A model generated the notes under the pieces. That model saw only the letters and a program-made list of their open reading frames with translations. It was not told the origin of the DNA and ran no database searches. Both the position numbers and the translations under genes were made by a program. From assembly GCA_938044705.1 (NCBI GenBank), contig CALIOL010000264.1:1-51548 (forward strand): a stretch of DNA of 51,548 bases, read 5' to 3'. Below, piece after piece: positions 1 through 51,548 of the stretch (the first letter of the stretch is position 1; every line of letters starts with the position of its first letter). The stretch comes from an uncultured Ilumatobacter sp. (GTDB taxonomy: Bacteria; Actinomycetota; Acidimicrobiia; Acidimicrobiales; Ilumatobacteraceae).

Positions 1-188
1 TCCGCAAGTTCGAGGTCGGTGACCGGAATCGTCTTGGCGAACACCCGGTGGCCGGCGACGTCGAGCGTTCGGCTCATGCCCCACCCCGGATGCGGCTGGA
101 CCTGACCGAGGAGATCTGCCAACTCGGCGTCAGTTCCATCAGCAAACCAGGCACTGAGCTCGTCGTGCAGGCCGAGCCGAGCTTCCAC
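1..188 (-). CDS. Kinase-like protein, N-terminal part (cut by window edge)
   Basis: The open frame runs from a GTG at 188 to the window edge with no stop (62 codons). It contains GMSRTLDVAGHRVFAKTIPV followed by TDLELA. From memory this resembles the start of actinobacterial protein-kinase-like or phosphotransferase proteins, where a conserved Lys sits in a V-K/A-K strand followed by a T-D-L-E segment. No catalytic loop is visible because the rest of the gene lies outside the window. The GTG is one of several possible starts. Family assignment is tentative. Confidence 0.45.
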   Translation of the reverse strand, partial: MEARLGLHDELSAWFADGTDAELADLLGQVQPHPGWGMSRTLDVAGHRVFAKTIPVTDLELA

Positions 189-239
189 ATGACCGAACCT
201 ACACCCGAGGCTCGATCGGGCCGAGCGGACGGGAGTCGG

Positions 240-1004
240 TCAGGAGTCCGGGGCTTCGACGTCGGGGTCGATGGCTGGCACCGTGGTCGAGACCGCCGGG
301 ATGAAGGTCGCGTCGAACTCACCCTCGTACGGTTCGGTGACGGCCGGCGCGACGTATTCCTCGCCGCATTGGACCTGGACGACCTCTTGGCGCACAAGGT
401 CGACGATGGTCGTGCTGTTCGGACCGAAGCGTCGGAGGAAGTCACTGAACGACGGGATGTCCTCCCCCGCACACGTTGCACCCGCCCCGTCGGTGTCTCG
501 CTCGATGACCGGCGGGTAGGGGATCTCCCACCCGTTCTCGAACACGGCGTAGCCGTCCTGGAGATCGACGATCGGTGGAAGCTCGACGGTCTCACGAGGC
601 GCCTTCGGCAGAATCGCAAACCACACCACCGCGTCGCCGAGAACGTCTGCGAGCACCACACAACGGTTCGGAAGCACCAGCGTTCCGCACGAGACTTCGC
701 CCGGCGTCCCCGGTGCGATGCGCATCACCCGAAGACCGTCGGCGTCGAGCACGGCATCGAGGACGCCGACGGTGCGGCCGTCGGGGCCGACCTCGAAGTC
801 GTCAGATCGTTCGATCCGATCGACGGACGAGATGACATCGATGCGGCGCTTGATGACGTTGCCGTCCTCGTCGCGATTCGACGGGCCGGCGACGGCGAGC
901 GTTCCTTGCTGACCGCCGCTCGCAAAGACCGTGTCGACACCGAGGGCAAGCAACGCCAACGCCGCGACCGCAGCCAGGAATCGCAACGTCAACACCTGTC
1001 TCAC
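240..1004 (-). CDS. Hypothetical membrane-anchored or secreted protein
   Basis: This encodes about 254 residues. An N-terminal hydrophobic helix (FLAAVAALALLALGVDTVFA) acts as a signal peptide or anchor. A polar extracytoplasmic domain follows, with a few Cys (VSCGTLVLPNRC, ATCAGED, VQCGEE) that could form disulfides. I do not recognise the domain. The GTG at 1004 is preferred over the GTG at 1013 because a TACCGT hexamer lies 7 bp before it, the spacing used by many genes here. It lies 51 bp upstream of, and on the same strand as, the kinase-like gene. The function is unknown. Confidence 0.7.
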   Translation of the reverse strand: MRQVLTLRFLAAVAALALLALGVDTVFASGGQQGTLAVAGPSNRDEDGNVIKRRIDVISSVDRIERSDDFEVGPDGRTVGVLDAVLDADGLRVMRIAPGTPGEVSCGTLVLPNRCVVLADVLGDAVVWFAILPKAPRETVELPPIVDLQDGYAVFENGWEIPYPPVIERDTDGAGATCAGEDIPSFSDFLRRFGPNSTTIVDLVRQEVVQVQCGEEYVAPAVTEPYEGEFDATFIPAVSTTVPAIDPDVEAPDS

Positions 1005-1011
1005 CCGGCTC

Positions 1012-1017
1012 ACGGTA
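1012..1017 (-). promoter_or_regulatory. -10-like box (TACCGT) of the gene at 240-1004
   Basis: TACCGT on the minus strand ends 7 bp before the GTG at 1004. The spacing fits a leaderless transcript. No clear -35 is visible. Confidence 0.35.
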
Positions 1018-1085
1018 CCCAGTGCGCGGCACTCGCCGGTGGCACCACCGTGTGACGCTCACGCCCGCATGCGTCGCGCTCCGTG

Positions 1086-2447
1086 TCAGGCGACCGCTGA
1101 CCGCGCTGCGCGTGACGCAGCCTCGGCGATGCGATCGATCACCTCGTCGGTGTGAGCGAGACCGACGAAGATCGCTTCGTACGCGCCCGGGGCCATCGCG
1201 ACCCCTTCGGCGAGCATTGCCTGGAAGAAGCGTGCGTACGCGGCCTCGTCGGTGGTCTTGGCGTCGTCGAAATTCTGCACCGGATTCGCAGCATCCTCGC
1301 CACAGACCATGCCGATGAGCGTGCCCACGACCGGGAATCGGGCGGCGAAGCCTGCCGAGGCGCAGGCGTCTCGCAACAGCGCGGCCATGTGACGAGCCCG
1401 GGCGAGCAACTCGATGTAGACGTCACCGGTCAGATTGTCGAGCGCGGCCAGCCCAGCTGCGGTCGCAAGCGGATTGCCGGAGAGCGTGCCCGCGTGAAAC
1501 ACCGCGCCGAGTGGCGAGAGATTCTCCATGATGTCCGCTCGACCGCCGATCGAACCAATGGGCAATCCGCCGCCGATCACCTTGCCGAAGCACGTGATGT
1601 CCGGAACGATGTCGTACTTCTCCTGGGCGCCGCCGGGCGACAGCCGGAATCCGGTGATGACCTCGTCGAAGATCAGCAGTGCGCCGACGCGGTCGCACTC
1701 GGCGCGCAGTCCTTCGAGGAATCCGGGCACGGGGGCGACAACGCCCATGTTGGCAGCGACCGGCTCGACGATCACCGCAGCGACCTCGTCGGTCAACTCG
1801 GGCACGACGTTGTACGGCGCCACCATGGTCTCAGCGACCGACGCGCTCGGCACACCTGCGGTTCCAGGCAATCCGAGCGTTGCGATGCCGCTGCCGCCTG
1901 CGACGAGCAGCGCGTCGGTTGCTCCATGGAAGTTGCCGGCGAACGTGACGATCCGGTCGCGGCCGGTCACGCCGCGTGCGAGGCGAATCGCCGTGCTCGT
2001 CGCTTCGGTACCTGAGTTCATCAGGCGGACTCGTTCACAGCTCGGCACGCGAGCCGAGATCTCCTCGGCCAGTTTCATCTCGCGCGGCGTGGGCGCACCG
2101 TATGACGTACCGTCCATCGCCGCCGTCGTCACGGCCGCGGTGATCGCCGGATGTGCATGGCCGAGGATCACGGCGCCATAGCTCTGGACGAGATCGAAGT
2201 ACGTGGTGCCTTCGACATCGGTGATCGTTGCACCGTCAGCGCTTGCCACCACATACGGCTCGCCGCCCACGCTGCGAAAGGCGCGAATCGAGGAGTTCAC
2301 GCCACCCGGAATCGCGGCCTTCGACCGCTCGAACATCGTGTGGTTGCTGGGAACGCCTGCGCCGACGCACACGGTCGGCGAGCACCCGGCGGCCGAGCAC
2401 GCTTCGGCGTCGCAGAGGGGAATCATTGAGTCGGTCATTTCGGCCAT
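1086..2447 (-). CDS. hemL: Glutamate-1-semialdehyde 2,1-aminomutase
   Basis: HemL converts glutamate-1-semialdehyde to 5-aminolevulinate with PLP, the last step of the C5 route to tetrapyrroles. Class III aminotransferase signatures are clear: the PLP-lysine segment ITCFGKVIGGGLPIG, LIFDEVITGFR upstream of it, and RLMNSGTEATSTAIRLAR. The protein is 453 residues, slightly longer than usual. The extra length is an N-terminal extension carrying four Cys in exact CX4CX4CX4C spacing (C12, C17, C22, C27). The ATG at 2447 is chosen because GGAG lies 6 bp upstream; an in-frame ATG at 2459 has no such site. It follows hemB on the same strand with a 47-bp gap, so co-transcription is likely. Confidence 0.95.
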   Translation of the reverse strand: MAEMTDSMIPLCDAEACSAAGCSPTVCVGAGVPSNHTMFERSKAAIPGGVNSSIRAFRSVGGEPYVVASADGATITDVEGTTYFDLVQSYGAVILGHAHPAITAAVTTAAMDGTSYGAPTPREMKLAEEISARVPSCERVRLMNSGTEATSTAIRLARGVTGRDRIVTFAGNFHGATDALLVAGGSGIATLGLPGTAGVPSASVAETMVAPYNVVPELTDEVAAVIVEPVAANMGVVAPVPGFLEGLRAECDRVGALLIFDEVITGFRLSPGGAQEKYDIVPDITCFGKVIGGGLPIGSIGGRADIMENLSPLGAVFHAGTLSGNPLATAAGLAALDNLTGDVYIELLARARHMAALLRDACASAGFAARFPVVGTLIGMVCGEDAANPVQNFDDAKTTDEAAYARFFQAMLAEGVAMAPGAYEAIFVGLAHTDEVIDRIAEAASRAARSAVA

Positions 2448-2494
2448 CGGGATCTCCATTCGGGCGGCAGCGCTGCGCCAAGCACAGCGCTGAC

Positions 2495-3490
2495 TCAGCG
2501 GGCAGCTTGTTCTGCGAACCAGCGGGTGAAGTAGGTGAGGATGATGTTCGCGCCGGCGCGCTTGATCGCCGTGAGGTGTTCCAACGCAACGGCATCGGTG
2601 TCGATCCACCCTCGCTCTCCGGCAGCGTGGATCATCGCGTACTCGCCGCTGACGTGATACGCCGCAAGCGGCACGTCGACCCGCGAGGCGACGTCGCTGA
2701 TGACGTCGAGGTAGGCGAGCGCAGGCTTGACCATCACCATGTCGGCGCCCTCGGCGAGGTCGAGTTCGACTTCGCGAATCGCTTCGCGAGCGTTGCGATG
2801 ATCTTGCTGGTAGCCCTGACGATCTCCGCCGTCGGCGATCGTGACGTCGACGGCATCCCGGAACGGTCCGTACAGGGCACTCGCGTACTTCGCGGCATAC
2901 GCAAGGATCGCGACCTCGCTGAAGCCTGCGTCATCGAGGGTCTCGCGGATCACGGCGACCTGTCCGTCCATCATGCCGCTCGGTGCGACGACGTGCGCCC
3001 CCGCTTCGGCTTGAGCGAGTGCCGCCTTCGCATAGATCTCGAGTGTGGCGTCGTTGTCGACGACCATGCGGCCGTCGGCGCCTTCGTGCACGATCCCGCA
3101 GTGTCCGTGATCGGTGTACTCGTCGACGCAGAGATCCGCCATCAGCACGATGCTCTCTCCGTGCTCGGCAACGAGCTGGCGCAGGGCGACCTGGACGATG
3201 CCATCCGGGTCGAATGCTCCGCTCCCCTCGGCGTCCTTCACCGCAGGCACCCCGAACAGGATCACCGCTTTGACACCGAGTGCCTTGAGCTCGCGCACTT
3301 CGGTCCCGAGCGATTCGAGCGTGTGCTGCATCACGCCGGGCAGCGATTCGATCGGTTGAGGCTCATCGATCCCTTCGCGAACGAACAGCGGAGCGATCAG
3401 GTCATCGACTCGCACGTGCACCTCGGAGACCAGCGATCTCATCGCCTCCGAGCGGCGAAGTCGTCGTGGGCGGTCGATCGGTGTCCTCAC
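2495..3490 (-). CDS. hemB: Delta-aminolevulinic acid dehydratase (porphobilinogen synthase)
   Basis: HemB condenses two 5-aminolevulinate molecules to porphobilinogen in the cytoplasm. Visible signatures are RPRRLRRSEAMR at the N terminus, VILFGVP, the metal-loop segment ADLCVDEYTDHGHCG (C-x-D in place of the C-x-C of zinc-only enzymes) and the Schiff-base lysine in MVMVKPALAYLDVI. Length is about 331 residues, normal for the family. The GTG at 3490 keeps the conserved RPRRLRR motif and has TAGGCT 7 bp upstream; a TTG at 3523 and an ATG at 3442 are alternatives. It heads the hemB-hemL unit, separated from rex-hemA-hemC-hemD by two unrelated genes. Confidence 0.95.
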   Translation of the reverse strand: MRTPIDRPRRLRRSEAMRSLVSEVHVRVDDLIAPLFVREGIDEPQPIESLPGVMQHTLESLGTEVRELKALGVKAVILFGVPAVKDAEGSGAFDPDGIVQVALRQLVAEHGESIVLMADLCVDEYTDHGHCGIVHEGADGRMVVDNDATLEIYAKAALAQAEAGAHVVAPSGMMDGQVAVIRETLDDAGFSEVAILAYAAKYASALYGPFRDAVDVTIADGGDRQGYQQDHRNAREAIREVELDLAEGADMVMVKPALAYLDVISDVASRVDVPLAAYHVSGEYAMIHAAGERGWIDTDAVALEHLTAIKRAGANIILTYFTRWFAEQAAR

Positions 3491-3497
3491 CTCCCTG

Positions 3498-3503
3498 AGC
3501 CTA
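3498..3503 (-). promoter_or_regulatory. -10-like box (TAGGCT) of hemB
   Basis: TAGGCT on the minus strand ends 7 bp before the GTG start of hemB. It suggests that the hemB-hemL pair has its own leaderless promoter and is not read only from the rex promoter. Confidence 0.4.
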
Positions 3504-3523
3504 CGGCGGAGCCGCTTCCACAA

Positions 3524-3899
3524 CTTCCTTGCGAACGACCTCCCCGGCCGCGCTCCCCGCCTCCCTTGCGCTCACCCGCTCACCCACTCACCTACGCACC
3601 TACTCAGAATGTGGAGCGATCGTTGCGGCACGCGTTCACATCTCTCCACATTGTCGGAAAGGTGGCGGGGTGGACGCTGCCGGGGAGGTGACACGGGACG
3701 CGGGGCCTGGAGCAAGGGGGCAGGGAGGCGGGAGCAGGGAGAGGGGCAGGTGACCGGGGCGGGGCCCAGACAGGGAGACGCCGGAAGCAGTGAGGGTCGG
3801 GGCCGGGCGAGCAGGCCGAGCGGGTGGGCGGACCTTGCCAACGCGCGAGAGACGGTCGCCCGAGGGGCCGATTGCCGGGCCGCGAGCCTGGGCGCCGAG
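3524..3899. other. Gene-free region with a G-rich tract
   Basis: I find no supportable gene here. From about 3660 to 3795 the plus strand is very G-rich, with many GGGG and GGG runs a few bases apart, so it could form G-quadruplexes. Similar tracts flank the 37.3-38.9 kb cassette. The divergent promoters of hemB and the plus-strand gene at 3912 lie at its two ends. Confidence 0.6.
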
Positions 3900-3905
3900 T
3901 AGTTT
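3900..3905 (+). promoter_or_regulatory. -10-like box (TAGTTT) of the gene at 3912
   Basis: TAGTTT ends 6 bp before the GTG at 3912, the spacing expected of a leaderless transcript. Confidence 0.35.
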
Positions 3906-3911
3906 CGGCAC

Positions 3912-5159
3912 GTGTCTGTCCAAGCATGGTTCTCCAACGATGAGGTCGAGATCGAGCCTGGCTCGTCGACTTCGTTGCAACTGTCGATCCAGAATCTGAG
4001 CGAATCGACGGAGAGCTACACCATCGTCCCAAGTGGGCTCACCGCGGATTGGGTATCGGTCGATCGCGGCAACCTCACACTGTTCGGAGGGTCGCTCGAT
4101 GTCGTCGATGTGACCATCTCGGCACCGAAGCTCCCGTCCACGACCGCGGGCCCCACCGTCACCGGTGTTCGCATCATCCCGACCAGCAGCCCGGATGACA
4201 CGATCGTGGCGGAGACCACACTCGGTGTCGAGTCGTTCGATGATCGGCGAATCACCCCACTGCAGCCGGTCATTCGCGCACGTCGGCGAGCGACGTACGA
4301 GTTCATGGTGGAGAACCACGGCAACGGTCTCGCCAGTTGTCGCGTGCGTCTCATCGACCCGTCCGAACGCGTGGACGGCAGCTTCGACCCACCGGCCGTC
4401 GGAGTTGCGCCGGGTGGAGCAAGCCTCGTCAGACTGAAAGCGAAAGCGAAGCGCAGCCTCTTCCGCCGAGCGACCCGGACACTCAACTTCGAGGTCGAGG
4501 CCGAGCAACCCGGCCATGAGCCGACAGCCACCTCGCTGTCGCTGGTCCAGCCCCCGACGCTGGCGATGGCGACCGTGGGCAAAGCCCTCGCCGTCGCGGC
4601 GCTCGTCGGGGCTGCCGTCGGAGCCTGGTTCGGTGTGGTCCGCCCCGAGATTCGTGATGCAGCAGCTGACCGGGTCGATGAACGGCTCGCTCAATTCGAC
4701 GCTGCAGTCGACGAGATCGCTGCAGAGAGCAACGTCGAGTCGCCGGTCACGACCGTGGTCGACGGATCCGACGACGGCGACGGGCAAGGGTCCTCACCAG
4801 ACGAGGGCGAACCCGACTTCTTGCGTCTCGACGTCACGCCGACGGCGCTCGAAACCACTCAGAACGTGTTCACCGTCCCCGAAGGGATCCTCTACGACCT
4901 CACGGAAGTGAGAATCGAGAACGCGAACAACGACACGGGGCGCGCTGCTTTGCTCATCAACGGCCAGGAAACCTACGTGTGGTCATTGGCGAACATCCGC
5001 GGCCAACTCTTCGAACCGAGTCTGACGCCGATTCGTCTTCAACCCGAAGACAACGTGACGTTCCAAGTTCGATGCGACACCGTCGGCGACCCCGCCATCG
5101 GCACGTGCTTCAACGCAGTCAACCTGCAGGGTCTACGGATCGAGATCGACGAGATCTGA
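3912..5159 (+). CDS. Single-pass membrane protein with Ig-like beta domains
   Basis: The 415-residue protein has an N-terminal beta-rich half (about 1-210). Spaced segments such as PGSSTSLQLSIQNLSES and TYEFMVENHGNG resemble Ig-like or NEW3/COG1470-type sandwich domains. One membrane helix follows (about 218-243, LAVAALVGAAVGAWFGVV), then a short charged helix, an acidic Gly/Ser/Asp linker and a C-terminal beta domain (about 300-415). There is no N-terminal signal peptide, so the first half is probably cytoplasmic and the C-terminal domain external. It is the only plus-strand gene inside the haem cluster and converges on its neighbour with a 16-bp gap. The function is unknown; I infer an envelope or scaffold role. 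Confidence 0.75.
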   Translation: MSVQAWFSNDEVEIEPGSSTSLQLSIQNLSESTESYTIVPSGLTADWVSVDRGNLTLFGGSLDVVDVTISAPKLPSTTAGPTVTGVRIIPTSSPDDTIVAETTLGVESFDDRRITPLQPVIRARRRATYEFMVENHGNGLASCRVRLIDPSERVDGSFDPPAVGVAPGGASLVRLKAKAKRSLFRRATRTLNFEVEAEQPGHEPTATSLSLVQPPTLAMATVGKALAVAALVGAAVGAWFGVVRPEIRDAAADRVDERLAQFDAAVDEIAAESNVESPVTTVVDGSDDGDGQGSSPDEGEPDFLRLDVTPTALETTQNVFTVPEGILYDLTEVRIENANNDTGRAALLINGQETYVWSLANIRGQLFEPSLTPIRLQPEDNVTFQVRCDTVGDPAIGTCFNAVNLQGLRIEIDEI

Positions 5160-5175
5160 TCAGCGAACGTCAGCG

Positions 5176-7620
5176 TCAGCCGAGGCCGAAGCCCGGCAAG
5201 CCGACAACCGCCTGATCGTCTTCGATCACTTCGACCGGAGCGCTCGCAGCCGCGCCGGACGCCGACTGGACGACGACGGTGCGATCGCCACCGCGCTCAT
5301 TCGGGCTGACTGGGACGGTCACTGCGAAGTTGCCGAGTTCATCGGTGGTCGCAGTGATCGACGAGTTCGGCCCGTCACCGAACACGATGGTGACTTCCGT
5401 GTTCGGCGGGTACTGAGCACCGGTGGCGACGAAATCCCGACCGGCATCGACCGACGCAGTCGCGATGTCGAGCACCGGAGCGAATTCGCCGTCGCCGGCG
5501 AGGATCATCGTGGTGTACTGATCGTCTCTCGTCGTCAGCTCGACCAGCGCGGTCCGACGGCCTGCGTCTGTCGGCGTGAAGGTCACACCGATGCCACAGA
5601 ACGCACGGGGGTTCAGCGGGCGGAACGCACAGTTGTTGCTGGTGAACTCGAACTCAGAGGCGTGTGCACCGGTGATCTCGAACGACGTGATCTCGGTCGG
5701 AGAGAACGAGATGTTCGACAGATCGAACACGAACTCGATGCTCGACTCGCCAACGACCACCGTGCCGAGATCGGCGCTTGCCGGCTCGATCCGAAGTGCC
5801 GGGTTCCCACCCTCACCGAACACGTTCGAGGAGACCGACACTGCGTCGAATCCCTCTTCGGCAACCGTGACCGTCGCGCTCGACGAACCCAGGCCACTCG
5901 GCGTGTACGACAGCGTCACCTGGCAACTGCCGCCGGCCGGGACCGTGGCCGCGAGCAAGCAGGTCGTGGTGTCTTCGTTGATCTCGAACTGTGAGCTGTC
6001 GACGGTGACGATCGTCGGCTGGAACGACGACGGCCCATCGTTGATGACGTTGATCCGCCACTCGTCACTTCGGAGTCCGACGAGGGTCGTGCCCAGGTCA
6101 GCGTCCGGCAGCGAGAGCAGAGGGTCCGATGCACGGGCGATGATCTGGCGACCGGGCACCGCATCGGGACCGATGAGATCACGAGCCGCAGCGGAGTCGA
6201 ACACCACGGTTCGACCGGTGTCGCTGACGTCGGGATGAGCGTGCACGCCCTGGGTCGGAACGACGCCGTCGTTGCCGGTGGTCAGACGGGAGAGTCGACC
6301 ATTGCGGACTTCGGCGAGCAAGAGGTCACCATCGTCCCCGCTTCCGAGTGCCGGAACTTCGATCAACTGCAGGTTCGGCGCCTTGGTCACGAAGGCAACG
6401 AGCTGGCCATCAGCGGACACCGACGGCTGCGAGGACGGGCCATACCCGGCAACGGCGGGATCGGTGTCGTTTCGGGCGCTGATGAGCGAGATCGCGGTCT
6501 CCTCATCGGGACCGATCTGGCCATCGTTGTTCGGGTCCCTGTCAGCGAAGAACACTTGGGTCGGGCATCCGCCAGTGCAGTCGGGGTAGGTGGCCTCGGC
6601 GAGCAGTGGGTCGCTCGACGTGAACGCGACGTCCATGCCCTTACGGGACAGGTCAGGTTCGCCGGCTCCAGCAGAAGGAGACCCGTCTGGGCGGCGGCTG
6701 ATCATCTCGACAGCGAGGAACGGATCCGGCTGATCGATGTCCCAAGCGAACACCTGCGTAATGGCAGGGCCACCGTCGACGAGGCCCGGTGCCCAACCTG
6801 GCACGGCGTCGGACGACGTGGCGTCGGAGCGGTACGCAAGGCTCAGACCGTCAGCGGACAGCGAAGGTTGGTCGAGTCCGATGTGGACGAAGGTGTCGGT
6901 CGGCGAGTCTGCGGGAGAACCGGCGACGAACCGGGAACGACCCGCAGCGTCGATCGGGACCGCGACGTCGACGAGGGAGATCGTCGTGATCTCGTCGGGT
7001 TCGAAGAGGTGGTCAGCGGGATGTGTGTAGGCGACGAGGGTGCCACTGCGCGACGTGGTCGGTGCAGCGAGCACGACGTCATCGCGAGCGATGCCGCCAG
7101 AACCGGGGCGGCTCGACACCAGCTCCCAGTTGCCCACGCTGCCCTCGCAGTGCGGCAGGGTGGAACGGTAGATGTCCCAACGGGCACCGGTGTCATCGTC
7201 ACGGAAGACATCCAGCGCCATCTCGGTCACGGCCACGACGCTGCACCCGTCACCGGAAATGACCGGGAACATCGTGTTGCCGCTGCGCAGCGCACTCGGG
7301 ACCGGGCTGAGCTCGGTGGTGATGCCGGTCTCTCGGTCGGTGAGAAACACGGTTGCGGACCGGGTGTCGTCTTCATCGAGCGGAGCGCCATGGAACACGA
7401 CGAACCGACCGTCACCAGAGACCGACGGGCTCGCCCCAGCAGCATCTCCGACGCTGGTGTGCGCATCGACCACGTCGACCGGTTCGACCTGTGCGAGTTG
7501 AACATCAGGAAGCGCCCCGACGCCGGCACCACTGGTCGACATGACCAGACCTGCCAGCAGCGCGCTCGAACCGGCCAGCGTCCGACGCTTCTTGCGTCCG
7601 ATGCGGCGGGATTCGACCAC
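5176..7620 (-). CDS. Secreted beta-propeller protein with anchor-type Ig domains
   Basis: The product has about 814 residues. A basic start (ESRRIGRKKRR) and a hydrophobic stretch ending SGAGVGA form a signal peptide. Six PD40/TolB-like repeats follow, each with an S-x-D/T-G core (SPSVSGDGRFVVF, QPSLSADGLSLAY, QPSVSADGQLVAF, HPDVSDTGRTVVF and others). They should build one beta-propeller. Two ASPM/HYDIN-type (choice-of-anchor) domains follow (DLGTTLVG..., DLGTVVVG..., each with a C-x(n)-C-x-V-T-F/L-S/T-Y/F-T/P segment), then a last Ig-like domain. The GTG at 7620 has AAGGAG just upstream; an ATG at 7653 is possible. It sits 113 bp after hemD. It is probably an extracellular binding or adhesion protein with no visible haem role. 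Confidence 0.8.
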   Translation of the reverse strand: MVESRRIGRKKRRTLAGSSALLAGLVMSTSGAGVGALPDVQLAQVEPVDVVDAHTSVGDAAGASPSVSGDGRFVVFHGAPLDEDDTRSATVFLTDRETGITTELSPVPSALRSGNTMFPVISGDGCSVVAVTEMALDVFRDDDTGARWDIYRSTLPHCEGSVGNWELVSSRPGSGGIARDDVVLAAPTTSRSGTLVAYTHPADHLFEPDEITTISLVDVAVPIDAAGRSRFVAGSPADSPTDTFVHIGLDQPSLSADGLSLAYRSDATSSDAVPGWAPGLVDGGPAITQVFAWDIDQPDPFLAVEMISRRPDGSPSAGAGEPDLSRKGMDVAFTSSDPLLAEATYPDCTGGCPTQVFFADRDPNNDGQIGPDEETAISLISARNDTDPAVAGYGPSSQPSVSADGQLVAFVTKAPNLQLIEVPALGSGDDGDLLLAEVRNGRLSRLTTGNDGVVPTQGVHAHPDVSDTGRTVVFDSAAARDLIGPDAVPGRQIIARASDPLLSLPDADLGTTLVGLRSDEWRINVINDGPSSFQPTIVTVDSSQFEINEDTTTCLLAATVPAGGSCQVTLSYTPSGLGSSSATVTVAEEGFDAVSVSSNVFGEGGNPALRIEPASADLGTVVVGESSIEFVFDLSNISFSPTEITSFEITGAHASEFEFTSNNCAFRPLNPRAFCGIGVTFTPTDAGRRTALVELTTRDDQYTTMILAGDGEFAPVLDIATASVDAGRDFVATGAQYPPNTEVTIVFGDGPNSSITATTDELGNFAVTVPVSPNERGGDRTVVVQSASGAAASAPVEVIEDDQAVVGLPGFGLG

Positions 7621-7733
7621 GAGGCTCCTTTTGTTCAACGTCTTCTCTTTCATTCGACGACACAACGGGGTTGTTACACCCGTTCTGCCGACAGCTCGGC
7701 GGAAAGTCTGCCAGGAATTGGTGACGAACGTCA

Positions 7734-8480
7734 TCAGCCGACGCGATTGCGCCAAGCGTTCACGAGTTCCTCGACAATGCCTGCAAGAGAGTGTTCGGCA
7801 GCCTCGTTGGTGATCTTGAGGCCCGATTTCTCAGCAGCAGCGCGCGTTGTGGGACCGATGACCGCGACAATCGGCGGCAGCGCAGCGCTGGCGTCATCGC
7901 CCAATGCGTCGGCCCAGGCCCGAGCCGACGACCCACTGGCGAACACCACCGCATCGGCTCGCTCGACGCGTCGCCGGTCTTCATCAGACGGCACACGCAC
8001 GAGCGTCCGGTAGGCGACGTGTACGTCGACACTGTGACCTGCCGCTTCGAGCCCTCGGGCGAGCTCGTCGCCAGCCAGATCGGCCTGAGCGAGCACAACA
8101 CGCTGAGCCGGCTCGACGCGCTTCACGAATGCATCGACGAGGCTCGACGCGATTTGACGGTCCGGCAACACGTCAACAGGACGCTCAGCGACTTCAGCAA
8201 GTCGCGATGCCGTGGCGGTGCCCACCGCTGCGAGACCGATGGCCGGATATCGAGACACGGCACCGACACGATCCGCACCAGCGGCAGACGTCACGACGAG
8301 CCAGTCCGGCTCGTCACAGATCGCTCGCTCGAGCCGATCGCGCTGCGCTGCGTCGACCGCTGCGATCTCGATGAGCGGCACGTGCTCGACGACGGCGCCC
8401 GCGGCAGCTAGCAGTCGACCGAGCTCGCCTCGATGCTCGCGAGTGACGACGACCGTGCACCCTGCGAGGGCTGTGCTCAC
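7734..8480 (-). CDS. hemD: Uroporphyrinogen-III synthase
   Basis: HemD closes hydroxymethylbilane to uroporphyrinogen III with inversion of ring D. The 248-residue product has the loose HemD pattern: an N-terminal VVVTREHRGELGRLLAAAGA, WLVVTSAAGADRV and a late VVFASGSSARAWADAL followed by VAVIGPTTRAAAEKSGL. The GTG start at 8480 overlaps the hemC stop codon by four bases (GTGA), which fixes both the start and the operon link. It is the last gene of the rex-hemA-hemC-hemD unit. Confidence 0.93.
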   Translation of the reverse strand: MSTALAGCTVVVTREHRGELGRLLAAAGAVVEHVPLIEIAAVDAAQRDRLERAICDEPDWLVVTSAAGADRVGAVSRYPAIGLAAVGTATASRLAEVAERPVDVLPDRQIASSLVDAFVKRVEPAQRVVLAQADLAGDELARGLEAAGHSVDVHVAYRTLVRVPSDEDRRRVERADAVVFASGSSARAWADALGDDASAALPPIVAVIGPTTRAAAEKSGLKITNEAAEHSLAGIVEELVNAWRNRVG

Positions 8481-9373
8481 CCCAACCGGTCCTGCAGATC
8501 GCGGGCAGCCTGGCGAGCGAGGTCGAGGCGAGCACCGAGGTTCGGAGCTCGTGTGTCCGGGAGTTCGATCACATCCGCGACGTACGCGCCGCGGTCCGGG
8601 TCGGCAAGGAACACATGCAGTCGATTGTCGATCACGTGCCCGGCCACCGGCAGCGAACACCCACTGCCGAGCTCCCCGAGAAACGCTCGTTCGACCTCGA
8701 CCTGGTAGCGGGTTTCGAGGTGGTCGATCGCTGTGAGCGCAGCGTGCGTGTCGGCGTCTCCATCGCGGCATTCGACCGCGACACAGCCCTGGCCGACCGC
8801 GGGAACGAACGCCTCGATGTCGAGTACCTGGTCGACGCGATCGGTCATGTCGAGAATCTCCAGCGCCGCAAGCGCCATGACGATTGCTCCGCCTTCGGGC
8901 ACTTTGGAGATGCGGCTGTCGATGTTGCCGCGCAACTCGACGAATTCGAGGTCGGGGCGGACCGAGGAGAGTTGGGCGCGTCGTCGCACCGAACCTGATG
9001 CGACGGTCGCACCGTGGGCCAGACCGTCGAGTGTGGCGCCGATCAAGACATCGTTGGACGAGCGTCGCTCGGTGAACGCCGCAAGGACGAGTCCCTCAGC
9101 GGTGTCGGACGGCAGGTCCTTTGCGGAATGCACCGCGAGGTCGGCGCGCCCATCGAGCACCGCCCGCTGGACCTCTTTCACGAACACCCCTTGGCCACCG
9201 ATGGAGTGCAGCGGAACGTTGTCGCCTTGCGTCCGATCGCCGATCGTGCTGATCTCGACCAGATCGACGTTGCGACCCGTTTCCGCCTCGATGAGCGACG
9301 CAACGGCGGTGGATTGCGCCATGGCCTGTCGAGACCCTCGGGTCGCAAGGCGAAGCGCAGACGATTCGGTCAT
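8477..9373 (-). CDS. hemC: Hydroxymethylbilane synthase (porphobilinogen deaminase)
   Basis: HemC polymerises four porphobilinogens into hydroxymethylbilane, using a dipyrromethane cofactor bound to a Cys. The cofactor Cys lies in LGSGCSLPVAG (about C239), and VHSAKDLPSD, ALRLATRGSRQA and QGCVAVECR are typical. From the ATG at 9373 the protein is 298 residues. A TTG at 9403 would instead overlap the hemA stop by four bases (TTGA) and add ten residues. I prefer the ATG because HemC proteins usually begin close to the LRLATRGS strand, but translational coupling argues for the TTG. Confidence 0.95.
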   Translation of the reverse strand: MTESSALRLATRGSRQAMAQSTAVASLIEAETGRNVDLVEISTIGDRTQGDNVPLHSIGGQGVFVKEVQRAVLDGRADLAVHSAKDLPSDTAEGLVLAAFTERRSSNDVLIGATLDGLAHGATVASGSVRRRAQLSSVRPDLEFVELRGNIDSRISKVPEGGAIVMALAALEILDMTDRVDQVLDIEAFVPAVGQGCVAVECRDGDADTHAALTAIDHLETRYQVEVERAFLGELGSGCSLPVAGHVIDNRLHVFLADPDRGAYVADVIELPDTRAPNLGARLDLARQAARDLQDRLG

Positions 9374-9399
9374 GAAGCCTGTGGTCCCGATGCGATCGG

Positions 9400-10659
9400 T
9401 CAACCGAGGTCGAACAGGTCGCGCACCGCAGCCGCGTTGCGGTCGCCCTGCGGCGTGCCGGCATCGCTCTTCAGGCGAATCGACGGCTCGTGAAGCAACT
9501 TCGAGACGATCCCCTTCGTGAGCGCCTCGACGGCCGAGCGATCTGCATCGGACAGCTGTGCGAGCCGGCTTGCGAACCGCTCGATCTCAGCAACCCGGAC
9601 AGCTTCGGCCGCCTGGTGCATCGACGCAACGAGGGGCGCTGCTTGGCGTGCGGTCTGTTCGACGCCGTAGTTCTCGACCTCTTCGGCCACGATGCCGCGA
9701 ACGAGGTCGGCTTCCTTGGCCCGCTTTGCACGCCCGCGGTCTGCCCAGTCGCGAAGGTCATCGAGATCGAGGACATCGACACCGTCGAGGTCGGCCACTG
9801 CCGGCTCGACATCGCGCGGAACAGCGATGTCGATGATGTGGAGCGGCCGGTCGGAGTGGGCTCGCGCTCGGGCGAGCACCTCGGTCGTGATGACGGGTTC
9901 ACCGGATCCGGTCGAGGCAACGACCACGTCGGCCGAGGCGAGCGCTGCATCGAGACGATCGAACCCGACCGTGGTGGCACCGACCCGCTGAGCCAATGCC
10001 GCACCCCGTTCCGGGGATCGGTTGACGACACAGATGTCGGCCCCGCCCGCCTTGTGCAAGGCAACAGCGACACCTTCGCCCATCGACCCAGCGCCGATGA
10101 CTGCGACGTGCTTCCCTTCGAGGTCGCCGACGACGTCCGCGAGCATCTCGACTGCTGCATGGCTCACCGACGCCGTGCCACGCCCGATGGCGGTCTCGGT
10201 GCGGGCACGCTTGCCCGTTTCCACCGCAGTTCTCATGAGAAGGTTGAGACCGGCTCGTGCGGCCGACTCTTCGCGAGCGATCTCCCAGGCGGTTCGGATC
10301 TGACCGAGGATCTCTCCTTCGCCGATCACCGCGGAATCCAAACCCGCCGCCACTTCGAACAGGTGATGGACAGCAGCCGACTCGTGCTGGCTGAACAGGT
10401 GCGGGCTCAACTCGTCGACGTCGAGCTCACCGAGTTCGCACAGGAAATCTCGAACGTCTGAGTACGCCCCGTGGAACCGCTCTGCGATGACGTACACCTC
10501 GGTGCGATTGCACGTCGACAGCACGACCGCTTCTCGAATGTTGTCTCGCACCGCAAGACCAGCCACCTGCTTGGCCAGCTCGGCGGGCGCGATGGTCAGA
10601 CGTTCGAGCAGAGGCAGCGGACCGCTGCGGTGGTTCACGCCGACGACGAGCAAAGACAT
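9400..10659 (-). CDS. hemA: Glutamyl-tRNA reductase
   Basis: HemA reduces glutamyl-tRNA(Glu) to glutamate-1-semialdehyde with NADPH, the committed step of the C5 route. The 419-residue protein has the catalytic Cys50 in VVLSTCNRTEVYV, the substrate loop GEGEILGQIRTAW and the Rossmann segment VAVIGAGSMGEGVA. A dimerisation tail contains LTKGIVSKLLHEPSIRLK. It starts 12 bp after the rex stop. A TAGGCT hexamer overlapping that stop lies 9 bp before the ATG and could be a secondary promoter. Position after rex implies NADH/NAD+ control of haem synthesis. Confidence 0.96.
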   Translation of the reverse strand: MSLLVVGVNHRSGPLPLLERLTIAPAELAKQVAGLAVRDNIREAVVLSTCNRTEVYVIAERFHGAYSDVRDFLCELGELDVDELSPHLFSQHESAAVHHLFEVAAGLDSAVIGEGEILGQIRTAWEIAREESAARAGLNLLMRTAVETGKRARTETAIGRGTASVSHAAVEMLADVVGDLEGKHVAVIGAGSMGEGVAVALHKAGGADICVVNRSPERGAALAQRVGATTVGFDRLDAALASADVVVASTGSGEPVITTEVLARARAHSDRPLHIIDIAVPRDVEPAVADLDGVDVLDLDDLRDWADRGRAKRAKEADLVRGIVAEEVENYGVEQTARQAAPLVASMHQAAEAVRVAEIERFASRLAQLSDADRSAVEALTKGIVSKLLHEPSIRLKSDAGTPQGDRNAAAVRDLFDLG

Positions 10660-10671
10660 CTGTCGACCAGC

Positions 10672-11376
10672 CTACGCCGAGGCTCCTCGGCCGCGTGGAC
10701 CGGGGACAGCCTGCAATTTGGTTGCCTGGCGGGCATTGGCTCGACGCTGCTCGTGGTAGCTGAGAATCTGGAGTTCGACGGCGAGATCGACTTTGCGAAC
10801 GCTGATTCCGTGAGGCGTATTCACGATTGCGGGAGCGAAGTTCAACACGCTGGTGACACCGGCGGCGACCAACGCATCGGCCGCATCTTGCGCCGCAGGA
10901 CCGGGTGTCGCGATCACACCGATCGCAATGTCACGCGACTGGACGATCTGCGCGAGCTCGTCGATGTGACGGACTCGAACTCCACCGATCACGCTACCGA
11001 TCTTGTCCTCGGCGACATCGACGATGCCCCCGACCGGGAAGCCGCGTTCTCCGAAACCTCCGTACCCCGAGAGCGCCTGGCCCAAGTTGCCGGCGCCGAC
11101 GATCACGACATGCCATTCATGAGTGAGCCCGAGCTCGCGTTTGATCTGGAACACGAGGAACTCGACGTCGTAGCCGACACCGCGCGTTCCATAGCTGCCC
11201 AGGTACGACAGGTCTTTGCGAACCTTGGCCGCGTTCACCCCACCGAGCGTCGCGAGCTCTTCAGACGAGATGTTCGTGATTCCTGCTTCGAACTGTTCGG
11301 AGAGCAACTGGAGGTACACGGGCAAACGCGCCACCGTTGCTTCGGGGATCCGTCGTCGAGTCCGCTGGCCAGCCAC
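10672..11376 (-). CDS. rex: Redox-sensing transcriptional repressor Rex
   Basis: Rex senses the NADH/NAD+ ratio and leaves DNA when NADH is high. The 234-residue protein has an N-terminal winged helix (ISSEELATLGGVNAAKVRKDLSYLGSYGTRGVGYDV, split here as a continuous family hallmark), then a Rossmann NAD(H) domain with VVIVGAGNLGQAL, IGVIATPGPAAQDAAD and a C-terminal VDLAVELQILSYHEQ helix. The GTG start at 11376 has TATGTT 6 bp upstream. The operator TTGTGAAAGTGTGCACAA lies across the -35 region, so the gene very likely represses itself and the haem genes behind it. Confidence 0.96.
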   Translation of the reverse strand: MAGQRTRRRIPEATVARLPVYLQLLSEQFEAGITNISSEELATLGGVNAAKVRKDLSYLGSYGTRGVGYDVEFLVFQIKRELGLTHEWHVVIVGAGNLGQALSGYGGFGERGFPVGGIVDVAEDKIGSVIGGVRVRHIDELAQIVQSRDIAIGVIATPGPAAQDAADALVAAGVTSVLNFAPAIVNTPHGISVRKVDLAVELQILSYHEQRRANARQATKLQAVPGPRGRGASA

Positions 11377-11382
11377 GACTCC

Positions 11383-11412
11383 AACATAAGGCGCTTGTGC
11401 ACACTTTCACAA
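11383..11412 (-). promoter_or_regulatory. rex promoter with overlapping Rex operator (ROP)
   Basis: On the minus strand TTGTGAAAGTGTGCACAA (11412 to 11395) matches the ROP consensus, TTGTG-n8-CACAA with the extra AAA. Its first six bases can act as the -35; an 18-bp spacer leads to TATGTT (11388-11383), 6 bp before the rex GTG. Rex bound here would block RNA polymerase. The match is seen directly; the regulation is inferred from the known Rex family. Confidence 0.85.
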
Positions 11413-11450
11413 AGCCGTGCACGCGCTTTTCGCTCGCTGTAACGGATGTC

Positions 11451-12944
11451 TCAGATGGGGAGCTGGCGTCGAACCAGCTTGCCGGTGACATTGCGCGGCA
11501 GTTCGTCGACGAACATGATCTTGTTCGGGCACTTGTACCGAGCAACGTGATCGAGGCAGTACTCGACCAGCGACTCCTCATCGACGTCCGAACCGTCAGC
11601 GGCAACCACGAACGCCTTCACCGCCTCGCCGGTGTGCGGGTGCGGCACGCCGACTACCCCGGCTTCAGCAACATCGGGGTGCGTGTTGAGCACGTCTTCG
11701 ACCTCGGCCGGGTACACGTTGAAGCCTGACACGATGACGAGGTCCTTGGCGCGGTCGACGAGCCACAAGAACCCGTCGTCGTCGACGGTGGCCATGTCGC
11801 CGGTCTTGAGCCACCCGTCTTCGGTGAGCACCGCATCGGTGGCATCGGCATCTCGGAAGTACCCGGCGAACACGTTCGGGCCCTTGACCCAGATCTCACC
11901 GACGTCGCCAGCGGGGATGTCACCGTCGTCGTTGACGAGGCGGACGTGTACGCCGTCGAGCACTCGACCGACGGATCCGAAACGCACATCGCCACCGGCC
12001 GAGGACGTCACGATCGGTGCCGCCTCGGTGAGCCCGTATCCCTCTCGAATCTCGACACCGAACCGGTCGCGCATGAGTTGTGCGGTCGCGATGGGAAGTC
12101 GCGAAGCGCCGGACAGCGCGAGCCGAACCGTCGCGAACTCGCTTCCCTCCAACTGGTCGAAGTACGCGAACGCCGACCACATCGACGGCGAACCCGGGAG
12201 CACCGTGACGCCGCGTTCCGCGATGGTCTCGATCGCGGTCGCCGGATCGAACCGCTGGACGAGCAGCACCGTGGCTCCGACGGACAACCCCATCGTCATG
12301 GCGACATTGAGCCCGAAGATGTGGAAGAGCGGCAGCACGGTGTACACGACGTCCCCACCGACGACGTGGTCGCCGGTCGTGAGGCTCTGCGCGAGGTTGG
12401 CAGCGAGGTTGCCGTGGGTGAGCATCGCCGCACGTGGATGCCCGGCGGTGCCGCTCGTGAAGATCAACGTCGCAAGATGCTCTTCATCCACGTCCACGAT
12501 GTCGACGGGGGCCGCTGCGAGCAACTCCCCGATCGGGATCGCTCCTTCGGGTCCGCTGGCAGGGTCACAGCTGACGACGGTGCTCACGGACGGGACCTTG
12601 GAACGATCGACGTTGTTCCAGGTCGCCGTGCTCACCTTCTCGATCACGACCACCTTCGCCGAGACGTTCGAGATCTCCGCCTCCAGCTCCGGCGCCGGGC
12701 TCAGCGGATTCAACGGAACCGCAACCGCTCCCAAGCCGAGAGTTGCGAAGTACGTGACGACGAAGTGGCGCGAGTTGCTGCAGAGGATGGCGATCCGATC
12801 TCCGTCGCCGACGCCGATCGACGCGAGGCCACCCCGCAGACGCTCGATCTGCTCGTACAGGGCGGCGAAGGTCGTGGGGCGTCCGCGACTGATCAACGCA
12901 ACAGCGTCGGGATCGTGACCTTCGATGACTCGGGCGAGGTTCAT
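11451..12944 (-). CDS. Acyl-CoA ligase of the AMP-forming (FadD-like) family
   Basis: The 497-residue enzyme should activate a carboxylic acid to its acyl-CoA via an acyl-adenylate. The AMP-binding core LIFTSGTAGHPRAAMLTHGN, the GYGLTEAAP motif, the hinge segment GWLKTGDMATVDDDGF and the C-terminal catalytic lysine in PRNVTGKLVRR are all present. Substrate cannot be told from motifs; medium- or long-chain fatty acids are most likely. Its ATG lies 2 bp after the stop of a 27-codon ORF, itself 12 bp after the SAM hydrolase gene, so the three look like one translationally coupled unit. Confidence 0.9.
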   Translation of the reverse strand: MNLARVIEGHDPDAVALISRGRPTTFAALYEQIERLRGGLASIGVGDGDRIAILCSNSRHFVVTYFATLGLGAVAVPLNPLSPAPELEAEISNVSAKVVVIEKVSTATWNNVDRSKVPSVSTVVSCDPASGPEGAIPIGELLAAAPVDIVDVDEEHLATLIFTSGTAGHPRAAMLTHGNLAANLAQSLTTGDHVVGGDVVYTVLPLFHIFGLNVAMTMGLSVGATVLLVQRFDPATAIETIAERGVTVLPGSPSMWSAFAYFDQLEGSEFATVRLALSGASRLPIATAQLMRDRFGVEIREGYGLTEAAPIVTSSAGGDVRFGSVGRVLDGVHVRLVNDDGDIPAGDVGEIWVKGPNVFAGYFRDADATDAVLTEDGWLKTGDMATVDDDGFLWLVDRAKDLVIVSGFNVYPAEVEDVLNTHPDVAEAGVVGVPHPHTGEAVKAFVVAADGSDVDEESLVEYCLDHVARYKCPNKIMFVDELPRNVTGKLVRRQLPI

Positions 12945-12946
12945 GA

Positions 12947-13030
12947 TCAGAGCCGGAGCAGGGAGACGATGCCGGCGATCAGGATCGCAGCGAGCAGGAG
13001 GCCGAGAGTGAGCGTGACAGCGGGGCGCAT
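12947..13030 (-). CDS. 27-residue membrane micro-ORF
   Basis: A short ORF starts at ATG 13030 and stops at 12947. It begins MRPAVTLTL and ends IVSLLRL. The middle is entirely hydrophobic (LGLLLAAILIAGIV), so the product would be a single membrane helix with an Arg at each end. It fills the gap between the SAM hydrolase stop (12 bp upstream) and the acyl-CoA ligase ATG (2 bp downstream), as a real operon gene would. No clear Shine-Dalgarno is visible, so coupling to the upstream stop would be needed. It could instead be a non-coding spacer that happens to be open. Confidence 0.55.
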   Translation of the reverse strand: MRPAVTLTLGLLLAAILIAGIVSLLRL

Positions 13031-13042
13031 CGATCCGAGACG

Positions 13043-13933
13043 CTAACGGCTTGTGAGGTCGACGCTCACCACAGGGATCTCGGCGACCGAAGCGGCATCG
13101 TCGTCGAGCGGACTGATGACGACCTGATCTCCATCGTCGATACCGAGCTCCTCGGCGGCTGAGCGCTGGTTCATCACCACCGCCAACATGCCGTTCGAGT
13201 CGGTCACGAGACCGACAGCGCCAGTGTCGACGTCGGCAAACGAGGTGACCCGCCGGGCGACCCGCGTCGTGCCTCCTGTCGCATGACTCGGAGCACTGAT
13301 CCTGATCTCCAGGGTGTCTCCGAACGTCGAGGGAATGTCGTCCGGACCGACGTTGAGTTGCACGTTGCCGAAGCGATCGGTCCAGAGCGCTTGGGCGATT
13401 GCGGTCGATTCATCGACTTGAGGGAGAGGAACCATTCCGGGGAACAGAACGTCAGCCTCCACAGCGTCGCCCAGTTCCAGAAGGTCGACGCCGTTACACA
13501 GGTGCGCGGCAGCCGGAGCAAAGATGTCCCGCCCATCGAACGTGGCGCCCGGCGCCTCGAGCTGATAGTCGGCGTTGGTCAGCGAGACTGCCCTGCCAGC
13601 TCCACCCGCCATCGCGACCGCCGGAGCGAGCACTCCGTTGTCCGGTCCGACGAGCACGCCTTCGCCGCCTGCGACCTCGATGGCGATTCCCCGCCGATCC
13701 GTTCCCACTCCCGGGTCGACGACGGCGACGATCACACCCGACGCGACGTAGCTGATCGATCGAGCCAGCGCGAGTGACCCGGCGCGTACGTCGAACGGAG
13801 CGATGCCGTGTGTGAGGTCGATGACGCTGACGTGCGGAGCGAGGTCCCGGATCACCGACTTGACCACGCCGACGAACTCGTCGTCGGTTCCGTAGTCGGA
13901 CAAGAAAGAGATGGTGTCGTACCGGCGTCCCAT
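13043..13933 (-). CDS. S-adenosyl-L-methionine hydrolase (adenosine-forming), DUF62
   Basis: Members of this family (relatives of fluorinase and chlorinase) hydrolyse SAM to adenosine and methionine, using an activated water. Family signatures are ISFLSDYGTDDEFVGVVK, IDLTHGIAPFDVRAG, VVDPGVGT, LVGPDNGVL, GRDIFAPAAAHL and TDRFGNVQLN; the D-x-H segment of hydroxide-type enzymes is present. Length (296) is normal. The ATG has GGAGG upstream and a TAGTTT box 10 bp before it. It leads a unit with the micro-ORF and the acyl-CoA ligase. Confidence 0.9.
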   Translation of the reverse strand: MGRRYDTISFLSDYGTDDEFVGVVKSVIRDLAPHVSVIDLTHGIAPFDVRAGSLALARSISYVASGVIVAVVDPGVGTDRRGIAIEVAGGEGVLVGPDNGVLAPAVAMAGGAGRAVSLTNADYQLEAPGATFDGRDIFAPAAAHLCNGVDLLELGDAVEADVLFPGMVPLPQVDESTAIAQALWTDRFGNVQLNVGPDDIPSTFGDTLEIRISAPSHATGGTTRVARRVTSFADVDTGAVGLVTDSNGMLAVVMNQRSAAEELGIDDGDQVVISPLDDDAASVAEIPVVSVDLTSR

Positions 13934-13943
13934 GGGACCTCCG

Positions 13944-13949
13944 AAACTA
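13944..13949 (-). promoter_or_regulatory. -10-like box (TAGTTT) of the SAM hydrolase gene
   Basis: TAGTTT on the minus strand ends 10 bp before the ATG at 13933, with GGAGG in between. Confidence 0.35.
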
Positions 13950-13984
13950 TCTCGGATCGTCAGAACCGCCCCCGAGACGCGGCG

Positions 13985-14019
13985 AGGGCTGGTGCCAACC
14001 CCCCGAAGGCACCAGCCCT
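13985..14019 (-). terminator. Strong hairpin between proC and the SAM hydrolase gene
   Basis: AGGGCTGGTGCC (13985-13996) and GGCACCAGCCCT (14008-14019) form a perfect 12-bp stem with an 11-nt loop. It has no U-tract. It lies upstream of the SAM hydrolase -10 box and so more likely ends proC transcription, about 180 bp after its stop. A second small stem (CGCTGTT, 14025-14031, with AACAGCG, 14047-14053) lies just beside it. Confidence 0.5.
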
Positions 14020-14197
14020 GCCGGCGCTGTTCGTTCGATCACTGTCAACAGCGAACGCTCGAACGCGTCTCCACGGTCGTGAGGATAGGGGGCGATCCGC
14101 GATGTGAAAAGGGGCACAATCGAAAAACATGCGTGTAACACCGCCAAATGTTTCGCTTGCTGTCAAGAAGGTGGTCGGACAGTGAGCGTCCGGCTAC

Positions 14198-14983
14198 TCA
14201 GCCGAGTTCGCGACTGCGTTCCGTTGCTGCGCGAACGACGTCGGCAACGATCGTCTCGAAGCCCGCTGCTTCGAACCGAGCGAGTCCCGCGGCCGTGGTC
14301 CCACCCGGCGACGTGACGTTCACGCGGAGCTGCGTTGCATCGCGATCGCGGTCGAGCAGCGTCGCCGAGCCGAGCAGCAACTGCGCGACGACGCGCTCGG
14401 CAACCTCTGGCTCGAGCCCTTCGGCGACCGCGGCAGCGGTGAGTGCCTCGGCGAGCAGGAACACGTAGGCGGGACCCGACCCTGCGACTCCGGTGAACAC
14501 GTCCAACAGCGATTCGTCGAGACGCTCGACGATCCCGACGGAGCCAAGCACCTCCGTCGCCCAATCGAGGTCGGCCGCAACCGCGCCGGCTCCCCCGGCA
14601 ATCGCCGAGGCTCCCCTGCCGACCAGGGCCGGCGTGTTCGGCATCGCCCTCACGACCGCGACGCCCTCGCCCGCCGCAGCCTCGAGCCTCGCGAGTGTGA
14701 CCCCGGCGGCGATCGACAGGACACGCGTGGCGCCCCGCTCGACGGCGGCCGTCACCGCATCGGGCACATCGTTCGGCTTGACGGCGATCACGGCGGCACC
14801 AGCCTGTGGGACCTCCTCGCTCACCAGCACGCCGGGGAACATCGCAGCGAGTTCGCCACGTCGCGTATCGAGACGCTCCACGACCGCCAACGACTCAGGA
14901 AGAAACAGCCCGGAGCCGATCATTCCGCCCAGCAGCGCGGCACCCATGTTGCCGCCACCGATCATCACCACATCGACGCTCAT
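14198..14983 (-). CDS. proC: Pyrroline-5-carboxylate reductase
   Basis: ProC makes proline from 1-pyrroline-5-carboxylate with NAD(P)H. The 261-residue protein begins MSVDVVMIGGGNMGAALLGG (Rossmann motif), has VIAVKPNDVPD and VRAMPNTPALVGRGASAIAG, and ends with the family hallmark ESLLDVFTGVAGSGPAYVFL followed by NVTSPGGTTAAGL. The ATG at 14983 is chosen because the Rossmann strand starts two residues later and TACGGT lies 7 bp upstream. It is the last gene of the minus-strand run moaD-like, rsiG, mshA, ybjN, but appears to have its own promoter. Confidence 0.95.
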   Translation of the reverse strand: MSVDVVMIGGGNMGAALLGGMIGSGLFLPESLAVVERLDTRRGELAAMFPGVLVSEEVPQAGAAVIAVKPNDVPDAVTAAVERGATRVLSIAAGVTLARLEAAAGEGVAVVRAMPNTPALVGRGASAIAGGAGAVAADLDWATEVLGSVGIVERLDESLLDVFTGVAGSGPAYVFLLAEALTAAAVAEGLEPEVAERVVAQLLLGSATLLDRDRDATQLRVNVTSPGGTTAAGLARFEAAGFETIVADVVRAATERSRELG

Positions 14984-14990
14984 CGTCGAG

Positions 14991-14996
14991 ACCGTA
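14991..14996 (-). promoter_or_regulatory. -10-like box (TACGGT) of proC
   Basis: TACGGT on the minus strand ends 7 bp before the proC ATG, consistent with a leaderless mRNA. Confidence 0.4.
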
Positions 14997-15022
14997 CTTG
15001 TCCGGCGACCCCACGACGCGGG

Positions 15023-15073
15023 GCCCGGGCGGGTGCGAGAGGACCGACTCCCCCGAGATGCACCCACCCGGGC
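15023..15073 (-). terminator. Long GC hairpin after the ybjN-like gene
   Basis: GCCCGGGCGGGTGC (15023-15036) pairs with GCACCCACCCGGGC (15060-15073), 13 of 14 positions, across a 23-nt loop. It sits between the ybjN-like stop and the proC promoter and is the natural end of the mshA-ybjN transcript. There is no U-tract, as is common for hairpins in high-GC actinobacteria. Confidence 0.55.
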
Positions 15074-15146
15074 ACCTTCTCAGTGGGTGGTCGGGCGCCG
15101 AAACAGGAAACGGCGAGGACACCGGGCGTCAGCCGTCTCCAGCGAT

Positions 15147-15647
15147 TCAGGCGTCGTTCGCGAATCGGCTCGCGAAACCGATCTTCAACAGCGACGAGAA
15201 TGCCTGCTCGACGGTGGCGTACAGCGTTCCGAGGATCCGGTCGATGTCGGACTTTTCGACGACCGAGCTCGACAGCTCGCCGCGTAAGAACACCGCGTCT
15301 TCGACGCCGATCGAGAAGTGCGCGCCGACGAGCCGCTCGTTGCGACGCAGCAGGTGCTCGAACAGCTCGCGTTCGTTCTCCTCTGGCGCAGGCATCACGT
15401 AGGTCTCGTAGCGCAACGTCCGCTGGCCGAGGGTCAACCACACGGTCGTGAATTCCTTTTCCTCACCGCGCATGCGAACGAACCACCGCAGTGCGCCGTC
15501 GTCGGACCGGTCGATCGCGACGATGTGGTCGTACTCGGCATCGAGTTCGCCCACCCACTCGTCGATGCGTCGTTCCAGCACGGCGAGTTCCTCTGCGTTC
15601 ATCGCGTCCGCTGCGGACTCGTGGCCATCCTGCGATCCGTCACGCAT
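15147..15647 (-). CDS. YbjN-domain protein
   Basis: The 166-residue acidic protein has the YbjN/secretion-chaperone-like fold signature: FVRMRGEEKEFTTVWLTLGQRTLRYETYVMPAPEEN, read as alternating beta strands, then ELFEHLLRRNERLVGAHFSIG. The molecular role of this family is not established. Its ATG overlaps the 3' end of mshA by 8 bp and has GAGG at a good distance, so the two genes are coupled. An mshA-ybjN pair is a common actinobacterial arrangement. Confidence 0.85.
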   Translation of the reverse strand: MRDGSQDGHESAADAMNAEELAVLERRIDEWVGELDAEYDHIVAIDRSDDGALRWFVRMRGEEKEFTTVWLTLGQRTLRYETYVMPAPEENERELFEHLLRRNERLVGAHFSIGVEDAVFLRGELSSSVVEKSDIDRILGTLYATVEQAFSSLLKIGFASRFANDA

Positions 15648-16959
15648 CAGCGACCTCGATCGTCGCAGCGGGCTCCGAGATCAGATCGGGGTTCGGGTTC
15701 TCACAGCTCACCAGGTCGCCGTGCACGAGATCCTCGTACAGGCCACTGAGTCGTTGCGCTGCGGCGCGCCACGTGTAGTCGCCGGCGCGAACCACTCCGG
15801 CCTTGCCCATCGAGGCGCGCAGCTCGTCATCGCTCAGTATTTCCGCCATGGCCGCGGCGTAGTCGGCAGGATTGCGGCCATCGATCAGCCTGCCGGTCTC
15901 GCCGTCGTCGACAAGGCTCAACAGCCCGCCGACCGCACTCGCGACGACCGGGGTTCCGCATGCAGCAGCCTCGAGCGCGACCAACCCGAAGCTCTCGGAG
16001 CGGCTCGGGACGACGACGATGTCGGCGGCGCGGTAATAGGTCGACAGGATGTGGTGCGGCTGCGGCGCGACGAAATCGACGTAGTCGTGCAGGTCGAGTT
16101 CGTCGACGAGGTCGTGGGCTCGGTCCTCTTCGACGCCGCCGTTGCGGCCCGAGGCTCCGCCGACGATGAGGAGACGAGCGTCTCCGTGACCCAACTCGTG
16201 AAGGCCTGCCAGCGCCTGAATGGCAACGTCGGGACCCTTGAGCGGCTGGATGCGGCCCACGAACACGATCAGCGGAACCTGCTTGTCGATGCCCAACGCG
16301 TGCCGGGCTCCCCCTTGATCGCCCGGGGTGAAGAACGCATGCTCGACGCCGGGAGCGATGATCTCGATCCGACCGTTCGGGTCACCGTAGAGGCGGCGGA
16401 ACTGCTCTTCCTCTTCGACGCAGCTGACGCAGATCGCGTCCGACCCACGAATGATCTCCGCCTCAGCGCGATCGCGCCACTCGGGTTCGGGATCCCCGCC
16501 CTCGGCCTTGACCCTGGCAAGCGTGTGGAACGTCGACACGAACGGAACGTCGAGCACATGCTTGAGGTGGTGCCCGACCACGCCGCTTAGCCAGTAGTTG
16601 CCATGGATCACGTCAGGAGCGCCGTTGTCGTCGAACCATCGCATCACTCCGGCACAGAACTGGTCGGAGATGTCTGCCAGCGCTTCTTTCGGCAGGTGGT
16701 GAGGGCCAGCTTCGATGTGCACCACGCGATGATTCGGCTCCACGAAGACTTCCGGCGCGAGCCCTTCGCGATCGGCTCGCGTGAACGTCACACATTCCAC
16801 ACCCGACTGCGAGAGCGCCGACATCAACTCTCTGACGTAGACGTTCATCCCCCCGCTGTCACCCGAGCCGGGCTGCAGCAACGGCGACGTGTGGAGCGAG
16901 ATCACCGCGACTCGTCGCGGTCTCGCAGGGGTCGCGTCAGCTGAGAGCCGTTCGCTCAT
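15640..16959 (-). CDS. mshA: D-inositol-3-phosphate glycosyltransferase
   Basis: MshA transfers GlcNAc from UDP-GlcNAc to inositol-3-phosphate, the first step of mycothiol synthesis, the main low-molecular-weight thiol of actinobacteria. The 439-residue GT4 enzyme has the N-terminal loop VISLHTSPLLQPGSGDSGGMNVYV (first part is the family hallmark), HGNYWLSGVVGHHL, FVGRIQPLKGPDVAI and the GT4 glutamate motif SESFGLVALEAAACGTPVVA. The ATG at 16959 is the first after the rsiG stop, 20 bp away. This gene is strong evidence for an actinobacterial host. Confidence 0.94.
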   Translation of the reverse strand: MSERLSADATPARPRRVAVISLHTSPLLQPGSGDSGGMNVYVRELMSALSQSGVECVTFTRADREGLAPEVFVEPNHRVVHIEAGPHHLPKEALADISDQFCAGVMRWFDDNGAPDVIHGNYWLSGVVGHHLKHVLDVPFVSTFHTLARVKAEGGDPEPEWRDRAEAEIIRGSDAICVSCVEEEEQFRRLYGDPNGRIEIIAPGVEHAFFTPGDQGGARHALGIDKQVPLIVFVGRIQPLKGPDVAIQALAGLHELGHGDARLLIVGGASGRNGGVEEDRAHDLVDELDLHDYVDFVAPQPHHILSTYYRAADIVVVPSRSESFGLVALEAAACGTPVVASAVGGLLSLVDDGETGRLIDGRNPADYAAAMAEILSDDELRASMGKAGVVRAGDYTWRAAAQRLSGLYEDLVHGDLVSCENPNPDLISEPAATIEVADA

Positions 16960-16978
16960 CGGTGTCGGAGACGCCTGT

Positions 16979-17479
16979 TCAGTCGTCGAGCAAGGTGTCG
17001 ACGTCGGCTTCGCCGTCACGGTAGCGACGGACGAGCTCGGCACTCAGCGCATCCAACCGGTCGAAGCGAGCGCGTCGATCTTGCGACACCCGGACTTCGA
17101 ACGCCTGGATCGCAGCTGCGAGCTCGCCGAGTTCCACTTCGTCGAGGTCTTCCATGCGGCCGAAGTGGTACTCCCGACAGATCGCATCCAACTCGATCGA
17201 CAACTCATCGTCGCTGAGATCCTCGGCCGGGCGAGGCGGGCGGGCGGGCCCACCGGTGAGGTGTTGAGACAGAACGTCGGTGACCTCGTCGCTGACCTCA
17301 CCATCAGAGCTTCGTCGGCTCAACTCACTCGACACGAGGTCGAATCGGGCCTGGGCGACACGCCGTGCGTACGAGACGACATCGTCTCGACGCTGCAACT
17401 CGGCACGCAACGAACGCAGCTCGTCGAGCGAGAGCGTCGTCGGGTCGGTGGTCTCGCTCGGGTTGGTTTCGTCGCTCAT
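16979..17479 (-). CDS. rsiG: RsiG-type c-di-GMP-responsive anti-sigma factor
   Basis: In Streptomyces RsiG holds the sigma factor WhiG when c-di-GMP is bound, through E(X)3S(X)2R(X)3Q(X)3D motifs on two antiparallel helices. This 166-residue, highly charged helical protein has both motifs in register. The first is D32-S36-R39-Q43-D47 (DDVVSYARRVAQARFD, Glu replaced by Asp). The second is E128-S132-R135-F139-D143 (EVRVSQDRRARFDRLD, Gln replaced by Phe). An acidic linker separates the helices. Its ATG overlaps the moaD-like stop (ATGA). No WhiG-type sigma gene lies in the window. The family call is from the motif and length; the exact partner is unknown. Confidence 0.8.
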   Translation of the reverse strand: MSDETNPSETTDPTTLSLDELRSLRAELQRRDDVVSYARRVAQARFDLVSSELSRRSSDGEVSDEVTDVLSQHLTGGPARPPRPAEDLSDDELSIELDAICREYHFGRMEDLDEVELGELAAAIQAFEVRVSQDRRARFDRLDALSAELVRRYRDGEADVDTLLDD

Positions 17480-17718
17480 GTCGCTCCTCCTGAGACCGGC
17501 GGCAGCACCGCGACCTCGTCTTCGGGGCCGACCGCTGTGTCGAGCCCCGCATCTTCACCGTTGACCCAGATGCTGCAAGTCGTCAGCACGTCCGCAAACC
17601 GCTCGCTGTATCGATCTCGCGCCACCTGTAGCACGTCGGCGACCGTAGCGGCTTCGATCACGTCGGTTCCCGTACCGGCAGCATCGCGTGCCGATGCGAA
17701 CAGACGAACCTTGGCCAC
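17476..17718 (-). CDS. MoaD/ThiS-family ubiquitin-like sulfur carrier
   Basis: The 80-residue protein has a beta-grasp pattern (KVRLFASARDAAGT, then CSIWVNGED, then DEVAVLPPVSGG). Carriers of this family receive sulfur as a thiocarboxylate on a C-terminal Gly-Gly. Here the Gly-Gly is followed by Ala-Thr, so the tail would need trimming before activation. The last codons overlap the rsiG start (ATGA), with GGAG serving rsiG. The GTG start has TAGATT 6 bp upstream. No other molybdopterin or thiamine gene lies nearby, so the pathway is open. Confidence 0.85.
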   Translation of the reverse strand: MAKVRLFASARDAAGTGTDVIEAATVADVLQVARDRYSERFADVLTTCSIWVNGEDAGLDTAVGPEDEVAVLPPVSGGAT

Positions 17719-17724
17719 CGCTCC

Positions 17725-17730
17725 AATCTA
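17725..17730 (-). promoter_or_regulatory. -10-like box (TAGATT) of the moaD-like/rsiG/mshA unit
   Basis: TAGATT on the minus strand ends 6 bp before the GTG at 17718; GGAG lies in the gap. Confidence 0.4.
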
Positions 17731-17793
17731 CCCAGCGCCCGTTCGTTCCGTTGACCCGCGACGACGTGACCGGTTCGAGTCGTGTCGTCCCGG

Positions 17794-17799
17794 TATCGT
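17794..17799 (+). promoter_or_regulatory. -10-like box (TATCGT) of the gene at 17809
   Basis: TATCGT ends 9 bp before the GTG at 17809. Confidence 0.4.
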
Positions 17800-17808
17800 C
17801 TCTCCACT

Positions 17809-18066
17809 GTGGGAACCGCAAAACGAGAACGCCAGAAAGCCAACAAGGCCCGCCGCGAGCAAGAAGCGGTGCGGGAGCAGGCCAAGAAGCGCACGTTGCG
17901 CCTGTCGCTCCTGATCGGCGGCGCCATCATCGCCGTCTTCGTCATCGTGGCGGTCGCTGGTCGGTTCTTCTTGGACTCCGACGACGACGACCCCGTCGTG
18001 CCCGACGACGTCGTCGTCACCACCGAAGTGCTGTCTGACGACACGACCGAGAGCGACGACGGCTGA
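17809..18066 (+). CDS. Small basic single-pass membrane protein
   Basis: The 85-residue protein starts GTAKRERQKANKARREQEA after the initiator, a highly charged cytoplasmic helix. One membrane helix follows (LSLLIGGAIIAVFVIVAVAG), then an acidic external tail. This N-terminal motif is typically seen in actinobacterial peptidyl-prolyl isomerases of the membrane-anchored type, and here the next gene, one base after the stop, is a lipoprotein cyclophilin. The anchor and the enzyme may therefore be split over two proteins. The GTG at 17809 is preferred over an upstream ATG because the motif begins there and a TATCGT box is well placed. Confidence 0.75.
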   Translation: MGTAKRERQKANKARREQEAVREQAKKRTLRLSLLIGGAIIAVFVIVAVAGRFFLDSDDDDPVVPDDVVVTTEVLSDDTTESDDG

Positions 18067-18067
18067 G

Positions 18068-18853
18068 ATGAGCGCCACCACCCGCAAGCACACCCGCCTG
18101 GCCGCAGGCATCCTCGCGCTCGGCCTCGTTGCGGCAGCATGCGGTGACGCCGAGGACGCAGTCGTCTCAGAAGCGGCCGAGTCGATCGCCGAAACCGAGC
18201 CGACAGATGAGGCGACGGACGAGCCAACTGAGACCGCCATCGAAGATGATGCGGAGCCGGCGGCGGACGCGGCAGCGTCCGGTCTTCCACCCATCGGCGC
18301 GGACTGTGCGGACCTGCCGGACACCGACGAAGCCACCCGGTCCTTCGACGCCGCCCCGCCCATGTGCCTCGACGCGGATGCGACGTACACCGCCAGCGTG
18401 ATCACCAGCGCCGGAACCATCACCATCGACCTCGATCAGTCGGCAGCACCGACGACCGTGAACAGCTTCGTGTACCTCGCACGCAACAACTACTTCGACG
18501 ACACGGTGTGCCACCGGATCATCCAGGAGTTCGTCGTCCAGTGCGGGGACCCCACAGCCACCGGCACGGGCGGTCCCGGCTACTCCTTCCCGGACGAATT
18601 GCCCGCCGCAGGACAGTACGAAGTCGGCTCGATCGCGATGGCGAACAGCGGACCGAACACCAACGGCAGCCAGTTCTTCATCATCACCGGGGCCAGCGGA
18701 GCGGCGCTCCCGCCGCTGTACAGCCTGTTCGGCCAGGTTCCGTCAGTCGACCTCGGCGTGGTCAGCGAAATGAACGCTCAAGGCTCACTCGACGGAAGTG
18801 GCGTGCCCAGCGCCGAGCTGAGAATTCTCTCGGTCGAGATCACCCAGAGCTGA
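18068..18853 (+). CDS. Lipoprotein peptidyl-prolyl cis-trans isomerase (cyclophilin)
   Basis: This enzyme should speed proline isomerisation in secreted proteins. The 261-residue product has a lipobox ending VAAAC at Cys25 and a long acidic linker. The cyclophilin domain (about 95-260) carries YFDDTVCHRIIQEFVVQCGD, GPGYSFPDE and GSIAMANSGPNTNGSQFFI, which hold the catalytic Arg and the usual Gln/Phe residues. It follows the small membrane protein by one base, so the two are co-expressed. It converges with the phosphatase gene, 3 bp away. Confidence 0.92.
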   Translation: MSATTRKHTRLAAGILALGLVAAACGDAEDAVVSEAAESIAETEPTDEATDEPTETAIEDDAEPAADAAASGLPPIGADCADLPDTDEATRSFDAAPPMCLDADATYTASVITSAGTITIDLDQSAAPTTVNSFVYLARNNYFDDTVCHRIIQEFVVQCGDPTATGTGGPGYSFPDELPAAGQYEVGSIAMANSGPNTNGSQFFIITGASGAALPPLYSLFGQVPSVDLGVVSEMNAQGSLDGSGVPSAELRILSVEITQS

Positions 18854-18856
18854 CGC

Positions 18857-19681
18857 TCAGCCGGCGAGTGACTCGGCGAGAGCGTCGAGTACGGCTTCGC
18901 CGACACCGATCGTGGCGAGGAAGTCCCGAATCGATCCGTGTTCGGCAACCAGCCCATCGAGCACGTTCGCCATCGCCTGTGGATGTGCGGCCAGCATGAA
19001 CGACGGCGTCTCGCTCATTCGCGCCGCCATCTCCGGATGATTGGTTTCGACCCAGGCACGCATGCGCGCCATTCCGGCACGCGTCAAGCCGTAGTCAGCA
19101 ACGATTAGGGCATGGTCGACGCCGAGGCCGCCCAACACGAGCGCCGCGAGCACTCCCGTTCGGTCCTTGCCAGCAGCGCAGTGGAAGACAGCCGGCGCCG
19201 CTGAAGGAATCGCCAGTTGCATGATGGCCTGGGCGAATCGATCCGAACCGGAAGCGAGCATGTCGCGATATGCCCAGGTGAGGAAGTCCACCTCGCCCTG
19301 TTCGGACTCGTCGAAGTCAGGCAGCTCCGCGTTGCGCCAGGTTGCATCCATGATCGGGAGTGAGTGGAACGCGACCGGGTGCCGCTCGAACGGAAACGTG
19401 CCGTACTGCTCGACCTCACCTGCGGACCGCAGATCGATCACCGTGCGGATGCCGATCGCATCGATCAGCTCGAGGTCTTCGTGAGTCAGGCGGTACAAGC
19501 CGTCCGCCCGAAAGAGGCGGCCCCATCCAATCGATCGGCCATCGCTCATCGCGTAGCCGCCGAGGTCTCGGAAGTTGTGAACGCCATCGAGCGCCACGAG
19601 GCGACCGGGGTCGTCGACGATCGACAGGTCAGCTGACCCGACGACGCTGCTCGATTCGTTCGACACGATGGTGCTCGTCAT
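18857..19681 (-). CDS. Tyrosine/serine protein phosphatase (Y_phosphatase3 type)
   Basis: The 274-residue protein has the entry motif LDGVHNFRDLGGY and the CX5R active site HCAAGKDRTG (Cys168, Arg174) of the bacterial PtpB-like family. Such enzymes dephosphorylate phosphotyrosine and phosphoserine or phosphoinositides. The ATG at 19681 has TACGTT 6 bp upstream. It lies 57 bp after mnhG of the first Mrp operon on the same strand, so read-through is possible. The substrate cannot be inferred. Confidence 0.88.
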   Translation of the reverse strand: MTSTIVSNESSSVVGSADLSIVDDPGRLVALDGVHNFRDLGGYAMSDGRSIGWGRLFRADGLYRLTHEDLELIDAIGIRTVIDLRSAGEVEQYGTFPFERHPVAFHSLPIMDATWRNAELPDFDESEQGEVDFLTWAYRDMLASGSDRFAQAIMQLAIPSAAPAVFHCAAGKDRTGVLAALVLGGLGVDHALIVADYGLTRAGMARMRAWVETNHPEMAARMSETPSFMLAAHPQAMANVLDGLVAEHGSIRDFLATIGVGEAVLDALAESLAG

Positions 19682-19687
19682 GCCGGC

Positions 19688-19693
19688 AACGTA
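19688..19693 (-). promoter_or_regulatory. -10-like box (TACGTT) of the phosphatase gene
   Basis: TACGTT on the minus strand ends 6 bp before the ATG at 19681. Confidence 0.35.
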
Positions 19694-19738
19694 ACCAGCC
19701 CATCGTGAACGCAGGTTGAACTGACGGAGGTTGATCCG

Positions 19739-20071
19739 TCACAGGGGACGTGACCCGTGTCCCTCTCGCAGCTCGTCGACCGGAGGATCGTCCGTCTGCG
19801 TGCTGTGGAGCGCCCGGAACAGCAGGTGCACGCCAAGCGGCAAGGTCATCACCAACGCCGCGCTCGCGACCAGCAGGATTGCGCCGGTCGCCCAGCCGAG
19901 TTCGATCGATGCTCCCACCGACGCGATGAGGAATGCCACCGGACTCGCCTTGCCGGCCGCATGGATGCGGGCGTAGGGCGTCTTGAGCTTGAACAGGCCG
20001 ATCGCGGCGAGGACGACCACGGCAACGCCCGCGAGCACGAACAGCCACGCGATGAGCTCTCGAACGGTCAT
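19739..20071 (-). CDS. mnhG: Mrp antiporter subunit G (first operon)
   Basis: MnhG is a small subunit of the Mrp Na+(K+)/H+ antiporter, needed for complex assembly. The 110-residue protein has two to three helices and the family segment LFKLKTPYARIHAAGKASPVAF. The ATG overlaps the mnhF stop by 4 bp. It is the last gene of the A-to-G operon. Confidence 0.93.
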   Translation of the reverse strand: MTVRELIAWLFVLAGVAVVVLAAIGLFKLKTPYARIHAAGKASPVAFLIASVGASIELGWATGAILLVASAALVMTLPLGVHLLFRALHSTQTDDPPVDELREGHGSRPL

Positions 20072-20316
20072 TGCGAGCGCTCCATGAACCGGGCGACAGC
20101 GACCGTGGCAGTGAATCCGATGATCGCAATCACCACGAGCAAGTTGAGCAAGGCGGTGTTGCCCGTCGCGATCGCGTCGACGACGATCCCCGTCATCAGC
20201 GAGACGAGGAGCAGGTCGAGCGCAATGACTCGATCCGCCATGGTCGGGCCGATCACGAGTCGGTAGATCGCTGCCATCGCAGCGAAGATCAGGCCGGCGT
20301 ATGCGAGGGAGATCAC
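20068..20316 (-). CDS. mnhF: Mrp antiporter subunit F (first operon)
   Basis: The 82-residue, three-helix protein has the MnhF hallmark RLVIGPTMADRVIALDLL (around residue 20). It is a small structural subunit of the Mrp complex. Both ends overlap neighbours by 4 bp. Confidence 0.93.
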   Translation of the reverse strand: MISLAYAGLIFAAMAAIYRLVIGPTMADRVIALDLLLVSLMTGIVVDAIATGNTALLNLLVVIAIIGFTATVAVARFMERSQ

Positions 20317-20867
20317 GACACCACCTCGGTCTGCTCGGCGGTCATCGCCGACGGGAACGCGCGAGTCACGAGCGACACCAGCAGTTCCACGTGCTCGACG
20401 ACGTCGTCTCGCCGGTCGTCGTGCAGCACATGGAGGTAGATGAGCGCCGTGCCGTCTTCCCGGTCGTCGTCTCCGGCGACGACAGCCGTGCCAGGCGTGA
20501 CGGTGATCGCGATGTACAGAAACAGCAGATGACGTCGAGCCGAGACCGGGATCGGCACGGCGATGATCGCCTCGTCGGTGTAGTCGGTGGGGGTCAGCAC
20601 TTCACGCACGACGACCGCGGTCGACACCGCGAGGTCGACGCTGACGACCCAGAAGAGTCGAAGCAGTGGCAGCAGCCGAACACCGCTTGCGGCATTCACA
20701 CCCGCCCCCGACGCCACGCTCGACACCACCAACCCGCTGAGCACGTTCGCCGCGCTGGCGCTCCGCCAGAGCGCACACCACGCCGCCGTCAACGCGACGA
20801 TGACGGCGACCCGGCGCACCGAAATGAGTCGGCTCCGATCTCGCACGACGCGCGACTCAGCGGTCAT
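20313..20867 (-). CDS. mnhE: Mrp antiporter subunit E (first operon)
   Basis: The 184-residue protein has N-terminal membrane helices and the MnhE C-terminal pattern AVPIPVSARRHLLFLYIAIT, then VTPGTAVVAGDD, YLHVLHDD. Subunit E helps fold and stabilise the complex in known systems. It overlaps mnhD and mnhF by 4 bp each. The start is a GTG or ATG shared with the mnhD stop. Confidence 0.92.
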   Translation of the reverse strand: MTAESRVVRDRSRLISVRRVAVIVALTAAWCALWRSASAANVLSGLVVSSVASGAGVNAASGVRLLPLLRLFWVVSVDLAVSTAVVVREVLTPTDYTDEAIIAVPIPVSARRHLLFLYIAITVTPGTAVVAGDDDREDGTALIYLHVLHDDRRDDVVEHVELLVSLVTRAFPSAMTAEQTEVVS

Positions 20868-22381
20868 CGTTCGCTCCCGAGCACGTCGGTCACGTAGACC
20901 TCACCATCGAGGAGCTCGGTCGCAGCACGCTCACTCATGTCCCACAGCGGACCGGCGAACAGTGCGATGGCCAACGTCAGCGCGACCGCTGCTCCCGTCG
21001 CCAACGACATCGTCGACCAACCGCGAGCCGTCGCCGATCGCGGCGCCCACTCTTCTGACTCCGGCGCGTGGAACGCAGGAGCGTTCTGCGGCCCCCAGAA
21101 GACGCCGGCCCAGATCTTCACCATCGACAGCAGCGTGAGCGCGCTCCCGACGAGACCGACCACGACGATCGCAACCGTGCCAGCCTCGACACCGGCATCG
21201 ATCAGCGCGAGTTTTGCCACGAAGCCAGAGAACGGAGGAAGTCCGGCCAAGCTGAGCGCCGGCAAGGCGAACGCCACAGCGAGCCACGGCCGCGACGAGA
21301 CGAGACCGCCGAGCTTGCTCAGCGCCGAAGAACGGCGATCGGTCTCGACCATTGCACCCACGAGGAACAGCACCGTCTTCACCGGGATCTGGTGGACCAC
21401 GAAGATGATCGCACCCGCGACGCCCGCCACCGAGAACAGGCCCAACCCCATCAGCATGTAGCCGATCTGGCTCACGATGTGGAACGACAGGATTCGCTTC
21501 ATGTCATCTTGTGCAAGTGCTCCCAGCACGCCGACGATCATCGTGAAGCCAGCGATCACCAGGATCACCGTCCCGAGGTCGTCCATCGACATCAGCGTGT
21601 GGAACCGGATCATCACGTAGACGCCGATCTTGGTCAGGAGACCGGCAAAGACCGCGGTGATCGTCGTGGGGGCGGTGGGATAGCTATCGGGCAGCCACGA
21701 GAACAGCGGAAACATCGCGGCCTTGGTCCCGAACACGACGAGGAACCACAGACCGATTCCCCACCGCACTTCGGTCTGGAGTTCGGGAATCCGCTCGACG
21801 AGCAGCGCGAGGTTGACCGTGCCGGTCGCCGAGTACACGAACGCCACACCGAACAGGAAGAGCGTCGAGGCAAAGAGGTTGATCACCACGTAGGTCATGC
21901 CTGACCGGACTTGGCCGGCCTGCCCCTTGTGCGTGAGGAGCACATAGCTGGCGACGAGCATCAGCTCGAACGCGACGAAGAGCGTGAACAGGTCGCCGGT
22001 CAGCACCGACAGCGCGACCCCGGCGGTGAGCACCATCAACATGGGCGCTGCAACCGTCGGGTCGGCTCCGGCGGTGCTCCGACGTTGACCGATCGAGAAT
22101 GCTTCGACGAGCGTGATGGTGACCATCGCGACGGAGAGCACCAGCACCGCGAACATGTCTGCGACGAGCACGATCCCGAGCTGCGGGAGCCACCCGCCGA
22201 CACGGACGACCAGGCTTCCATTCGCTTCGACCTGGATGAGGAGCACTGCGGACATCACCGTCACGCCGACGAGCGAGCCGAGCACGACCGTGTCTCGCAG
22301 GAAGGCATGGCGGCGAACGCCGAGGGAGACCATCGCGGCGAGCAACGGCACGATGACGGCGAGGCCGACGAGCACACTCAC
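20864..22381 (-). CDS. mnhD: Mrp antiporter subunit D (first operon)
   Basis: MnhD is a proton-translocating subunit related to complex I NuoN/M/L. The 505-residue, about 14-helix protein has the conserved membrane Glu in LFVAFELMLVASYVLL, the Lys-bearing VFGTKAAMFPLFSWLPDSYP and the helix AQDDMKRILSFHIVSQIGYM. It overlaps mnhC and mnhE by 4 bp each. It is clearly similar to the subunit D of the second operon and of equal length. Confidence 0.94.
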   Translation of the reverse strand: MSVLVGLAVIVPLLAAMVSLGVRRHAFLRDTVVLGSLVGVTVMSAVLLIQVEANGSLVVRVGGWLPQLGIVLVADMFAVLVLSVAMVTITLVEAFSIGQRRSTAGADPTVAAPMLMVLTAGVALSVLTGDLFTLFVAFELMLVASYVLLTHKGQAGQVRSGMTYVVINLFASTLFLFGVAFVYSATGTVNLALLVERIPELQTEVRWGIGLWFLVVFGTKAAMFPLFSWLPDSYPTAPTTITAVFAGLLTKIGVYVMIRFHTLMSMDDLGTVILVIAGFTMIVGVLGALAQDDMKRILSFHIVSQIGYMLMGLGLFSVAGVAGAIIFVVHQIPVKTVLFLVGAMVETDRRSSALSKLGGLVSSRPWLAVAFALPALSLAGLPPFSGFVAKLALIDAGVEAGTVAIVVVGLVGSALTLLSMVKIWAGVFWGPQNAPAFHAPESEEWAPRSATARGWSTMSLATGAAVALTLAIALFAGPLWDMSERAATELLDGEVYVTDVLGSER

Positions 22382-22743
22382 TGTTCGGCCTCGGTGTGTT
22401 CAGCGATCCGGCGATCTTCGATGTCGTCCTCGACGAGGTCGTCTCCGCTCAATTGACGCTGGCGCCCAGCGAGCGCGAGCAGGAAGAGCGTGAGGCCGAA
22501 CGAGATGACGATCGCAGTGAGCGAGAGCGCTTGCGGGAGCGGGTCGGCGGCATCCGCGCTCGTCTCGAGCCGATCGGCGAGCGGCGGATCGCCCGCACGT
22601 CCGCCCGCGGTGACGAGTGCGAGCACCGCGGCGTGACCGAGCAGCGCAAACCCGAGCACGATTCGACTCAGCGCGCGTGATGTCACCAGGTAGGTACCGA
22701 TCGCGGTCAGGGCACCGACGACGAGGATCAAGACGCCACTCAC
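22378..22743 (-). CDS. mnhC: Mrp antiporter subunit C (first operon)
   Basis: The NuoK-like 121-residue, three-helix subunit starts SGVLILVVGALTAIGTYLV and has DPLPQALSLTAIVISFG, the segment that defines MnhC. The GTG at 22743 overlaps the mnhB stop by 4 bp; the frame is open further upstream but that part antisenses nothing sensible and is not MnhC-like. Confidence 0.92.
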   Translation of the reverse strand: MSGVLILVVGALTAIGTYLVTSRALSRIVLGFALLGHAAVLALVTAGGRAGDPPLADRLETSADAADPLPQALSLTAIVISFGLTLFLLALAGRQRQLSGDDLVEDDIEDRRIAEHTEAEQ

Positions 22744-23201
22744 TGGTCGGCCTCCCGATCGCCCTCGGCGTCGAGACGCAAGGTCGTTCGGTGCTCTCCG
22801 CCTTGAGCGAGTGCATCGAGCATCGCGACGATGAGTCCGAGCACGACCAGCACGACGCCGGCGTCGAAGATCAGGGCAGTTCCGGCCTTGACCTTGCCGA
22901 GCACCGGCAGCGTGGTCTCCCAGATGTACTGGTCCAGGACGACATCGCCGACGACGAGTGGCCCCAACGCAACGCCTCCGATGATCACACCACCGAGCGC
23001 CATCATCCGCACCGGATGAAGCGGCACGCTCAAACCTGTGGCGCTGCGGAGCGCGACGACTGCACCGAGCACGAGCCCGCCAGCGAAGCCGCCTCCGGGC
23101 TGGTTGTGCCCACCGAAGAAGAGCATCGTGGCGACGATGATCGCAAGAGGACTCGCGAGACGGATCCCGTCCTGCACGACGATGGAACGATCGGCGATCA
23201 C
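22740..23201 (-). CDS. mnhB: Mrp antiporter subunit B (first operon)
   Basis: The 153-residue protein has the MnhB core LFFGGHNQPGGGFAGGLV and LGKVKAGTALIFDAGVVLVV. The GTG at 23201 overlaps the mnhA stop by 4 bp (GTGA), which sets the start against a much longer open frame. Confidence 0.92.
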   Translation of the reverse strand: MIADRSIVVQDGIRLASPLAIIVATMLFFGGHNQPGGGFAGGLVLGAVVALRSATGLSVPLHPVRMMALGGVIIGGVALGPLVVGDVVLDQYIWETTLPVLGKVKAGTALIFDAGVVLVVLGLIVAMLDALAQGGEHRTTLRLDAEGDREADQ

Positions 23202-25540
23202 GACGCGACCTCGTCGACCGATCGCGCCGGGGTGCCCTCGGGGTCCGCTCCCTCTGGGTCCAGGTCGGTGTCGTCGCCTGCTCCGGCTCGGCCGGACTGC
23301 GCGAGCGCAACGATCCCGACCGCAACAGCCACGAGTACGACGACTTCGCCGAACGTGTCGAGCGCACGCACGTCGGTCAGGATCACGTTGACCACGTTGT
23401 TCCCGCCTCCGGTGGCGGCTGCCTCGTCGACGAAGTCGCTGACCGGCGCACTGCCCGACGGTTTCGAGGCAGCCCCCGCGAGACCGATGGAAACAGCTGC
23501 ACCCAACCCGGTCGCAACGACCATGCGCAACGTCCGCCACACGTAGCCGACGGGTGGGAAGTTCGCGCTCAACCGGCCGAGCCCGATCACGAACGCCACG
23601 ACGACGACGGTCTCGACCAAGAGCTGCGTGAGCGCGAGGTCGGGCGCCCCTTGTGCAACGAAGACTCCGGCCATGCCGAAGCCGACCGAGCCGAGACCGA
23701 GTGCGGCGCCGAGACGCCCGGGGATACGAACGGTCCCGATGGCACCGGCGACGATCAGGACACCGAGCGCAGGAACCACAGCACCGTCGGTCCATCGAAG
23801 CGCGTCGACATCGATCGCCGCGATGAACGGAACAGATGCTGCGGACGCCACCACCACTGCGGTCATCAAGTACACGGGCAACGATCCATGCTGTACCCGC
23901 CCGGTGATGCGGCGGGCACCGCTGAGCACCTCGTCGACCAGGCGGTCGGCGCCGTCGGCTCCGAGCGGACGCGGGATGTCGTCAGTGCGCCGGGAGAGGA
24001 ACCAGCCGAGCGGAATGCCAGCAGCAATGATGACCATGGAGAGCACGAACGCTGTCTTCAGCCCAGGCCAACGGATCAGCGAGTACACCTCGGAACCCGG
24101 GTTGAGCAGTACAGCGGCACTGCGAACTCCATCGCCGACCCAGTCGAGCGCGACGAACCCCACGATCGAAGCGGCTGCGAGCAGCGTGGTGACCGCTGTG
24201 ATCGGCAGCCGGCGCGGTGCCACGTCCGTCACCTCACCCGAGTCCGACGGCCCGAAGACGGTGAGGACGAAGCGGGTCGTGTAAGCAACGGTGAGGACCG
24301 AGCCGCCGACGACTCCGACCAGCAGAACCACCCGCTGCCAACCGTCGACGCCGAGCGCGGCTTCGAGCGCCGCCTCCTTGGCCGGGAAACCGAGGAGCGG
24401 TGGAATGCCCGCCATCGAGGCTCCCGACACCACGCACACCCAGAACGCGACGGGCATCGATGTGCGCAGCCCACCGAGCTTTCTCACATCGCGCGTGCCG
24501 GTACGGACGTCGATCTCGCCGACGACCATGAACAACGCAGCTTTGAAGATCGCGTGGGCGACGAGGATCGAGATTCCCGCAAACGTCGCTTTCGCCGATC
24601 CGGTCGCCAGGACGGCGATCATCAAGCCGAGCTGCGAGATGGTGCCCCACGCCAGGATCAACTTGGCGTCGACGTGGCGCAACGCACCGATCGCGCCCCA
24701 GATCATCGACCCGAGGCCGAACGCGATGCCGAGCGGCTGCCACACGTCGGTGTCCTTGAAGATCGGACCGAACAGAGCGACAGCGATGACTCCCGCTTTG
24801 ACCATCGTGGCCGAGTGGAGATAGGCGCTGACCGGAGTCGGTGCCGCCATTGCCCCGGGGAGCCACACGTGAAACGGGATTTGGGCGGACTTGGTCGCGG
24901 CGGCGATCAAGACCAGCGCGGCGGCGACCGTGGCCGCAGTGCCCGTTGTCGGTTCCAGGTCACGCAGTGCGATACCGGTGTCGCCATCGGCGATGAGCAA
25001 CAGACCTGCGAGCAGTGCGAGACCGCCTGAGGCGGTGATCAACAACGCGCGACGAGCGGATCGCTGCACGGCCTCGTCGACGTGTTTGTGCCCGACCAAG
25101 AGGAACGACGTGATCGAGGTCAGCTCCCAGAACACGAAGAGTGTCCAGATCGAATCCGACCAGACCAAACCGATCATCGACGCCGAGAAGCCCGACAGCG
25201 TCGCGGCGAAGCGAGCGAGACCGGCCGACGACTCAGTGAAATAGCCGGCCGAATACACGAAGACCAGCACGCCGATGCCCGCAACGATCAGCCCCAGCAG
25301 TGCCGACAACGCGTCGAGACGCAGCGCCAACACGAGGTCGAGTCCTTCGACCCAAGCGACCCGCGAGGTGGTCGCCGTGTCCTGACTCAGCCCTCGTATG
25401 CTCGCCCCGGTGGCGAACAGCGCAGGGAGCGCGGCGACCACGAAAACCGCTCGCGCGTCGAGGCGTCGCTGTGTTCCTCCGGCAAACATGATGAGCCCGA
25501 TGCCGGCGAGATGAGCGCCGAGCACAACCCAGAGGAGCAT
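23198..25540 (-). CDS. mnhA: Mrp antiporter subunit A (first operon)
   Basis: MnhA is the large NuoL-like subunit that carries cation and proton paths. The 780-residue protein has the membrane Glu139 in LFVFWELTSITSFLL, Lys217 in ATKSAQIPFHVWLPGAM and Lys248 in YLHSATMVKAG, all conserved in known Mrp subunits. A C-terminal extension (after about 600) matches the usual DUF4040/MrpB-like part. The ATG at 25540 has TAGCCT 7 bp upstream. It heads the operon mnhA-B-C-D-E-F-G, in which every junction is a 4-bp overlap. Confidence 0.95.
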   Translation of the reverse strand: MLLWVVLGAHLAGIGLIMFAGGTQRRLDARAVFVVAALPALFATGASIRGLSQDTATTSRVAWVEGLDLVLALRLDALSALLGLIVAGIGVLVFVYSAGYFTESSAGLARFAATLSGFSASMIGLVWSDSIWTLFVFWELTSITSFLLVGHKHVDEAVQRSARRALLITASGGLALLAGLLLIADGDTGIALRDLEPTTGTAATVAAALVLIAAATKSAQIPFHVWLPGAMAAPTPVSAYLHSATMVKAGVIAVALFGPIFKDTDVWQPLGIAFGLGSMIWGAIGALRHVDAKLILAWGTISQLGLMIAVLATGSAKATFAGISILVAHAIFKAALFMVVGEIDVRTGTRDVRKLGGLRTSMPVAFWVCVVSGASMAGIPPLLGFPAKEAALEAALGVDGWQRVVLLVGVVGGSVLTVAYTTRFVLTVFGPSDSGEVTDVAPRRLPITAVTTLLAAASIVGFVALDWVGDGVRSAAVLLNPGSEVYSLIRWPGLKTAFVLSMVIIAAGIPLGWFLSRRTDDIPRPLGADGADRLVDEVLSGARRITGRVQHGSLPVYLMTAVVVASAASVPFIAAIDVDALRWTDGAVVPALGVLIVAGAIGTVRIPGRLGAALGLGSVGFGMAGVFVAQGAPDLALTQLLVETVVVVAFVIGLGRLSANFPPVGYVWRTLRMVVATGLGAAVSIGLAGAASKPSGSAPVSDFVDEAAATGGGNNVVNVILTDVRALDTFGEVVVLVAVAVGIVALAQSGRAGAGDDTDLDPEGADPEGTPARSVDEVAS

Positions 25541-25547
25541 TGGTCAT

Positions 25548-25553
25548 AGGCTA
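25548..25553 (-). promoter_or_regulatory. -10-like box (TAGCCT) of the first Mrp operon
   Basis: TAGCCT on the minus strand ends 7 bp before the mnhA ATG at 25540. Confidence 0.4.
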
Positions 25554-25633
25554 TCCGGCACCTTGACTTGTATCCTCGAAAAGCTCTCTTCAATGTTACT
25601 GGTGAGTGGATTCTCGCCGACGAACTCTTCCGG

Positions 25634-26725
25634 ATGACGATCGCACTTCTCACACTCCTCGGCGGGCTTGCAGGCCTGGTCGCGACCGGCTCAGCACTCG
25701 TCTCGAGTGCGAGCACCATCGGACTCCGCATCGGTCTGCCGCCGCTCGTCGTCGGACTGACCATCGTCGCTGCGGGCACGAGCGCACCAGAACTCGCGGT
25801 GGTGTGGCGTGCCGCCGATGCAGGCGATCCGGGTCTGGCGCTTGGCAGCCTCGTCGGGTCGAACATCGCGAACCTGTTGCTCGTCGTCGGCGTGGTCGCG
25901 GCGTTCGGAGCGATTCCCGTGGCACGCCGAACCCGCCGAATCGAGCTGCCCTTCATGGTTGTCGCATCGATCGGCACGTTTGCGCTCGCCGCAGACGGAA
26001 CGATCGAACGACGAGACGGAATGATCCTGCTGGTCGGCCTCGTCGCCTTCGTCACGTCCATGATCGTGACGCAACGGAACTCAACAGAAGCACCGGATGC
26101 CGCGGTCGCCGAGGTACCGGCCGCACGACCGGCCGCAGCTCAGACCGTGCGCGCGGTCGGGTTGTTCGCGATCGGTGTCGTCGGTGTCGCTATCTCGGCA
26201 CAATTCGTGGTCAAGGCAGCGGAGGACATCGCGCTGTCGCTGGGCGTCCCCGAGCTCGTCGTCGGCCTCACCGTGTTGGCAGTCGGAACCTCTGCCCCCG
26301 AGATCGCCACGTCGGTCATCGCCGCCGTGAAGGGCCGCAGCGACATCGCCGTCGGAAACGCGATCGGCTCCAACGTCTTCAACCTGCTGTTCGTCCTCGG
26401 TGTCGTGAGCGTCACCCACTCGGACATTCCTGTTGCGGATGAGCTCATTCGACTCGACATGCCGATCATGATCGGCGCAGCCTTGCTGTGCATCCCGATC
26501 GCTGTGACCAGCTCAGCGATCACCAGGTGGGAAGGCATTGCGTTCGTCGGGCTCTACGGCGGCTACACAGCGTTCCTCGTGCTCGACGGTCTCGGAGAGT
26601 CCAGTGCGTCGATCGTCGGAATCGTGGCGCTCGCCGCGCTCGCCCCGATCCTCGCATTGACGACTCGCGTCCTGATGAACGATCGACGCAGGTCGGGCCC
26701 GGCCCGTTCCGCCGATCGAGCCTGA
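25634..26725 (+). CDS. Sodium/calcium exchanger-type antiporter (CaCA family)
   Basis: The 363-residue, ten-helix protein has the two inverted alpha repeats of the YrbG/CaCA family: AAGTSAPELAVVW with LGSLVGSNIANLLLV, and AVGTSAPEIATSVIAA with VGNAIGSNVFNLLFVLG. These hold the ion-binding Glu and Asn/Ser residues. It should exchange Na+ (or H+) against Ca2+. The ATG at 25634 begins just before the first helix; an in-frame TTG at 25568 would add a polar leader. It stands between two Mrp operons, so it plausibly uses the gradient they set up. Confidence 0.9.
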   Translation: MTIALLTLLGGLAGLVATGSALVSSASTIGLRIGLPPLVVGLTIVAAGTSAPELAVVWRAADAGDPGLALGSLVGSNIANLLLVVGVVAAFGAIPVARRTRRIELPFMVVASIGTFALAADGTIERRDGMILLVGLVAFVTSMIVTQRNSTEAPDAAVAEVPAARPAAAQTVRAVGLFAIGVVGVAISAQFVVKAAEDIALSLGVPELVVGLTVLAVGTSAPEIATSVIAAVKGRSDIAVGNAIGSNVFNLLFVLGVVSVTHSDIPVADELIRLDMPIMIGAALLCIPIAVTSSAITRWEGIAFVGLYGGYTAFLVLDGLGESSASIVGIVALAALAPILALTTRVLMNDRRRSGPARSADRA

Positions 26726-26765
26726 CCGAGCGATAGCTATTCTGGAATGCACCCGATGATTCACA

Positions 26766-26771
26766 TATACT
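26766..26771 (+). promoter_or_regulatory. -10 box (TATACT) of the small regulator gene
   Basis: TATACT ends 9 bp before the ATG at 26781, in an AT-rich patch. It is the best -10 match in the window. Confidence 0.55.
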
Positions 26772-26780
26772 GGGGGCCGA

Positions 26781-27077
26781 ATGTTGTCTGACCCGCAACT
26801 CGTCGTCCCCGGATGGACCTTTCTCACCAATCACGCACACGTACTGGTGGCGATCAGCCGAGATCCTGACCTGCGACAGCGCGACATCGCACACGTCGTC
26901 GGCATCACCCCTGGTGCGGTCGTCAGGATCCTCCACGACCTCGAGGAGAACGGGTACGTCACCACCGAGCGAGTCGGTCGCAGAAATCGGTACCAACTCA
27001 ACACCGATGTCCATCTGCGTCATCCGCTCGAAGCGGATCACACCGTCGGCGACCTCATCGCGTCGCTCGCAGACTGA
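26781..27077 (+). CDS. Small winged-helix transcriptional regulator
   Basis: The 98-residue protein is a winged helix-turn-helix of the MarR/ArsR-like type: LRQRDIAHVVGITPGAVVRI (recognition helix), HDLEENGYVTTERVGRRNRY (wing). No ligand domain is present. It ends 3 bp before the end of mnhG of the second operon, facing it. Position between two Mrp operons and beside an exchanger makes it a candidate regulator of ion homeostasis, which is inference only. Confidence 0.85.
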   Translation: MLSDPQLVVPGWTFLTNHAHVLVAISRDPDLRQRDIAHVVGITPGAVVRILHDLEENGYVTTERVGRRNRYQLNTDVHLRHPLEADHTVGDLIASLAD

Positions 27078-27079
27078 AC

Positions 27080-27427
27080 TCAGGTCTCCTCGGCCTCGAG
27101 GGCTTCGTCGCGAGCGAGCTCGTCTGGTCCGTCCATCGGGACCTTGACCCGCAGGTGTACCGCCCGCCCCGCGAGATGCGTGCCGACCGGCGACGTCAGC
27201 AGCTGAAGAATCACCACCAGCAGCAAGGTGGCGCCGGCTTCGAACGTGCGGATTCGCAATCCGGCACCGATCGCGACCAGAACCAGCCCGAGGGTCGGGC
27301 TCTTTGCCGCCGCATGCATACGCGAATACGGATCGGTGAACTTGTGGATACCGATACCGGCGAGGAGCGCGAACAGCGCTCCGGCAATGAGTGCCACGCC
27401 GCCCACCGCATCGAGGACCGCTCCCAT
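27080..27427 (-). CDS. mnhG: Mrp antiporter subunit G (second operon)
   Basis: The 115-residue paralogue of the first operon's MnhG has IHKFTDPYSRMHAAAKSPTLGLV as the family segment (compare PYARIHAAGKASPVAF). Its start overlaps the mnhF stop by one base (TGATG). It has a longer charged tail than its paralogue. Confidence 0.92.
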   Translation of the reverse strand: MGAVLDAVGGVALIAGALFALLAGIGIHKFTDPYSRMHAAAKSPTLGLVLVAIGAGLRIRTFEAGATLLLVVILQLLTSPVGTHLAGRAVHLRVKVPMDGPDELARDEALEAEET

Positions 27428-27678
27428 CAGCTCCCCCGCCGTTCGATGAACCGAGCGAGAATCGCCGTACCGACGAAACCGCCCAGCGCGACCACGAGCA
27501 CCGTGCCCTCCACGATGCCTCCATCCGGACGGGCGGACGCGATGGTCACACCGACAACGATGGTGGAGACGAATCCGTCGACGGAGATCACGCGGTCAGC
27601 GAGGGCCGGCCCACGCAGCATCCGAGCGACGAACAACACAGCGGCGACGGCGGTGATCACGAGCGCAGCGGTGTTCAT
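27427..27678 (-). CDS. mnhF: Mrp antiporter subunit F (second operon)
   Basis: The 83-residue, three-helix MnhF has RMLRGPALADRVISVDGF (compare RLVIGPTMADRVIALDLL). It overlaps mnhE by 4 bp. Confidence 0.92.
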   Translation of the reverse strand: MNTAALVITAVAAVLFVARMLRGPALADRVISVDGFVSTIVVGVTIASARPDGGIVEGTVLVVALGGFVGTAILARFIERRGS

Positions 27679-28307
27679 TGGTCTGCCCCCGGATGTTCGG
27701 TGATCAACTTGCCCTCGTGAGCGACGACGTCGGCGAGAGCTCGGTCATAGTCCTCGTGCGTACCGAATGCATGCAGTGCGAGTGCTTCGAGCTCGAGGAC
27801 GTCGTGCCGAACGGCCTCGACGTCTTTGGTGTACATGCCGTGCACGTACAGCGTCGCTCCCGCCTGCATCTCGTCGACCGGAACCCCAGCCTCGACCTCG
27901 TGCCGCTTCACGTCGATCGTCATCGTGCCGGGTGTCAGCGTGATCGAGTTCGCCACGAGATTGACGACGGCGTCGGAGCCACCCCGAATGGGCACGGCGA
28001 TGATGCCGGTGTACGTCCCATCACCTGGCGTCAGAATCTCGTACGCAAGGCGGATGTTCGAGACCAACAGTTGCCACGCGAGCGTGCACACATACCGAAA
28101 CACCCACCACGGTCGAAAGTGGGTTGGGCGAAGTGAGGCCGAGTCCAACCGGGCGAACAGCACCACCCCGGTCGACACCGCGAGCCCACCGACCACGTTG
28201 GCGACGGTGACCTGCCCCCAGAGCAGCACCCAGAGCACGGTGAGCCAGGCCATCGTGGTGGGGATATGCAGCGCGGCGCGTGCCATCTTCCAGCTCTTCA
28301 TGCTCAT
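27675..28307 (-). CDS. mnhE: Mrp antiporter subunit E (second operon)
   Basis: The 210-residue MnhE has IIAVPIRGGSDAVVNLVANS, ITLTPGTMTIDV and YVHGMYTKDVEAVRHDVLEL. It is longer than the first-operon copy at the C terminus (GTHEDYDRAL and on). It overlaps mnhD by 4 bp. Confidence 0.91.
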   Translation of the reverse strand: MSMKSWKMARAALHIPTTMAWLTVLWVLLWGQVTVANVVGGLAVSTGVVLFARLDSASLRPTHFRPWWVFRYVCTLAWQLLVSNIRLAYEILTPGDGTYTGIIAVPIRGGSDAVVNLVANSITLTPGTMTIDVKRHEVEAGVPVDEMQAGATLYVHGMYTKDVEAVRHDVLELEALALHAFGTHEDYDRALADVVAHEGKLITEHPGADQ

Positions 28308-29821
28308 CGATCACTCCCGAAGACTGCGTCGATGTAGACGCTCGGATTCATGAGGTCCGTCCCAGCACGTTCCGCCAGACCGTAGATCGGGCCGGCGAAC
28401 ACGACGTACGCGATCGACAACGCCACCGTGATTCCTGTCGCGGCCACCATCAGTGGTGGCCCGCCTCTCGACGGTCGCGGTTCGCTTCCTTCGGGAGCGA
28501 TCACCGCTCGGTCGCCGGACTCCGGTTCGCCCCAGAACGCCCCCGCCCAGATCTTCGTCATGGAAAAGAGGGTGAGCAAGCTCACGAGCAACGCAACTGC
28601 GACGATCCACCATTGCTGTGCCTCCACACCTGCATCGAGCAGCGCGAACTTGCCGGCGAAGCCCGACGATGGAGGCAGCCCGGCGAGCGAGAGCGCAGGC
28701 ACTGCGAAGAAGACGGCGATCACGGGCGCGCTCCGCACGATGCCACCGACGACAGACACGCGACTCGAACCGGTGTGGCGGTCGACGAGGCCCGCGACGA
28801 GGAACAGGTTGGTCTTCACCAGGATCGTCTGGACGATGTAGAAGACGACGGCGCTGACACCTGCGACGGTGAACAGCCCGAGTCCGAAGATCATGTAGCC
28901 GATTTGGCCGACGATGTGGAACGACAGCAGTCGCTTGAGGTCGTCTTGTGCGAGTGCGCCGAGCACGCCCACGACCATCGTGAGACCACCGATCACCAGC
29001 AACGCGGTCCCCTGCTGCGACTCCGGCGGGAAGAGCAACGTCTGCGTGCGGATGATCGCGTAGACACCGACCTTGGTGAGCAGGCCCGCGAAGATCGCCG
29101 TCACCGGTCCCGGCGCTGTCGGATAACTGTCGGGAAGCCAGAAGAAGAGTGGAAAGAGCCCCGCCTTGATCCCGAAGACCAAGATCAACAGGAGCGAAAA
29201 GCCGGTGCGCACGCCATCGCTGAGCTGCGGGATTCGCTCGGCCAGGTCAGCCATGTTGACCGTACCGGTGGCCGAATAGAGCAGCGCGAGCGCAGTGATG
29301 AACAACGCGGACGCCGCCAAGCTGATCACGACGTAGGTCATGCCCGCTCTGATCTGATCGGACCTGCCGCCCAGGGTGAGCAACACGTAGCTGGCTGCGA
29401 GCATCATCTCGAACGCGACGAACAGGTTGAACATGTCCCCCGTGATGAAGCTGGCGGAGACCCCGGCTGCGAGCACCAGATAGATCGGGTCGAAACCGAC
29501 GTGGATGCCCTTCACACCCTGCTGGCCGATCGCATAGATCAGCACGACGAGCAACATCAACGACGACGTCACGAGCATGATCGCCGAGAGCCGATCGACG
29601 ACGTACGTGATGCCGAGTGGGGCAGCCCAACCTCCCGCATCCATGGTGACCACGCCAACGTCGTCGGCGCGGACGAGCAGCGCAATCGAGATGCCGACGT
29701 TCGCACCGAGTGCTGCGAGCGCGGTGATCCGCTGAGCGACTCGAAACCGACCGAACACCACGGTGAGCGCTGCTGCCAGCAGCGGCAGCACGATGGGAAG
29801 CGGGACGAGCGCGCTGCTCAT
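28304..29821 (-). CDS. mnhD: Mrp antiporter subunit D (second operon)
   Basis: The 505-residue MnhD has LFVAFEMMLAASYVLL (membrane Glu), VFGIKAGLFPLFFWLPDSYP (Lys) and AQDDLKRLLSFHIVGQIGYM, each a close match to the first-operon subunit. The two are clear paralogues of the same length. It overlaps mnhC by 4 bp. Confidence 0.94.
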   Translation of the reverse strand: MSSALVPLPIVLPLLAAALTVVFGRFRVAQRITALAALGANVGISIALLVRADDVGVVTMDAGGWAAPLGITYVVDRLSAIMLVTSSLMLLVVLIYAIGQQGVKGIHVGFDPIYLVLAAGVSASFITGDMFNLFVAFEMMLAASYVLLTLGGRSDQIRAGMTYVVISLAASALFITALALLYSATGTVNMADLAERIPQLSDGVRTGFSLLLILVFGIKAGLFPLFFWLPDSYPTAPGPVTAIFAGLLTKVGVYAIIRTQTLLFPPESQQGTALLVIGGLTMVVGVLGALAQDDLKRLLSFHIVGQIGYMIFGLGLFTVAGVSAVVFYIVQTILVKTNLFLVAGLVDRHTGSSRVSVVGGIVRSAPVIAVFFAVPALSLAGLPPSSGFAGKFALLDAGVEAQQWWIVAVALLVSLLTLFSMTKIWAGAFWGEPESGDRAVIAPEGSEPRPSRGGPPLMVAATGITVALSIAYVVFAGPIYGLAERAGTDLMNPSVYIDAVFGSDR

Positions 29822-30240
29822 CGATCGTCTCCCGATGAGTCCGAGGCGTTCTCGAGGTTCGCATCGTCGGCGTCGTCGAGTTCGTCCTTGCCTCGACGCC
29901 GCTCGATCATGCGATCTTCCAGGTCGTCGGCGACCACATCATCGTGAGTGAGTTGCCAACTGCGGTATGCCATCGCGAGCAGAAACGCCATGACGCCGAA
30001 CGTGATCACGATCGCGGTGAGCGCCAACGCTTGCGGCAGCGGGTCGGCGAAGTCGGCTTTGTCTCCCTCGCCGATCACGGGCGGCAAACCGCCTCCCCCA
30101 CCCGACGTGAGCAACAAGATGTTCGTGCCGTGGCCGATCAAGCCGAGACCGATCACGATCCGGGTCAAGCGGCGCTGCAGCAACAGCCAGGTTCCGAGCG
30201 CGAACAGGACCGCGGCGGTGAACGCGAGCAGCACACTCAT
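29818..30240 (-). CDS. mnhC: Mrp antiporter subunit C (second operon)
   Basis: The 140-residue NuoK-like subunit has RIVIGLGLIGHGTNILLL and DPLPQALALTAIVITFGVM. An acidic C-terminal tail (DDADDANLENASDSSGDD) is not in the first-operon copy. It overlaps mnhB by 4 bp. Confidence 0.92.
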   Translation of the reverse strand: MSVLLAFTAAVLFALGTWLLLQRRLTRIVIGLGLIGHGTNILLLTSGGGGGLPPVIGEGDKADFADPLPQALALTAIVITFGVMAFLLAMAYRSWQLTHDDVVADDLEDRMIERRRGKDELDDADDANLENASDSSGDDR

Positions 30241-30830
30241 GCGTCGACCGCTCCGGGATTGCGGCGCCCGTCGGGTCCGCTCTCGTCGCTGTCATCGGCC
30301 TCGTCGTCGTCGAGCCACATGCTGGCAGGTACGTGTTGGCTCAGCGGTCGATACTCCTCGCGGATCGATGTCGCAGGGGTCGTCGGCGGCTCGATCATCT
30401 CGAGTTCGTCGTCGAGGTCGTCGCCGAATGCTTCGAAGATCATGAGGGCGAGGCCGATCACGAGCGCGTAGACACCGATGTCGAACGGCAACGCGGACGT
30501 CGCCTTGACCTCGCCGAGCAACGGAGGGTGCAGCTTGAGCGTGCCGTGTTCCAGGATTGCTCCGCCGAGCAGCATCGGAAAGATCGCCGTGCCGACGGAG
30601 AGCGCCAAGCCGGACCCGAGAATCGTCCACGGCTGGAGCCGGAACGACCTGCGTACGGCTTGGACCCCGCCGTTGACATAGCGCAGCGAGATGGCGCCCG
30701 AAGCAGCCAGCCCGCCGACGAAACCGCCGCCCGGCTGGTTGTGTCCTGCGAACAGGAAGTACAGCGAGAGCACCATGATCGACGGGTACAACAACCGCAC
30801 GGACACCGCAACGATGAGTGAGCGCCTCAC
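30237..30830 (-). CDS. mnhB: Mrp antiporter subunit B (second operon)
   Basis: The 197-residue MnhB has LFAGHNQPGGGFVGGLAA and LGEVKATSALPFDIGVYALV, as in the first-operon copy, and an added acidic C-terminal tail of about 45 residues. It overlaps mnhA by 4 bp. Confidence 0.92.
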   Translation of the reverse strand: MRRSLIVAVSVRLLYPSIMVLSLYFLFAGHNQPGGGFVGGLAASGAISLRYVNGGVQAVRRSFRLQPWTILGSGLALSVGTAIFPMLLGGAILEHGTLKLHPPLLGEVKATSALPFDIGVYALVIGLALMIFEAFGDDLDDELEMIEPPTTPATSIREEYRPLSQHVPASMWLDDDEADDSDESGPDGRRNPGAVDA

Positions 30831-33250
30831 GCGTTGACCTCTCGGTCGGAGCGATCCGGCTCGGGACCCGCGTCCTGAGCGTCGGCGTCGACGCCGTCGT
30901 CGCGCCGGAACCGATGCCCGCGGGCAAGCGACACCGCTCCGATTGCAGCGACGAGCAAGACGGTGATCTCGCCCATCGTGTCCACGCCGCGGAAGTCGAC
31001 GAGGATGACGTTCACCACATTGCTGCCCTCGCCGTCAGGCTTGGATCGCTCGATCATCTCGACGGAGATCGATTCCTCGGCGACGTCGGTCCGAGCGTTC
31101 GTCGAGACGATCGCGAAGACGAAGATCGCAGCACCCACGAGGAGCGAGACGGTGAGTCTGAGCGGACGGACCACGGCTGGCGACAGGTCGACGAACCGCG
31201 ACGGAAGGAAGCGCAGCACCAGGACGAACAGCACGGTCCCGAGGGTTTCGATCGCGAACTGTGTCAGTGCCAGGTCCGGTGCCCCCTGCACCTCGTAGAG
31301 CCCCGCCATGGCGAAGCCGACTGCTCCGAGCATGACGACCGCGGCGATACGCCGTCGCACGAGCGCCGCGCCCACTGCCGACCCGATGATGATCGCAACG
31401 ATCGGAATGTGCGCCGGGTTCTCCACCCACCGCGGCAACTCGTCCAGCTCGCCGATCATCGGGATGACCGGCAGCAACACCACGGTTCCCAGAATCACGA
31501 GCAGGTACGTCGGCAACGAACCGGTCTGCACCGTGCGCGTGACTCGCCGCGCCACGGCGTCGATGGCGCCGATGGTCGCACGGTACGCATCGTCCGATGA
31601 CGGCAACGAGCGAAGCGGACGGGAGAGCGCCGTCTGGATGTCGGCGACCGGGCGACGGAGGACCGCGAGCACCGTGCCGGTCCCGATGATCACGAGCGAC
31701 AGGACGAACGCGGTGTTGAACCCGGCCCAGAGCTTCACCACCGAGGGCGACGCACTCGGGTCGAGTCCGAGGAGCGCCGACTTGGACAGATCACTGATGA
31801 TCACCGGTGCCAGACCGACGACCACGGTGACCGCGGTGAGCACGTATGCCGGTCCGATGAACACTGCGGCGGGCGGCTGCGCAGATCGACTGACCGGTTC
31901 ATGATCGTCACGCCCGTGGACGCCGAGGACACCGAGCACGAAGCGAGCGGAGTACGCGAACGTCAGGATCGAACCGAGGACGATGACGACGAGCACAACG
32001 GTCGACCCGGTGAATTCTCCGTACTCGAGATAGGTGTCGATCGCCTTCTCCTTGGCAACGAAACCCAACAACGGTGGCAGGCCGGCCATGGACGCAGCTC
32101 CGACGACCGCCATGACCTTGACCGGCATCCAGCCAGCTCCGAAGCCGTGCAGTTCACGGATGTGGCGGGTCCCGACCTGATGGTCGATGATGCCGACGAG
32201 CATGAACAACGTCGCCTTGAATGCGCCGTGCGCCAACAACAACACGATGCCCGCCTGCGCGATCTTGTACTCCCCCGTGCCGAGCAGCAGCATGAGGAAT
32301 CCCAGTTGGCTGACGGTGCCGTACGCGAGCAGCAGCTTCAGATCGCGTTGGCGCATGGCCCTCAGCCCGCCGATCAGCATCGTGGTTGCACCGACGACGA
32401 GCACCAGCACTCGCCACTGCCCCGACGTTGCCAGGATGGGAGCGAGACGTGCCACGAGGTAGACGCCCGCCTTCACCATCGTGGCCGAGTGGAGGTAGGC
32501 GCTTACGGGCGTCGGAGCGACCATGGCTCCCGGGAGCCAGCTGCCGAACGGTGCTTGCGCCGACTTGGTGAAGGCACCGAGCAGTACGCACACGATGCCC
32601 GCCGAGAGCGCACCGCCCGACGGAGGCTGTTCGATCATCCGGGAGAGCCGGTAGGTCCCTGCGCTCTGTCCGACGATGATCAGCCCGACCAAGAGGGCAA
32701 GCCCGCCAGCTCCGGTGATGAAGATCGCCTGGAGCGCGGCCGCTCGGGCCTTGGCCGTGCGGTCATCGTTGCCGATCAGGAGGTAGCTGGTGATCGAGGT
32801 CAGCTCCCACGCCACGAACAGCGCGATCAGGTGATCGGCCCAGACGACACCGAGCATCGCTGCGGCGAACAGCGTCATGAGTCCGGCGAGCCGTGTCTGA
32901 CCTGGCGCGATGTGCGAGAAGTAACCGATCGCATAGATGCAGACGAGCGCACCGATACCGGAGACGAGCAACGTCATCACGAGCGCGAACGCGTCGAAGC
33001 GAAGGTGCAGGTCGAGGTCGAGCCCCGAGATCCATTCGACCGTCTCGAACACCGGCTCGCCCGCACGCTGCGCATCGGCCTCCCCCTCGCTCGACGGCGT
33101 GCCCACGACACGCCCCCACCGGGACAACGCCCACACGACGGTTGCCACCGGTGCAGCTGCTGCGACGCCAAACGCACGTCGGCCGAGCCGATCGCCCGAG
33201 ATGAGAATCAGGCCGCCGATCAGCAGGTGGAAGATGAGCAGCAGGAACAT
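30827..33250 (-). CDS. mnhA: Mrp antiporter subunit A (second operon)
   Basis: The 807-residue MnhA has Glu149 in LFVAWELTSITSYLL, GAFTKSAQAPFGSWLPGAM and YLHSATMVKAGVYLVARL, then the long C-terminal MrpB-like extension with MAGLYEVQGAPDLALTQFAI and NVVNVILVDFRGVDTMGEI. The first-operon copy has matching QGAPDLALTQ and NVVNVILTDVRALDTFGE. It heads the second A-to-G operon. TAACCT lies 14 bp before the ATG, a little farther than the usual distance here. Confidence 0.95.
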   Translation of the reverse strand: MFLLLIFHLLIGGLILISGDRLGRRAFGVAAAAPVATVVWALSRWGRVVGTPSSEGEADAQRAGEPVFETVEWISGLDLDLHLRFDAFALVMTLLVSGIGALVCIYAIGYFSHIAPGQTRLAGLMTLFAAAMLGVVWADHLIALFVAWELTSITSYLLIGNDDRTAKARAAALQAIFITGAGGLALLVGLIIVGQSAGTYRLSRMIEQPPSGGALSAGIVCVLLGAFTKSAQAPFGSWLPGAMVAPTPVSAYLHSATMVKAGVYLVARLAPILATSGQWRVLVLVVGATTMLIGGLRAMRQRDLKLLLAYGTVSQLGFLMLLLGTGEYKIAQAGIVLLLAHGAFKATLFMLVGIIDHQVGTRHIRELHGFGAGWMPVKVMAVVGAASMAGLPPLLGFVAKEKAIDTYLEYGEFTGSTVVLVVIVLGSILTFAYSARFVLGVLGVHGRDDHEPVSRSAQPPAAVFIGPAYVLTAVTVVVGLAPVIISDLSKSALLGLDPSASPSVVKLWAGFNTAFVLSLVIIGTGTVLAVLRRPVADIQTALSRPLRSLPSSDDAYRATIGAIDAVARRVTRTVQTGSLPTYLLVILGTVVLLPVIPMIGELDELPRWVENPAHIPIVAIIIGSAVGAALVRRRIAAVVMLGAVGFAMAGLYEVQGAPDLALTQFAIETLGTVLFVLVLRFLPSRFVDLSPAVVRPLRLTVSLLVGAAIFVFAIVSTNARTDVAEESISVEMIERSKPDGEGSNVVNVILVDFRGVDTMGEITVLLVAAIGAVSLARGHRFRRDDGVDADAQDAGPEPDRSDREVNA

Positions 33251-33350
33251 GGAGCGAGCGCCTCAGGTTACGACCCGGCGGCCAGGTCGCTGAACCCCGC
33301 CGCGGGTCGGCGAGTCGACTGCGTCGCCAACGTCCGAGTTTTCACAAAGC

Positions 33351-33370
33351 TACCGACCGGTAACTAGCGT
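33351..33370 (+). promoter_or_regulatory. hbd promoter with TetR-type palindrome
   Basis: TACCGACCGGTA (33351-33362) is an inverted repeat, TACCG-n2-CGGTA, of the kind bound by TetR-family regulators of fatty-acid genes in actinobacteria. It sits just before TAGCGT (33365-33370), which ends 6 bp before the ATG. A protein bound there would cover the promoter. No tetR gene lies in the window. Confidence 0.55.
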
Positions 33371-33376
33371 GTTGGC

Positions 33377-34240
33377 ATGACGGATTCCTCAACCAGAATC
33401 AAGACGGTCGGCATCATCGGATCGGGGATCATGGGAGCAGGTCTCGTCGAGGTCGCGGCGCGTTCCGGCCGCACGGTGATCTTGCGCTCACGCACTCAGG
33501 ACGGCGCCGACGCTGCGATTGCGAAGCTCGCCAAGGGCCTCGATCGCCAGGTCGACAAGGGACGGCTGGACCTCGACGAACGAAACGCGATCTTGGGACG
33601 GGTCACCGCGACCTCCGAACTCGCCGCGCTTGCCGACTGCGACCTCGTCGTCGAGTCGGTGGTCGAGGACCTCGACATCAAGAAGGCGCTGTTCGCTGAC
33701 CTGGATGACATCGTGAAGCACGGGGCGATCCTCGCCACGAACACGTCGACGCTACCGATCGTCGAAATCGCCATGGCGACGAAGCGACCGGAAGCCGTGT
33801 GCGGCATCCACTTCTTCAACCCTGCGCCGATGATGAAGCTGGTTGAGGTCGTTCGCCCCATCACCGCATCCGACGAGACCATCGGCGAGGCCATCGCCTT
33901 TTCGACGTCCTGCGGCAAGGACGCCGTCGAAGTCGTCGATCGCGCCGGATTCATCGTCAACGCCCTCTTGTTCCCCTACCTGAACAACGCCATCAAGATG
34001 TGGGAACACGGCACTGCATCGATCGAGGACATCGACATCGCGATGCGGGGCGGCTGCAACTTCCCCATGGGCCCGTTCGCGTTGCTCGACCTCGTCGGGC
34101 TCGATACGTCCCTTGCGATTCTCGATGCGCTGCACGCCGAGTTCGGCGACCCCAACTTCGTGGCAGCCACGACACTCAAGCGAAAGGTCGCCGCCGGCCA
34201 ACTCGGCCGCAAGTCCGGCCGCGGATTTCTCGCATACTGA
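33377..34240 (+). CDS. hbd: 3-hydroxyacyl-CoA (3-hydroxybutyryl-CoA) dehydrogenase
   Basis: The enzyme interconverts 3-hydroxyacyl-CoA and 3-oxoacyl-CoA with NAD(P)(H). The 287-residue protein has the Rossmann loop IIGSGIMGAGLVEVAARSG, ESVVEDLDIKKALFADLD, ATNTSTLPI and the catalytic His in GIHFFNPAPMMKLVEVV. The C-terminal dimer domain has GFIVNALLFPYLNNAI and GPFALLDLVGLD. It is the short form typical of butyryl-type enzymes. A TetR-like palindrome and a leaderless-type -10 lie upstream. With the ecm gene nearby it could serve the ethylmalonyl-CoA pathway or beta-oxidation. Confidence 0.92.
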   Translation: MTDSSTRIKTVGIIGSGIMGAGLVEVAARSGRTVILRSRTQDGADAAIAKLAKGLDRQVDKGRLDLDERNAILGRVTATSELAALADCDLVVESVVEDLDIKKALFADLDDIVKHGAILATNTSTLPIVEIAMATKRPEAVCGIHFFNPAPMMKLVEVVRPITASDETIGEAIAFSTSCGKDAVEVVDRAGFIVNALLFPYLNNAIKMWEHGTASIEDIDIAMRGGCNFPMGPFALLDLVGLDTSLAILDALHAEFGDPNFVAATTLKRKVAAGQLGRKSGRGFLAY

Positions 34241-34365
34241 GCCACACGCTCCGAAAAAACGCCCAACAGGGTGTGGGACCACTCAACGTGGCCGAATTGA
34301 TCAAAATTGTCCTAGGAGAGTCAATAAGACTGGACACAGCCCGCAAGGTCTGATCAGGTGAGTAC

Positions 34366-35049
34366 GTGGGCTCGGGTCGGCCGGTTGTACATCCCGGAGA
34401 GAGTCGGTTCTCGATGCCCGACCCTGCCGAAACACGACCCGGCGACGACCTGGTCGCGCTCGGCGCAGACCTCGAACCGGCCACGCTGCTCGCGGCCTAT
34501 CGAGGCGGGCTCTTCCCGATGCCGATCGATCCGGGCAAGCGGCGAAGCAAATTGGCGTGGTACTCACCCGATCCCCGTGGCGTGCTCCCACTCGACCAAC
34601 TCAAGGTGTCCAAGTCGCTTCGACGAAGTACTCGGAGATACCACACCACGATGAACGAGGCGTTCGAGTCGGTCATCGCAGCATGCGCCGAGCCGGAGCG
34701 CGACGGCCGATGGATCACGCAGGAGTTCGTCGGGGCCTACTCGACGATGTTCGACCTCGGATGGGCGCATTCGGTGGAAGCCTGGGACGGCGACGAACTC
34801 GTCGGCGGCTTGTACGGCCTCCGAATCGACGGCTTCTTCGCCGGCGAGGCGATGTTCCACCGAGCGACCGATGCGTCGAAGGTCGCACTCGTCTCGCTGG
34901 TGTCGTGGCTCCGCGACACCGGCGTCCAACTCCTCGACGTGCAGTGGTCGACGCCACACCTCGCGTCGCTCGGCGTCGTCGAGATGCCGAGGCCGGACTA
35001 CCTCCGCCTACTGCGCACAGCGGTCGGCGGCGAGCACGAAAACGACTGA
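34366..35049 (+). CDS. aat: Leucyl/phenylalanyl-tRNA-protein transferase
   Basis: Aat adds Leu or Phe from tRNA to the N terminus of proteins with basic N-terminal residues, marking them for ClpAP/S degradation (N-end rule). The 227-residue protein has SRFSMPDPAETRPGDDLVALG, LLAAYRGGLFPMP, WYSPDPRGVLPLDQLKVSKS, GRWITQEFVGAY, GAHSVEAWDGDELVGGLYGL-like strands and GEAMFHRATDASKVALVSL. The GTG at 34366 keeps the conserved FS-PDP strand; AGGTGA lies 4 bp upstream. A tandem hairpin follows the stop. Confidence 0.93.
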   Translation: MGSGRPVVHPGESRFSMPDPAETRPGDDLVALGADLEPATLLAAYRGGLFPMPIDPGKRRSKLAWYSPDPRGVLPLDQLKVSKSLRRSTRRYHTTMNEAFESVIAACAEPERDGRWITQEFVGAYSTMFDLGWAHSVEAWDGDELVGGLYGLRIDGFFAGEAMFHRATDASKVALVSLVSWLRDTGVQLLDVQWSTPHLASLGVVEMPRPDYLRLLRTAVGGEHEND

Positions 35050-35076
35050 AGGAGCAGCGATTGCTCGCTGCTCCTT
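35049..35076 (+). terminator. First terminator hairpin after aat
   Basis: AAGGAGCAGCG (35049-35059) and CGCTGCTCCTT (35066-35076) form a perfect 11-bp stem with a 6-nt loop. The stem begins in the aat stop codon. Confidence 0.7.
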
Positions 35077-35085
35077 CACGTCCTT

Positions 35086-35114
35086 CGTCGGCCGGATCCG
35101 CCATCCGGCCGACG
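35086..35114 (+). terminator. Second hairpin after aat
   Basis: CGTCGGCCGGAT (35086-35097) and ATCCGGCCGACG (35103-35114) form a perfect 12-bp stem with a 5-nt loop, 9 bp after the first hairpin. Two perfect stems in a row suggest tight insulation of ecm from aat. Confidence 0.65.
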
Positions 35115-35331
35115 TTGGTTCCCGCCAAGGGAAACCTTCCCCGATCGGACGTCCGGCCCAGGGAGGAGGGTGCCGGGCATCCGTCGGGAGATCTTGTGGT
35201 CTTCATGCCCCGCTTGCGGGACACTCATTGATTCGGTCCCACAGCCACTCGACTTGAGCAGTTTCGTCGAGAATCGCGTCGATCGACGATCGCCGTTTGG
35301 AGCGGCGGCCTCGGACGGCAAGACTTTGTCG

Positions 35332-37302
35332 ATGAGCAGCACCGGCACTGACGCGGCACCTCGAACTCGTGACCGCCCGTGGATGATGCGGACGTACTCC
35401 GGACACTCGACCGCGGCGGCGTCGAACGAGCTGTACCGCACCAACCTTGCCAAGGGCCAAACCGGCCTGTCGATCGCCTTCGACCTCCCGACCCAGACCG
35501 GTTACGACGCGGACGACATCATGTCGCGGGGCGAAGTCGGCAAGGTCGGCGTGCCGGTGGCGCACATCGGCCACATGCGCACGCTGCTCGATCAGATCCC
35601 GCCCGGCCAGATGAACACGTCGATGACCATCAACGCAACGGCGGCCTGGCTCTTGGCGCTGTACGTGGCGAACGCGGAGGAGCAGGGCACGCCGTCGACG
35701 GAGCTGCGCGGAACGACACAGAACGACATCGTCAAGGAGTACCTGTCGCGAGGTACGTACATCTTCCCGCCTGTCGAGTCGCGCCGACTGATCGTCGACA
35801 TGGTCGCCTGGTGTGCCGAACACGCGCCGAAGTGGAACCCCATGAACGTGTGCTCGTACCACCTGCAAGAAGTGGGGGCGACGCCCGTGCAGGAGATCGC
35901 CTACTCGTTCTCGACAGCGATCGGCGTGCTCGATGCGGTCCGCGACAGCGGACAGGTCAGCGACGAGAAGTTCTCGCAGGTGTTCGGGTCGATCTCGTTC
36001 TTCGTGAACGCTGGGATCCGCTTCGTCGAGGAGATCTGCAAGCTGCGTGCGATGACGGAGATGTGGGCGGACATCGGTCGGGAGCGATATGGAGTCACCG
36101 ACGAAAAGGCGCTTCGGTTCCGCTACGGCGTCCAGGTGAACTCACTCGGTTTGACCGAAGCACAGCCGGAGAACAACGTCCAGCGCATCGTGCTCGAAAT
36201 GCTCGCGGTCACGCTGTCGAAGGATGCTCGGGCTCGCTCGGTGCAGCTCCCCGCCTGGAACGAAGCGTTGGGTCTGCCGCGACCGTGGGACCAGCAGTGG
36301 TCGCTGCGTATGCAGCAGGTGTTGGCGTTCGAATCCGACCTGTTGGAGTACGGCGACCTGTTCGAAGGGTCGGTTGTCATCGAAGGTCGAACGGCCGAGC
36401 TACGTGCCGAGGCACAGGCCGAACTCGACGACGTGTTGTCGATGGGCGGAGCATTCGAAGCGGTCGAGACCCTCAAGGCCCGGCTCGTTTCATCGATGGC
36501 TGCACGGACGCGCCGCATCGAGTCGGGCGACCAGAAGGTGATCGGCGTCAACGACTTCGTCGAGACGGCGGAGTCACCGCTCGGCGGCGACAACAACATC
36601 ATGAAGGTCGACCCAGCCGTCGAGCAGGAGACGATCAACGGTCTCACCGAATGGCGGGCAGCACGCGACCAGTCGCTCGTCGATTCGGCGCTGCAGGAGT
36701 TGAAGCGAGTCGCCGAGTCCGGAGAGAACGTCATGCCGGCATCGATCGCACTTGCGAAGGCGGGCGGCACCACTGGCGAGTGGGGGACCGTGATGCGCGA
36801 GGTCTTCGGCGAGTATCGGGCACCCACTGGCGTGAGCGGTGCGGCCGCGCCGGCGGCCGGACTTGCCGAGGTGGCGGCACACGTGAGGTCGATGGCGGGC
36901 GGCCCACCGAAGTTTCTCGTCGCCAAGCCCGGGCTCGATGGTCACTCGTCAGGTGCCGAACAGATCGCCGTCGCCGCTCGCGATTCGGGCATGGAAGTCG
37001 TCTACGCAGGTATCCGGATGACACCGGAGCAGATCGCAGCGTCTGCGCGTGACGAGGATCCCGACGTGATCGGCATGTCGATTCTCTCCGGCTCCCATCT
37101 CGAGCTCGTTCCCGATGTCTTGGCGCACCTGCAGGAGATGGGTGTCGACACGCCGGTCGTGCTCGGCGGCATCATCCCCGAAGACGATCGCGCGGGACTT
37201 CTCGCGAACGGCATCGCAGCGATCTACACGCCGAAGGACTACGAGATCGCCAAGATCATGCGCGACATCACCGACCTCGCCGCCGCCCATCGCACCGCCT
37301 AA
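35332..37302 (+). CDS. ecm: Ethylmalonyl-CoA mutase (MeaA family, B12-dependent)
   Basis: Ecm rearranges (2R)-ethylmalonyl-CoA to (2S)-methylsuccinyl-CoA in the ethylmalonyl-CoA route for growth on acetate and C2 compounds. The 656-residue protein has the mutase barrel (RTYSGHSTAAASNELYRTNL, FDLPTQTGYDADDIMSRGEV, QVNSLGLTEAQPENNVQRI) and a fused C-terminal B12 domain with the cobalt-ligand motif GLDGHSSGAEQIA (D-x-H-x-x-G). It matches the Rhodobacter/Methylobacterium Ecm sequence as I recall it over its whole length and is shorter than methylmalonyl-CoA mutase large subunits. The ATG at 35332 begins shortly before the conserved WMMRTYSGHS. No cobalamin riboswitch is recognisable upstream. Confidence 0.93.
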   Translation: MSSTGTDAAPRTRDRPWMMRTYSGHSTAAASNELYRTNLAKGQTGLSIAFDLPTQTGYDADDIMSRGEVGKVGVPVAHIGHMRTLLDQIPPGQMNTSMTINATAAWLLALYVANAEEQGTPSTELRGTTQNDIVKEYLSRGTYIFPPVESRRLIVDMVAWCAEHAPKWNPMNVCSYHLQEVGATPVQEIAYSFSTAIGVLDAVRDSGQVSDEKFSQVFGSISFFVNAGIRFVEEICKLRAMTEMWADIGRERYGVTDEKALRFRYGVQVNSLGLTEAQPENNVQRIVLEMLAVTLSKDARARSVQLPAWNEALGLPRPWDQQWSLRMQQVLAFESDLLEYGDLFEGSVVIEGRTAELRAEAQAELDDVLSMGGAFEAVETLKARLVSSMAARTRRIESGDQKVIGVNDFVETAESPLGGDNNIMKVDPAVEQETINGLTEWRAARDQSLVDSALQELKRVAESGENVMPASIALAKAGGTTGEWGTVMREVFGEYRAPTGVSGAAAPAAGLAEVAAHVRSMAGGPPKFLVAKPGLDGHSSGAEQIAVAARDSGMEVVYAGIRMTPEQIAASARDEDPDVIGMSILSGSHLELVPDVLAHLQEMGVDTPVVLGGIIPEDDRAGLLANGIAAIYTPKDYEIAKIMRDITDLAAAHRTA

Positions 37303-37417
37303 CCGCCCCAACCTCTGCGCTCCGCCCCGACTTCTGCCTCGCCCAACCCCAACCCCAACCCCGGCCCGCTGCCCGCTGCCCGCTGCCCAACCCAACCCCG
37401 CCCCGCTGCCCACCTGG
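37303..37417. repeat. C-rich low-complexity tract (G-rich on minus strand)
   Basis: No gene lies here. The plus strand is C-rich with short tandem repeats: CCCAACC units (37342-37362, on the minus strand four G-runs separated by TT) and CCCGCTG repeated three times. The minus strand has clear G-quadruplex potential. A G-rich tract in the opposite orientation follows the second palindrome at 38775. Confidence 0.7.
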
Positions 37418-37536
37418 TTTGAGGGAGACATACCGACCTGCGAGGGACGAATGTCTCCCGCAAAGCAGAGAACGCCAGCCCGGCGTGGTTGTGGGGAACA
37501 CAAATCGACGCAGCAGGTCGGAATGTCTCCCTCAAA
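37418..37536. repeat. 119-bp nested palindromic element, copy 1
   Basis: The element consists of two 47-bp inverted-repeat units (37418-37464 and 37490-37536) separated by 25 bp. Each unit has 14-bp arms of the type TTTGAGGGAGACAT / ATGTCTCCCTCAAA around 19 bp. The outer 24 bp at the two ends of the whole element are also complementary (23 of 24), including CCGACCTGC with GCAGGTCGG. The inner arm at 37490 is worn. The 25-bp middle holds a small hairpin (ACGCC-n5-GGCGT). It lies between the convergent ecm and AbiEi-like genes. Confidence 0.85.
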
Positions 37537-37619
37537 CGGAACGGGAACGGACCGCACGGACAGGCGCGGGTCGACGGAGCCGAGCGTGTCGAGCGAGCCC
37601 CGTCGTCAGCGAAGGAGTC

Positions 37620-37650
37620 GTCAGCTCGCGCGTGCGGTGCGCGAGCTGAC
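37620..37650 (-). terminator. Terminator hairpin of the AbiEi-like gene
   Basis: GTCAGCTCGCGC (37620-37631) and GCGCGAGCTGAC (37639-37650) form a perfect 12-bp stem with a 7-nt loop that includes the stop codon and last codons of the gene. There is no U-tract. Confidence 0.55.
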
Positions 37651-38550
37651 CGCAGCTTCGACCTGTCTCATCACCGACTCCGGCTGGTTGACGATCGCCG
37701 CATAGGTGAACTGATACGGACGCAAGCCGTGGTTGATCAGCGCATTCATCCGCTCCGTATCGATCCGCAGTTGCCGTGCGGTGCGATGCCAGCGATAGCC
37801 GAGCACTTCGACCACGACATCCGTTCCGGGGAAATGGAAGTCGACACGGACGAGATGCCCGCTCCGCTCTGCCATCACTTGCTGTGTCTTGGGGATCGGA
37901 AGCCCGTGGCGCCGTGCGAGCCGAAGAAACTCGCGCTCGAGCCAACTGTGCGCGCCGCCACTGATCTCGATGCCTTCGATCACGTCGATCAGGTTCGGGA
38001 TCCCGTGCATTCCCTGGGACCGCAGCGCGACGATTCGTGTGTGAAGTGCCGCCTCGGAGACAAGCCCGTCGCGGAGAGCGGACTCGAGCGCGATCGACAG
38101 GTGGTCGGGTGACTCATGGCGAGCGAGGTCGATGATCGTTCGCGCAGCCCGGGTCGTCGGCACCCCATCGACCGTGGTCCGATCGATCAGTGGCAACGCG
38201 TGCGCCGTGTGGATGCGGTGCGGTGTTCGCCGCACGCGACGTTCGCGACCGATCGTCAAGTCGAACGGCGCACTGAGGGCGTATCCGTCGAAGCCGAGAA
38301 GCGCAGCGGCGGTGAAGCGACTCGCGACCACATCGCCTCCGACGTCGAGCACGAGTGACGCAAGATGTTGGCGAGCACCGTCGGCTCCGGGAAGCCGGAA
38401 CGCGTTCGGACCGGTCTGGATCAGGAAGCCGCTCTGGACTCGGCTTCGAAGCTGTTTGTCGCTGACACCGCAGCCGTTTGCCTGCGCTCTCGTGATCGAC
38501 CCCAGCTGACCGTTCGCTACCGCGACGAGGCGGTGATTCGCTCTGGTCAT
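37621..38550 (-). CDS. AbiEi-like winged-helix protein with DUF559 (Vsr-like) domain
   Basis: The 309-residue protein has an N-terminal winged-helix part (HRLVAVANGQLGSITRAQAN, GVSDKQLRSRVQSGFL) as in AbiEi antitoxins, a middle linker domain (VDGVPTTRAARTIIDLARHE) and a C-terminal DUF559 domain related to very-short-patch-repair endonucleases. Possible active-site residues are Glu in HSWLEREF, Asp in LVRVDFHFPG and Glu in DVVVEVLGYRWH. No AbiEii-like toxin gene lies next to it, so it is an orphan. The ATG at 38550 is the start of the family-like part. Identical-architecture palindromes flank it, suggesting arrival as a cassette. Confidence 0.8.
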   Translation of the reverse strand: MTRANHRLVAVANGQLGSITRAQANGCGVSDKQLRSRVQSGFLIQTGPNAFRLPGADGARQHLASLVLDVGGDVVASRFTAAALLGFDGYALSAPFDLTIGRERRVRRTPHRIHTAHALPLIDRTTVDGVPTTRAARTIIDLARHESPDHLSIALESALRDGLVSEAALHTRIVALRSQGMHGIPNLIDVIEGIEISGGAHSWLEREFLRLARRHGLPIPKTQQVMAERSGHLVRVDFHFPGTDVVVEVLGYRWHRTARQLRIDTERMNALINHGLRPYQFTYAAIVNQPESVMRQVEAAVSSRTARAS

Positions 38551-38655
38551 GCCTCCACCGAAGCACAGGGGTACCTCACAGTCAGCTGGCTGCTCCGCCA
38601 CCATCCGCCGCACCGAACCCGACAGCCGACACCCGCCCCTCCCAGACCAGCGTGT

Positions 38656-38774
38656 TCTGAGGGAGACATTCTGCCCTCCTCGGTCGCGATGACTCCCTCA
38701 GATTCGAGAGGTCGAACGGCCCTTGGGTTTGAGGGAGACATCCGGCCGGGCGAGGGCGGAATGTCTTCCTCAAA
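38656..38774. repeat. 119-bp nested palindromic element, copy 2
   Basis: This has the same architecture as copy 1: 47-bp units (38656-38702 and 38728-38774) separated by 25 bp. Arms are TCTGAGGGAGACAT / ATGACTCCCTCAGA and TTTGAGGGAGACAT / ATGTCTTCCTCAAA. The outer ends pair in about 20 of 24 positions. The stretch next to the arms differs from copy 1 (TGCCCTC with GAGGGCG instead of CCGACCTGC with GCAGGTCGG) but is still self-complementary. The middle again holds a small hairpin (TTCGA-n4-TCGAA). Confidence 0.85.
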
Positions 38775-38854
38775 CCAGGGAAGGGACGCGGGCAGGAGGC
38801 GGGTGCGGGCGGGGTTGGGGCGCGGGCGGGGACGCGCTGGTCAGGTTGCGCTGG
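38775..38854. repeat. G-rich low-complexity tract
   Basis: The plus strand has many GGG and GGGG runs (for example GGGCGGGGTTGGGG). It has G-quadruplex potential and mirrors the C-rich tract at 37303-37417. I see no gene in it. Confidence 0.6.
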
Positions 38855-39550
38855 TCAGGCGGCGGGGGTGTTGGCGCTGATCCAGTCGTCGAGGACCGGA
38901 CCCGACTCGAAGCTGGTGATCAGCGCGTAACGGGGCGCGTCGCCCGGGTGCACCACCACGTGCCACAGGCGTTGCGTGTCGACAACGAAACGAGCGCCTT
39001 TGTGCAGCGGCACCCGGATCTCGGTCGAGGCGTCCGGAAGCCCGTTCTCGTCGTTGTCCATGAGAATCATGTAGCTGTCCGGGTTGTCGGTCAGCTCCAC
39101 CCAGGACCGAACGACCCAGCCTTCGTCATCAGGGTTGAACCGGTTGTTGTCGTCGCGGTGCAGCGATCGAATCGCGCCTTCACGGTCTTGCGGCTCGAGC
39201 TTGATCGTGCGGACCCGACCGAAGTTTGCACCGACCCCATCCACGTAGTTCCGAATCGACGGGGCGACGTCAGCGTTCGACGTCCACATCGCGTCCTTGT
39301 CGGTCTTTCCCTTGTCCCAGAACCCACGGCAATCGAGCTCGCCGTCGGCGGTGGCGAGCGGTGCGAAGTTCGTGTCGCCTCCCGACTTCCAATCCATGTA
39401 CTCGAGCGCCAGGTACTCCGACTCCGGACACTCGAATGGTGCGTCGTCGAGCACGACCACCCCGGTCTCGGCGAGCACGTCGAGTCGAGGATGCGGCGTG
39501 TCGAGCGGGATCTTCACGCTCCAGTGTTCGGCGTTCGGCCAGAAGCTCAT
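38855..39550 (-). CDS. Predicted 2-oxoglutarate/Fe(II) oxygenase-like protein
   Basis: The 231-residue soluble protein has an H-x-D motif (H131-R-D133 in SLHRDDNNRF), a distal His (W-H197 or H201 in LWHVVVHPG) and an Arg (R207 in APRYALITSF) in a beta-rich setting. This is the iron and 2-oxoglutarate ligand order of aspartyl/asparaginyl-hydroxylase-like and related dioxygenases. I do not recognise a specific subfamily and the substrate is unknown. The ATG has TACACT 7 bp upstream. Confidence 0.6.
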   Translation of the reverse strand: MSFWPNAEHWSVKIPLDTPHPRLDVLAETGVVVLDDAPFECPESEYLALEYMDWKSGGDTNFAPLATADGELDCRGFWDKGKTDKDAMWTSNADVAPSIRNYVDGVGANFGRVRTIKLEPQDREGAIRSLHRDDNNRFNPDDEGWVVRSWVELTDNPDSYMILMDNDENGLPDASTEIRVPLHKGARFVVDTQRLWHVVVHPGDAPRYALITSFESGPVLDDWISANTPAA

Positions 39551-39557
39551 GGACGAA

Positions 39558-39563
39558 AGTGTA
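39558..39563 (-). promoter_or_regulatory. -10-like box (TACACT) of the oxygenase-like gene
   Basis: TACACT on the minus strand ends 7 bp before the ATG at 39550. Confidence 0.4.
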
Positions 39564-39620
39564 GGGACCGCCGTGGTCGTCGACGAGTGATGTCCGACTC
39601 AGTGGCGGACGGCCGGCGGC

Positions 39621-40001
39621 TCAGGGCTCGGGGTCGGTCTGGACCGGGACGAGAACCCGGTTCTCCGGCATCTCGAGCACCTGGCCAGCTTGAATGTCGT
39701 CCGCGCTCTCGAGACCGTTCAGCTCCACGATCGACTCCACGGTGACGCCTTGTTCCGCTGCGATGACGGCCAGGATGTCGCCACGCTGCACCGTGACGAA
39801 ACGATCGAGACTGGGGAGGGTCGTCGTCGTGGTCGTGGTGGTCGTGGTCTCCAGCGGCGGGAGCGTCATCCGCGATGCTTCGTCGGTCGTCCCGCAAGCA
39901 GCGAGACCAACCGAGACCGTGAGACCCACGACGATCGAGACGAGGCCCACGCCGGCAACCTCGAACGACCTGCGGCCCGCTCCCCCTTGATCGCTCGACA
40001 T
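39621..40001 (-). CDS. LysM-domain lipoprotein or membrane protein
   Basis: The 126-residue protein has an N-terminal hydrophobic helix ending SVGLAAC (lipobox, Cys36), a linker with ten Thr in a row (about 52-61) and a LysM domain (about 68-111: VTVQRGDILAVIAAEQGVTV, LNGLESADDIQAGQVLEMP). LysM binds peptidoglycan GlcNAc, so it should tether to the cell wall. The threonine run comes from an ACN repeat, which is prone to length change. The ATG has TATCAT 7 bp upstream. Confidence 0.85.
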   Translation of the reverse strand: MSSDQGGAGRRSFEVAGVGLVSIVVGLTVSVGLAACGTTDEASRMTLPPLETTTTTTTTTTLPSLDRFVTVQRGDILAVIAAEQGVTVESIVELNGLESADDIQAGQVLEMPENRVLVPVQTDPEP

Positions 40002-40008
40002 CCGGACG

Positions 40009-40014
40009 ATGATA
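40009..40014 (-). promoter_or_regulatory. -10-like box (TATCAT) of the LysM gene
   Basis: TATCAT on the minus strand ends 7 bp before the ATG at 40001. Confidence 0.45.
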
Positions 40015-40050
40015 CGCCGTCCGGGCTGCTCGTCGCTGCACCCCGACGGC

Positions 40051-40056
40051 TACCGT
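40051..40056 (+). promoter_or_regulatory. -10-like box (TACCGT) of the hydrolase gene at 40063
   Basis: TACCGT ends 6 bp before the GTG at 40063. With the LysM box it forms a compact divergent promoter region. Confidence 0.4.
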
Positions 40057-40062
40057 CGCCAC

Positions 40063-41061
40063 GTGGCCGACCCGTCGACAGAGACTCCGAGCGAACCTGC
40101 CCCCGGCGATTCCGCCGCGTTGAATACGGAGCTGGGCCTGGACGAGTTCGGCGAGTCACCGTTTCCCGGCGCCCGTCGCCCCGACCGCAACTACGACCTG
40201 CAGGCGAACGGTCTCAGAATCGCCGTGCACGAGTGGGGAGACGCAGACGCTCCACCCTTGATGATGATGCACGGAGGCTTCGACTTCGCACGGACCTTCG
40301 ACGTGTTCGCGCCGAAGCTGGCCGAGGCCGGCTGGCGCGTGGTGAGCTGGGATCAGCGCGGCCATGGCAACAGTGAGCACGCAGCGCTGTACTCCTGGGA
40401 CGGCGACGTCCGCGATGCGCTGGCGGTGTTCGACCACGTCGCAGGTGGCCGCCCGATTCCCGTCGTCGGTCACTCGAAGGGTGGCGCGTTGATGACGCAG
40501 CTCGCCGACGCCCAACCACATCGGTTCAGCTCCCTGGTCAACATGGACGGGATCCCCTACAAGCGCAACATCCCCGACATCGCCGAGCACGACAGGACCA
40601 CGATGCTCGCCAAAGACCTCGCCGGTTGGCTCGACCATCGCCGCCGGACGTCGACCGCGAGTCGTAAGCCGGGCACGCTCGACGAACTCGCGAGCCGACG
40701 CGGCCGGATGAACCCTCGGCTGCCTCACGAGTGGCTTCGCCGGCTCGCGTCCACAGGCGGATTCCGCTCCGACGACGGTTGGCGCTGGAGGATCGACCCT
40801 GCGCTGCGCTTCGGAGGATTCGGCCCGTGGCGACCCGAGTGGATGCTCGTCCGGCTACCCGGTCTACCCATGCCGTTCCTCGGCATCCTCGGCGCACAGA
40901 TGGAAGAGATGGGATGGGGCACACCGCCACACAAAGTGGCGCCGTACATGCCGCTCGACGGTCGTTGCGAGGTCCTCGACGACGTCGGACACTTCGTGCA
41001 CATCGAGCAACCCGACGTCGTGAGCCGCCTCGTCCTCGACTTCATCGGGGACCCGACATGA
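40063..41061 (+). CDS. Alpha/beta hydrolase
   Basis: The 332-residue protein has the alpha/beta-hydrolase layout: oxyanion strand LMMMHGGFDFARTF, SWDQRGHGNSE, the nucleophile elbow VVGHSKGGAL (Ser138) and the late catalytic His in DVGHFVHIEQP. There is no signal peptide. Substrate is not predictable. The GTG at 40063 starts before a Pro/Ser-rich leader. Its stop overlaps the start of a second, serine-less hydrolase (ATGA), so the two are made together. Confidence 0.88.
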   Translation: MADPSTETPSEPAPGDSAALNTELGLDEFGESPFPGARRPDRNYDLQANGLRIAVHEWGDADAPPLMMMHGGFDFARTFDVFAPKLAEAGWRVVSWDQRGHGNSEHAALYSWDGDVRDALAVFDHVAGGRPIPVVGHSKGGALMTQLADAQPHRFSSLVNMDGIPYKRNIPDIAEHDRTTMLAKDLAGWLDHRRRTSTASRKPGTLDELASRRGRMNPRLPHEWLRRLASTGGFRSDDGWRWRIDPALRFGGFGPWRPEWMLVRLPGLPMPFLGILGAQMEEMGWGTPPHKVAPYMPLDGRCEVLDDVGHFVHIEQPDVVSRLVLDFIGDPT

Positions 41062-41741
41062 GCGGCGAGATCGTGATGCTCCGTCACAACCGGATCGACC
41101 TGGCACTCCACATGCTGCGAGCCCACCCGATCGACCCGGACCGCCCGAGTCGACCCCTCCTCCTGCTCCACGGACTCGGCGATCGCTCCCCTGACGCAGT
41201 ACCGACGTGGGTTGCCGATTGGCCCGGCCCGATCGCGGCGCTCGACTTCACCGGACACGGTGCGTCGACGTGCCCGTCGAGCGGCGGCTACACACCCGAA
41301 CTGTTGATGGCAGACGTCGACCATGCACTGGCGCACCTCACCGGTGGCGACCCCGACACGTCGATCACCGTGCTCGGTCGAGGCCTCGGTGCCTACATCG
41401 CCCTGCAGATCGCCGGCGCCCGCGCCTCGCAGATCCATGGAGCGATCCTCACCGACGGCCCCGGCTTGGCAGGCGGCCCGACCGGGCCCACATCTCAGGC
41501 GGTGTTCTCGCTCCCGACCAACGGCACCACCCCGGACCCGTATGCACTCGTCGAGCTGGGACGCGATCTCCGGCCTGGCGATTACGCCGTCTCGTTCGTC
41601 AACCTCGCGAACGCCGGCGCCCCCGTGGCCAGCCCGATCACGGTGGCGAGCAGCTTTCACCCAAAGTGGCTGGCAGCCGTTGTGGATTCGCCCGGTGTGG
41701 TCGAGGCCACCCTCGCCGACGCGCTCGCGAGCTACGCCTGA
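41058..41741 (+). CDS. Alpha/beta-hydrolase-fold protein lacking the nucleophile serine
   Basis: The 227-residue protein has the same fold: LLLLHGLGDRSP, ALDFTGHGAS and the elbow VLGRGLGAYIALQ. The elbow position G-x-S-x-G reads G107-R-G109-L-G111, so the catalytic Ser is a Gly (codon GGC). I also see no convincing late catalytic His. It probably does not act as a classical hydrolase. It overlaps the preceding active-looking hydrolase by 4 bp, and a heteromeric or regulatory role is possible. It overlaps the convergent crotonase gene by 10 bp. Confidence 0.82.
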   Translation: MSGEIVMLRHNRIDLALHMLRAHPIDPDRPSRPLLLLHGLGDRSPDAVPTWVADWPGPIAALDFTGHGASTCPSSGGYTPELLMADVDHALAHLTGGDPDTSITVLGRGLGAYIALQIAGARASQIHGAILTDGPGLAGGPTGPTSQAVFSLPTNGTTPDPYALVELGRDLRPGDYAVSFVNLANAGAPVASPITVASSFHPKWLAAVVDSPGVVEATLADALASYA

Positions 41742-42517
41742 CGTCGAGCGAGGTACTCCCGAGCCGCAGCTCTGGCTTCGGGGTCACGCATCGCTGCACC
41801 CAACTGATCGGCGTCTGCCCACGCACCGGTGGTCGACGCCATGTTCTCCAACGCGGTGTTCACCTGCCGCTTCGTCGCCCGAACCACCGACGGGGCTTTG
41901 CGGGCGAGTTGCTCCGCCATGTCGTCGACCGCTGCCTCCAGTTGGTCTCGAGGAACGACTCGGTTGACGAAGCCGAGCGACAACGCTTCGGCTGCGTCGA
42001 ACGGACGGCACGTGAGGACGAGTTCGCGCACGATTGCGGGAGGGATCTCCCGCACGAGACGAGGGATGCCTCCCCAGGCGAGCGGGATGCCGAGATCGAC
42101 CTCGGGGATCGAGAACATCGTGTCGTCGGCGGCGATGCGCAGGTCGCACACGCCTGCGAGCACGAGACCGCCACCGACGCAGGGGCCCTTGATCGCAGCG
42201 ATCGTCAGCGCCCGCATGCGTTCCATCGCGTCGGCCATGAGGCGCCCGAGGTCTGCCTGCGCGCGGGCATCCGCCGGGGCGGCGTCCTCGCTTCCGGGAC
42301 GGCCGGCGAACTCCCGCAGATCGAAGCCGGATGAGAACGCCCGCCCTTCGCCGGTGACGACCACGATCGACGCGTCCGTCGTGTCGAACCACGCTGCAGC
42401 CTCCGCCAGCTCGGCAAGCGGCACGGTGCCAAGGGGGTTGAGCTGATCGGGTTGGCGCAGCGTCAGCCGTCCGATTCGGCCGTCGACGGTGGCGGTGAGC
42501 GTCTTCCACTGGGACAT
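41732..42517 (-). CDS. Enoyl-CoA hydratase/isomerase (crotonase) family protein
   Basis: The 261-residue protein has the crotonase oxyanion segments FSSGFDLREFAG and GPCVGGGLVLAGVCDLRIA and then FSIPEVDLGIPLAWGG. Hydratases need two Glu. Here the second (E139 in IPEV) is present, while the first, normally in GGGxEL, is Val119. The reaction may therefore be an isomerisation or other crotonase chemistry. The ATG at 42517 precedes the first strand; the open frame upstream is not family-like. It runs against the hydrolase pair. Confidence 0.88.
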   Translation of the reverse strand: MSQWKTLTATVDGRIGRLTLRQPDQLNPLGTVPLAELAEAAAWFDTTDASIVVVTGEGRAFSSGFDLREFAGRPGSEDAAPADARAQADLGRLMADAMERMRALTIAAIKGPCVGGGLVLAGVCDLRIAADDTMFSIPEVDLGIPLAWGGIPRLVREIPPAIVRELVLTCRPFDAAEALSLGFVNRVVPRDQLEAAVDDMAEQLARKAPSVVRATKRQVNTALENMASTTGAWADADQLGAAMRDPEARAAAREYLARRQA

Positions 42518-42580
42518 GACGCGATCGTGACATCTCGGCCACTTCGGGCGAGGATCGGAACCCGCGTCGTCACGGGCGGA

Positions 42581-42586
42581 TAGCGT
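42581..42586 (+). promoter_or_regulatory. -10-like box (TAGCGT) of crtZ
   Basis: TAGCGT ends 8 bp before the ATG at 42595. Confidence 0.4.
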
Positions 42587-42594
42587 CGTCCTCG

Positions 42595-43071
42595 ATGAGT
42601 TGGTCGACACTTGCGATCGCCGTGCTGGCGTTTTGTGCGATGGAACCGGTCACTGCCGCCACCCATCGTTGGGTGATGCACGGCGTCGGCGAGTTCCTGC
42701 ATCGCAGCCACCATCGACGCATCGTCTCTCGGTTCGAGGCCAACGACTGGTACCCGGTGATGTTCGCTGGTCTCGTCAACGTCGGCTTCATCGCAGGGTT
42801 CAACTGGGACGGGTTCGGCGGTCTCGTCCCGGCCGGCATCGGTGTGACCGGCTACGGCGTCGCCTATGCGCTCGTGCACGACGTGTACATCCATCGACGG
42901 CTGAACTGGTTCGGCGAACGACGGATCGTGGCACTCGACAAGCTCGCCGAAGCACACAGGATCCACCACCTCTACAACGCTGCGCCGTACGGCATGCTGC
43001 TCCCGGTCGTACCGGCTGATCTCCGCGAGCGAGCGGGACACACGGATCGCAACCCTCTCGCGAGAGCGTGA
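42595..43071 (+). CDS. crtZ: Beta-carotene hydroxylase-like di-iron enzyme
   Basis: The 158-residue membrane protein has the four His clusters of CrtZ: HRWVMHG, HRSHHRR, HDVYIHRR and HRIHHLYN, on a four-helix frame. CrtZ adds hydroxyls to the rings of beta-carotene to give zeaxanthin. It belongs to the fatty-acid hydroxylase superfamily. No other carotenoid gene lies in the window, so the substrate is inferred. Its stop overlaps the next gene's GTG (GTGA). Confidence 0.88.
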   Translation: MSWSTLAIAVLAFCAMEPVTAATHRWVMHGVGEFLHRSHHRRIVSRFEANDWYPVMFAGLVNVGFIAGFNWDGFGGLVPAGIGVTGYGVAYALVHDVYIHRRLNWFGERRIVALDKLAEAHRIHHLYNAAPYGMLLPVVPADLRERAGHTDRNPLARA

Positions 43072-44825
43072 CCGTTCGTTCGACCAAGCATCGCTGGGCA
43101 GCCTTCGCACTGGCCCTGGCGTCGTTTGCCGTCGCACCCGGTGAATCGACGACTGCTTCGGGCAACGTCAAGGAGATCCAGCTCACGACGCCGGGGCCAC
43201 GCGGTCCGGTCACCGTGATCGGCGACTCGGTGCTCCTCGGCGCGGGGCTGAACAGCCCGACGCTGCCAGATCAGTTGGCCGCCCGCGGGTGGGGGCCCAT
43301 CCGGTTCCGCGCTGCGGGGAGTGGTTCATCGGGGTTCTTCGGCGTTGGAAACGAGTTCCGCTCGTCGTTCTGGATCGACCTGTGGCAGAGCCAGGGTTGG
43401 GATCCGAAGCACGTCATCGTCAACGTCGGCGTCAACGACTCGGGTTTGTGCAACGCGAGCGTGAGCTGCGCGTACGCCAGCATCATGCACCTGGTCGACG
43501 CGATCGGACCCGGTCACGAGATCTGGTGGCCCACGATCGTGAAGTCGCAAGCCTCGCATCACATCTCGTTCAACACCGCACTTCGCCAGGTCGCGTCCGA
43601 ACGGACTGACTTCCACATCTGGGACTGGTACACCGAGTACGTCGAAGGTGGCTATGTCAGCGGCGACGAGATCCATCTGGACCCGGCTGGTTATCGACGC
43701 CGGTCCGCCGTGCTCGCTCAGGCGTTCACCGACGACTTCTCGATAGCTCGACGCACCGGCGGCGACGTTCCACTTCCGGCGCCGAGCCGCCCCGTGAGCA
43801 CGTACGTCTCGGTGCCCCCGTCACGTCTCGCCGACACTCGAAGCGATGCAGCGATGCGGGTCTCGGGCGGATCGCGGTGGGCCGTCGACCTCGACGACGT
43901 CGTCGCCGAGGATGCCACGGCGGTGGCGCTGTACGTCGCTGCCGCTCGTCCGTCCGCGAACGGCTACCTCTCGGCGGGGCCATGTGACGCGGACACCAGC
44001 GGATCGACGGTCAACTTCTCTGCGGGTGTCCCTCGGGGCGCACCAACGATCACTGCGCTCGGCGCGTCGAGGACCGTGTGCATCTTTGCGAGCGTCGACA
44101 CCGACGTGGTGGTCGACCTCCAAGGGGTCTTCATCGCTGGCGAATCGGGCGCTCGCATGACACCGCTCCAGACACCGAGACGTGTGCACGACACTCGCGA
44201 AACGGGCCGCCTGGAGACCGTGGTCGTTGATGTCGGAACGAGCGTCGATGCCGTTGCGATCAACCTCGGCGCAGCCCGAGCCTCAGCAGTCGGCTACCTG
44301 AGCGCGGCACCGTGCGGCGAGGTCAGTGGCGCGGCGAACGTCAACTTTGCACCGGGCCCAGCCGTGTCGGCATCGGCGATCGTGCCGGTGGACGACGACG
44401 GCACGATCTGCATCTTCTCGAGCGAGAGCGTCGATGTCATCGTCGACCTCACCGCTGAGTTCTCGGCCACCGGAGCGCTCGCGTATCAGGCCATCACACC
44501 GACACGAACCGTCGATACCCGGTTCGGAGTTGGCGGATGGACCGATGAGCTCGGTTCGTCGCAAACCATCGACTTCGGTGCCGCACCGGCGACCGCCGCA
44601 GCCGTCTCGGGAACGATCGCAATGATCCGCCGCCCGGCCGGAACAGGCTTTCTCACAGCTGACGGCTGCACCGGCGCCGCAACGACCGCTTCGGTCAACG
44701 CATCAGGTGGCTCGATCGCTGCGAATTCGCTCACCTCGGTCCTGTCCGACGGCCGCCTGTGCATCACCTCGTCGACAGGCGCTCACGTCATCTTCGACAC
44801 GAGCGGCTGGTGGGTCACCGACTGA
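43068..44825 (+). CDS. Secreted SGNH-type hydrolase with three C-terminal repeats
   Basis: The 585-residue protein has a signal peptide (WAAFALALASFAVAPG). Its SGNH domain has block I VIGDSVLLGAG (Ser54), the Gly/Asn blocks (AAGSGSSG, VNVGVNDSG) and block V GDEIHLDPAGY (Asp, His). From about residue 240 three repeats of about 110 residues follow. Each has a DTR start (LADTRSD, VHDTRET, VDTRFG), a Cys pair (GPCDAD...VCIFAS, APCGEV...ICIFSS, DGCTGA...LCITSS) and a VDLxGxF/FDTSGWW end. These look like a secreted adhesion or wall-binding module. It should be a secreted esterase or acetylesterase. The GTG start overlaps the crtZ stop. Confidence 0.85.
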   Translation: MTVRSTKHRWAAFALALASFAVAPGESTTASGNVKEIQLTTPGPRGPVTVIGDSVLLGAGLNSPTLPDQLAARGWGPIRFRAAGSGSSGFFGVGNEFRSSFWIDLWQSQGWDPKHVIVNVGVNDSGLCNASVSCAYASIMHLVDAIGPGHEIWWPTIVKSQASHHISFNTALRQVASERTDFHIWDWYTEYVEGGYVSGDEIHLDPAGYRRRSAVLAQAFTDDFSIARRTGGDVPLPAPSRPVSTYVSVPPSRLADTRSDAAMRVSGGSRWAVDLDDVVAEDATAVALYVAAARPSANGYLSAGPCDADTSGSTVNFSAGVPRGAPTITALGASRTVCIFASVDTDVVVDLQGVFIAGESGARMTPLQTPRRVHDTRETGRLETVVVDVGTSVDAVAINLGAARASAVGYLSAAPCGEVSGAANVNFAPGPAVSASAIVPVDDDGTICIFSSESVDVIVDLTAEFSATGALAYQAITPTRTVDTRFGVGGWTDELGSSQTIDFGAAPATAAAVSGTIAMIRRPAGTGFLTADGCTGAATTASVNASGGSIAANSLTSVLSDGRLCITSSTGAHVIFDTSGWWVTD

Positions 44826-44850
44826 GGTCAGCCGGCGACCGCCACCGTCC

Positions 44851-45693
44851 TCAGAAGACGAAGAGACCGGAGGTGCCGGGTCCAGTGTGAGCGCCGACGC
44901 TGGGGCCGATGCGGTACTGCAGCACCTCGGCCACGCCCTCGGCCCCCGTCAACGCCTCGGTCAACGCACGCGACATCGGTGCGCTCGACTCGTCGGACGT
45001 ACCCACGGCAATTCGCAAGCCATCATCACCGCTTGGCGTCCACTCCAGTGCGTCGCTCACCATCGCACTCACCGCTGCGTCGAGGTCGTGCACCGTTGCC
45101 AGAACCGACAGATCGGGACCGGTCATCGCGATCACCGGGATGCCATCCGCAGCGGCACCCTCGACCTCGAGCCCAGCGGCGCGCCCTGACCGATCGATCA
45201 GACGCGGGACGCCGACGACGAACGTCGTGTGCAGCCCTGCTGCACGCGTCTCTGCGAGTGCAGCAGCTCGGTCGAGATCGGCGCCGGCCGCTACCGCCTC
45301 GGCTGCCGACCATGCACAACACGAGATGCCGAAACTCGCCGTTCCGGTGTCGACGAGCCGGACCGGAACGTCGACCAGGTTCGCAGCGAGCCGCGCCGAA
45401 TTCAGCGTGCCGCTCATCGAGTCCGCAACGTGGATCGAGAGGATTTCGGTCGCTCCACGTTCGATCAGCTCGGTGTACGCCGCGACGAACGCGCCGGGCG
45501 ATGGCTGACTGGTCTCGATCTTCGGTTCGTGAGTGTCGGTCCACGAGTCGTAGAACGTGTCGCTGTCGAGATCGACCCCTTCCAGGTGGTCGATGCCATC
45601 GACGGTGACCGTCAGCGGAACGACGGCGATGCCGTGCCGTGCTGCCAGGTCGGTCGGCATCTGACTATTCGAATCGACTGCGATACCGATCAT
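44851..45693 (-). CDS. DegV family fatty-acid-binding protein
   Basis: The 280-residue protein has the DegV pattern IAVDSNSQMPTDLAARHGI, DTFYDSW, TSQPSPGAFVAAYTEL, ILSIHVADSMSGTLNSARLA and VRLVDTGTASFG, then the C-terminal strand SVGAHTGPGTSGLFVF. DegV/FakB proteins bind one fatty acid for phosphorylation and entry into phospholipid synthesis. It lies 31 bp after plsY, whose product uses acyl-phosphate; together they fit a fatty-acid-to-phospholipid step. Confidence 0.92.
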   Translation of the reverse strand: MIGIAVDSNSQMPTDLAARHGIAVVPLTVTVDGIDHLEGVDLDSDTFYDSWTDTHEPKIETSQPSPGAFVAAYTELIERGATEILSIHVADSMSGTLNSARLAANLVDVPVRLVDTGTASFGISCCAWSAAEAVAAGADLDRAAALAETRAAGLHTTFVVGVPRLIDRSGRAAGLEVEGAAADGIPVIAMTGPDLSVLATVHDLDAAVSAMVSDALEWTPSGDDGLRIAVGTSDESSAPMSRALTEALTGAEGVAEVLQYRIGPSVGAHTGPGTSGLFVF

Positions 45694-45724
45694 GCGACCG
45701 TTCCTGCGTGTGCCATCAGCCCAC

Positions 45725-46360
45725 TCAATCGGTCGGAGGGTTCGGATTTCCCGCCGCGAGGAATCGTTCCGCGATTATTGCGCTGGAGAGCAGTGCGCTG
45801 ATCGGCAACATCACCGTGGGCTTCGGCCCCCACAGGTTGCGCCACCCTTTGGCCCACCACACGATTCCACCCACGACCCAGCAGGCGCTCGATGCGAGCG
45901 TTGCGGCGAACGCCCGCTGCTTCCAGGCCGGAACGGCAGCCGTTGCCGCAGCGACACCGACATCGACCGGGAAATAGGCTGGGAAGGTCGCGAGGCACTG
46001 GCCGACGCTCGTGGCGACACCTTTGCCACCCTTGAAACCCTTCGTCACCGGATAGCAATGGCCCGCAACGGATGCCGTACCAGCGAGATGTGCTCCCGTC
46101 GGTCCGGCCAAGGCTCCACCGATAGCGCACGCCGCGACCCCCTTGGAGATGTCTCCCGCCATGACGGCGAGCCCGGCCTTCTTGCCCAGCACCTTCATCG
46201 CATTGGCCGCTCCGGGGTTCCCACTGCCCTGGGTTCGCAGGTCACTTCCGGACATCTTCTTGGTGACGATGTCGGCGGTCGAGACCGTCCCGAGCAGGTA
46301 GGCGATGCCGACACCGATGCCCAGCCGATTGAGCTTTCCGCGGGTTCCTGTGATCTGCAT
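45725..46360 (-). CDS. plsY: Acyl-phosphate:glycerol-3-phosphate acyltransferase
   Basis: PlsY adds the first acyl chain from acyl-phosphate to glycerol-3-phosphate in the membrane. The 211-residue, multi-helix protein has SGSDLRTQGSGNPGAANAMK and GHCYPVTKGFKGGKGVATSVG, both family hallmarks. The ATG at 46360 has TATGGT 8 bp upstream; the longer open frame before it is not family-like. It leads a unit with the DegV protein. Confidence 0.93.
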   Translation of the reverse strand: MQITGTRGKLNRLGIGVGIAYLLGTVSTADIVTKKMSGSDLRTQGSGNPGAANAMKVLGKKAGLAVMAGDISKGVAACAIGGALAGPTGAHLAGTASVAGHCYPVTKGFKGGKGVATSVGQCLATFPAYFPVDVGVAAATAAVPAWKQRAFAATLASSACWVVGGIVWWAKGWRNLWGPKPTVMLPISALLSSAIIAERFLAAGNPNPPTD

Positions 46361-46368
46361 GGTGGCCG

Positions 46369-46374
46369 ACCATA
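46369..46374 (-). promoter_or_regulatory. -10-like box (TATGGT) of plsY
   Basis: TATGGT on the minus strand ends 8 bp before the ATG at 46360. Confidence 0.4.
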
Positions 46375-46487
46375 GACCCCAACGATTCGCCGCCGCGCCG
46401 GTGTCACCGAATACGCGCGTGGAACGATGAGGTGGCGCTGTTAGATTCATCTCGCTCTCAACGAGAAGAGGTCCACGCCTCGAATAG

Positions 46488-46560
46488 GCCCCCATCGTCT
46501 AGTGGCCTAGGACACCACCCTTTCAAGGTGGCGGCACGGGTTCGAATCCCGTTGGGGGTG
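46488..46560 (+). tRNA. tRNA-Glu (anticodon TTC)
   Basis: The acceptor GCCCCCA pairs with TGGGGGT (G1-T72 wobble). The anticodon arm is CCACC-CTTTCAA-GGTGG with anticodon TTC. The T arm is ACGGG-TTCGAAT-CCCGT. No CCA is encoded. TAGATT at 46442-46447 may be its -10. This tRNA is also the substrate of HemA in the haem pathway of the same window. Confidence 0.97.
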
Positions 46561-46621
46561 CGGTGCGGCAACGCACTCATACATACACATGGCGGGTTGA
46601 CATCCGCCGGGAACACCAACT

Positions 46622-46696
46622 GGTCCCGTGGTGAAGTCAGGAGTTCACGCCGGCCTGTCAAGCCGGAGGTCGCGGGTTCAAATCCCGTCGGGACCG
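46622..46696 (+). tRNA. tRNA-Asp (anticodon GTC)
   Basis: The acceptor GGTCCCG pairs with CGGGACC, then G as discriminator. The anticodon arm is GCCGG-CCTGTCAAG-CCGG with GTC as anticodon. The T arm is GCGGG-TTCAAAT-CCCGT. No CCA is encoded. Confidence 0.97.
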
Positions 46697-46704
46697 CTAC
46701 AGGG

Positions 46705-46736
46705 GCCATTCACCGAGCAATCGGTGGGTGGCTTTT
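46705..46736 (+). terminator. Intrinsic terminator after tRNA-Asp
   Basis: GCCATTCACCGA (46705-46716) pairs with TCGGTGGGTGGC (46721-46732), two positions as G-U, capped by a GCAA tetraloop and followed by TTTT. It is the best canonical terminator in the window. Confidence 0.85.
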
Positions 46737-46771
46737 GTGAATCTGAGCGGGCAATCGTTCAGGTCAGTATT

Positions 46772-46844
46772 GGTTTCGTAGCTCAGTTGGCAGAGCGCTC
46801 GCCTGAAAAGTGAGAGGTCACCGGATCGACGCCGGTCGAAACCA
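46772..46844 (+). tRNA. tRNA-Phe (anticodon GAA)
   Basis: The acceptor GGTTTCG pairs with CGAAACC, then A as discriminator. The D arm is normal. The anticodon arm is CTCGC-CTGAAAA-GTGAG with anticodon GAA. The T stem is ACCGG/CCGGT with loop ATCGACG, so position 54 is A where T is nearly universal. No CCA is encoded. Confidence 0.95.
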
Positions 46845-46851
46845 CAGTGTC

Positions 46852-46887
46852 GAAGGCCCCGCCTCACGGTGGGGTCTTCGTCGTTTT
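46852..46887 (+). terminator. Intrinsic terminator after tRNA-Phe
   Basis: GAAGGCCCCGCC (46852-46863) pairs with GGTGGGGTCTTC (46868-46879), two positions as G-U, with a TCAC loop and a GTCGTTTT tail. Confidence 0.75.
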
Positions 46888-46952
46888 CGCAACAACTCAC
46901 ACTCGGACTGACCAAAGTTGGACGCCGACCTGCGACACTGGACGCTGTGGGT

Positions 46953-49628
46953 ATGGGCGAATCACGATCGGGGCAGGTGATCGCCGGCATCCCGACGGGA
47001 ACCGTCACGTTCTTCTTCACCGACGTCGAAGGCTCCACACGACTCTGGGAGGACCGCCCCGACGACATGCGGGTGGCGTTGGAGCGTCACGACCAGATCG
47101 TCCGGACGACGATCGAGAGCAATGACGGCTACGTCTTCTCACTCGCTGGCGACCAGTTCGTCGCGGCGTTCCACAACGTGTCGGATGCGGTGAGTGCGGC
47201 CGAACGGGCGCAACGGACCATCGAAGCTGAACCGTGGCCGAGCGACACGCCGCTTCGAATCCGCATCGGCATCCACGTCGGTGTCGCCGAAGAACGCGAC
47301 AACGACTACTTCGGCCAGGTGCTCAACCGGACCGCTCGTATCGTCGCAGCAGCGCACGGCGGCCAGACGTTGCTGTCATCGACCGCTGCCGAACTCGTCA
47401 CCGGCACGGAGTTGACCGACCTCGGCGCCCATCGTCTGAAAGACCTTGCTGCTGCTGAGCACCTCTGGCAACTGAGCGACACCTCGTTCCCGTCGCTGAG
47501 AACCCTCAAGGCCGGTCGCCACAACCTGCCCGTGGAGCGAACGGAACTCGTGGGACGCGGGGACGACGTCGCTGCGATCGCGGGCACCGTGCTCGACCAC
47601 CGACTGGTGACGTTGTTGGGTATGGGCGGCACGGGCAAGACGCGGCTCGCCATGGCAGTCGCCGCCGAAGTCGCAGATCGGTTCGACGACGGCACCTGGT
47701 TCGTCGACCTGGTCCCGGCGACCGACCTGAACAGCATCGTCGAGGCCATCGCAAGTGCAGCCGGGCTGCGGCTCGCCGGCAATGACCTCCTCGAAGCTCT
47801 CGCGGACCAAGCGGAGCGGCGACACCTGATGCTCGTGATCGACAACTGCGAACATCTCACCGATGACGCCGCTGATGTGATCGACCTGCTCCTCGAACGC
47901 ACCACCCGGGTCCACGTGATCGCGACGAGTCGCGAACCCCTCGACCTTCCCGACGAGCATCAGGTTCGCGTCGCGCCGCTCGCCGTCGCGTCCACAGCGA
48001 CCTCCCCGGCAGTCCGTCTGTTCCAGTCCACAGCAGCGCGCGTCGGTGCGGAACTCGACGCAGACGATGTCGACACGATCGCCGACATCTGCTCGAAGCT
48101 CGATGGCCTGCCGCTGTCGATCGAACTCGCGGCCGCACAGCTTCGCCAGCTGCGCCTGAGCGAACTCGCCGACCGCCTCGATCGACGATTCGAGCTCCTG
48201 ACGCGAGGACGGAGCAATCGTCGACGGCGCCGCCAGACGAGCTTGCTCGACGTGCTGGACGACTCGTGGCAGATGCTCGACGACGACGAACGCAAGCTCC
48301 TCATGGCGCTCGCGGCGTTTCCGTCGTCGTTCGACCTCGCAGATGTCGAGGCGCTCGTCGGCGCCCAGTCCCGCGCAGCACGCCACCTCGGCGGACTGAT
48401 CGATCGAGGCCTCGTGTCCGGCGACGGGCACGGTCGGAGCCGGCTGCTCGAAACCGTGAAGCTCTTCGTCCGAGAGCAGTGGCTCGACGCTGCCTCGACG
48501 AGCGGAGTAGACCCCGGGTCGTATCTGGATGCGCACACGGACTGGCTGATCGACCATCTGCGTACGCACGGCGCTGCAAACAGCTATCAGTCGGTCGAAC
48601 TCGCCGGATGGGCAATCCATCACTACGACGATCACCGAGCGGTCGAGGATCGGATGGCGGCTGCTGGACGCCTGGATGAGCTGGCGTTCCTGATCGGCGG
48701 ACTCCGTTGGGCCTACAGCCGTGAAACCGGCCAACGAGCGACAGCGTTCATCGAACGCGTCGAGCGCTATCACGCGACCCTCGAACTGAATGGCTACCAA
48801 TCGGCTGCGCTGCATCTCGCAGCGGCTGGAGCCGCACGTGCCGCACGAAATCGTCACTGGCTCGCTCACGGGGCATCCGAAGCGGTTCGTCTCTTCCGCG
48901 AGGAACCGCCGTGCGAAGAGCTCGTGGTCGCGTTGATCGTGGCCTCGTTCACCGAAGTGCTGCGCGATCCTCACCAGGCGTTCGCCAACCTCGACGAAGC
49001 ACGAGGAATCGCCCAGGAGGTCGGCGCGGAGAACCTGATCGACAACATCCTCGCCTACCGCGCCCACTACGCCGCGATGATCGGCAGCATCGATGAAGTC
49101 CATGCCGTGCTCGCAGAGCTCGAGCCTCGCCTCCACGGCCGACCCGTCGACAACACCACGATCATGACGCTGCAGGCCAAAATGGTCGCCAACCTCTTCT
49201 CCAATCCGGAGGTCGCCCGGTTGGCCGCACGCGACGGCGCAGCGAAGGCTGCCACGTTCGGGCTCGACAACGACTGGTGGATGCATCTCTACCTTGCGAC
49301 CGGTGCCGCGGCGTGTGGAGACGCGTCGGCGATGTCGCGTCATCTCAGCGACGGTGAGCAGATGCTGCAGCAGTCGGCCACCAGCGGTCTTCCCGATCTC
49401 CTACTCCCCTACGTTGCACTCGCGAACGTCCTCGACGACTCGGAGCGAAGCCGTCGTTGGATCACGGCGGTGCGACATGCGAACAGCCGACCGGGAACCG
49501 GTGTGGTGATTGCGTTGTATCGCCATCTCCGCGCCGAGGTGGGGCTTGCCGAGTCGAACCCGCTCGACAGCACCTCGATCGAACAGCTCCACGAAGAAGC
49601 TCGGGCGTGGGCCTCCACACAGCGGTGA
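46953..49628 (+). CDS. Class III nucleotidyl cyclase fused to an ATPase domain
   Basis: The 891-residue protein has an N-terminal class III cyclase domain (about 15-180) with the metal Asp in VTFFFTDVEGSTRLWE, LAGDQFVAAF and the transition-state segment NRTARIVAAAHGGQTLLS. An AfsR/SARP-like P-loop ATPase follows (GMGGTGKT, Walker B LMLVIDNCEHL, VIATSREPL). The long helical C-terminal part looks TPR-like. No C-terminal DNA-binding domain is visible. Such fusions are common in actinobacteria and probably make cAMP in response to an unknown signal. The ATG at 46953 is used; GTG at 46947 is possible. Confidence 0.88.
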   Translation: MGESRSGQVIAGIPTGTVTFFFTDVEGSTRLWEDRPDDMRVALERHDQIVRTTIESNDGYVFSLAGDQFVAAFHNVSDAVSAAERAQRTIEAEPWPSDTPLRIRIGIHVGVAEERDNDYFGQVLNRTARIVAAAHGGQTLLSSTAAELVTGTELTDLGAHRLKDLAAAEHLWQLSDTSFPSLRTLKAGRHNLPVERTELVGRGDDVAAIAGTVLDHRLVTLLGMGGTGKTRLAMAVAAEVADRFDDGTWFVDLVPATDLNSIVEAIASAAGLRLAGNDLLEALADQAERRHLMLVIDNCEHLTDDAADVIDLLLERTTRVHVIATSREPLDLPDEHQVRVAPLAVASTATSPAVRLFQSTAARVGAELDADDVDTIADICSKLDGLPLSIELAAAQLRQLRLSELADRLDRRFELLTRGRSNRRRRRQTSLLDVLDDSWQMLDDDERKLLMALAAFPSSFDLADVEALVGAQSRAARHLGGLIDRGLVSGDGHGRSRLLETVKLFVREQWLDAASTSGVDPGSYLDAHTDWLIDHLRTHGAANSYQSVELAGWAIHHYDDHRAVEDRMAAAGRLDELAFLIGGLRWAYSRETGQRATAFIERVERYHATLELNGYQSAALHLAAAGAARAARNRHWLAHGASEAVRLFREEPPCEELVVALIVASFTEVLRDPHQAFANLDEARGIAQEVGAENLIDNILAYRAHYAAMIGSIDEVHAVLAELEPRLHGRPVDNTTIMTLQAKMVANLFSNPEVARLAARDGAAKAATFGLDNDWWMHLYLATGAAACGDASAMSRHLSDGEQMLQQSATSGLPDLLLPYVALANVLDDSERSRRWITAVRHANSRPGTGVVIALYRHLRAEVGLAESNPLDSTSIEQLHEEARAWASTQR

Positions 49629-49701
49629 ACACCCGCACAACCTTCGACTTTCTTTACTTTCTGCTCACCGTGCCCCTAACGGCGTCGAACAGAATCGGGC
49701 C

Positions 49702-50493
49702 ATGATCCCGCGTGACTCCCGCACGTCGCACTACCGCACCGCCGTCCTTCGATCGCTTCGGCGACGCAAAGCAGCCCTCGCCGCGATCGCGGTTCTGCCT
49801 GGCCTCGCGTGCAGCACCTACGACGACGCCGAGACCTTCCGCTCGGCGACCACGGTCCCCGCTGCCGACTCCGCAACCAGCACCAGCGCAGCTGACGCAT
49901 CCGAAACCACGACGGACGCGCCGAGCGACACCGCCAGTGCCACGGTCCCCGCAACAGTTCCGACGGTCGACTCGCAAGCCGACGCCACGGTGGCGACGAC
50001 CGAGGCGTCCACCACGACCACATCCGAGGCCGCGCTTCCCGCCTTTGCGTCGGGAGCGGAACTCGCCGTGAGCTTCACCTTCACGCCCACCGACGGCGGA
50101 CGGCGCATCGAGAACCCGTTCATCGCCGTGTGGGTCGAGGACACGGACGGCAACCTCGTGAGAACGATCAGCCTGTGGTACGAGCAACACGAAGATGCGC
50201 CCGAGTGGCTCGCCCACCTCACCCAGTGGACCTCGGCGACCAACTTGAACATCGATGCCACAACCTCGAGCGCGACCAGAATCCCCGGCGAGTACACAGT
50301 CACCTGGAACGGCGTCGGCGATGACGGATCGGTCGTCACCGACGGTGAATACGTACTGTTCGTCGAAGCGGCACGCCGAGGCGGCGCCTACGACATCACG
50401 TCGACCCCGATCTCGGTCAACGGAGACGGTTTCTCGATCGACTTGACGGACAGCGGCGAGCTCACCGCCGTGTCAGCGGAACTCGTGGCGTGA
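49702..50493 (+). CDS. DUF2271 envelope protein (probable lipoprotein)
   Basis: The 263-residue protein starts with a basic region and a hydrophobic stretch ending VLPGLAC (Cys37, imperfect lipobox). A Thr/Ala/Ser-rich linker follows, then a DUF2271 domain (about 115-260) with NPFIAVWVEDTDGNLVRTIS and DGEYVLFVEAARRGG. DUF2271 proteins are usually found beside PepSY and ApbE proteins, as here (PepSY gene one base later, apbE partial beyond it). The role is unknown, but the module is linked to envelope flavin or iron chemistry. Confidence 0.82.
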   Translation: MIPRDSRTSHYRTAVLRSLRRRKAALAAIAVLPGLACSTYDDAETFRSATTVPAADSATSTSAADASETTTDAPSDTASATVPATVPTVDSQADATVATTEASTTTTSEAALPAFASGAELAVSFTFTPTDGGRRIENPFIAVWVEDTDGNLVRTISLWYEQHEDAPEWLAHLTQWTSATNLNIDATTSSATRIPGEYTVTWNGVGDDGSVVTDGEYVLFVEAARRGGAYDITSTPISVNGDGFSIDLTDSGELTAVSAELVA

Positions 50494-50494
50494 C

Positions 50495-51247
50495 ATGAGC
50501 GTCGATCACGACTCGAGCGCACCGCTTGGCGAAGCGTTGTCGCCGCGTCCGCCACGGAACACCGCCCAACGAACCTCTGCACCATCGGCGAAGCCACGCT
50601 CGAGTCGAATTCCCGCCGAGGCCGCCGCCGCACGCTCCAAGCCGTCGGTCGGCAAGCGCACTCACAAGTGGTCTCGGCTGATTCACGTCTACACCAGCAT
50701 GATCGCGCTGGTCGTGGTGCTCTTCTTTGCCGGCACCGGTTTGCTGCTGAACCATCCGAGTTGGACATTCGGCAGCGAGGCGACCTCGGAAACCATCACC
50801 GGCCAGTTTCCTTTCTCGACCGAGCTGGTGGACGACAGCGGGGTCGCCCAGGGCGTCGACTTCTTGTCGATTTCCGAGTTCGTGCGCAGCGAGCACGGGG
50901 TGATCGGTGAAGTCGACTTCTTCGGCACCACCGGCGACGACGGCTCGATCGCCTACCGAAACCCCGGCTACTCGGCTGACCTGTTCTTCGACGTCGCGGA
51001 CGCGACCTACGAACTCCGCGTCGAACAGGAGGGTTGGGTTGCCGCCCTCACCGACCTCCATCAGGGGAGCGAATCCGGAACGACCTGGCGTTTGGTGATC
51101 GATGCGACCGCGGTCTTCTTGATCCTCATCGCCGTCACCGGTCTCGTGATGCAGTTCTTCTTGAAGAAGCGCCGGCGCTCGGCATTCGTTGCGGTGGGCG
51201 TGGGCGTAGCCCTCACTGCCGGGCTGATCGCCATCGCGCTGCGGTAG
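50495..51247 (+). CDS. PepSY-associated transmembrane protein
   Basis: The 250-residue protein has a long polar N terminus. The first membrane helix (IHVYTSMIALVVVLFFAGTG) follows a conserved H in HKWSRLIHVY. An external PepSY-like domain follows, and then TDLHQGSESGTTWRL. The last helices are WRLVIDATAVFLILIAVTGL and a shorter one, then a basic tail. Such proteins sit with DUF2271 proteins and ApbE and are thought to move electrons or bind haem or flavin. It follows DUF2271 by one base. Confidence 0.85.
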   Translation: MSVDHDSSAPLGEALSPRPPRNTAQRTSAPSAKPRSSRIPAEAAAARSKPSVGKRTHKWSRLIHVYTSMIALVVVLFFAGTGLLLNHPSWTFGSEATSETITGQFPFSTELVDDSGVAQGVDFLSISEFVRSEHGVIGEVDFFGTTGDDGSIAYRNPGYSADLFFDVADATYELRVEQEGWVAALTDLHQGSESGTTWRLVIDATAVFLILIAVTGLVMQFFLKKRRRSAFVAVGVGVALTAGLIAIALR

Positions 51248-51266
51248 CGCACAGTTCGCACACAGC

Positions 51267-51548
51267 TCAGGTCGTCCGCTCCGCCAGGCGCGACCAGGTC
51301 GAGTCCGAAGAGAACGCTCCCGACCGATCGACGACCAGGCAGCCGGCATCGGGCAACGCCTCGACATGTTCGACGGCCTGTTCGGGCGACATCGCCCCGA
51401 CGACCGTCGCCAGGACGTCGGCGAGGAGCGCGGACGGTGCAACGATCGTGACAGACGCCTGGGAGGTCACCGGCTGGCCGGTGTGCGGGTCGATCACATG
51501 ACTGAATCGCTCCCCGTCGATGCGAAACCCACGATGGGCTCCGCCGCT
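51267..51548 (-). CDS. apbE: FAD:protein FMN transferase, C-terminal part (cut by window edge)
   Basis: The frame is open from the window edge to the stop at 51267 (93 residues). It has the ApbE hallmark FSHVIDPHTGQPV and then SVTIVAPSALLADVLATVVG. ApbE attaches FMN to a Thr/Ser of target flavoproteins in the envelope. It converges on the PepSY gene (19 bp apart). The rest lies outside the window. Confidence 0.88.
   Translation of the reverse strand, partial: SGGAHRGFRIDGERFSHVIDPHTGQPVTSQASVTIVAPSALLADVLATVVGAMSPEQAVEHVEALPDAGCLVVDRSGAFSSDSTWSRLAERTT

Follow-up and report, generated by a model that had tools for sequence, protein, structure and literature searches.

REPtrons and TIRtrons are units in which a RAYT or TIRYT gene is flanked by REPs or inverted repeats (PMC3733652). 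AbiEi, of the AbiE type IV toxin-antitoxin system, binds two 23-bp inverted repeats that lie 3 bp apart, and Rv2827c binds four (PMC7319586). Homing endonucleases have been described whose free-standing genes sit as insertions between conserved genes (PMC6083498). The locus reported here shares features with each of these systems. It lies in a window of 51,548 nucleotides, the whole stretch of DNA that was analysed, from the genome of an uncultured Ilumatobacter sp. (G000; 3.88 Mb in 369 contigs, 82% complete), and consists of one gene between two 119-bp double palindromes (dimers).

Both dimers had been reported in a preliminary description, and re-reading of the window confirmed the unit starts (37418/37490 and 38656/38728), the 47-bp unit length and the 25-bp separation. 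The left dimer comprises unit 1 with 14-bp arms (37418..37464), a 25-bp spacer (37465..37489) and unit 2 (37490..37536), and the right dimer comprises its own 47-bp unit 1 (38656..38702), 25-bp spacer (38703..38727) and 47-bp unit 2 (38728..38774). The same 14-bp arms had been attributed to both copies; the common architecture stands, but the left copy has three good arms and not four, the left arm at 37490 being badly degraded and reading TGTGGGGAACACAA. The right arm of this decayed unit is intact and pairs with unit 1 over 25 bp. This outer pairing, CCGACCTGC/GCAGGTCGG, joins arms at 37417-37441 and 37513-37537 with 96% complementarity and is the strongest of three close inverted repeats detected window-wide; an extended outer pairing is present in the right copy too, as had been described. 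Allowing up to 3 mismatches, the arm TTTGAGGGAGACAT has 8 matches in the window, with 2.0 expected and a maximum of 6 in 100 shuffles. The left flank (37303..37417), which runs from the stop codon of the mutase gene to the first palindrome, is C-rich with a GC skew of about -0.5 to -0.6, and the right flank (38775..38854), which reaches the convergent neighbour gene, is G-rich with a skew of about +0.4. Flanks that are C-rich on the left and G-rich on the right over 60-70 bp, regardless of gene direction, were found in G000, G007 and G009 and more weakly in G008, a skew that the model favoured below leaves unexplained.

The sole gene between the palindromes (37621..38550, minus strand) encodes a protein of 309 aa, for which an AlphaFold model with a pLDDT of 91.7 was obtained. 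In a structure search with this model, residues 3-195 matched the AbiEi antitoxin 6y8q (Z 11.8), and residues 202-306 (match region from about 180) matched the I-Bth0305I homing endonuclease 3r3p (Z 11.4), with the endonuclease-like protein 3hrl (Z 11.3) and Vsr 1cw0 (Z 10.0) as further matches of the C-terminal domain. The protein is predicted to be a fusion of an AbiEi-antitoxin-like DNA-binding part (residues 1-200) with a nuclease domain of the Vsr/I-Bth0305I type (residues 201-306). Among 28 homologues, no exception was seen at D237 and E248, and few were seen at E205, H255 and D264; on the strength of this conservation, the five are candidate catalytic residues of an EDxHD-type domain. 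Some homologues match the Pfam models PF04480 (DUF559) or PF18741 (MTES_1575), nuclease-like families for which the open-access papers searched describe no link to palindromes.

Like the AbiE system, the locus has an AbiEi fold in its N-terminal part and inverted-repeat sites of the same dimensions, a 47-bp unit corresponding in size to the two 23-bp repeats of AbiEi and a dimer of four half-sites to the four of Rv2827c. Unlike AbiE, it has no adjoining AbiEii nucleotidyltransferase toxin gene, its protein carries a fused nuclease domain, and its sites flank the gene on either side and are spread over the genome. The EDxHD/Vsr-type homing endonucleases resemble the predicted product in the fold of the C-terminal domain, where conserved acidic and histidine residues are candidates for catalysis, and the locus in having a free-standing gene inserted between two conserved genes, whereas the DNA-binding part is different, palindromic brackets and many gene-less copies are present, and cutting and homing are putative here. 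A defence or addiction role, with incoming DNA or damaged chromosomes as the targets of the nuclease and the palindromes serving to bind, titrate or restrain it, would fit the match of the PADLOC AbiEi models (E 2e-28) and the fusion of a nuclease to a DNA-binding domain. Such a role is quite improbable, given that no AbiEii partner adjoins the gene, that the neighbours are a methylmalonyl-CoA mutase and a protein without a Pfam match, and that genomes lacking a close homologue of the gene still carry solo palindromes. No plasmid-borne homologues were found at 1e-10, and proteins of the AbiEi-DUF559 kind occur in 22 of 60 sampled genomes of the phylum.

That the palindromes flank an AbiEi/DUF559-like gene proved to be meaningful when other genomes and control genes were compared. 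Covariance-model matches were obtained on both sides of the gene in seven genomes (G000, G004, G005, G007, G029, G035 and G130). In G007, a complete genome of the same genus (4,830,181 bp), two dimers with that genome's own arms bracket a 53%-identical gene. A model-free flank test was also employed, which takes the 220-bp flanks to the left and right of a gene and scores their best match to each other, the 99th percentile of swapped flanks being 16. Shared flank palindromes or repeats were detected for 14 of 15 genes of the subfamily (relatives of the window protein with an identity of at least 44%), 15 of 32 distant homologues and 16 of 26 homologues sampled phylum-wide, each compared with 3 of 310 control genes (Fisher P 8e-21, 7e-15 and 5e-18, respectively), and 9 of 17 further genes scored above the threshold. 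The shared piece is itself an inverted repeat in 13 of the 14 subfamily cases (typically 47-52 bp), 11 of the 15 distant and 7 of the 16 phylum-wide ones; about half of the distant homologues have no shared flanking palindrome. Each gene has its own palindrome, the sequence differing from gene to gene. Divergence of arms and of protein is weakly linked (Mantel r 0.30, P 0.015 with 18 nt; 0.12, not significant, with 14 nt), so strict co-divergence was rejected. One of the three matching control genes is a phosphoglycerate kinase gene (G006 L185:1234-2391), the flanks of which share a strong repeat (score 29.5).

Genome-wide in G000, the arm TTTGAGGGAGACAT with up to 2 mismatches gave 30 matches, compared with 1 for a reversed control, and the total came to seven dimers and one solo unit, every one intergenic. 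Gene-less copies are dispersed over 6 other loci in G000 and 12 in G007. Searching with the covariance model of the dimer returned two 119-bp dimers in G007 with a spacing of exactly 47-25-47 and the arms TTTGTGTGACCGAW; altogether this genome has 14 loci carrying 1 to 4 units each. Single 46-bp units occur in I. nonamiensis YM16-303 (G008) and 60-61-bp dimers in G004 and G006, and a wider covariance model detected related palindromes in 16 of 148 relatives. The suggestion of a repeat family with a fixed architecture is borne out. A scan for the exact arm across the genome collection returned I. nonamiensis only; other Ilumatobacteraceae, including I. nonamiensis and G007, carry the same kind of palindrome with different arm sequences. 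Palindromes and a close homologue of the gene are both absent from three genomes (G001-G003), and three others (G006, G008 and G009) have palindromes and no close homologue. Two further arrangements were seen in G007. At L125:9955-10075 lie three tandem palindromic units with the arms GTTTTGCCCC/GGGGCAAAAC, which probably represent one more family of this class. At L127:6352-13904, three paralogous genes stand in tandem, each encoding a protein of about 1,200-1,300 aa and each followed closely at its 3' end by one dimer, an arrangement that looks like joint duplication of gene and element.

The window also contains a solo palindrome of a second family (3608..3652; arms AATGTGGAG/CTCCACATT), with a C-rich left and a G-rich right flank, which was turned up by a scan for the C-to-G skew switch observed at the other elements. 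The palindromes on either side of another AbiEi-Vsr gene of G000 (contig C222, L304) match it, and two gene-palindrome pairs therefore coexist in one genome. An independent pair was found in G163, a complete genome of another family, where the arm of the gene-flanking palindrome has 20 genome-wide matches at about a dozen loci, compared with 0 for the control; dispersal of gene-less copies therefore recurs.

The preliminary description had taken the change of sequence with pairing kept as a sign of selection for a folded RNA or single-stranded DNA. On this reading, the palindromes would be transcript ends, terminators or mRNA stabilisers, and the strong predicted folds of the double palindromes (-43 to -94 kcal/mol) and the placement behind stop codons agree with it. 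Covariation tests gave a divided answer. Across species, changes in one arm are matched in the other so that pairing is preserved (covariation score 0.279, compared with 0.143 after shuffling; 0 of 500), but most of this signal comes down to a single difference between two types of arm. Within species, a copy's own two arms show no pairing advantage over arms exchanged between copies. The 25-bp middles had each been said to hold a hairpin; their two halves pair no better within than between copies (P=0.16). Rfam returned no significant match, the only hit being sub-threshold and elsewhere, and the outer ends (TTT...AAA) have the wrong orientation for a T-run terminator. The inner zone of the palindrome is asymmetric. 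A two-fold symmetric protein-binding site accounts for the symmetry at least as well as selection for a fold, and the lack of compensation within species together with the asymmetric inner zone makes it the better fit. Selection for folding was thus not borne out, and with the tie to one protein family left unaccounted for, the hairpin reading is very improbable.

If the palindromes are protein sites, they could be the operators of an autoregulating AbiEi-like repressor that also acts as a regulator or chromosome organiser at other sites, with nothing moving. This regulator, with operators on both sides of its gene and a set of chromosomal sites, is the main rival and is unlikely. In its favour, both AbiEi and Rv2827c are autoregulated by way of 23-bp inverted repeats, which equal the present sites in dimensions (PMC7319586). 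Moreover, the start-to-start distances of units (G007 loci L119-L128 and the G000 copies) are mostly 61/62 or 72 bp, a difference of about one helical turn and a hint of a protein complex sitting on one face of the helix. Against this reading, the palindromes flank the gene on either side instead of being confined to its promoter, and the conserved nuclease domain would be left without an explanation. The distribution of the elements also speaks against it: they lie mostly directly 3' of stop codons or between convergent genes, and the dispersed copies occupy different loci in each species. No neighbour gene common to all palindromes was found across species, only distant or local paralogues.

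Insertion at the window locus is indicated by an empty site. The distance from the mutase gene to the convergent neighbour gene is about 45-75 bp in G008 and G009 and 1.55 kb in the window, where palindrome, gene and palindrome lie between them; the C-rich left flank is missing from the empty site as well. This is one site, seen in relatives of different species, and the insertion boundary is therefore not exact. Target-site duplications were not found in four flank sets, where own flanks matched no better than swapped flanks, a difference from IS elements and MITEs of the DDE type. Insertion into the loop of a terminator hairpin was rejected, the flanks not pairing specifically, and a fixed strand polarity of units was rejected because orientations are mixed.

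The closest likeness is to REPtrons and TIRtrons, with which the locus shares a gene bracketed by short palindromes and gene-less copies, often dimers, dispersed in intergenic DNA; it differs in having an AbiEi-Vsr fusion in place of a Y1/HUH transposase, units of about 47 bp and arms peculiar to each lineage. The palindromes might then be ordinary REP/BIME elements that owe their spread to a Y1 transposase (RAYT), an explanation for which a similar size range, the dimers, the intergenic placement and the Y1 genes in 8 of 10 genomes of the genus could be cited. No Y1/HUH transposase (PF01797) lies between the palindromes, however, and G000 and G009 have palindromes and no PF01797 match, while G001-G003 have Y1 genes and no palindromes. 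Six Y1 loci have no such palindrome around them, and a GTAG (or CGTC) tag is absent from the unit sequences and their 40-bp flanks. Y1/RAYT was rejected as the driver, and the REP/BIME explanation is extremely improbable. At one locus of G002 (L143), a Y1 transposase gene lies between palindromes of a different kind (274-323 and 1239-1294; TTCACGCCAGGCGTGAA) and is possibly a true REPtron.

The best reading, with a probability of roughly 0.6, is a selfish unit resembling a REPtron, with palindromes that would be read by an AbiEi-type domain and copied through the action of a Vsr-type nuclease. It draws on the recurrent bracketing, the matching left and right palindromes, the dispersed copies, the one empty site and the predicted fold. 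The two palindromes would be the ends of a unit of about 1.4 kb, in the order palindrome, AbiEi-Vsr gene, palindrome. The AbiEi-like N-terminal part would recognise half-sites of about 23 bp, much as AbiEi binds its own pair of 23-bp inverted repeats, and the C-terminal Vsr/EDxHD-type domain would cut or nick DNA. Repair would then copy the palindromes, with or without the gene, to new intergenic places, mostly just 3' of genes. Gene-less palindromes would be non-autonomous copies, and every gene lineage would evolve its own palindrome sequence. Of these steps, recognition of the palindrome by the protein is probable, mobility of the unit is rather likely, and homing-like copying driven by the nuclease stands at about even odds.

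No known family fits, the RAYT enzyme and its tag as well as the AbiE toxin being absent, and homing is a proposal. No paper in the open-access literature was found to tie palindromes of this kind to DUF559 or AbiEi-Vsr proteins; as subscription journals and most preprints lay outside the search, the novelty of the element is a judgement. On balance, slightly favoured over its negation, is the view that these loci represent an undescribed class of mobile palindromic element found phylum-wide. In this class, an AbiEi-type domain with a Vsr/homing-type nuclease would mobilise its own lineage-specific palindromes, leaving gene-less copies scattered in intergenic DNA, with several independent pairs coexisting per genome.

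Should the regulator reading be right, the locus would be a new variant of AbiEi-type regulation. AbiEi-DUF559 proteins are common in the phylum and are named as if they were antitoxins, with no role described in the open-access papers searched. A rule that many of their genes are bracketed by palindromes of their own would give these proteins a testable function and would account for repeat families without a Y1 transposase. Because the palindrome differs with each gene lineage, many natural protein-site pairs become available for studying the evolution of DNA-binding specificity. If the selfish-unit reading is true, a lifestyle like that of REP/RAYT has evolved twice, the second time around an unrelated enzyme.
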